A DNA stretch of 32,003 nucleotides from an uncultured Eubacteriales bacterium (GTDB taxonomy: Bacteria; Bacillota; Clostridia; Peptostreptococcales; Anaerovoracaceae): assembly GCA_900315895.1 (NCBI GenBank), contig ONAY01000018.1:1-32003 (forward strand), read 5' to 3'. Position 1 is the stretch's first letter, and the number at the start of each line of letters is the position of its first letter. The notes under the pieces were generated by a model. That model saw only the letters and a program-made list of their open reading frames with translations, ran no database searches and was not told the origin of the DNA. A program made the translations under genes and the position numbers. Of this stretch, positions 1 to 32,003 are shown piece by piece.

Positions 1-46
1 CTACCTTGAGTTTAAACTCATCACTGTACTTCTTTTTTCCTGACAT
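1..46 (-). CDS. IS3-type transposase OrfA, N-terminal fragment (runs off left edge)
   Basis: Only the first 15 codons are inside the window (ATG at 46-44, reading left). They translate to MSGKKKYSDEFKLKV, which matches the usual opening of IS3-family OrfA (HTH_Tnp_1 helix-turn-helix) proteins. An AAAGGGG ribosome binding site sits 7 bases before the ATG and lies inside one arm of the inverted repeat at 52-92. The remainder of the element would lie to the left of the window. The identification rests on a short N-terminus, so the family is likely but the subgroup unknown. Confidence 0.6.
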   Translation of the reverse strand, partial: MSGKKKYSDEFKLKV

Positions 47-51
47 TTTAA

Positions 52-92
52 AACCCCTTTTCATTAGAGTTTTTTGTCTAACGAAAGGGGTT
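52..92. repeat. Inverted repeat between HTH gene and transposase
   Basis: Arms 52-68 and 77-92 pair over about 16 bases (AACCCCTTT..., TTAGA at the tip) around an 8-base loop. Read on the minus strand it follows the HTH gene and precedes the transposase, so it can act as a terminator for the former. It also buries the transposase ribosome binding site (AAAGGGG) in the stem, an arrangement seen in insertion sequences to block expression from read-through transcripts (inference). Confidence 0.55.
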
Positions 93-121
93 CACTTCAC
101 AGGGCGCTTTTTTGGTGCATT

Positions 122-904
122 TTATCTCTCGCCGATCACGGCAAAGCCCATTTCATACAGGGTCTCGTTCAAAAGACCCAGGTCGTGCATGCCGTGCTCG
201 AAGAAATAGGATATGACGATGTCCGACTTGGAGCTGTTGGAGAGGGCGAAGCCCGCGGTGTTAAGCAGGTCCTGGACCTCGTCCAGCTTAAGTCCCAGAG
301 CCATGGCCAGCGAGATCACGGTGTCCTTGCTGGGAGCGTAGTCCTCTTTGGACCTGATCTTGCTGAAGGTCTGGCGGGACACGCCGGCCTTGTTATATAC
401 CTCGGGGTCGGTGAGACCCTTTTCGTCGATAAGCCTGAAGAGCATGGCCGCAAAAGATTCAGCCGGGTTATTCACCAGCTCCTCCAGAGAGCGGATGCCC
501 GCATCGCCGAGATATGGCTCCGGAGGCTCTATGCGGCCGGCAACTGCGAAGGATCCTTCAGCGTCGTCCACGCATACGGAAGGTTCGGGAGACATTTTGT
601 AACACTGCTCTTCCGTGGAATATGCTTTCTCGCCCGGCGTTCTGTTGGAAAACAGTTTGGAGAGGCGGAGCTTCCTGGCTTTCGGAGCCTTGAGGCGATC
701 TTGCTCCGCAGGGGGAGCAGGCGGCATCGAACCCATCATAGGAGCCGCCTTATATGATGCCGGAGGTGTCGCGGATCTTTCTGCGAAGTAGAATTCCGGG
801 GCAGCGGCCTCGTAGGACACCACCCTGTCGGACGACTCGTACCGGGCGTTCACGTATTCCGTGATGTCTCGTATCAGTTCAATTGTAGGATGATTGTTGC
901 CCAT
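122..904 (-). CDS. XRE-like helix-turn-helix protein with proline-rich N-terminal half
   Basis: A 260-residue protein with AAGGAGG ahead of the ATG. Residues 1-40 form a short acidic/helical segment (PTIELIRDITEYVNARY), residues 45-140 look disordered and rich in Pro, Ala and Ser. Residues 149-258 form a helical domain containing the run LTDPEVYNKAGVSRQTFSKI, an XRE-like helix-turn-helix. From memory, this C-terminal domain also occurs in other Firmicutes proteins, often fused to macro (ADP-ribose-binding) or kinase domains, where it seems to be an adaptor rather than a classical repressor. It is the second gene behind the VWA protein (100-base gap, same strand). The exact function is unknown; a role in a VWA-linked signalling pair is inference. 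Confidence 0.65.
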   Translation of the reverse strand: MGNNHPTIELIRDITEYVNARYESSDRVVSYEAAAPEFYFAERSATPPASYKAAPMMGSMPPAPPAEQDRLKAPKARKLRLSKLFSNRTPGEKAYSTEEQCYKMSPEPSVCVDDAEGSFAVAGRIEPPEPYLGDAGIRSLEELVNNPAESFAAMLFRLIDEKGLTDPEVYNKAGVSRQTFSKIRSKEDYAPSKDTVISLAMALGLKLDEVQDLLNTAGFALSNSSKSDIVISYFFEHGMHDLGLLNETLYEMGFAVIGER

Positions 905-971
905 GGCGAGCCTCCTTCCTTAAACAACTAGATTTTACAACATACCAGGCCCGATGGCAAATGCCCGGCTG

Positions 972-992
972 CGGGGCGGCGGAGCCGCCCCG
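972..992. repeat. GC-rich hairpin between VWA and HTH genes
   Basis: A perfect 9-bp stem (CGGGGCGGC / GCCGCCCCG) with a GGA loop lies just downstream of the VWA stop codon. No T-run follows on the minus strand, so it may stabilise the upstream mRNA or reduce read-through into the HTH gene rather than act as a full terminator. Confidence 0.5.
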
Positions 993-1004
993 TAAGAGTG
1001 GTCG

Positions 1005-1655
1005 TTATTTAAGTTTTTTCTTCCAGCTTCCGTCCACCTGTTTCATGTTGGGGCAGCTTCTCATTTCGGAGATCACGCTGCCTACCGCCATGTAGGAGGC
1101 GTCGATGCCTTCCTCGGAAGCCGTGAAGTTCCCGGCGCGGGAGGCACGGATCCCGATTTTTTCGGCTTCGTCCACTGCGTCCATGTTGGCGCCCAGGAAG
1201 ATGAATTCCCAGCCGGCTTCGGTCTTGGAGTCGATGAGGTTCTTTACCTGTCTGCGGGAGAACTCCCTGCTGGCGTTTTCCAGACCGTCGGTGGTGATGA
1301 CGAAGATGACCTTGCCTGCCTTCTTGCCGGCTTCCAGCTTGTCCTGTCTGTTTGAGACCTTCAGGATGGTGGAGCCCACTGCATCCAGAAGAGCTGTGCA
1401 GCCTCTGACATAGTAGGTATTGCGGTCCATGTCGGGGATGGTGCCGATGGGCTCTGAGCTGTGGACCGTCTCAACACGGTCGTCGAAGAGGATGGTGGTC
1501 ACGAATGCCTCTCCTGCTTCATCCCTCTGCTTGCGGATCATGGAGTTGAAACCTCCGATGACGTCGCTCTCCAGGCCGCCCATGGATCCGGAACGGTCGA
1601 GGATGAATACCAGTTCTGTGATGTTGTTGTTGATCATTTCTGTATTGTTCTTCAT
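1005..1655 (-). CDS. VWA-domain protein (TerY-like)
   Basis: A 216-residue soluble protein that is almost entirely one von Willebrand factor A domain. The metal-ion-dependent adhesion site is complete: DRSGS at 20-24 (Asp20, Ser22, Ser24), Thr87 in CTALLD, and Asp123 in TTDGLEN. No signal peptide is visible, so it acts in the cytoplasm. Its size and the FILDRSGSM opening resemble TerY-type VWA proteins found in stress and chemical-conflict loci, though no other ter genes are nearby. AAAGGCGG precedes the ATG. It heads a two-gene unit with the HTH protein downstream. VWA domains usually scaffold Mg-dependent protein complexes; the partner here is unknown. Confidence 0.85.
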   Translation of the reverse strand: MKNNTEMINNNITELVFILDRSGSMGGLESDVIGGFNSMIRKQRDEAGEAFVTTILFDDRVETVHSSEPIGTIPDMDRNTYYVRGCTALLDAVGSTILKVSNRQDKLEAGKKAGKVIFVITTDGLENASREFSRRQVKNLIDSKTEAGWEFIFLGANMDAVDEAEKIGIRASRAGNFTASEEGIDASYMAVGSVISEMRSCPNMKQVDGSWKKKLK

Positions 1656-1763
1656 TTTAATACCGCCTTTCGTTTTTTTGCGCGTTGTTGGCGCCTGTGT
1701 TCATTTTCTATATGGATAGTATTCTTTTTTGGGAGGCCTGTGGTAAACCGGCGGTTGACATTT

Positions 1764-1786
1764 AAAAAAGACCCGGCATTGCCGGG
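1764..1786 (-). terminator. Terminator of dtxR-family gene
   Basis: On the minus strand a CCCGGCA/TGCCGGG stem (1772-1786) is followed by TCTTTTTT, a typical intrinsic terminator placed 20 bases after the regulator's stop codon. Confidence 0.85.
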
Positions 1787-1805
1787 CCTCAAAGAGCATT
1801 GGTCA

Positions 1806-2192
1806 TTACTTTTTATCTACGATCTCTGCAGCATGCTTGAGAAGGGCGGAGAAAGTCTCCTCACTTAAGTCGTGCTCCACAAGGCAGGCGTCCTCCTGTG
1901 CGATCTCAGGGTCCACCCCCAGCATCTCGAAAAAGCTGGTAAGAGTTTTGTGACGGGTGTATATGCGTTCAGCTATCTCGTGGCCGGATTCCGTAAGAGT
2001 GATGAAACCGGAGCGATCCATCTCAAGATATCCGTTTTCCTTAAGCTTCTTGACTGCGATGCTGACGCTGGGCTTGCTGACTCCCAAGTGTTCGGCTATA
2101 TCAACGGAACGAACGTAACCGCGTTCCTCTTTGAGCATGAGCATCGCTTCCAGATAATCTTCAGAAGATTTTCCAAGAGATCTTTTATCCAT
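1806..2192 (-). CDS. DtxR/MntR-family metal-dependent transcriptional regulator
   Basis: A 128-residue repressor with the two standard domains. An N-terminal winged helix-turn-helix spans about 8-65 (SSEDYLEAML at the start, VRSVDIAEHLGVSKPSVSIA as the recognition unit). A dimerisation/metal-binding domain spans about 70-125. Metal ligands typical of the family are visible: His81, and Glu100, Cys103, Glu106 and His107 in the stretch QEDACLVEHDLSEE. It lacks the C-terminal SH3-like domain of DtxR/IdeR, so it is the short form. It would bind Fe(II) or Mn(II) and repress metal uptake genes. The leader contains two perfect inverted repeats (2212-2235, 2277-2294), suggesting self-regulation. No metal transporter is in the window. 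Confidence 0.88.
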   Translation of the reverse strand: MDKRSLGKSSEDYLEAMLMLKEERGYVRSVDIAEHLGVSKPSVSIAVKKLKENGYLEMDRSGFITLTESGHEIAERIYTRHKTLTSFFEMLGVDPEIAQEDACLVEHDLSEETFSALLKHAAEIVDKK

Positions 2193-2211
2193 TTAGCACC
2201 TCTTATCCAAC

Positions 2212-2235
2212 AAGTTCAGACTAAATTCTGAACTT
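2212..2235. promoter_or_regulatory. Inverted repeat in dtxR leader, possible operator
   Basis: A perfect 9-bp inverted repeat, AAGTTCAGA-N6-TCTGAACTT, lies 20 bases before the regulator start codon. It is inside the predicted 5' leader and could be an operator or an RNA hairpin. Confidence 0.45.
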
Positions 2236-2261
2236 ATCTAAAAAAATAATTTAAAAAAGTA

Positions 2262-2290
2262 TTGACAATCCGAGGGAGTTAGACTACTCT
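2262..2290 (+). promoter_or_regulatory. Possible plus-strand promoter facing away from dtxR
   Basis: TTGACA at 2262-2267 is followed after 17 bases by TACTCT at 2285-2290 (3 of 6 match the consensus -10). It overlaps the 18-bp palindrome at 2277-2294. A second weaker candidate is TTGTCA (2344-2349), 17 bases, TATTGA (2367-2372). Either could drive the transcript ending at 2548. Confidence 0.35.
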
Positions 2291-2294
2291 AACT
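2277..2294. promoter_or_regulatory. 18-bp palindrome, candidate DtxR-family operator
   Basis: AGTTAGACTACTCTAACT is a perfect inverted repeat (7 bp arms, 4-base centre). Its TTAG...CTAA core resembles iron/manganese boxes bound by DtxR-family regulators. It sits within the plus-strand promoter and about 20-40 bases downstream of the predicted minus-strand start of dtxR, so one dimer could control both directions (inference). Confidence 0.55.
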
Positions 2295-2321
2295 TTTGTC
2301 AGATAGTTCTTACTAATGTTT

Positions 2322-2350
2322 ATTATACAGACTTAAATAACATTTGTCAA
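2322..2350 (-). promoter_or_regulatory. Consensus promoter of the dtxR-family gene
   Basis: On the minus strand, TTGACA (2350-2345), exactly 17 bases, then TATAAT (2327-2322): a perfect housekeeping promoter. The start would fall near 2315, giving a leader of about 120 bases that contains both inverted repeats. Confidence 0.8.
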
Positions 2351-2518
2351 AACAATCTGGCAGCAATATTGAAATAAGATCCATTCTCACAGCGGTAACT
2401 GTGCAACTAAAAGACAAATTCAGCCAAAACAAGTCTTAAAAAGGATATTCAGTATTGCACAAAGAAATAGTCATAACAAGCCTCATAAAAAGCATAGTAA
2501 AAGATCTTAATGCGAAAG

Positions 2519-2548
2519 CCCCCCGGGTCAGTTGGCCAGGGGGTTTTT
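2519..2548 (+). terminator. Orphan plus-strand terminator before gpx
   Basis: A CCCCC...GGGGG stem (2519-2523 with 2539-2543, further pairs inside) is followed by TTTTT. There is no plus-strand gene upstream of it. Confidence 0.7.
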
Positions 2549-2560
2549 GTTATGAAAATC

Positions 2561-2590
2561 TTGACAAAAACGCCTGCTTAAGCACATAAT
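2561..2590 (+). promoter_or_regulatory. Promoter of gpx
   Basis: TTGACA (2561-2566), an 18-base spacer, then CATAAT (2585-2590). AAGGAGG (2607-2613) follows, 6 bases before the gpx ATG. Confidence 0.75.
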
Positions 2591-2619
2591 CAAGGCAAGA
2601 TCCTACAAGGAGGAAAAAA

Positions 2620-3165
2620 ATGTCTATTTACGATTACAGCGTACCCACAGTGGATGGCGGCGAGCTGAGCCTTAAGGAATATGAAGGCAAAGTCATGCTC
2701 ATCGTGAATACTGCCACCGGCTGCGGATTCACACCGCAGTACAAGCCTCTCGAGGAGATGTATGAGAAATATCACGAGAAGGGACTGGAGATCATCGACA
2801 TCCCCTGCAACCAGTTCATGGGACAGGCGCCGGGGACAGATGAGGAGATCCACCAGTTTTGCACCCTAAAATACAACACAAAGTTCCCTCAGATGAAAAA
2901 ATCCGAAGTTAACGGAGAGAATGCGCTGCCCCTCTACGGCTACCTTAAGTCGCAGCAGGGCTTCAAGGGCTTCGGCATGAGCGTCAAGGGCATGGCCATG
3001 AAGGCTATGATCAAAAAAATGTACAGCAACGAGTTCTTAAAGAGCCCCGAGATCAAGTGGAACTTCACCAAGTTCCTGGTGGACCGCCAGGGCAACGTGG
3101 TGGCCAGGTTCGAGCCTTCCGAAGACATGGGGAAGGTGGAAGAGGCTGTGGCTAAACTCATATAA
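2620..3165 (+). CDS. Glutathione peroxidase family thiol peroxidase
   Basis: A 181-residue cytoplasmic peroxidase that reduces hydroperoxides; in Firmicutes such enzymes usually take electrons from thioredoxin rather than glutathione. The catalytic set is visible: Cys35 in NTATGCGFTPQY (cysteine, not selenocysteine), Gln65 in PCNQF, Trp147 and Asn148 in KWNFTKF. The family signature PCNQFMGQAP is intact. Residues 119-140 hold a Met/Lys-rich insertion (GMSVKGMAMKAM) relative to the shortest homologues. It has its own promoter and strong ribosome binding site, and the HD hydrolase follows after 18 bases, so the two probably share a message. Confidence 0.93.
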   Translation: MSIYDYSVPTVDGGELSLKEYEGKVMLIVNTATGCGFTPQYKPLEEMYEKYHEKGLEIIDIPCNQFMGQAPGTDEEIHQFCTLKYNTKFPQMKKSEVNGENALPLYGYLKSQQGFKGFGMSVKGMAMKAMIKKMYSNEFLKSPEIKWNFTKFLVDRQGNVVARFEPSEDMGKVEEAVAKLI

Positions 3166-3183
3166 AAACTACGGGAGGTCATA

Positions 3184-3741
3184 ATGATTACCAGAGACGA
3201 AGCATACGAACTGCTCAAAAAATACAACGAAGAAGATTTTCACCTTCACCATGGCCGCATGGTGGAAGGCGCAATGAGATATTTTGCAAGAAAACTGGGC
3301 TACGGCGATGAAGAGGAATATTGGGCAATAGTGGGCCTGCTCCACGACATCGACTTTGAGAAGTGGCCTGAGGAGCACTGCGTAAAGGCACCTGAGCTTT
3401 TGAGAGAGGCAGGGGTGCCCGAGGACATGATCCACGCCATCGTGTCCCACGGCTACGGCGCCTGCGTTGACGTGAAGCCGGAGCGCGAAATGGAAAAAGT
3501 GCTCTTCGCCTGCGATGAACTTACCGGCCTCATCGGCGCCGCCGCTCTTATGAGACCTTCCAAGTCCTGCCAGGACATGGAGCTTAAATCCCTTAAGAAA
3601 AAATTCAAGGACAAGCACTTCGCAGCCGGCTGTGACCGCGAGGTCATCCGCCAGGGCGCGGAGATGCTGGGCTGGGAGTTGGACGAGCTTTTGAATGAAA
3701 CCTTGGAAGCCATGAAGCTTTGCGAGGAGCCGGCCAACTGA
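3184..3741 (+). CDS. HD-domain metal-dependent phosphohydrolase
   Basis: A 185-residue protein of the HDIG/HD superfamily. The metal site is recognisable: His22/His23 in HLHHGRMVEGAM, His54-Asp55 in LLHDIDFE, His89 in AIVSHGYG, and an Asp in FACDELTGL. Such stand-alone HD proteins hydrolyse nucleotides or other phosphate esters; the substrate cannot be told from sequence. GGGAGGT precedes the ATG and it lies 18 bases after gpx, likely co-transcribed. No obvious terminator follows. Confidence 0.85.
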   Translation: MITRDEAYELLKKYNEEDFHLHHGRMVEGAMRYFARKLGYGDEEEYWAIVGLLHDIDFEKWPEEHCVKAPELLREAGVPEDMIHAIVSHGYGACVDVKPEREMEKVLFACDELTGLIGAAALMRPSKSCQDMELKSLKKKFKDKHFAAGCDREVIRQGAEMLGWELDELLNETLEAMKLCEEPAN

Positions 3742-3762
3742 CCTGCCTCGGCGGGTCGCTCT

Positions 3763-3792
3763 CGCTTAGTCCTCGCGTAGCGGTCCTAAGCG
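3763..3792. repeat. Inverted repeat in GC-rich intergenic stretch
   Basis: CGCTTAG (3763-3769) and CTAAGCG (3786-3792) form an inverted repeat in a very CpG-rich stretch (3742-3840) unlike flanking genes. An open frame through it shows no family resemblance and no ribosome binding site. It may be a short dispersed palindromic element; only one copy is in the window. Confidence 0.3.
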
Positions 3793-3930
3793 CATGCGTC
3801 GCCTCCGGCTCGCATTCGCAGGGTTTTCCGTTGGGCGCGGGTTTTTTGAGGGAACAGGTTCCTTATGACCGTAAAAAGTCGCTTGCAACGGAAGAACTCC
3901 CCCCGCGGGCCACAACCGCACAATCTACAT

Positions 3931-3958
3931 AAAACGAAAGCCCCGCTTGCGCGGGGCT
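3931..3958 (-). terminator. Terminator of atoE
   Basis: A perfect 8-bp stem AGCCCCGC/GCGGGGCT (3939-3958, loop TTGC) is followed on the minus strand by TTCGTTTT. It lies 29 bases after the permease stop codon. Confidence 0.85.
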
Positions 3959-3986
3959 TGTTCATTATATGCTTTGATCTCGATCC

Positions 3987-5360
3987 TTACAGGATGAATC
4001 CGAGAACCAGGAAGAGGCCGCCTACGATGACTCCTGAGATGATCAGGGAGATCACGCAGTATCCCATGATGTCTCTTGCGGAAAGGCCTGCGATTCCAAG
4101 TGCGGGCAGAGCCCAGAACGGCTGGATCATGTTGGTCCAGGAGTCTCCCCATGCAACAGACATAGCTGTTACTGCGGGGTTGGTTCCGATGGCATCGCCT
4201 GCGGGCATCATGATGGAGCCCTGAACTGTCCACTGTCCTCCGCCGGAGGGGATGAAGAAGTTAAGGAAACCGGATGCCAGGAATGAGAACAGCGGATAGG
4301 TCTTGACCGTGGAGATCTGGACGAAGAAGTCAGAGATCACGATGGCAAGAGATTCGCCTGTGCCGCCCTCAGCAAGCTTGAAGGTCATGATTCCCATGAT
4401 TCCAGCATAGAATGGGAACTGAAGGATGATTCCGGCAGCGCCTTTGCAGGCGTTCTCGATAGCCTTGACGTAAGCGATGGGTGTCTTGTGGAACAGGATA
4501 CCCAGGATAAGGAATATGAAGTTTACTGTGTTAAGGTCGATATTGATTCCCTTATTGATGAAGAACCATATCATGTAGATGATGCCGGCAAGCACGATGA
4601 TGTAGGAGAGGATAGCGCTCTGCTCCATCTTTTCGGCCGGTGTCTCAGGTCTTGCGACAGCATAGTCGTGCTCTTCGAGAAGCTTGGGGTCTACCAGATG
4701 TACCTCGTTGGGAGCCGGATGGATCTTAGCGAGGATGAGGGGCATGGCCACAAGGATCAGCACGCACATAAGGATGTTCCACCATGAGAAGATGGTCTCT
4801 GTGATAGGAATGAGGTCAGCTGTGTAGGTTCCTACTGTCCACTGACCGGAATCAGTTGTAGCTGTAGCTACTGCGAGAGGAATGGATCCGGAGAAACCGG
4901 CGTGCCATACCACGAATCCGGAGTAAGCGGAAGCGATGAGCAGTCTGTAGTCTACTCCCTGGCACTGACGAGCGATCTCCTTTGCGAGGATAGCACCGAC
5001 TACCAGACCGAATCCCCAGTTGATCCAGCATGCAATGGTGGAGATGAAGGCGGTCATGAAGATAGCCTTCTTGGGGGAGGAAGAAGCTGCCTTAGCAATG
5101 ATTCTGATGACTTTCTTGATGGCGGGAGCGTTAGCGAAAGCATCTCCCAGAACGAGAACCAGAACCATCTGCATTGAGAAGCCCAGAAGAGCCCAGACAC
5201 CGCCTGCCCAGCCCTTGATGATGATGTCCAGCGGAGAAGCGCCTGTTGCAGGAATAGCTCCGATGAATACGATAATGGTCAGGACGATGCAGAAGATGTA
5301 CGGATCCGGTAAGAACCTGTTGACCAGGGATACGCATCCGTCGGTAAATTTCTTAAACAT
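3987..5360 (-). CDS. atoE: Short-chain fatty acid transporter, AtoE family
   Basis: A 457-residue inner membrane permease with about 12 hydrophobic segments. It matches the AtoE/TIGR00366 family: an opening of the type FTDGCVSLVNRFLPDPYIF, the motif ACWINWGFGLVVGA, the loop YSGFVVWHAGFSGSIPL, and near the C-terminus NFFIPSGGGQWTVQG followed by AWGDSWTNMIQPFWALP. The substrate expected from the family is acetate, butyrate or acetoacetate. In E. coli atoE sits with CoA-transferase genes; here it stands alone. The gene has a minus-strand -10 at 5441-5436 and a perfect palindrome at 5471-5484 just upstream, so it is probably regulated. AAGGGTG precedes the ATG. Confidence 0.9.
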   Translation of the reverse strand: MFKKFTDGCVSLVNRFLPDPYIFCIVLTIIVFIGAIPATGASPLDIIIKGWAGGVWALLGFSMQMVLVLVLGDAFANAPAIKKVIRIIAKAASSSPKKAIFMTAFISTIACWINWGFGLVVGAILAKEIARQCQGVDYRLLIASAYSGFVVWHAGFSGSIPLAVATATTDSGQWTVGTYTADLIPITETIFSWWNILMCVLILVAMPLILAKIHPAPNEVHLVDPKLLEEHDYAVARPETPAEKMEQSAILSYIIVLAGIIYMIWFFINKGINIDLNTVNFIFLILGILFHKTPIAYVKAIENACKGAAGIILQFPFYAGIMGIMTFKLAEGGTGESLAIVISDFFVQISTVKTYPLFSFLASGFLNFFIPSGGGQWTVQGSIMMPAGDAIGTNPAVTAMSVAWGDSWTNMIQPFWALPALGIAGLSARDIMGYCVISLIISGVIVGGLFLVLGFIL

Positions 5361-5435
5361 AATTCACCCTTATAATACCTTTCTTATGAAAATTTGCCCG
5401 GGTTTCGTTAAAATCTTATCACGAAGCCGCGCGAC

Positions 5436-5484
5436 ATTATAACAACAATTACATAAGGTATATTGCCACAAATCGTGCACGATT
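5436..5484 (-). promoter_or_regulatory. atoE promoter region with 14-bp palindrome
   Basis: A TATAAT box (minus strand, 5441-5436) has no good -35, but the perfect palindrome AATCGTGCACGATT (5471-5484) is centred about 48 bases before the predicted start. That is the position expected for an activator site. The rest of the 5361-5711 gap holds a TGTATT/AATACA hairpin near 5523 and the xpt promoter; no gene is seen. Confidence 0.45.
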
Positions 5485-5633
5485 TCAACACCGCCTTGAC
5501 CGTGCGAAGCCTTGAAAATCATGTATTTTTTTGAATACACGGGATCATATGGTGCACAATGTTTTGGAGCACAAAAAACCGCCCGCCCCGTTCGGCTTTA
5601 TGCACAAAACGAATAAGGCTCTCCCGCTTTTTC

Positions 5634-5662
5634 TTGAAGGCAGGATCAATTGGTTGTAAAAT
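5634..5662 (+). promoter_or_regulatory. Promoter of xpt
   Basis: TTGAAG (5634-5639), 17 bases, TAAAAT (5657-5662). The leader is only about 40 bases, too short for a purine riboswitch. Confidence 0.6.
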
Positions 5663-5711
5663 AAAACTTGCCCGGAAGGTTATCCCGGGTCCATCACAAG
5701 GAGGCTGAGGC

Positions 5712-6287
5712 ATGGATAAGCTCAAGGAAAGAATACTTAAGGAAGGCGTGGCCATCGGGTCCGACAGGATCAACGTTGACGGATTCATCAATCACAGGAT
5801 AGACACGGCCTTTATGGATGAGATCGGGCAGGAGTTCGCCAAAAGATTCCGGGACGTCCAGGTGGACAAGATCCTGACGGTGGAGGCCAGCGGCATCGGC
5901 ATCGCCGTGGCGGCGGCCAGGTATTTCGGCTTTGCTCCGGTGGTTTTCGCCAAGAAGGCCAAGCCCAACACCATGACGGGAGATGTATATCAGGCCCCCT
6001 GCATGTCCTTCACCAAGCAGACTTTGAACGAGATAACCGTGGCGAAGAAGCATATTTCCAAGGGTGAACGTATATTGATAATAGACGATTTTCTTGCACA
6101 CGGGGAGGCTTCCCAGGCCCTGTGCTCCATCGTTGAGCAGGCGGGCGCACAGGTGGCGGGAATAGGCATCGTCATCTCTAAGGATTTCCAGGGAGGGAAG
6201 GCCGCCCTGGAGGCAAAAGGTTACAGAGTGGAAACCCTGGCCTCGGTCAGTTCCATGGAAAACGGCAAAGTGACCTTCTGCGAATGA
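5712..6287 (+). CDS. xpt: Xanthine phosphoribosyltransferase
   Basis: A 191-residue type I phosphoribosyltransferase converting xanthine and PRPP to XMP. The PRPP-binding loop is at 121-134 (ILIIDDFLAHGEAS), the upstream substrate segment VEASGIGIAVAAA at 58-69, and the N-terminus MDKLKERILKEGVAIGSDRINVDGFINHRID is close to characterised Xpt. Length is normal (about 190). AAGGAGG precedes the ATG. Unlike the Bacillus gene it is monocistronic here, with its own promoter and terminator and no purine riboswitch. It starts the purine salvage block of this window. Confidence 0.95.
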   Translation: MDKLKERILKEGVAIGSDRINVDGFINHRIDTAFMDEIGQEFAKRFRDVQVDKILTVEASGIGIAVAAARYFGFAPVVFAKKAKPNTMTGDVYQAPCMSFTKQTLNEITVAKKHISKGERILIIDDFLAHGEASQALCSIVEQAGAQVAGIGIVISKDFQGGKAALEAKGYRVETLASVSSMENGKVTFCE

Positions 6288-6307
6288 TAGGAATGATCAC
6301 GAAGGAA

Positions 6308-6342
6308 AGCGTTCGGCAATAGCCGAACGCTGGCATTTTTTT
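6308..6342 (+). terminator. Terminator of xpt
   Basis: A 10-bp perfect stem (AGCGTTCGGC, loop AATA) followed by GGCATTTTTTT, 20 bases after the stop codon. Confidence 0.9.
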
Positions 6343-6375
6343 GGCACCGAACACCCTCTGACGGGTTTAATTCCG

Positions 6376-6405
6376 TTGCGAGGGACTTTCGAAATAGTGT
6401 ATAAT
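6376..6405 (+). promoter_or_regulatory. Promoter of nucleoside importer operon
   Basis: TTGCGA (6376-6381), 18 bases, TATAAT (6400-6405). The same unusual -35 recurs before the phosphoribosyltransferase at 13811 and before brnT. Confidence 0.7.
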
Positions 6406-6473
6406 TTAACTGGATAATATCCGACTAAAACCAGCAAAAAACACCGTTTTAATCTACTAAAGGAGACGACACG

Positions 6474-7709
6474 ATGAAGAAATTTTTAGCTATCCTACTG
6501 ACAGTCGCCATGGTATTCACCTTCGCAGCCTGCGGCAGCTCCAATGAGGGGTCCGGCGAGGCTGAAGGCGGAGAAGAAGCAGAAGTCGTAAAGGTCGGCA
6601 TGGTCTGCATAGGCGATGACAACGCAGCTTATGACAGAAACTTCTACATGGCAGCAGATGCAGCCAAAGAAAGACTTGCCGAAGAAGGCATCAACGTTGA
6701 ATGGACATACACTTATAATCACCCCGAGGGAGATCCTGTTGCAGTAGACTGCGAGGAACTTGCAGAAGCAGGCTGCGTAGCAGTATTTTGCAACTCCTAT
6801 GGACAGGAGCCCAAGATGCTGACAGTGGCAAAGGATTATCCCGACGTCATCTTTGCAGGACTCACCAATGAAGGTTCCTGGAAGGACAAGCTGGACAACA
6901 CAGTAAACGCCTTCCCCTCCATCTATGAGGGAAGATATCTTGCAGGAGTTGCTGCAGGCCTGAAGCTTCAAGACATGATCAATAACGGCGAGATCACTGA
7001 GGAAGAAGCAGTCATCGGATACGTCGGAGCTTACACCTTCGCAGAGGTCATCTCCGGATATACAGCATTCTACCTGGGCGCTAAGTCCGAGTGCCCCTCT
7101 GCTACCATGCTGGTAGAGTTTATCGGCTCCTGGGGAGACCCCACAATGGAAGCCAACACTGCGCAGGACCTTATCGACAGAGGAGCTGTCCTCATCTCCC
7201 AGCACTCTGACTCCACGACACCGGCCACCACAGCTCAGGCCAACGGAGTTCCTCACGTAGGATACAACATCTCCATGTCTGACGTAGCTCCCGAAGCTTC
7301 CATCATTTCCTCAAGGATCGACTGGACCAACTACTTCTGCTACGTGATCAGATCCATCGTAAACGGTGAGAAGGTGGATCAGGACTACTGCCAGCACGGC
7401 CTTGCAGACGGCGACGTAGTTCTCACCGAACTCAATGAAAACGTTGCAGCTCCCGGAACAGCTGAAGTCCTTGAAAGCGTACGCGCCAAGATCGAAAGCG
7501 GTGAGCTTCAGGTCTTCGACACCTCCACATTCACAGTGGGCGGTCAGGAAGTCAAGTCAGCTTTCGCCCTTGATACAGACGGGGACTACGCCGCAGATTC
7601 CGAGGAAGCAGTATTCGACGGAGCATTCCACGAATCCTACTTCCAGTCTGCACCCTATTTCGCACTTAGGATCGACGGCATCACCCTCGTAAACGAGGCC
7701 TTCTCATAA
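6474..7709 (+). CDS. BMP-family nucleoside-binding lipoprotein
   Basis: A 411-residue substrate-binding lipoprotein of the BmpA/PnrA family. A lipoprotein signal peptide with lipobox FAAC places the acylated cysteine at residue 20, so the mature protein is anchored outside the membrane. The mature part opens with KVGMVCIGDDNAAYDRNFY, like the family's nucleoside pocket strand, and contains the cleft motifs NSYGQEP, YEGRYLAGVAAGL and IGYVGAY. The next three genes are its ATPase and permeases, which fixes its role in nucleoside (guanosine/inosine-type) import. An intergenic hairpin after the stop would favour excess binding protein over the membrane parts. Its signal peptide is nearly the same as that of the peptide-binding protein at 19778-21535. 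Confidence 0.92.
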   Translation: MKKFLAILLTVAMVFTFAACGSSNEGSGEAEGGEEAEVVKVGMVCIGDDNAAYDRNFYMAADAAKERLAEEGINVEWTYTYNHPEGDPVAVDCEELAEAGCVAVFCNSYGQEPKMLTVAKDYPDVIFAGLTNEGSWKDKLDNTVNAFPSIYEGRYLAGVAAGLKLQDMINNGEITEEEAVIGYVGAYTFAEVISGYTAFYLGAKSECPSATMLVEFIGSWGDPTMEANTAQDLIDRGAVLISQHSDSTTPATTAQANGVPHVGYNISMSDVAPEASIISSRIDWTNYFCYVIRSIVNGEKVDQDYCQHGLADGDVVLTELNENVAAPGTAEVLESVRAKIESGELQVFDTSTFTVGGQEVKSAFALDTDGDYAADSEEAVFDGAFHESYFQSAPYFALRIDGITLVNEAFS

Positions 7710-7725
7710 TCTGCAAAAAACACAC

Positions 7726-7765
7726 CCGGGAGGGGGCAAAACCCCTTCCCGGCTTTTGATTTTTA
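7726..7765 (+). terminator. Partial terminator between binding protein and ATPase genes
   Basis: A stem of about 11 bp (7726-7736 with 7742-7752, one mismatch, loop CAAAA) is followed by CTTTTGATTTTT. It lies between the binding protein and the ATPase gene, whose ribosome binding site AAGGAG follows at once, so it probably attenuates rather than ends the operon. Confidence 0.7.
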
Positions 7766-7775
7766 AGGAGACGAA

Positions 7776-9380
7776 ATGGCACAAAACCATGCAGTTGAAT
7801 TTAAAGGCATCTCCAAGAGCTTTGGTCACAAGATAGCCAACGAAAAGGTGGATCTCTACCTTGACAGAGGGGTGATCATGAGTCTTTTGGGGGAGAACGG
7901 TTCCGGCAAGACCACACTTATGAACATGCTTGCCGGAATTTACTTTCCTGACGAGGGAGAGATCTTAATAGACGGCAAGCCCGTGGTGATCAGATCCCCC
8001 AAGGACGCCTTCGATAACGGTATCGGTATGATCCATCAGCACTTCAAACTGGTGGACGTCTTCACTGCGGCCGAAAACATCGTTCTGGGACTCAAAGAGG
8101 ACGGCAAACTGGACAGAAGGAAGGTTTCCGCAAGAGTCAGCGAGATCGCAGCAAAATATGGGTTCGAGATAGACCCTGATAAGAAGATATATGAGATGTC
8201 CGTATCCGAGAAGCAGACCGTTGAGATCATCAAGGTGCTGTACCGGGGTGCGGATATTTTGATCCTGGATGAGCCCACGGCGGTGCTGACTCCTCAGGAG
8301 ACGGCCAAGCTTTTCCGGGTCCTTAAGGCAATGAGGGAAGACGGCAAGTCCATCATCCTAATCACACACAAGCTAAACGAGGTAATGGAGATCTCCGACG
8401 TGGTGGCTGTCTTAAGAAAGGGACAGCACGTGGCCACTGTCAGGACATCAGAGACCTCTGAGAAGGAACTGACAGAGATGATGGTGGGACGCACCGTAAC
8501 TCTCGACATCGACAGGCCTCTTCCGGTGGATCCCAAGCCCAGACTTACGGTGGCAGGGCTCACCGTAAAGGACAGCGAGGGAGTTACCAAGCTGGACAAC
8601 GTAGGCATGGTGGCTTACGGCGGAGAGATACTGGGGATCGCTGGTATCGCAGGGTCCGGCCAGAAGGAACTTTTGGAAGCCATCGCTGGCCTCAGGCATA
8701 TCCAGAAGGGCTCGATCATTTATACTCCGGAGCACGAAGCTCCCGCCGAACTGGTGGGCAAGTCTCCCATGGAGATCAAGGAGGCCGGCGTTGCCCTGGC
8801 CTTCGTCCCTGAAGACCGTCTTGGCATGGGCCTTGTGGGCGGCATGGGCATGACCGGCAACATGCTGCTTCGTTCCTGGAACAAAGGCCGCGGGATCTTC
8901 GTGGACACCAAGGCCCCCGAGGAGCTGGCGGAAAAGGTGCTGGAGAACCTTGACGTTCAGACCCCCAGCATCGACTATCCCGTACGTAAACTATCAGGAG
9001 GAAATGTCCAGAAAGTCCTGGTGGGCCGCGAGATCGCCTCGGCCCCCTCGGTGCTCATGAGCGCCTATGCCGTGAGAGGGCTGGACATCAACACCTCCTA
9101 CACTATATATAATCTGATGACTCAGCAAAAGATGAAAGGCGTGGCCGTCATCTTTGTGGGAGAGGACCTGGATGTGCTGCTGGAGCTTTGCGACAGGATC
9201 CTGGTGCTCTGCGGAGGCAAGGTCTCCGGAGTGGTGGATGCCAGAAAAGCCACCAAGGAGCAGATCGGTCTCATGATGACCTCCAGCGATTTCATCCATT
9301 CAAGCCCAAGACCCGGGGAGACCATATCTCAGGCCGAGGCCATGGTAGCAAAGTCTAAGGAGGTGAGGCAGAATGACTGA
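7776..9380 (+). CDS. Nucleoside ABC importer, duplicated ATPase subunit
   Basis: A 534-residue protein with two ABC ATPase domains in one chain, as in NupO/YufO and sugar importers. The first domain has Walker A GENGSGKTT at 39-47, an H-rich Q-loop area (MIHQHFKLVDVF), the degenerate signature MSVSEKQTVEI and Walker B ILILDEPTAVL. The second has the usual altered P-loop GIAGSGQKELLE, signature LSGGNVQKVLVGREI and an odd Walker B region (SVLMSAYAVRGLDI) where most homologues have an LLIA..PTRGLD pattern. The second site is therefore probably not catalytic. The stop overlaps the next gene by 8 bases. Confidence 0.92.
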   Translation: MAQNHAVEFKGISKSFGHKIANEKVDLYLDRGVIMSLLGENGSGKTTLMNMLAGIYFPDEGEILIDGKPVVIRSPKDAFDNGIGMIHQHFKLVDVFTAAENIVLGLKEDGKLDRRKVSARVSEIAAKYGFEIDPDKKIYEMSVSEKQTVEIIKVLYRGADILILDEPTAVLTPQETAKLFRVLKAMREDGKSIILITHKLNEVMEISDVVAVLRKGQHVATVRTSETSEKELTEMMVGRTVTLDIDRPLPVDPKPRLTVAGLTVKDSEGVTKLDNVGMVAYGGEILGIAGIAGSGQKELLEAIAGLRHIQKGSIIYTPEHEAPAELVGKSPMEIKEAGVALAFVPEDRLGMGLVGGMGMTGNMLLRSWNKGRGIFVDTKAPEELAEKVLENLDVQTPSIDYPVRKLSGGNVQKVLVGREIASAPSVLMSAYAVRGLDINTSYTIYNLMTQQKMKGVAVIFVGEDLDVLLELCDRILVLCGGKVSGVVDARKATKEQIGLMMTSSDFIHSSPRPGETISQAEAMVAKSKEVRQND

Positions 9381-10521
9381 GAAAGTACCCCTTATCAGAC
9401 TTGCCAAGCGTGAAGATATGGCAAGATCCAGGATCTGGCTCATCAGACTTCTGGCCTTCGTCCTTGCCCTCATACTGGGCGGCCTGGTATTCGTCATAGC
9501 AGGCGCGGACCCCATAACCGCCTATTCCACCATGGTCGCAGGTTCTCTTGGGAAGGTCACGGGAATCAGACAGGTGGTAAAGGTGGCAGTGCCCCTTTTG
9601 GGAACTGCCCTGGCTCTTGCCCCATGCTTCGCCATGCGCTACTGGAATATCGGCGCAGAGGGGCAGATCACCATGGGCGCCATGATGGCTTCGTTTTTTG
9701 CGCTTAAGATGGTGAATGCCATGCCCTCACCGGTCCTTCTAATTGTCATGGGGATCTCGGCAGCTCTCATGGGAGCCCTCTGGGCAGGGATCCCGGCCTT
9801 TTTCAAGGCACACTGGGGCACCAACGAGACTCTTTTCACGCTGATGATGAACTACATAGCCATCGGCATTGTCGGGTGGCTTCAGGGCGGACCCTGGGAA
9901 GGCAAGCCCGGCTCACAGATAATACCCATGTTCGACGAAAAAGCGGTGCTTCCAAGCGTATTCGGGGTGCACATCGGCTGGATCATCGTTCTCATCCTGA
10001 CCTTCCTCATGTACATCTACATGACGAAGACCAAGCACGGCTACGAGATCGCGGTCCTGGGAGAATCAGAAAACACTGCCCGCTACGCGGGAATGGACGT
10101 GAGACGCGTAATGCTCCGCACTGCCTGCCTCTCTGGAGGCATAGCAGGCCTGGTGGGATTCATGATCTGCTCCGGCGCAGACGAGACTCTGTACCAGACC
10201 GTGGCCGGCGGCGTAGGCTTCACAGCCATCACCGTGACCTGGCTGGCCCAGCTCAACCCCTTCGCAATGATCGCCATATCCCTGCTGCTGGCCATCCTCT
10301 CAAAAGGCGCGTCCACCATACAGACCACCATGGGAGTCCCGGCCTCCATATCGGACATAATCACAGGGATCATCCTTCTCTGCATGCTGGGCTGCGAATT
10401 CTTCATTAACTATAAGATGATCTTCAGGGGACACGAGGAACACCCCTTAGCCCCCACAACTGCGCAAAACACTGAAGTTCCGGGAGTTTCTCCGGAGGCA
10501 GTAAAGGAGGTGAAGGCATGA
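9373..10521 (+). CDS. Nucleoside ABC importer permease 1
   Basis: A 382-residue inner membrane permease (BPD_transp_2 family, like NupP/YufP) with an N-terminal cytoplasmic stretch and about 8-10 membrane segments. Typical features are RYWNIGAEGQITMGAM after the second segment, NETLFTLMMNYIA, and ENTARYAGMDVRR, the cytoplasmic coupling segment for the ATPase. Its start overlaps the ATPase gene and its end overlaps the next permease by 4 bases, indicating translational coupling. The C-terminal 30 residues are a Pro/Ala/Glu-rich tail. Confidence 0.9.
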   Translation: MTEKVPLIRLAKREDMARSRIWLIRLLAFVLALILGGLVFVIAGADPITAYSTMVAGSLGKVTGIRQVVKVAVPLLGTALALAPCFAMRYWNIGAEGQITMGAMMASFFALKMVNAMPSPVLLIVMGISAALMGALWAGIPAFFKAHWGTNETLFTLMMNYIAIGIVGWLQGGPWEGKPGSQIIPMFDEKAVLPSVFGVHIGWIIVLILTFLMYIYMTKTKHGYEIAVLGESENTARYAGMDVRRVMLRTACLSGGIAGLVGFMICSGADETLYQTVAGGVGFTAITVTWLAQLNPFAMIAISLLLAILSKGASTIQTTMGVPASISDIITGIILLCMLGCEFFINYKMIFRGHEEHPLAPTTAQNTEVPGVSPEAVKEVKA

Positions 10522-11504
10522 GCGTAAGCTTAATCGGACTCATCAAAGCAGCCATCCTTAACGGTACGCCCCTGCTCTTCGGAACCTCAGGAGAGATACT
10601 CACAGAAAAATCAGGCAACCTGAACCTGGGGGTGGAAGGCCTCATGTTCATGGGCGGCGCCTTCGGCCTCATAGGCCCCGTGATCTACGGCAACCTTGCC
10701 GGGGATCAGGCCTCAGGCGCCCTTGCTGTTCTGATCGCCCTGATCTGCTCCTTCGGTGTGGGCTGTCTCGGGTCACTGATCTTCAGCTTCCTGACCATAA
10801 CCCTCAGGGCGAATCAGAACGTGACCGGTCTGGCTCTGACCATCTTCGGCACAGGTGTAGGCCAGTTCGCGGGAGAGCTCATGAGGATACGGGTGGGCGG
10901 CAACGTGACAGTTTCCAATGCTCTGAAATCAGCCTTTGCTGATCCCATACTGCCGGAAGCCCTGAGAAAGATCCCGGTCATCGGCGAGATCGTCTTCGGA
11001 TACAACCTGTTCGTATACTTAGGGGTGATCATGGTCATCGTCATGGCCTACTTCATGAAGCGTACCCGCCCGGGCCTCTTCTTGTCGGCCGTAGGCGAGA
11101 GCCCGGCAACGGCAGACGCCGCAGGCGTCAACGTCACCAAGTACAGATATCTGGCCACGGTCATTGGCGGCGGCATCTCCGCCGTAGGAGGCATGGTCTA
11201 CACCATGACCATCGCAGGCTCCGTGTGGAACCATCAGGGACTCTCCGGCGAAGGCTGGGTGGCGGTGGCACTGGTGATATTCTGCCTGTGGAGACCCATC
11301 AACACTCTTTGGGGATCTGCCCTGTTCGGAGGTCTTTTGATCCTGTATCTGAGACTGCCGATACCCTTCCTTCCCACACAGATCTATAAGGTGGTGCCCT
11401 ACATCGCAACCGCCCTGGTACTGATCTTCGTGTCCCTCAGGCAGCGCCGTGAGGACCAGCCCCCGGCAGGCCTGGGCCTGAACTACTTCAGAGAAGACAG
11501 ATAG
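10518..11504 (+). CDS. Nucleoside ABC importer permease 2
   Basis: A 328-residue second permease (NupQ/YufQ type). Family marks are LIKAAILNGTPLLFGTSGEILTEKSG at the N-terminus, NLNLGVEGLMFMG, the ANQNVTGLALTIFGTG loop, and the coupling segment AVGESPATADAAGVNVTKYR. About 8 membrane segments. It forms the heterodimeric channel with permease 1. GGAGGTGAAGGC precedes the ATG inside the upstream gene. Confidence 0.9.
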   Translation: MSVSLIGLIKAAILNGTPLLFGTSGEILTEKSGNLNLGVEGLMFMGGAFGLIGPVIYGNLAGDQASGALAVLIALICSFGVGCLGSLIFSFLTITLRANQNVTGLALTIFGTGVGQFAGELMRIRVGGNVTVSNALKSAFADPILPEALRKIPVIGEIVFGYNLFVYLGVIMVIVMAYFMKRTRPGLFLSAVGESPATADAAGVNVTKYRYLATVIGGGISAVGGMVYTMTIAGSVWNHQGLSGEGWVAVALVIFCLWRPINTLWGSALFGGLLILYLRLPIPFLPTQIYKVVPYIATALVLIFVSLRQRREDQPPAGLGLNYFREDR

Positions 11505-11568
11505 GAAGGCCACAACACAGCTAGTAATTATCACTATATATATTTTAAAGAAAGGAACTATTATAGGT

Positions 11569-12972
11569 ATGGACAAATTCTTTGAAATCTCAAAGCGTGG
11601 GTCTACGGTAAGGACGGAGATCTTCGCAGGGCTGACTACATTTTTTGCGATGGCCTACATCATCGTGGTTAATCCCAACCAGGTCACTGGATTCAGTGAG
11701 GGACTGGGAAACGTATGGAATGCGGTCTACATCGGATCAATTCTCGTGGCGGTCATCGGAACGCTGATCATGGGACTCTACGCAAAGATGCCTTTTGCGC
11801 AGGCATGCGGCATGGGCCTCAACTCATTCTTCTTCGTAAGCTTCGTGCTTCCTGAACTGATGAACGGCGGTGACCCTGTGGAAGGTTACCACGCAGGTCT
11901 TGTGATCGTTCTCATTTCCGGACTGGTCTTCCTGGCCCTGTCCGTGACCGGCGCCCGTGAGTACATCGCAAAGGCCATGCCTACACCCCTCAAGGTCTCA
12001 GTTTCCGCAGGTATCGGCCTCTTCATCGCCTACATCGGCTTCCAGAACGTAGGCTTCATTCAGGACAATCAGTACACCCTGACACAGCTGGTGGACATCC
12101 ACGGGGCTCTTTCCAACGGAGAGTTTATGACGGTGCTTCCTGCTATTCTCGGATTCATCGGCTTCCTCATCATCGTCATTCTGGGACAGCGCAAGGTCAA
12201 GGGAAACGTCATAATCGGAATCGCTGTCATCGCAGTTCTGTACTATGTATTGAGCGGCCAGACTCCCTCCTTTGACTTCAGCCAGGTGGGACAGTCCTTC
12301 AAGGATTTCACAGAAGTCGGTCTTCTGGGCGTGTTCTCCGGAAACGCCTGGGCGGCAGCCTTCAGCCCTGAGCTGGTAGGTGGCATCTTCGGCGGCATCA
12401 TGCTGGTGGTGGCCTTCTGCCTGGTAGACATGTTCGATACCATCGGAACACTGTACGGCACCGCATCCGAAGCTGACATGCTGGACGAAAACGGAGATCC
12501 TCTCAACCTCAACAAGTGCATGTTGGCAGACTCCACAGCTACCGTGGTAGGCGGACTTCTCGGAACATCCACCTGCACAACCTTCGTTGAATCCGCCACA
12601 GGCGTATCCGCCGGCGGCCGCACAGGACTTACGTCCGTAACAGTAGCTTGCTGCTTCTTCCTTTGCCTGTTCCTCACTCCGCTGGCATCCATCGTTCCTG
12701 CCTGCGCCACCGCACCGGCACTGGTATACGTGGGAGTTCTGATGCTGGGTAACATCAAAAAGATCGACATGACCGATCTTGCATCTGCAGCAGTAGGCTT
12801 CATGACCATAATCTCCATGCTCCTTACCTACTCCATCGCAAATGGTATCGGTATCGGAGCTATCACCTACACAGTGATCACTCTCTGCACCGGAAAGTAC
12901 ACAAAGAAAGACATAATGGTGACCATTATCGCCCTTCTCTTCGTGCTGAAGTTCTGCATGATCACAATGTAA
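11569..12972 (+). CDS. AzgA-type purine base permease (NCS2 family)
   Basis: A 467-residue membrane transporter with about 12-14 segments, taking up hypoxanthine, guanine or adenine by proton symport. Diagnostic are the N-terminus KRGSTVRTEIFAGLTTFFAM, the YIIVVNPN motif, AQACGMGLNSFF, and the substrate-site segments FCLVDMFDTIGTLYG and TSTCTTFVESATGVSAGGRTG. Azg-type proteins are shorter than the uracil/xanthine NCS2 branch and lack its QH motif. The gene follows the nucleoside importer by 64 bases with no clear terminator, so may share its message. The nearest ribosome binding site, AAAGGA (11551-11556), is rather far (12 bases) from the ATG. Confidence 0.92.
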   Translation: MDKFFEISKRGSTVRTEIFAGLTTFFAMAYIIVVNPNQVTGFSEGLGNVWNAVYIGSILVAVIGTLIMGLYAKMPFAQACGMGLNSFFFVSFVLPELMNGGDPVEGYHAGLVIVLISGLVFLALSVTGAREYIAKAMPTPLKVSVSAGIGLFIAYIGFQNVGFIQDNQYTLTQLVDIHGALSNGEFMTVLPAILGFIGFLIIVILGQRKVKGNVIIGIAVIAVLYYVLSGQTPSFDFSQVGQSFKDFTEVGLLGVFSGNAWAAAFSPELVGGIFGGIMLVVAFCLVDMFDTIGTLYGTASEADMLDENGDPLNLNKCMLADSTATVVGGLLGTSTCTTFVESATGVSAGGRTGLTSVTVACCFFLCLFLTPLASIVPACATAPALVYVGVLMLGNIKKIDMTDLASAAVGFMTIISMLLTYSIANGIGIGAITYTVITLCTGKYTKKDIMVTIIALLFVLKFCMITM

Positions 12973-12994
12973 TCAAAACAGCTTATTACAAAGG

Positions 12995-13034
12995 CTCCGG
13001 CCTGCCGGGATTTATCCCCGGGCCGGAGTTTTTT
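12995..13034 (+). terminator. Terminator of purine permease gene
   Basis: Stem CTCCGGCC/GGCCGGAG (12995-13002 with 13021-13028, more pairs inside) followed by TTTTTT. Confidence 0.9.
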
Positions 13035-13067
13035 GAGCCATGAATTGATACATAAGGAGAGCCCTTG

Positions 13068-13214
13068 ATGAAGACAAAAAAGTTCAAATTCGACGAATAT
13101 GAGATAAAGATCCTGATCCTTGCCCTGAATGAGCTCAGGAATCAGCTGATCCGCGAGGAGCGGTACACAGACCCGGTGGATGAATTGATATTGAAGCTGG
13201 CGGACGTGGAGTAG
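13068..13214 (+). CDS. Small charged protein, 48 residues
   Basis: An ATG with AAGGAG nine bases upstream opens a 48-residue frame beginning MKTKKFKFDEYEIKILILAL and ending ...PVDELILKLADVE. It is amphipathic and helical, with a basic N-terminus and acidic C-terminus. Short proteins of this type (KF..YE..ILI.ALNE.RN.LI) occur in other Firmicutes genomes as unnamed proteins, as far as I recall. It lies between the terminator of the purine permease gene and the tandem repeat array. No function can be assigned. Confidence 0.65.
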   Translation: MKTKKFKFDEYEIKILILALNELRNQLIREERYTDPVDELILKLADVE

Positions 13215-13247
13215 GCGGAGAGCCCGAGGTGGTTGGCCAGACAGGAA

Positions 13248-13618
13248 TTTTGGGTCAAAAATGGAGTTGGACTGAAATATGACCTAGTGGCGCGCAGAAA
13301 ATTTGGGTCAAAATTGGCTTAAGCTTGAAATATGACCCAGTGTCGCGCAGAAATTTTGGGTCAAAAATGGAGTAAGACTGAAATATGACCCAGTGGCGCG
13401 CAGAAATTTTGGGTCAAAAATGGAGTAAGACTGAAATATGACCCAGTGGCGTCCGGATATTTTGGGTCAAAACTGACTTAAGATTGAAATATGACCCAAT
13501 CCCGCCCGGATATTTTGGGTCAAAACTGGCTTAAGCTTGAAATATGACCCAGTGGCGCCTAGAAATTTTGGGTCAAAACTGGCTTAAGCTTGAAATATTA
13601 CCCAATCCCTCCTAAATG
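13248..13618. repeat. Seven tandem copies of a 53-bp unit with internal dyad
   Basis: The block GGGTCA recurs at 13252, 13305, 13358, 13411, 13464, 13517 and 13570: exactly 53 bases every time. Each unit contains TGGGTCA and, 22 bases later, TGACCCA, a perfect inverted pair; between them lies a smaller CTTAAG-like centre. Units differ at two short blocks only: the centre (GGAGTAAGA, GGCTTAAGC or GACTTAAGA) and the link to the next unit (GTGGCGCGCAGA, GTGGCGTCCGGA, ATCCCGCCCGGA and others). The last copy is degraded (TATTACCCA). No frame is open across it. It fills most of the 600-base gap 13215-13810. Confidence 0.95.
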
Positions 13619-13672
13619 GGCGGGGAGAGCAGAAGATCAGACTCCTGCAGCCCAGGTTTTTTGCGCTTTTGG

Positions 13673-13701
13673 TTGCGATGAAGAGCGGTTTGGAGTATAA
13701 T
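13673..13701 (+). promoter_or_regulatory. Promoter of the phosphoribosyltransferase gene at 13811
   Basis: TTGCGA (13673-13678), 17 bases, TATAAT (13696-13701). The start would be near 13708, leaving a leader of about 100 bases. Confidence 0.75.
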
Positions 13702-13707
13702 ATCTGC

Positions 13708-13810
13708 GTTGGTCAGCACGGGACACTGCATGACTAGGCAAGTCAGCACCCTGACCCGGGCGACACATTTAAGGGCCGGCAAGACCGGCACATGATTGAG
13801 GTGAATTAAT
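13708..13810 (+). promoter_or_regulatory. Structured 5' leader of phosphoribosyltransferase gene
   Basis: The leader can form several small hairpins: TGAC/GTCA around 13731-13745, GTCAG/CTGAC around 13742-13755, and GCCGG/CCGGC around 13774-13790. The alternative pairings of the repeated TGAC/GTCA blocks would be compatible with a regulatory leader. It does not match a purine riboswitch, and no terminator is seen in it. GAGGTGA precedes the ATG. Confidence 0.3.
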
Positions 13811-14365
13811 ATGTATCATGAAATGTCAATAGCGGGACTTAAGCGTCAGCTTCCCATCTGTAAGGTTACGGACGACCTGTACATCGGTGCGTTCATCATG
13901 TTCAGCGACGTGGAGATCACCAAGAGGTGCGCAGAGGAACTCCTTAAGAAGGTACCGGAGTTCGATGTGCTGATCACAGCTGAAGCCAAGGGCATTCCTC
14001 TCTGCTATGAGATGGCCCGTCAGGCGGATACCGATCAGTACGTGGTAGCGCGTAAAGGCCCCAAACTTTACATGGATGACATACTTTATACGGACGTCGA
14101 CTCCATCACTACCGATCACATCCAGACGCTGTGCATCGGCCGCAAGGAGAGAGACATGCTGGAAGGCAAGAGAGTGCTGATCGTGGACGACGTTATCTCC
14201 ACCGGCGAATCTCTCAAGTCCATCGAGAACCTGGTGAACAGGGCCGGAGGCAACATCGTCGGAGCCTGCGCAGTGCTGGCAGAAGGCGAGGCGGCGGACA
14301 GGACGGACATCATCTTCCTGGAGAAGCTCCCCGTATTCAATCCGGACGGAACAGTTAAAGAGTGA
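13811..14365 (+). CDS. Phosphoribosyltransferase, adenine phosphoribosyltransferase-like
   Basis: A 184-residue type I phosphoribosyltransferase of the COG0503 group. The PRPP loop VLIVDDVISTGES is at 122-134, and a pyrophosphate-binding segment TAEAKGIPLCYEMA at 57-70. Clostridial relatives starting with SIAGLKR.LPIC are usually annotated as adenine phosphoribosyltransferase, but this subgroup is distinct from classic Apt (N-terminus and hood differ) and its base is uncertain. It lies close to the AzgA permease and nucleoside importer, which fits purine salvage. Confidence 0.82.
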   Translation: MYHEMSIAGLKRQLPICKVTDDLYIGAFIMFSDVEITKRCAEELLKKVPEFDVLITAEAKGIPLCYEMARQADTDQYVVARKGPKLYMDDILYTDVDSITTDHIQTLCIGRKERDMLEGKRVLIVDDVISTGESLKSIENLVNRAGGNIVGACAVLAEGEAADRTDIIFLEKLPVFNPDGTVKE

Positions 14366-14371
14366 TTAGGG

Positions 14372-14397
14372 TATGCCATCGGGAGACCGATGGCATA
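14372..14397 (+). terminator. Hairpin after phosphoribosyltransferase gene
   Basis: A perfect 11-bp stem (TATGCCATCGG, loop GAGA) starts 7 bases after the stop codon. The tail (TATATTATG) is only partly T-rich, so termination is probable but may be incomplete. Confidence 0.6.
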
Positions 14398-14465
14398 TAT
14401 TATGAGCGGGACCCAGGATGGCGCAAAACATCCGCCGCCCCATGTCCCTTAGAATAGGAACTAAA

Positions 14466-15911
14466 ATGAAACATTACGACGTTATAATAATCGGCGCCGG
14501 CCCCGGCGGGATCTTTGCGGCGTATGAGCTAGTGAAGAACAACGCACAGGCAAGGATCGCCTGCTTCGAAAAGGGCGCAGAACTGGCAAACCGCAGGTGC
14601 CCCATCGACGGCAAGAAGATAAAGTCCTGCATCCACTGCCCGGTGTGCTCCATAATGAGCGGATTCGGCGGAGCGGGAGCTTTTTCGGATGGCAAGTACA
14701 ACATAACCAACGAGTTCGGCGGAAACCTCTACGAGTACATCGGCCGTGACGAGGCCACAGAGCTCATGAAGTACGTTGATGAGATCAACATGAGCCACGG
14801 CGGAGAGGGCACCAGGCTCTACTCCACCGCAGACACCGCCATCAAGAAGAAGTGCTTCGAACACGACCTGAAGCTTCTCGGCGCACAGGTCAGGCATCTG
14901 GGAACAGACAAGAACTACGTTGTCCTCCAGAATCTTTACGACGAGATGAAGGAGAAGGTGGATTTCTATTTCAGATCAAACGTGGACAAGGTCTATGACG
15001 TATCCAACATGCCGGATGAGCTTCCGCCGGTGACGGATGCCAAGGCGAGATATGTGATCGAGGTGGGTGCTCCCGGGTCGGAAGGATCCCCGGAGGAGCA
15101 CGCCGCGGAGTTTTTCTCTGCGGAAGAGCTCATCATATCCATAGGTCGCTCCGGCTCCAAGTGGATGGAGACGGTCTGTGACGATCTGGGACTGGAAAAG
15201 AAGTCCAACCGTGTGGACATCGGAATCCGCGTGGAACTTCCCCACGAAGTCTTCTCTGAGCTTACGGACGAGCTCTATGAGAGCAAGATCGTATACCGCA
15301 CCAAGCAGTACAACGACCTGGTCCGGACCTTCTGCATGAATCCCCACGGCGTGGTGGTAAACGAGAACACCAACGGGATCGTTACGGTAAACGGCCACAG
15401 CTATGAAGATCCTGCCATGCACACGGAAAACACCAACTTCGCCCTTCTTGTGACCAAGCATTTCACCGAGCCCTTCAAGGAGAGCAATGACTACGGCGAG
15501 TCCATCGCCCGCCTCAGCAATATGCTGGGCGGCGGAGTGATCGTGCAGCGCTTCGGCGACCTGATCTCAGGCCGCAGGACCAACGAGAGCCGCCTGGAAG
15601 GAAGCTTCGTGCGTCCCACCCTGGCAGCCACTCCCGGCGACCTTAGCCTGGTGATCCCCAAGCGCATCATGGATGATATAATCGAGATGGTCTACGCCCT
15701 GGACAAGATCGCTCCGGGCACCGCCAACCAGGACACCCTGCTCTACGGAGTGGAAGTTAAGTTCTACAATATGGAAGTCAAGATGGGGAAAGACCTGGAC
15801 ACAGGCCACCCCGGACTCTACGTCATAGGGGACGGATCCGGCGTGACCCACTCCCTGTCCCATGCCTCTGCCAGCGGAGTGTTCGTGGCGAGACGGATAC
15901 TTGGGAAATAG
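14466..15911 (+). CDS. FAD-dependent oxidoreductase (COG2509 type)
   Basis: About 481 residues from the chosen start. The N-terminus KHYDVIIIGAGPGGIFAAYEL is a Rossmann FAD-binding motif (GAGPGG at 10-15), and the C-terminus GLYVIGDGSGVTHSLSHA closes the FAD site. Between them is a Cys cluster, CPIDGKKIKSCIHCPVC at about residues 42-58, followed by SGFGGAGAFSDGK, characteristic of this uncharacterised dehydrogenase family. The cluster could bind iron-sulfur or be redox active. The frame extends upstream to an ATG at 14418, but the family begins at MKxYDVIIIG and AGGAA sits at the right distance before 14466. Physiological substrate unknown. Confidence 0.85.
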   Translation: MKHYDVIIIGAGPGGIFAAYELVKNNAQARIACFEKGAELANRRCPIDGKKIKSCIHCPVCSIMSGFGGAGAFSDGKYNITNEFGGNLYEYIGRDEATELMKYVDEINMSHGGEGTRLYSTADTAIKKKCFEHDLKLLGAQVRHLGTDKNYVVLQNLYDEMKEKVDFYFRSNVDKVYDVSNMPDELPPVTDAKARYVIEVGAPGSEGSPEEHAAEFFSAEELIISIGRSGSKWMETVCDDLGLEKKSNRVDIGIRVELPHEVFSELTDELYESKIVYRTKQYNDLVRTFCMNPHGVVVNENTNGIVTVNGHSYEDPAMHTENTNFALLVTKHFTEPFKESNDYGESIARLSNMLGGGVIVQRFGDLISGRRTNESRLEGSFVRPTLAATPGDLSLVIPKRIMDDIIEMVYALDKIAPGTANQDTLLYGVEVKFYNMEVKMGKDLDTGHPGLYVIGDGSGVTHSLSHASASGVFVARRILGK

Positions 15912-15929
15912 CGTAAGATTTCCAAAACG

Positions 15930-15963
15930 CCGGAGCATCTTTTGGATGCTTCGGTATTTTGTT
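15930..15963 (+). terminator. Terminator of the oxidoreductase gene
   Basis: Stem CCGGAGCATC/GATGCTTCGG (one G-U pair, 15930-15954) followed by TATTTTGTTT. Confidence 0.8.
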
Positions 15964-16011
15964 TGGATCATTTGCTTCGAAAAAGTAATATAAAATGTAA
16001 TACAAAAAGTG

Positions 16012-16040
16012 TTGCGATGGCATGTGCCGAGAGGTATAAT
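16012..16040 (+). promoter_or_regulatory. Promoter of brnTA
   Basis: TTGCGA (16012-16017), 17 bases, TATAAT (16035-16040), ending 22 bases before the brnT ATG. BrnA normally represses its own promoter; a short operator may lie here but I cannot define it. Confidence 0.75.
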
Positions 16041-16062
16041 CAAATTAACAAGAGGGGGGAAT

Positions 16063-16338
16063 ATGGTTTTTGAATGGGACGAGGAGAAGAACAAAACCAA
16101 CCTGAAGAAGCATGGCATCGATTTTGAGACTGCAGCTTTTGTTTTTTGTGATAACGATCGATTGGAATATTATGATGAAGAGCACTCAACTTTGGAAGAC
16201 AGATTTATCACGATCGGAGAAATCAAAGAGGTGCTGATAGTACTGGTCGTTGTGTATACAGAAAGAAAAGAAGCAATCAGAATTATTTCTGCAAGAAAAG
16301 CTAATAATCGGGAAAGGAGAGAATACTATGGGCGTTAA
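16063..16338 (+). CDS. brnT: BrnT-type ribonuclease toxin
   Basis: A 91-residue toxin from the ATG after GAGGGGGGA. It begins MVFEWDEEKNKTNLKKHGIDF, the hallmark of BrnT (COG2929), continues with DRFITIGEI and ends with IRIISARKANNRERREYY, where the family's catalytic Arg/Lys/Tyr residues lie. BrnT is a RelE-fold ribonuclease that halts translation under stress. An upstream in-frame ATG (16009) would overlap the promoter and is rejected. It overlaps brnA by 11 bases. The pair is richer in A+T than the flanking genes, suggesting transfer. Confidence 0.92.
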   Translation: MVFEWDEEKNKTNLKKHGIDFETAAFVFCDNDRLEYYDEEHSTLEDRFITIGEIKEVLIVLVVVYTERKEAIRIISARKANNRERREYYGR

Positions 16339-16636
16339 AGAAATAGATTTGGACAAACCATTGACAGATGCACAGCAGACAATGCTTGAAGCATTAAAAG
16401 ACAGAGATGTCGATTATGATGAGGACTCTCCTGAACTGACGGATGCGGAACTCAAGCAATTCAGACGCATTTCCGAGATCCGAAGAGAAGAGAGGAGGAA
16501 GCAGACCGTGACAATTAGACTGTCACCCAAGGCATTAATGAAAGCAAAAGCGCTTGGCAAGGGCTATACCTCCATCCTCAGCAGAATACTGGAAATGGCT
16601 CTTGATGATAACGACATCATAAGGAAATGTCTGTAA
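16328..16636 (+). CDS. brnA: BrnA-type antitoxin
   Basis: A 102-residue antitoxin starting MGVKEIDLDKPLTD, with AAAGGAGAG just upstream inside brnT. The acidic N-terminal half (DVDYDEDSPELTDAELKQF) matches the toxin-binding region, and the C-terminal half (QTVTIRLSPKALMKAKALGKGYTS) is the ribbon-helix-helix DNA-binding part of BrnA. It neutralises BrnT and represses the operon in known members. It ends 10 bases before rarA. Confidence 0.88.
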   Translation: MGVKEIDLDKPLTDAQQTMLEALKDRDVDYDEDSPELTDAELKQFRRISEIRREERRKQTVTIRLSPKALMKAKALGKGYTSILSRILEMALDDNDIIRKCL

Positions 16637-16646
16637 TACTATAATT

Positions 16647-17972
16647 ATGGAACAAGTAAACTTATTCGAAAACAAAATATCCCAGCCCCTGGCTGCCCGG
16701 CTCAGGCCTGAAGACCTGGATGAGTTCGTGGGCCAGGAGCACCTCATAGGAGAGGGAAAGGTGATCCGCAACCTGATCGAGAGAGACCAGATCACCTCAA
16801 TGATCTTCTGGGGTCCCCCGGGAGTGGGTAAGACCACCCTTGCCCGGATCATCGCCAAGCGCACCAGAGCCGCATTCATAGATTTCTCTGCTGTGACCTC
16901 CGGCATCAAGGAGATCAAGCAGGTGATGCAGCAGGCCGAAGAAAACCGCAAGTTCGGCGAGAAGACCATCCTCTTCGTGGACGAGATCCACCGCTTCAAC
17001 AAGGCCCAGCAGGATGCCTTCCTGCCCTTCGTGGAGAAAGGCTCCATCGTACTGATCGGCGCCACCACAGAGAACCCGTCCTTCGAGATAAACGGCGCTC
17101 TCCTGTCAAGGTGCAAGGTTTTTGTCCTGAAGGCCCTGACCGCAGATGACCTGGTGGTACTCCTGAAAAGAGCCCTGACCGACAAGAAGGGCTTCGGAGA
17201 CCAGAAGATCGATATCTCCGAGGACATGCTCTACATGATCGCAAACTTCGCCAACGGCGACGCCCGAACATCCCTCTCCACCCTGGAGATGGTGGTCCTG
17301 AACGGCAACGTCGACGGGTCCGGAGTGACCCACGTCACCGAGGAGACCCTGGAACAGTGCATCTCTAAGCGCTCCCTTCTCTACGACAAAAAAGGCGAGG
17401 AGCACTACAACCTCATCTCCGCCCTTCACAAATCCATGAGAAACTCCGACCCCGACGCCGCAGTGTATTGGCTGGCCAGGATGCTGGAGGCGGGGGAGGA
17501 TCCGCTCTACGTTGCGCGGAGAGTCCTCAGGTTCGCATCAGAGGATATCGGCCTGGCGGATCCGAGAGCCATGGAGATAGGAGTTGCAGCCTACCAGGCT
17601 TGCCACTTCATAGGTATGCCGGAGTGCACCGTGAACCTGACGGAAGCCGTGGTCTACATGTCCATGGCCCCCAAGTCAAACTCCATGGAGAAGGCATATA
17701 TGATGGCCGCCGCAGACGCGTCAAAGATGCTGGCCGAGCCGGTTCCCCTCAACATTCGTAACGGTGTGACCAAGCTGATGCGTGAGGTGGGCTACGGCGC
17801 AGGCTATAAGTATGCCCACGATTACGAGGGCCACATCACATCCATGCAGTGCCTGCCGGACTCCCTTCTTGGAAGAGAATACTTCGTGCCCTCAGAGAAC
17901 GGGCTGGAAGCCAAGTACAAGGAGAGGCTAAAGCAGATCAAAGAGTGGAAAGCTGCGCACAAGGATGACTGA
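16647..17972 (+). CDS. rarA: Replication-associated recombination protein RarA (MgsA)
   Basis: A 441-residue AAA+ ATPase acting at stalled replication forks. Walker A GPPGVGKTT is at 56-64, Walker B ILFVDEIHRFNKAQQD at about 108-123, sensor 1 LIGATTENPSFEIN, arginine finger in LLSRCKVF. The C-terminal tetramerisation part contains SDPDAAVYWLARML and ARRVLRFASEDIGLADP, all typical. No ribosome binding site lies at normal distance: the ATG is 20 bases after AAGGAA and is preceded directly by TACTATAATT. Translation may be coupled to brnA, whose stop is 10 bases upstream. Confidence 0.95.
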   Translation: MEQVNLFENKISQPLAARLRPEDLDEFVGQEHLIGEGKVIRNLIERDQITSMIFWGPPGVGKTTLARIIAKRTRAAFIDFSAVTSGIKEIKQVMQQAEENRKFGEKTILFVDEIHRFNKAQQDAFLPFVEKGSIVLIGATTENPSFEINGALLSRCKVFVLKALTADDLVVLLKRALTDKKGFGDQKIDISEDMLYMIANFANGDARTSLSTLEMVVLNGNVDGSGVTHVTEETLEQCISKRSLLYDKKGEEHYNLISALHKSMRNSDPDAAVYWLARMLEAGEDPLYVARRVLRFASEDIGLADPRAMEIGVAAYQACHFIGMPECTVNLTEAVVYMSMAPKSNSMEKAYMMAAADASKMLAEPVPLNIRNGVTKLMREVGYGAGYKYAHDYEGHITSMQCLPDSLLGREYFVPSENGLEAKYKERLKQIKEWKAAHKDD

Positions 17973-17979
17973 CTCCGCA

Positions 17980-18008
17980 TTGCATTTTTTGCGCCGGTAA
18001 TGTAAACT
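17980..18008 (+). promoter_or_regulatory. Promoter of eno
   Basis: TTGCAT (17980-17985), 17 bases, TAAACT (18003-18008). The spacer contains TTTTTTGCGC, a string also seen before other genes in the window. Confidence 0.5.
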
Positions 18009-18016
18009 GAAATTAA

Positions 18017-19366
<1,350 letters not shown>

Positions 19367-19391
19367 TCCGAGCTTACAGGAGGAGCAAAAC

Positions 19392-19679
19392 ATGTATATT
19401 TTGCACGTCACGTACAACCTCAAGGAAGGCAGAATGGAGGACTGGCTGGCGGCCCTTCGGGTACTCCAGGTGGCCGAGAAGACCCGCAGGGAACCGGGCA
19501 ATATTGAATACGCCTACTATTTACCTGCTGATGGATCTAACAAGGTGCTCCTGGTAGAACTCTGGGAGAGCAAAGAATTCCAGCAGGCTCACCTGAACGC
19601 CCCTCACCTGGCTGAACTGGCCAAGGTCAAGGAGGAGTTCGTGGAGAGCGTGGACCTGAAAGCTTATACGGCTGAATAA
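19392..19679 (+). CDS. Antibiotic biosynthesis monooxygenase-fold small protein
   Basis: A 95-residue ferredoxin-like (ABM/YgiN) domain protein: LHVTYNLKEGRMEDWLAAL, TRREPGNIEYAYYLP, VLLVELWESKEFQQAHLNAPH. These dimeric proteins include quinol monooxygenases and heme-degrading enzymes, but many have no known substrate. It follows enolase by 25 bases with AGGAGG before the ATG and is likely co-transcribed with it. Confidence 0.85.
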   Translation: MYILHVTYNLKEGRMEDWLAALRVLQVAEKTRREPGNIEYAYYLPADGSNKVLLVELWESKEFQQAHLNAPHLAELAKVKEEFVESVDLKAYTAE

Positions 19680-19692
19680 AAGGTATTAAGAG

Positions 19693-19722
19693 AAGCGCCG
19701 GAATCATGTCCGGCGCTTTTTT
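19693..19722 (+). terminator. Terminator of eno/ABM unit
   Basis: Stem AAGCGCCGGA/TCCGGCGCTT (19693-19718) with a T-run of six. Confidence 0.92.
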
Positions 19723-19729
19723 GTATACG

Positions 19730-19755
19730 AAAAAGCCCCGCATCGCTGCGGGGCT
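19730..19755 (-). terminator. Terminator of the opp operon
   Basis: Perfect stem AGCCCCGCA/TGCGGGGCT (19734-19755) followed on the minus strand by TTTTTCG, placed back to back with the plus-strand terminator. Confidence 0.9.
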
Positions 19756-19777
19756 TTCAACGTTTACAAGAGTTTAA

Positions 19778-21535
19778 TTACCAAACTCTGATGTCCTCGT
19801 TGATGTTCCAGCATACGTAGTATGTTCCGATCTGGCCGGCTACTACGAACTCATCAGGATAGTCAACCTTGAGGGCTGCCATCTCGTTGGTGGGAACGTC
19901 ATCGATGAACTTCCACTCGCCGTTCTTGAAGTTGGTGAGCATGTTGTTTGCATCATCACTCAGATAGAACTTAAGTGTGGGCATTGTAACTTCTGCTGCA
20001 TCGGGGTGCGCCTCATTCTTTGTAAGAGTGATGACACTGTTGTGCTCCCAAGCAGACATGGTGTACATTCCGTTGCAGACATATGTTGAAGGATCTGTGT
20101 TCCAGCCTTCGTTAGCAACTACATCTTCTCTTACGGGGAAGAATGTGGGGAATGCAAGAAGCTCGTTCCAGTAAGGAGCGTCATTTGCAAGTACGACCTC
20201 GAGAGTCTTGTCGTCAAGAGCGGTTACCTGGAGGTCGTTGGGATATCCTGCTACGTTCTCGAACATGTATCCATAGTCGAATCCGTTCTCTTCGTTAGCA
20301 GCTCTCTTCCATGCGAACTCGAAGTCCTTAGCTGTGACAGGCTGTCCGTCGGACCAGTTCATGTCGCGGATGGTGTAGGTGTAGGTGGTTGTTCCGTCTT
20401 CGTTGGGAACGCCCTCTACCAGCTCTTCAGCAGCATCGGGAACGATCTGGAAAACGCCGTTTTCATCCTGTGTCCACTTAGCAAGACCGGAGAACAGGTG
20501 AGCCAGCATTGTAGCTCCGTCAACTGCGGAGTTGGCTGCGGGGTCAAGTGTGTCGGGCTCGGAAGCGATGCAGACGTTCAGGGTGTCAAGGTTGTCTGTT
20601 GTTGTGGTGTACATGAAGTACTTGTAACCCAGGGGGTTAGCAAAGAATCCGTTTACTGTCTTGGAGACCATGTAAGGATCTGTGTAGTAGTAGATGGGGC
20701 AGATAGCTCCTGTGGACATGAGGAGGTCCTCAGCCTTGTGCATGAGGGCATAACGTGTCTCATCATCGGATGTGGACTTGATCAGAGAGATGAGGGGATC
20801 ATAGGTCTCAGCCCATGTTCCGTTCTCAACCTTGAGGTCGCAGCCAACGTCTGTGGTGTCAACGCTGTACATAGCAAGGTTAGCGTGGTTGCCCTTACCG
20901 AACTGTACGTCGTTGTTTCCGGAACCGGATGTCCACATGTCGAGGAAGCAGATAGGATCGTTGTAGTCTGCTATCCAGCCGTTACGTGCGATGGAGTAAT
21001 CGCCGGCTTTACGTGTGTTGAGGAATGTGTTCCACTCCTGGTTCTCCATCTCCATTGTGATACCAACGGATGCAAGAGCACTCTGGAGATATTCACCGAT
21101 AGCCTTGTGACCTTCACTTGTGTTGTACAGGTAGTGAAGTGTGGGGAAGTTGGTGAACTGCTGAGTGGACTCGTCCCAGTCATAGTACTTCTTCAGGATC
21201 TCGATGGCTTTCTGAACGTTTGCCTCGAAGTCATCAGGGTCAACGCTGTAATAGCCTTTTCCGCCGTTGGCATTCTGATAGAACTGAGAACCATCAGCAT
21301 CTGTCATACCCATGGCAACGAAGGTGTTTGCGGGAACCTGTCCTGCCTGGCCGATCTCTTCACAGATGTAGTTTCTGTCGAAGAGAAGGCTGATAGCCTG
21401 ACGGATCTCTGCCATCTTCATTTCGTCTTCAACGGTAACTGCGCCGGAGCCTTCTTCTCCGCCACCGCCGCCTCCGCAAGCTGCGAAGGTAAATACCATT
21501 GCGAAAATCAGAAGTACTGCTAAAAATTTTTTCAT
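19778..21535 (-). CDS. oppA: Peptide-binding lipoprotein, circularly permuted OppA
   Basis: A 585-residue extracellular solute-binding protein (SBP_bac_5 family) with a lipoprotein signal (FAAC, Cys20) and a poly-Gly linker. Its two halves are in reverse order. Residues about 36-310 are the part that is C-terminal in canonical OppA: IRQAISLLFDRNYI, LYNTSEGHKAIGEYLQ, NQEWNTFLNTRKAGDYSIAR, GWIADYNDP, CPIYYYTDPYMV, PLGYKYFMY. Residues about 317-580 are the canonical N-terminal part: LNVCIASEPDTLDPA, DMNWSDGQPVTAKDF, TDPSTYVCNGMY, FKNGEWKFIDDVP, ending at GTYYVCWNIN, which normally leads straight into the RQAISLLFDR helix. The frame is intact across the junction (about 20584-20608) and no key motif is lost. 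It is the last gene of the opp operon. Whether it folds and binds peptides is unknown. Confidence 0.93.
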   Translation of the reverse strand: MKKFLAVLLIFAMVFTFAACGGGGGGEEGSGAVTVEDEMKMAEIRQAISLLFDRNYICEEIGQAGQVPANTFVAMGMTDADGSQFYQNANGGKGYYSVDPDDFEANVQKAIEILKKYYDWDESTQQFTNFPTLHYLYNTSEGHKAIGEYLQSALASVGITMEMENQEWNTFLNTRKAGDYSIARNGWIADYNDPICFLDMWTSGSGNNDVQFGKGNHANLAMYSVDTTDVGCDLKVENGTWAETYDPLISLIKSTSDDETRYALMHKAEDLLMSTGAICPIYYYTDPYMVSKTVNGFFANPLGYKYFMYTTTTDNLDTLNVCIASEPDTLDPAANSAVDGATMLAHLFSGLAKWTQDENGVFQIVPDAAEELVEGVPNEDGTTTYTYTIRDMNWSDGQPVTAKDFEFAWKRAANEENGFDYGYMFENVAGYPNDLQVTALDDKTLEVVLANDAPYWNELLAFPTFFPVREDVVANEGWNTDPSTYVCNGMYTMSAWEHNSVITLTKNEAHPDAAEVTMPTLKFYLSDDANNMLTNFKNGEWKFIDDVPTNEMAALKVDYPDEFVVAGQIGTYYVCWNINEDIRVW

Positions 21536-21574
21536 AATGCTTTCCTTCCTTTCTATAATAGTAAGCTTACGAAT

Positions 21575-21603
21575 ATATCTTTACGTGCAAAACACGTGAA
21601 AGA
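21575..21603 (-). other. Spacer hairpin between oppF and oppA
   Basis: The 85-base gap holds an ACGTG-CAAAA-CACGT hairpin near 21582-21596 without a T-run. It may be an mRNA processing or stabilising element upstream of the binding-protein gene. GGAAGGAAAG precedes the oppA ATG. Confidence 0.3.
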
Positions 21604-21620
21604 ACATGGTTTTCAATTGA

Positions 21621-22604
21621 TCAGCCGATCTCCTCTACCCTGTGGCAGGCAACGAAGTGGCCGGAGGATACCTCCTTGAACTCAGGCATGGTCTCTGCAC
21701 AGGCCTCTGTGGCATACTGACAACGGGTCCTGAAGGGGCAACCTGAAGGCGCATTCAGGGGGCTTGGAATATCTCCTGAGAGGGCGATCCTCTTGTTGGC
21801 CCTGGCAATCTTGGGATCCGGTACGGGAACTGCTGATATCAGCGACTTGGTGTAGGGGTGCAGGGGGTGATGATAGATCTCATCAGAATCTGCAAGCTCC
21901 ACCATCTTGCCCAGATACATTACCGCAATGCGGTCGGATATGTGTTTCACCACCAGAAGATCGTGGGCGATGAAGAGGTATGTCAGTCCCAGCTTGTCCT
22001 GCAGCTCATCGAACATGTTGATGACCTGAGCCTGGATGGATACGTCCAGGGCCGATACAGGCTCGTCGCAGACGATGAAGGAGGGGTTCAGAGCCAGGGC
22101 TCTGGCGATACCGATCCTCTGCCTCTGACCGCCGGAGAACTCGTGAGCATACCTGGCGGCGTGCTCGGAGTTGAGTCCTACGTGGCCCATGAGCTCCAGA
22201 ATGCGCTCCTGACGGGCTTTTTTATCCGTGTACATCTTGTGGATGTCCAGGGGCTCTCCGATGATGTCGCTGACCGTCATACGGGGGTTCAGAGAGGAAT
22301 AGGGATCCTGGAAGACCATGGTGGCTTTCTTCCTGAGATTCATCAGATCATCCTTGGTCTTGATCTCTTTACCCTCGAAGAAGACCTTTCCTCCGGTGGG
22401 CTGATAGAGATGAAGGATGGTACGGCCTACGGTGGTCTTGCCGCAGCCGGACTCTCCTACCAGTCCCAGCGTCTCTCCCTTGTTGATCTCGAAGGAGACG
22501 TCATCCACAGCCTTTAAGGGTTTGGTGGAAAAGAATCCTGTGCTGATATCGAAATATTCCTTAAGGTGTTCTACTCTGAGCAAAACTTCTTTCTCTTCAC
22601 TCAT
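21621..22604 (-). CDS. oppF: Oligopeptide ABC importer ATPase OppF
   Basis: About 327 residues from the ATG at 22604, which has AAAGGAGG eight bases upstream; an in-frame GTG nine bases earlier is less likely. Walker [11 protein letters not shown]-loop [11 protein letters not shown], signature [15 protein letters not shown], Walker [13 protein letters not shown], and the C-terminal oligopeptide_HPY extension with the Cys pattern [15 protein letters not shown]. It forms a heterodimeric ATPase with OppD. Its start overlaps the oppD stop by 8 bases. Confidence 0.95.
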
Positions 22605-23598
22605 TGGAAGCACCTCCTTTCTGCTGGTCCATCATTTCCTTCACATTGACCCAGCAGGCCGAGGAGTGATGTTCGTTTATCTCAACGAAGTCACAGGTCT
22701 GGGTGATGCAGATATGCATGGCGTCATCGCATCTGGGTGCGAAGGGACAGCCCTTGGGCATGTTGAGAAGGTCGATGGGTGTACCGGTGATGGGCTCTAA
22801 TTTTTTGCCCTCCATGTCCACTGTGGGAATGGATTTTAAGAGGCCCTTGGTATAGGAGTGGTGAGGATCGTAGAAGATGTCCTCTGCCGTTCCTCTCTCG
22901 CAGATGGAACCCGCATACATTACGATGATCTCGTCGCAGAGCTGAGCCACTACGCCCAGGTCATGGGTGATCATGATGATGGCCATTCCCAGCTGGTCCT
23001 GCAGGCTCTTCATGAGCTCCAGGATCTGAGCCTGGATGGTAACGTCCAGCGCGGTGGTTGGCTCGTCTGCGATCAGGATGTCCGGCTCGCAGGAAAGGGC
23101 CATGGCGATCATGACACGCTGCCTCATACCGCCGGAGAGCTCGAAGGGATACTGTTTCATCCTCTTCTCAGGCTCGTTGACGTTTACCAGCTTCAAAAGC
23201 TCTACCGCCCTGTCCCAGGCCTGCTTCTTGTCACGGTCTGTGTGGAGGGTGATGGCTTCTATAAGCTGGTGCCCCACTGTGTAGGTGGGGTTAAGGGAGG
23301 TCATGGGATCCTGGAAAATGATGGAGATCTTGTTTCCTCTTACGGTCTTCATGACCTTTTCACCGGCACCTACCAGTTCCTGACCGTCCAGTTTCACTGA
23401 ACCGCCGACGATCTTGCCGTTGGGGTCCAGGATCTGCATGATGGAATAGGCGGTGACGGATTTGCCGGAACCGGATTCTCCAACTATGCCCAGGACCTTA
23501 TGCCTGTCCAGACTGAAGGAGATGCCGTTTACGGCTTTGACTTCTCCTGCTGCTGTGAAGAAGGATGTTCTTAGATCTTTTACTTCAAGTAAAGCCAT
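22597..23598 (-). CDS. oppD: Oligopeptide ABC importer ATPase OppD
   Basis: A 333-residue ATPase with Walker A GESGSGKS at 40-47, [17 protein letters not shown], signature [15 protein letters not shown], Walker [13 protein letters not shown] and the C-terminal Cys motif [15 protein letters not shown] (in some homologues this binds an iron-sulfur cluster). Partner of OppF. It starts 15 bases after oppC with AAGGAAGGAGG before the ATG. Confidence 0.95.
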
Positions 23599-23613
23599 TT
23601 CACAACCTCCTTC

Positions 23614-24678
23614 CTAGCGTCTCAGCTTGGGATCGAAAGCATCCCTCAAGCCGTCTCCGAAGAGATTCAGAGAAAGTACTATGAGCGAGATGATGATCGC
23701 AGGGATCACCAGTCTGTATGCGTATGAGTTGATTCCGTTCAGAGCGTCCGAAGCAAGGGATCCCAGCGAGGGCATGGGAGCGTTAACACCCAGTCCGAGG
23801 AAGGACAGATAGCTCTCGGTGAAGATGGCTGACGGAATCTGAAGAGCCGTGGAAATGATGATGACTGAGATGCAGTTGGGAAGCAGATGCTTCCTGATGA
23901 TCCAGCCTCCCTTGGCTCCTGCTGCTCTGGATGCCAGAACGTATTCCTGCTCCTTCAGGGACAGGATCTGTCCACGGATCAGTCTGGACATGGATACCCA
24001 GTACAGAACACCGAACACGATGAACAGCGAAATTATGTTGGCTCCGATCTTGGCCAGCACCGTTCCCTCTATGACAGGGGTCAGGGCCACCCTCATGACG
24101 GAGGCCAGAAGAATGACCATCAGCATGTCAGGAAGTGAATAGATGATATCCACTATCCTCATTATTATCAAGTCGACTTTACCTCCCAGATATCCGGAAA
24201 TAGAGCCTACCAGCATGCCGATGATGAGCACGATCAGGCTGGCGAAGAATCCCACAGCCAGGGATATCCTGGTGCCGTAGACCACTCGTATGAAGTAGTC
24301 ACGGCCTTGGGCATCCGTGCCGAAGATGTGGGGAAAGACCTTCTCGCCCGCATCGATATTCGCCTGCTCCGTCGCTCCGTACTCGAAGGGCCTCAGGTTG
24401 TTGTAGGAGTTATCCACCTGCTTTCCGGGAGCCACGCCCAGCATTTTGTCGTAAGAATACGGCCAGAACATGGGAACGAAGATCGCGGAAAGGGTGATAA
24501 CTATGATAACGATGATGCTGACTACCGCCACATCGTTCTTCAAGAGTCTTTTGAGACCGTCCTTGAAGAAGGTGGAGGACTCGCGCATCTGCACCATGTA
24601 TTCTTTTTCTTCGTCTGTGGCAGGAAGGAAAAGGTTCGGATCCTGCTGAAGACTTAAGATCTTTTGCTTATTGAACAT
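23614..24678 (-). CDS. oppC: Oligopeptide ABC importer permease OppC
   Basis: A 354-residue inner membrane protein. The N-terminal 45 residues are cytoplasmic, then follows a first membrane segment (VAVVSIIVIIVITLSAIFVPMFW), an extracellular loop of about 70 residues with HIFGTDAQGRDYFIRVVYGTRISL, and five further segments. The EAA coupling motif is SRAAGAKGGWIIRKHLLPN. Longer than many OppC because of the loop. Pairs with OppB; starts 12 bases after oppB. Confidence 0.94.
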   Translation of the reverse strand: MFNKQKILSLQQDPNLFLPATDEEKEYMVQMRESSTFFKDGLKRLLKNDVAVVSIIVIIVITLSAIFVPMFWPYSYDKMLGVAPGKQVDNSYNNLRPFEYGATEQANIDAGEKVFPHIFGTDAQGRDYFIRVVYGTRISLAVGFFASLIVLIIGMLVGSISGYLGGKVDLIIMRIVDIIYSLPDMLMVILLASVMRVALTPVIEGTVLAKIGANIISLFIVFGVLYWVSMSRLIRGQILSLKEQEYVLASRAAGAKGGWIIRKHLLPNCISVIIISTALQIPSAIFTESYLSFLGLGVNAPMPSLGSLASDALNGINSYAYRLVIPAIIISLIVLSLNLFGDGLRDAFDPKLRR

Positions 24679-24690
24679 CCTCGCCCCTCC

Positions 24691-25620
24691 TTACTCCAGA
24701 TTTATCCTCGGATCAGCCACCTTGTACAGGATGTCACTGATCAGGTTCATTATCACGATCAGGGTGGCCAGCACGATGGTGGTGCCCATGATCAATGGAT
24801 AGTCTCGGTTGGTTATGCTGTTGACGAAGGCACGCCCGATGCCCGGGACAGCGAAGATCTGCTCAACCACAAGGGATCCTGTGACGATGTAAGCCAGCAT
24901 GGGTCCGAAGTAAGTGATGACAGGGATCAAGCTGTTCTTCAGAGCGTGTCCGAAAATGATCATGGCTCCGCTTACGCCCTTTGCCTTTGCGGTCCTGATG
25001 TAATCCTGGCCCAAAACATCCAGCATGGAAGATCTGGTAAGTCGGGTGATATAGCTCATGGGATAGAGTCCGAGGCTTATGATAGGTAGAATAAGTCCTT
25101 TGGCGGTCTCGCCGTTGGCGGGCAGCCATCCCAACTTAACAGAAAACAAGATGAGCATCAGAGACCCTATGATGAACGTCGGCATGGAGATCAGCGCTGT
25201 GGTGAGGACCATGATACATTTATCAATGAATTTGTTTCTCCGAAGTGCGGCCACAGACCCAAGGATTATGCCGAAGAACGCAGCGAATACGGCTGCGATG
25301 ACTCCCAGCTTGACCGATGTCCTGAGACCGTCAGTGATCACGTCGATGACCATTCTGCCCCTCTGTTTGAGGGAGGGACCGAAGTCAAAGTGCAGCGCTA
25401 TGTCCTTAAGGTAGGTCACATACTGTACGAACAGAGGCTTGTCTAACCCGTACTTGGCCTCCAGAGCAGCCTGCGCTGCCGGAGTTATGGCCTTCTCGCT
25501 CATGAATGGTCCGCCGGGGACTGCACGCATGACGAAGAAGGTCAGGGTGATGACCACCCATACGGTAAGTACTGCAAGGACCAGTCTCTTAAGGATATAG
25601 GAGACATTCTTTTTGCTCAT
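24691..25620 (-). CDS. oppB: Oligopeptide ABC importer permease OppB
   Basis: A 309-residue permease with six membrane segments. N-terminus YILKRLVLAVLTVWVVITLTF, the ALEAKYGLDKPLFVQYVTYLKD segment typical of OppB/DppB, and the EAA motif RTAKAKGVSGAMIIFGHALKN. First gene of the operon, with AAGGTGA before the ATG and a promoter about 100 bases upstream. Confidence 0.94.
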   Translation of the reverse strand: MSKKNVSYILKRLVLAVLTVWVVITLTFFVMRAVPGGPFMSEKAITPAAQAALEAKYGLDKPLFVQYVTYLKDIALHFDFGPSLKQRGRMVIDVITDGLRTSVKLGVIAAVFAAFFGIILGSVAALRRNKFIDKCIMVLTTALISMPTFIIGSLMLILFSVKLGWLPANGETAKGLILPIISLGLYPMSYITRLTRSSMLDVLGQDYIRTAKAKGVSGAMIIFGHALKNSLIPVITYFGPMLAYIVTGSLVVEQIFAVPGIGRAFVNSITNRDYPLIMGTTIVLATLIVIMNLISDILYKVADPRINLE

Positions 25621-25660
25621 TCCACATCACCTTCTCTCCTGAATCGATGTTTGCCGGCCA

Positions 25661-25744
25661 ATGACCGGTCAACAGGGTGCACAAAACCGGGGATTTGATC
25701 CCGGGTACCAGTTTGATTATAAACCATAACAGAATAGGTTTCCA
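25661..25744 (-). promoter_or_regulatory. Promoter and leader of the opp operon
   Basis: Minus strand: TGGAAA (25744-25739), 17 bases, TATAAT (25721-25716). The leader holds a CCGGGATC...GATCCCCGG hairpin near 25687-25705 and a perfect TGACCGGTCA palindrome near 25662-25671, either of which could be a control site. The rest of the gap 25745-25838 is A+T-rich without a gene. Confidence 0.6.
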
Positions 25745-25838
25745 TCATTATTTTTATTTATACAAGGCGAGGTGCGATTTTAAGTCGAAAAATAATGTCG
25801 TATAACATAAAACCTAGAATTTGTATGTTTTGTGTCAC

Positions 25839-25870
25839 AAAAAGGAAGGCCGGCGCGATCTCGCGCCGGC
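25839..25870 (-). terminator. Terminator of hsp20
   Basis: Ten-base perfect arms GCCGGCGCGA/TCGCGCCGGC (25849-25870), followed on the minus strand by CTTCCTTTTTGTG. It lies about 80 bases after the stop codon. Confidence 0.8.
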
Positions 25871-25947
25871 TTATCAATGCCTTTGGTACTATTGGCTTCA
25901 GCGGGGGTCTCCGTGCTCATCAGTACACGGATCCCGCAAAAGAATTA

Positions 25948-26379
25948 TTATTCGATAGCGATGAACTTAGGTTCCTCGATCTTCTTGGGCTGCTCCTTAG
26001 GAAGGGTCAGCGTCAGCACGCCCTTCTCGAATCTGGCCTTTACGTCCTCCTCGGTGAGGTCCTCGCCCACATAGAAGCTTCTCTCCATAGCTCCCGTGTA
26101 ACGCTCGCGTCTCAGGAACTTGCCCTGATCGTCCTTCTCTTCGTCGGTGGACTGGGTGGATGCGGTGATGTTCAGATAACCGTCCTTCAACTGAAGCTTT
26201 ACGTCTTCCTTCTTGAAGCCGGGAAGCTCAACGTCCAGTACGTAACTGTCGTCGGTCTCTCTGATATCGGTCCTCATGATGCTGGGCTGCTGTCTGTATG
26301 TCTTCCTGGTGTTGGCAGGGAACATGTCGTCCACGAATTCGTCGAATAAGTTGTCTCCAAAGATGCTGGGTAATAACAT
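25948..26379 (-). CDS. Small heat shock protein, Hsp20/alpha-crystallin family
   Basis: A 143-residue ATP-independent holdase. The N-terminus (MLLPSIFGDNLFDEFVDDMF) is the family's FDDFF-like opening. An alpha-crystallin domain at about 38-130 contains DIRETDDSYVLDVELPGFKKEDVKLQLKDGYLNI, the ERYTGAMERSFYVGEDL segment and the GVLTLTLPK signature. A short C-terminal tail follows. AAAGGAGG precedes the ATG. The CIRCE operator over its promoter puts it under HrcA. Confidence 0.95.
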   Translation of the reverse strand: MLLPSIFGDNLFDEFVDDMFPANTRKTYRQQPSIMRTDIRETDDSYVLDVELPGFKKEDVKLQLKDGYLNITASTQSTDEEKDDQGKFLRRERYTGAMERSFYVGEDLTEEDVKARFEKGVLTLTLPKEQPKKIEEPKFIAIE

Positions 26380-26442
26380 TTTAAATTCCTCCTTTTGAAT
26401 ATGTCTGGTCCGGATGACCGGATCGTATTTGCATTATCTGTC

Positions 26443-26456
26443 AGGCCTTCGGGCCT
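26443..26456 (-). other. Hairpin in hsp20 5' leader
   Basis: AGGCC-N4-GGCCT forms a compact stem-loop within the 90-base leader; a second TCCGG/CCGGA pair lies at about 26409-26422. Neither visibly pairs with the ribosome binding site, so an RNA thermometer is not supported. Confidence 0.35.
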
Positions 26457-26476
26457 CTCGCCCTCCTGACGATTAT

Positions 26477-26505
26477 GTTATATCACTATCTGTTGGCACT
26501 GTCAA
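26477..26505 (-). promoter_or_regulatory. Promoter of hsp20
   Basis: Minus strand: TTGACA (26505-26500), 17 bases, TATAAC (26482-26477). The -35 lies within CIRCE. Confidence 0.8.
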
Positions 26506-26519
26506 GAGGAGAGTGCTAA
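26493..26519. promoter_or_regulatory. CIRCE element (HrcA operator) of hsp20
   Basis: TTGGCACTG-N9-GAGTGCTAA, matching the CIRCE consensus TTAGCACTC-N9-GAGTGCTAA at all but two positions, both in the left arm. Confidence 0.92.
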
Positions 26520-26583
26520 CAATTTTTGATATTTTGTGTGAAGATTGTGTGAAGGCGGGCTGTCCCGGCGCAAAACATCTAAG

Positions 26584-26613
26584 TTGCAGCCTCTTAGACT
26601 CGGATGATATAAT
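26584..26613 (+). promoter_or_regulatory. Promoter of the unknown gene at 26656
   Basis: TTGCAG (26584-26589), 18 bases, TATAAT (26608-26613). Confidence 0.65.
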
Positions 26614-26655
26614 ATATATGTAGGAAAGGCGTATTTGAGAAACGAGGTGAAGACA

Positions 26656-27075
26656 ATGACTGTGAAGGATGTTTCGAAGATCGAATGCAAGTTTTTCCAC
26701 GGATCCATGTACGGCGTGAACTATATGTATGAGGTGACCCCCGAGGAGATGATCTGGGCGAATTTCTTTAAGGAAAGCGGCAGCTTCGCCCCCGATCATT
26801 TGGAGGTGAACAATGCCCCCTTAAGAGAATCCCAGTGGGAGATCATCGCATCGGCTCTGGAACCGCTGATCCCTGAACTTGTGGAATATGTGCCGAAGGT
26901 CAAGGATCCCTCGGAACCGGAAGTGGAGATGCTGGACGGGCCAAACGAGTACATCTTTAAGATCACCTGGAAGACCGACTGCGGGGAGAAAGAAGTGGAA
27001 TACTGCATTCCGCCCCACGAGCTGTACGATCCGCTTGTTGGTGCGATCAGGAAGACGGCGGAGAGTCTGATTTAG
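26656..27075 (+). CDS. Uncharacterised 139-residue protein
   Basis: I do not recognise this family. It is acidic and soluble with no signal or membrane segment: MTVKDVSKIECKFFHGSMYG at the start, EVTPEEMIWANFF, a middle PLIPELVEYVPKVKDPSEPE, and a beta-rich C-terminal part (NEYIFKITWKTDCGEKEVEY). The start is the ATG following GAGGTGA; an in-frame TTG lies 21 bases upstream. It stands alone between hsp20 (divergent) and clpB (convergent), with its own promoter, and shares the terminator hairpin at 27104-27131. Confidence 0.7.
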   Translation: MTVKDVSKIECKFFHGSMYGVNYMYEVTPEEMIWANFFKESGSFAPDHLEVNNAPLRESQWEIIASALEPLIPELVEYVPKVKDPSEPEVEMLDGPNEYIFKITWKTDCGEKEVEYCIPPHELYDPLVGAIRKTAESLI

Positions 27076-27099
27076 TGGACATAGTGAACAGAATACACG

Positions 27100-27131
27100 A
27101 AAAAGCCCGGCAGGTATGATTCTGCCGGGCT
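27100..27131 (-). terminator. Bidirectional terminator of clpB and the unknown gene
   Basis: Ten-base perfect arms AGCCCGGCAG/CTGCCGGGCT; a T-run (TTTTTCG) follows on the minus strand for clpB, and ATCTTTATA follows on the plus strand. Confidence 0.88.
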
Positions 27132-27143
27132 ATCTTTATACCT

Positions 27144-29735
27144 TTATTTCACTTCTGCCTTCAACTCTCCGCTCCCATCCGCGTCTATGACGATGGTGGA
27201 ACCTTCACGTACTTCTCCCGAGAGGATCAGCCTGCCGGACAGGGTCTCCACGTTCATCTGAATGTAACGCTTGAGGGGTCTCGCGCCGTAGACCGGATCG
27301 TAGGCGGCGTCCGCGATCAAGTCTTTTGCACCGGGAGTGAGTTCGATCTGGATCTGGCGGTCCTTGAGACGCTTGTTCAGGTCTGCAACCTGGAGATCTA
27401 CTATGCCTGAAATGTTCTCCTTTGTAAGGGGCTTGAACATGATGATCTCGTCCAGCCTGTTCAGGAACTCAGGCCTGAAGTGGGCTCTGAGATCGTTCTG
27501 AACGGCGGATGCGGCGGCTTCGGTGATGTCGCCCTCCGGGGTGATGCCGTCCAGAAGGTATTCAGATCCAATATTGGAGGTCATGATCAGAATTGTGTTC
27601 TTGAAGTCCACGGTGCGGCCCTGAGAGTCGGTGATACGGCCGTCGTCCAGCACCTGAAGGAGAACGTTGAACACGTCCGGATGGGCCTTTTCGATCTCGT
27701 CGAAAAGCACCACGGAGTAAGGTTTACGGCGCACTGCCTCGGTAAGCTGGCCACCCTCCTCGTAGCCCACGTATCCCGGAGGAGCTCCGATAAGTCTGGA
27801 CACGGAGAATTTCTCCATGTACTCGGACATGTCGATCCTGACCATGTTGTTCTCGTCGTCGAAAAGCCTCTCTGCCAGGGACTTGGCAAGTTCCGTCTTG
27901 CCCACGCCTGTGGGACCGAGGAAGAGGAAGGAACCTATGGGTTTGGAAGGATCCTTGATGCCGGCCTTGGACCGGATGATGGCATCGGTGACTCTGGCCA
28001 CCGCCTCATCCTGACCGATGACTCTCTTGTGGAGATCGTCTCCCAGATTCAAAACCTTTTCGCGCTCGCCCTCTGTCAGCTTGGCTACGGGGATGCCGGT
28101 CCATCTGGAAATGATGCGTGCGATCTCATCCTCTGTGACCGCCTCGTGGACCAGGCTCAGGTCCTCGCTCTTGACTCTGGCCTCTTCTTCGGCCAGTTCT
28201 TTTTCTATTCTGGGAAGCTCGCCGTACTTAAGCTCGGCTGCCTTGTCCAGGTCGTAACGCCTCTCGGCATCCTCGATCTGGCGGTTCAGGTCCTCCCTGG
28301 TCTTTCTCAGCTGGGAAAGCTTGTCAACTGAGGCCTTTTCATTTTCCCACTGAGCCTTGCGGGTGGCGAACTGTTCCTTCAACTCCGCCAGGTTCTCCTC
28401 AAGATCCTCCAGCCTTTCCTTGGAGAGCTGATCGGTCTCTTTCTTAAGGGCGGTCTCCTCTATGGTCATCTGAGTTATTTTGCGGTTCAGTTCGTCCAGC
28501 TCAACCGGAAGGGAATCCATCTCGGTCTTGATCTGGGCGCAGGCCTCGTCCATCAGGTCGATGGCCTTGTCGGGAAGGAATCTGTCTGTGATGTAGCGGT
28601 CACTGAGCTGTGCCGCGGCCACCAGGGCGCTGTCGGTGATCTTAACCTTGTGGAATACCTCGTAGCGTTCCTTGAGCCCTCTCAGGATGGAGATGGTATC
28701 CTCCACCGTGGGCTCATCCACCATGACGTGCTGGAAACGACGCTCAAGGGCGGCGTCCTTCTCGATGTATTTGCGGTACTCGTCTAGGGTGGTTGCGCCG
28801 ATGCAGTGCAGCTCGCCTCTGGCCAGCATGGGCTTCAGCATATTGCCTGCGTCCATGGCGCCGTCGGTCTTGCCTGCACCGACGATGAGGTGAAGCTCAT
28901 CTATGAAGAGGATGATGCGGCCCTCTGAGGAGACTACCTCCTGAAGCACGGCCTTGAGCCTCTCTTCGAACTCGCCTCTGTACTTGGCGCCAGCCACCAG
29001 AGACCCCATGTCCAGTGAGAAAATGGTCTTGTCCTTAAGAGCCTCGGGCACGTCGCCCTTTACGATCCTCTGGGCCAGCCCCTCCACTACTGCGGTCTTA
29101 CCTACGCCGGGCTCGCCGATCAGTACGGGGTTGTTCTTAGTCTTTCTGGAAAGGATCCTGATGACGTTTCTGATCTCCTGGTCACGGCCGATTACGGGGT
29201 CCAGCTTCTGGTTTCTGGCCTTGTCGGTCAGGTCTGTACCGTACTTCTCCAGAGATTCGTAGGTGGCCTCCGGGTTGTCGGTCATAACCTTCTGGTTGCC
29301 CCTTACGGTGGAAAGAGCCTCCAAGAAGGACTCGTTTGTGATGCCGTAATTCTTGAAGAGGCGCTTCATGTCAGGGTTGGGCTCCCTGATCATGGCCAGG
29401 AAAAGGTGCTCCACGGAGACATACTCGTCCCCCATCTTCTGGGCGATGGTGCCTGCGTAGGCCAGGGATTTGTTGAGGTAGACTCCCATCTGAAGCTGTC
29501 CCCCTGAGACCTTGACCTTGCGCTCCAGCTGAGCCATAAGGTCGGATCTGAACTGCTCCCCGGGCACGCCCATCTTTTCCAAAAGCTTCAGGATCAGGCT
29601 GTCCTCCTGATTCAGCAGGTTGTACAGAAGGTGATCCTGTTCCACCTCCTGGTTTCCGAAATCGTATGCGGTCTTCTCCAGATCCTGCACTGCCTGAAGC
29701 GACCTCTGAGTGAACTTGTTGATATTCATTTCCAC
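27144..29735 (-). CDS. clpB: ATP-dependent disaggregase ClpB
   Basis: An 863-residue Hsp100 chaperone that, with DnaK, pulls apart aggregates. Domains in order: Clp N-domain (about 1-150); AAA+ module 1 with Walker [10 protein letters not shown] at 207-215 and Walker B ILFIDELH; long coiled-coil middle domain (about 400-525, rich in Glu/Lys/Leu); AAA+ module 2 with GPTGVGKTE, the pore loop [13 protein letters not shown], Walker [15 protein letters not shown]; and a C-terminal domain with [10 protein letters not shown]. The middle domain and lack of an IGF/L ClpP loop distinguish it from ClpC/ClpA. It is under a CIRCE element. Confidence 0.97.
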
Positions 29736-29812
29736 ACCCCCTTTTTGGTGTATTCATATATATAAAGGTAGATTTAACAAAATATCCAAGGCAGACCCCT
29801 GCCTACGAGAGA

Positions 29813-29841
29813 ATAATATCACCAATTGTTAGCACTGTCAA
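29813..29841 (-). promoter_or_regulatory. Promoter of clpB
   Basis: Minus strand: TTGACA (29841-29836), 17 bases, TATTAT (29818-29813), the same geometry as hsp20. The leader to the ATG is about 70 bases with a GGCAG/CTGCC hairpin. Confidence 0.8.
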
Positions 29842-29855
29842 TAGGAGAGTGCTAA
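29829..29855. promoter_or_regulatory. CIRCE element (HrcA operator) of clpB
   Basis: TTAGCACTG-N9-GAGTGCTAA, one mismatch to the CIRCE consensus. Its 9-base spacer contains part of the -35, so HrcA would block polymerase directly. Confidence 0.95.
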
Positions 29856-29861
29856 AATGTT

Positions 29862-29981
29862 TTGAGAGAGTCCCACGCATCAAAAAACGCCGGCTTTGAC
29901 AAGAATGAGAGATACTATAACCGTACCGATGAACAGTTCAGGCAGTTTGCCGGCTGGAGACCCGACTTTGAGAGAGCATAA
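29862..29981 (+). pseudogene. Short open frame or gene remnant before VTC gene
   Basis: A 39-residue frame (TTG start) ends ...NERYYNRTDEQFRQFAGWR PDFERA and is followed by a plus-strand terminator, so it looks like the real 3' end of a gene. No ribosome binding site fits the TTG. AGGAGAG does precede an ATG at 29857, but that ATG is out of frame by one base (ATGTTTTGA). One more T would join it to this frame. It may be a decayed gene, a frameshifted small gene or chance. No family recognised. Confidence 0.35.
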
Positions 29982-29994
29982 ATAATGATCACTA

Positions 29995-30022
29995 AAGACC
30001 TTCGCTGAAGAGGGTCTTTTTT
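29995..30022 (+). terminator. Terminator after the short frame
   Basis: AAGACC/GGTCTT with inner TTC/GAA pairs, then TTTTTT, 13 bases after the TAA at 29981. Confidence 0.8.
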
Positions 30023-30123
30023 GGTGCAAAAAAATTTATTTTATTTTTTGCGCCTTCAAGGTTTCTTCAAGGAATCATTGTTATCTTGGTACCATCAAAA
30101 GCGGGTACCGAGGAGGTAACAAG

Positions 30124-30900
30124 ATGACAGTAGTTAAGAATCCAATAGAAGTAATGAAGAGGACCGAGCTCAAATACGTGCTTGACCCGGTCCAGACGAG
30201 ATACATGATGGCGGCCCTTCAGGGGCGCATGGAGCCCGACCAGTTCGGACTCACCCAGATCGCTTCCCTGTACTACGATACGGAGGACATGAAGCTGATT
30301 GCAAACTCCATCGAGAAGCCGCCCTTCAAGGAAAAGATCCGCGCCAGGTCCTACGGCCTTGCCGCCCCGGGTAGCCCGGTCTTCCTGGAGATCAAGAGGA
30401 AGTGCAAAGGCGAGGTGTACAAGAGGCGCATCTCCACGGACGTTGCGGGGCTGGAGCGCTTCTTCGCAGGAGGATCCTTTCCTGAGAGCCCCAAGTACTG
30501 CGAGAACCAGATCGCAAAAGAACTGGAGTACTTCAGAGATTTTCATAAAGGGCTCAGGCCGGCCTGCCTGATCATCTACGATCGCATCGCATATTTCCAG
30601 CCGGATGGAGACCTGAGGATCACCTTCGATTTCGATCCCAGGTTCAGGGATCATCACCTGGATCTCTCCACATCCATGGAGGGGGAGAGCCTCCTTCCCA
30701 AGGGATTTTGCATCATGGAGATCAAGGTCCAGCAGGCCATGCCGCTTTGGCTCACGGAGATCCTCTCCAAAGGGAAGATCTACAAGACAAGCTTTTCCAA
30801 GTACGGAGAGGCCTACAAGAGAATGATGACGAGAAAACCTCTAAATTTCACCGGTGCGGCACCGGAGCCACAGAGATCAGGCCTTGGGAGCGCCGCATAG
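30124..30900 (+). CDS. VTC-domain polyphosphate polymerase family protein
   Basis: A 258-residue cytoplasmic protein of the VTC/CYTH-like tunnel fold that in yeast Vtc4 makes polyphosphate from ATP. The charged tunnel residues appear in order: RTELKYVL near residue 13, SLYYDTED, KEKIRARSYG, VFLEIKRKCKGEVYKRRI, CLIIYDRIAYF, LRITFDFD, FCIMEIKVQQAMPLW and SFSKYGEAY. Bacterial members pair with DUF4956 membrane proteins, as here. GAGGAGGT precedes the ATG. The upstream 140 bases hold a TTCAAGG direct repeat (about 30054-30071) and no clear promoter. Activity of bacterial members is less well tested than yeast Vtc4. Confidence 0.9.
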   Translation: MTVVKNPIEVMKRTELKYVLDPVQTRYMMAALQGRMEPDQFGLTQIASLYYDTEDMKLIANSIEKPPFKEKIRARSYGLAAPGSPVFLEIKRKCKGEVYKRRISTDVAGLERFFAGGSFPESPKYCENQIAKELEYFRDFHKGLRPACLIIYDRIAYFQPDGDLRITFDFDPRFRDHHLDLSTSMEGESLLPKGFCIMEIKVQQAMPLWLTEILSKGKIYKTSFSKYGEAYKRMMTRKPLNFTGAAPEPQRSGLGSAA

Positions 30901-30936
30901 CAAGGGTTTAAAATACAGAAAGGGATGGGTAAAACT

Positions 30937-31605
30937 ATGTTCAATACTATATATACTTCAACACTAACAGCGCAGTCGTTTTTCATGATGGCAGGGGTTT
31001 CCCTTATGGCAGGCCTGGTATTCTCATGGCTCATGTCCTTCAGGGTCAGGTCCACCAGAAGATTCTTCCTGGTGACAGCTATAATGCCCTTTGCCATCGC
31101 AACGGTAATAACCTTCGTGTCCGGGTCCATCGGCGCAGGCATCGCCATGGGCGGCACATTCAGCCTTATAAGGTTCAGATCCGCCCAGGGCTCTGCGGAC
31201 GAGCTGGCGGCCATACTTATGGCAATGAGCTCCGGCATCGCCTTCGGCATGGGATACCTGGCCTACGGAGTGGTGATCCTCCTGGGGTTGGCAGGGATCT
31301 TCAATCTGATCGCAGCTCTGCCCATATTCGAGCACGGCACAACCGCAGAGCGTCTGCTCAAGGTGACCATCCCCGAGTCTCTGGACTATACCGATGTTTT
31401 CGACGACGTGTTTGACAAGTATCTGGCTTTCCATGAGGCAGACGGAGTCAAGACCACAGCCATGGGGTCTCTGTTCAAACTTTCCTACAGGATCCGCATG
31501 AAGGACGCATCCGCCGAAAAACAGTTCATCGACGAGCTGAGGCAGCGGAACGGCAATTTGGAGGTGGCCATACTGCCTTACTACGAGAAACAGGTACAAC
31601 TTTAG
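30937..31605 (+). CDS. DUF4956 membrane protein
   Basis: A 222-residue protein from the second Met (30937); an ATG at 30925 abuts AGAAAGGG with no spacing and seems worse. Four membrane segments lie in the first 130 residues (SFFMMAGVSLMAGLVFSWLM, FFLVTAIMPFAIATVITFVSG, around ILMAMSSGIAFGMGYLAYG, VVILLGLAGIFNLIAAL), with the family's GGTFSLIRFRSAQGSADELAAI loop, then a soluble C-terminal domain of about 85 residues. It is thought to partner the VTC protein; it follows it within 36 bases. A CotH-type gene that often completes this set is not in the window. Confidence 0.88.
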   Translation: MFNTIYTSTLTAQSFFMMAGVSLMAGLVFSWLMSFRVRSTRRFFLVTAIMPFAIATVITFVSGSIGAGIAMGGTFSLIRFRSAQGSADELAAILMAMSSGIAFGMGYLAYGVVILLGLAGIFNLIAALPIFEHGTTAERLLKVTIPESLDYTDVFDDVFDKYLAFHEADGVKTTAMGSLFKLSYRIRMKDASAEKQFIDELRQRNGNLEVAILPYYEKQVQL

Positions 31606-31620
31606 ACCCACCCTGGCGGT

Positions 31621-31662
31621 CCCGGGTCGCCATGTGCGCCCGGGGCCGCATTTATATTTTTT
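31621..31662 (+). terminator. Terminator of VTC/DUF4956 operon
   Basis: CCCGGG-t-CGC/GCG-CCCGGG stem (one bulged T, 31621-31644) followed by GCCGCATTTATATTTTTT. Confidence 0.6.
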
Positions 31663-31686
31663 GCGCAATGCGCCTGCGCAAAAAAT
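31656..31686. repeat. Perfect 12-bp inverted repeat
   Basis: ATTTTTTGCGCA (31656-31667) and TGCGCAAAAAAT (31675-31686) around a 7-base centre. The T-runs are on the outside in the wrong order for a terminator, so it may be a protein site or the junction where the mobile element begins. Confidence 0.5.
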
Positions 31687-31722
31687 CCGCCCAACTTAGC
31701 TTTAACAAGAAATAAGCAAGAA

Positions 31723-31750
31723 ATCCCCCATCTTCTGCAAGTGGTGGGAT
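31723..31750 (+). mobile_element. Subterminal hairpin, likely left end of IS200/IS605-type element
   Basis: ATCCCCCA (31723-31730) pairs with TGGTGGGAT (31742-31750) leaving one bulged base, around an 11-base loop. Imperfect hairpins with a bulge near the left end are what Y1 transposases of the IS200/IS605 group recognise. The tnpA tail and tnpB start that follow support this reading. Confidence 0.5.
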
Positions 31751-31782
31751 GAATTGCAAAAAATGACAAAAGAACAACCAAA

Positions 31783-31794
31783 GAACGTTTGTTC
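31783..31794. promoter_or_regulatory. LexA (SOS) box
   Basis: GAACGTTTGTTC, an exact GAAC-N4-GTTC Firmicute LexA site, with G after it as in the extended consensus. It covers the -35 of the promoter below. Confidence 0.65.
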
Positions 31795-31817
31795 GTAAAT
31801 GAAAAGTGTGATATAAT
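31789..31817 (+). promoter_or_regulatory. Promoter of tnpA-tail/tnpB
   Basis: TTGTTC (31789-31794), 17 bases, TATAAT (31812-31817). Confidence 0.65.
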
Positions 31818-32003
31818 ATAATCAGTCGAAATAAAAAGAGGACTGAAATCAGAGAGAAACTGTGGAAAGGAGCATTCTGGAGTCAGAGCTTCTGCCTTTT
31901 GACAGCAGGAGGAGCACCTGTCGAGTTAATCAGAAGATATATCGAAAGTCAGGGGGAAAAGGGAAATGAGAAGAGGATACCGATACCGGATATATCCGAA
32001 TGA
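31812..32003 (+). pseudogene. C-terminal remnant of IS200-type TnpA transposase
   Basis: A frame open from 31812 to the TGA at the window's last base, without a start codon and ribosome binding site, carries KLWKGAFWSQSFCLLTAGG, then APVELIRRYIESQG. This is the recognisable C-terminal end of Y1 (IS200/IS605) TnpA proteins (a W..FWS.S.CL.T.GGAP..VI..YIE.Q pattern). The N-terminal two thirds, with the HUH motif, is missing because a promoter region occupies that place. The remnant overlaps the start of tnpB. Confidence 0.6.
31966..32003 (+). CDS. tnpB: TnpB (IS200/IS605 OrfB), N-terminal fragment (runs off right edge)
   Basis: The last 38 bases encode MRRGYRYRIYPN, the standard opening of TnpB (M.R.YKYRIYPT pattern), preceded by AGGGGGAAAAGGGAA. 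TnpB is the RNA-guided nuclease of IS200/IS605 elements and the ancestor of Cas12. The main part, and the omega RNA at the element's right end, would lie beyond the window. Confidence 0.7.
   Translation, partial: MRRGYRYRIYPN

Follow-up and report, generated by a model that had tools for sequence, protein, structure and literature searches.

A putative OppA-type receptor with circularly permuted order in an uncultured Eubacteriales bacterium, and its rotated relatives

Introduction

At the end of an apparent oligopeptide-importer operon, an uncultured Eubacteriales bacterium carries a gene whose product has the two parts of an OppA-type binding protein in reversed order. Is this a natural circular permutation of a working receptor, an assembly artefact, a decayed copy, or a chimera of paralogues, and does it stand alone in its family? 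The protein shares with the family-5 binding proteins OppA and DppE (SBP_bac_5, PF00496; B. subtilis 8are, Salmonella 1b05) homology over nearly the whole mature chain, oppBCDF partners, and conserved motifs. It differs from these canonical receptors in that its parts are reversed, the old ends are fused, and the new ends lie behind the hinge strand. We take the OppA/DppE family to be the class named cluster C. A sequence-only reading of the locus had proposed a viable circular permutation, and this is also the best reading of the data below: with a probability of roughly 0.92, the gene would encode a functional, natural circularly permuted OppA-type lipoprotein, the putative receptor of the upstream OppBCDF importer.

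Results

The permuted oppA closes an opp operon

The window, by which we mean the whole stretch of DNA analyzed, is 32,003 nucleotides long. Its permuted oppA (hereafter the window gene) is read from the minus strand, 21535..19778, as the single open frame that had been claimed for it, 585 aa from ATG to TAA. The features of the operon are as follows.

24691..25620, minus strand: oppB, permease, 309 aa, first gene of the operon (ORF list; gene order as in relatives)
23614..24678, minus strand: oppC, permease, 354 aa (ORF list; gene order as in relatives)
22597..23598, minus strand: oppD, ATPase, 333 aa (ORF list; gene order as in relatives)
21621..22613, minus strand: oppF, ATPase, 330 aa (ORF list; gene order as in relatives)
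19778..21535, minus strand: permuted oppA, 585 aa, stop included (ORF list, Pfam)
21476..21535, minus strand: lipoprotein signal peptide, residues 1-20, lipobox C20 (read from the sequence, FAAC)
20609..21412, minus strand: canonical C-terminal part, now first, residues 42-309 (PF00496 213-367; 1b05 289-441 and, weakly, 445-504)
20585..20608, minus strand: link TTTTDNLD from old C-terminus to old N-terminus, residues 310-317 (sequence; model)
19793..20584, minus strand: canonical N-terminal part, now last, residues 318-581 (PF00496 2-209; 1b05 21-276)
19730..19757, minus strand: terminator-like hairpin behind oppA, GC-rich and followed by a T-run (read from the sequence)

The names oppB, oppC, oppD, and oppF are those that we presume from the sequences. 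The genes follow one another as oppB-oppC-oppD-oppF-oppA, with intergenic gaps of 12, 15, -17, and 85 bases and oppA last. This order is common to the window-type, beta (L053-L059), gamma, and canonical loci, as far as their flanks permit (the rotations are defined below), in keeping with the normal operon position attributed to the gene. The ribosome-binding-site-like sequence AAAGGAAGG stands ahead of the ATG, and the protein begins with a Gram-positive-type export signal and lipobox, both read from the sequence. As in the OppA family, presumptive oppBCDF importer genes lie beside it. Leaders resembling its signal peptide also occur elsewhere in the source genome. Sequences like the functional-looking signal and ribosome-binding site described earlier can both be read here; the terminator described with them can be read by eye as a hairpin, which a pattern scan for terminators did not place among its sites (six terminator-like sites in the region against a shuffle mean of 5.5, no excess).

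The source genome is 86.9% complete in 56 contigs and contains three SBP_bac_5 genes, the window gene being the only one found on contig C31. The other two are located at C17:62836-75172, in canonical order and near their own oppB-like genes; one has an ORF of 756 aa. Because the operon order is shared with relatives and these two genes lie near oppB-like genes of their own, we regard the window protein as the probable functional receptor for its importer. Elsewhere in the window, at 16009-16636 on the plus strand, two small overlapping ORFs may represent a BrnT/BrnA-type toxin-antitoxin pair.

Both parts match canonical receptors in exchanged positions

A Pfam hmmscan detects PF00496 in the window protein with E = 3.7e-56 and 191.3 bits, against a cut-off of 32.4, in two stretches: the better one aligns residues 364-579 to profile positions 2-209, and the other aligns residues 39-208 to positions 213-367. 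Scanned singly, the downstream part again matches 2-209 (E = 6.9e-31) and the upstream part 213-367 (E = 2.1e-26). By homology the protein is a member of PF00496, its sole Pfam match at E up to 1, and it departs from the canonical profile order. The claim of swapped halves, for which separate alignment of the parts had been named in advance as the check, is borne out by these reversed coordinates. In NCBIfam, none of the seven permuted proteins scanned rose above any model's cut-off.

Aligned to Salmonella OppA (1b05), query residues 325-575 correspond to 21-276, 44-212 to 289-441, and, weakly, 244-302 to 445-504. The best stretch falls in its canonical position in 42 of 43 PDB matches; the remaining match, to the 229-residue chain 3o6p, is limited to one part. 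For four solved chains, the swap was checked residue by residue. The cut falls behind WNINED and ahead of EIRQAIS, which places the new ends in the loop that follows the hinge strand (OppA ~276-289). Both the link TTTTDNLD and the cut before RQAIS are as the sequence-only reading had described them.

The chain is predicted to form an ordinary receptor with a displaced anchor

An AlphaFold2 (AF2) model of the window protein, computed from 64 aligned rows of which 40 were parts of canonical relatives entered as separate rows, has a mean pLDDT of 89.5 and a pTM of 0.87, with pLDDT 91 in both residues 301-310 and 311-320. A model of the beta protein L056 is only fair (pLDDT 78.3, pTM 0.73). The first four Foldseek matches of the window model are OppA and DppE chains; the top match, B. 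subtilis OppA (E = 8.2e-21), covers 259 columns, about one half, with a TMq of 0.38. Matches confined to one half are what a permuted order would lead one to expect of an aligner that keeps chain order. DppE and OppA give the best matches in sequence as well as in structure, and the protein does not have the cluster B sugar-binding fold.

In canonical OppA, the chain crosses between the lobes twice. By the usual domain limits, the cut of the window protein (alpha, below) would remove one covalent crossing and leave the hinge strand as a C-terminal tail. The permuted chain would fold to an ordinary two-lobe receptor, binding peptides in the cleft and docking on OppBC as usual, and its lipid anchor would now sit on the C-terminal lobe.

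The permuted order is conserved in independent assemblies

A search of relatives for the same order, as the earlier reading had suggested, found it in most of the genus and beyond. Of the six other genomes of the genus, five contain a full-length match with its parts in this order (88-96% identity); in the remaining one, G003, the only protein found is canonical and 35-42% identical. Among 230 relatives, we classed chain order at the 79 best loci, giving 23 loci with the order of the window, 7 with another rotation, and 49 canonical. One of the 23, L060, lies on a contig that begins inside the gene and was omitted from later trees. The same junction and the same new ends recur in six close relatives (83-96% identical), whose records bear the titles reindeer, RUG, Tb.RUG, and RGIG goat. 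The dN/dS ratio is 0.07-0.22 in each part against five of six close relatives compared, the sixth (L038) being saturated at silent sites; such low values indicate that the window gene is kept by purifying selection.

These data bear on three rival explanations. An assembly error that misjoined or collapsed tandem oppA copies would also give a false order; it was the main alternative raised by the sequence-only reading, and the source assembly is indeed fragmented (56 contigs), with tandem canonical copies occurring in a relative, L068. However, the junction and new ends are the same in the six close relatives, and other permuted genes of the family occur in single-contig genomes (G199, G305, G484, G1005). 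Because independent assemblies of several species carry the same junction, we reject misassembly with near certainty. A decayed or non-functional rearranged copy is scarcely easier to defend: one distant beta-type gene, that of G1180 (L244), is split by an in-frame TGA, but nothing of the sort is seen in the window gene, which combines a full-length frame and dN/dS of 0.07-0.22 with a conserved operon place and is the sole SBP_bac_5 gene found on its contig.

The third explanation, a chimera in which parts of different paralogues were fused in reversed order, is a little less remote and still improbable. Twenty canonical relatives, all of one subfamily, are about equally close to both parts (65-75% identity for the N part, 67-76% for the C part), and in a comparison with 98 canonical rows, identity to the N part and identity to the C part of the window protein co-vary with a Spearman coefficient of 0.85. 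That the two parts rank the canonical relatives alike speaks for a single source gene, and a permuted, functional OppA-type receptor is the reading with which we proceed.

Three rotations occur across the family

With the canonical chain written as N, C1, C2, C3, the cut of the window protein (alpha) yields C1-C2-C3-N; beta, at loci L053-L059, yields C2-C3-N-C1; and gamma, in genomes G178, G032, and G077, yields C3-N-C1-C2. On OppA 1b05 the cuts fall at ~276-289 (alpha), ~355-359 (beta), and ~441-445 (gamma). With domain III of OppA taken as 271-486, each of the three cuts belongs to the C-terminal lobe, and alpha comes directly after the hinge crossing.

When 197 family genomes were searched with the junction segment as query, the match spanned the junction in nine: five of the genus of the window (source included), three gamma, and one divergent alpha-like genome (G105). 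We then drew more widely with a junction profile, A4 (32 rows, 175 positions), counting as spanning any match from position ≤14 to ≥174. Spanning matches occurred in 16 of 393 genomes of the order (E 1e-25), 9 of 391 of the class (1e-25), and 9 of 398 of the phylum (1e-20); the draws overlap, leaving 29 different genomes in all, and the E-value limits make these counts lower bounds. As a control, A4 spanned the junction in five of five known permuted genomes and matched in two pieces in three of three canonical ones. Candidates in G601, G045, and G386, with matches beginning at 42, 47, or 58, proved canonical. A locus from each of the 29 genomes was checked with an HMM built from 73 canonical proteins, and a permuted open frame was present in 28. 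The exception is the interrupted beta-type gene of G1180 (L244, G1180:C1:902000-908000), a single-contig genome, in which the in-frame TGA reflects either decay or a sequencing error. A beta protein searched within its class proved well conserved there: it matched in 7 of 17 genomes at E 1e-25 with the query's own counted, and the other six matches were full length and 64-96% identical.

Alignment of 174 family ORFs to the canonical HMM gave 117 canonical and 57 permuted chains, namely 35 alpha, 18 beta, and 4 gamma; the sample was chosen by search, and counts obtained from permuted queries are not prevalences. Among the canonical ORFs, three genes are counted twice owing to differently cut loci, and L074/L076 are near-identical; by the same check, no permuted gene is counted double. 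In canonical HMM coordinates, the alpha cut ends at 269-279 in 34 proteins and begins at 269-289, an end at 246 belonging to L050, a gene truncated by the end of its contig. The beta cut ends at 331-373 and begins at 364-382, and the gamma cut ends at 466 and begins at 490-495. All cuts are thus found within ~269-495, the C-terminal lobe, and none in the N-terminal lobe, a pattern that rests on three cut loops and hence on a small sample. Cuts over most of the N-terminal lobe would have been met by the A4 profile as well, which is blind to those inside its own stretch (roughly the initial 100 and final 70 positions of the chain). Judged from these alignments, circular permutation is recurrent in family-5 proteins, well beyond the single case first noticed.

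Several permuted genes deserve mention for their setting. Importer genes are present in 10 of 12 regions around divergent permuted genes, on the opposite strand in one (L234). G337 has three alpha-permuted family-5 proteins (L231, L232, L233), of which only L232 lies beside importer genes; there are none near L231 and L233. Alpha-permuted oppA genes also occur in MAGs titled Coriobacteriaceae (L046, L047, L049, L051, L052), a family that we take to belong to a phylum other than that of the window; transfer or mis-binning may account for these. In Pfam, the gamma protein L145 (G032:C34) matches SBP_bac_5 as one ordinary stretch, residues 188-587 to positions 3-367, so that domain annotation has a blind spot and can miss the gamma rotation.

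A lipid anchor is usual in permuted proteins and sometimes absent

A simple pattern finds a lipobox-like motif in 40 of 45 permuted proteins (L060 left out). Four of the remaining five, L147, L162, L163, and L166, seem to have a lipobox by eye, and L178 has none. Beyond these 45, no clear lipobox is found in L206, L212, L219, L220, L227, and L243. Five of these, the beta-permuted L206, L219, L220, L227, and L243, start (AAKPLPK...) right behind a signal without a clear lipobox and, judging by these N-termini, are perhaps secreted without a lipid anchor. A general role of permutation in relocating the lipid anchor was considered and dropped: with seven permuted proteins devoid of a clear lipobox, anchoring is not the general reason.

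The permutation arose several times, probably by duplication and fusion

In an unrooted tree of 81 thinned rows, chain order changes between canonical and permuted nine times, and seven of these changes are forced by well-supported branches. Six changes concern alpha (five forced), three beta (three forced), and one gamma. On the sequences compared, the strict floor is three events, one per rotation. We infer at least five in all, a count taken on an unrooted tree and including the long branches L147 and L188: one each for the subfamily of the window, the gamma clade, the alpha clade L155-L166, L188, and a divergent group made up of beta, alpha, and one canonical row, L046_8139.

Within the subfamily of the window, free trees do separate alpha origins. 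We claim no separate origins there because the AU test rejects neither a single alpha clade (19 of 61 rows, p = 0.685) nor a single alpha-plus-beta clade (23 rows, p = 0.778); both constrained trees scored better than the quick free tree. The beta rows L053-L059 form two groups in one tree and one group in three others, and a starred branch joins the clade of the window to a canonical gene in one tree and not in the 81-row tree. With trees that disagree and single clades that are not rejected, the number of events in this subfamily is unsure. The links between old ends also bear on this point. In the subfamily, all six beta links shown read TT(V/I)(D/E)GK, 12 of 17 alpha links outside the clade of the window read TT(V/I/L)xG, and those of the clade itself read TTT(T/S)D(N/K)LD. 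Their similarity hints at a shared fusion, weakly so because TTI or TTV is also how many canonical chains end.

Since a secreted protein must keep its signal, the simplest route to such chains is tandem duplication followed by fusion. The two copies of oppA would be fused in frame, the first N part deleted behind the signal peptide of the first copy, and the second C part lost; different trimming of one such fusion could yield alpha, beta, or gamma. Tandem canonical oppA copies exist in the relative L068, from a record titled Ruminococcus. The second of them (L068:7894-9912) has a possibly dockerin-like N-terminal stretch with two DxDGDG-type repeats. Judged by ORF length, no fused double ORF was seen among the matches listed, all of which are shorter than 700 aa except two weak ones of 762 and 823 aa, and a search for duplication remnants within the window gene gave only three chance-like repeated 12-mers.

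Discussion

The sequence-only reading had held that no natural permuted OppA was described. For OppA itself this stands, as no published case was found in the literature searched, which mostly excludes subscription papers; a permuted receptor of another class, however, has already been reported. As far as the available text of that paper goes, TpMglB-2 (Tp0684) of Treponema pallidum is a naturally circularly permuted, bilobed lipoprotein that serves by attribution as the receptor of an ABC importer (PMC4990184). It was shown to bind glucose, and homologues were noted in gut Gram-positives (Brautigam et al. 2016, PMC4990184). The name Type Ic or cluster Bc was suggested for it, and an adaptation to tethering was raised as a possibility (PMC4990184). 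On what these texts contain, TpMglB-2 is the nearest described case found, in another fold class. Like the window protein, it has a natural permuted order relative to canonical binding proteins. It differs in being a sugar receptor of fold cluster B with one permutation, a moved part that matches poorly, and a fourth lobe crossing gained, whereas the window family belongs to family 5, has three cut places and canonical relatives 65-76% identical, and in alpha would have lost a crossing. Permuted halves of the ribose-binding protein of Thermotoga maritima also involve permutation of a binding-protein scaffold, but in the text available these halves of a sugar-binding protein were studied for fold evolution and not as a whole natural permuted receptor (PMC9815098). 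In the accessible portions of two further papers, PF00496 appears in a table and a permutation paper is cited (PMC2588589), and circular permutation and oligopeptide-binding protein stand in unrelated places (PMC2265533).

What the recurrence means is less certain than the permutation itself. It could be real and neutral: loops would tolerate new ends, tandem duplication would supply them often, and nothing would be selected. The same operon context for permuted and canonical genes, export signals that vary among permuted forms, and the recurrence of alpha and beta cuts all fit this explanation, to which we give about an even chance. Against it stands the confinement of the cuts to the C-terminal lobe (HMM ~269-495), with none in the N-terminal lobe, although three loops are a small sample. 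More tentatively, family-5 proteins may be under recurrent selection on their chain ends. They would have been permuted at least five times in Bacillota (a phylum taken from the titles of the window's relatives), at three C-terminal-lobe loops. The export signal, and in most cases the lipid anchor, would thereby be removed from the N-terminal lobe, and in alpha a single covalent crossing would hold the lobes together, altering opening and docking on the importer. We regard this possibility as somewhat doubtful.

Natural circular permutations are seldom available alongside closely related unpermuted proteins. This receptor family provides three cut places, canonical relatives 65-76% identical per part, and the same operon partners. 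With it one can test how a secreted protein permutes and yet keeps its signal peptide, how a two-lobe receptor behaves with a single covalent hinge, and whether ABC importers are affected by relocation of the anchor, as was conjectured for TpMglB-2 (PMC4990184). G178 carries a canonical and a permuted receptor at opposite ends of a single operon: locus L144 (G178:C8:9000-20000) is an operon-like run of canonical oppA, then oppBCDF, then gamma-permuted oppA.
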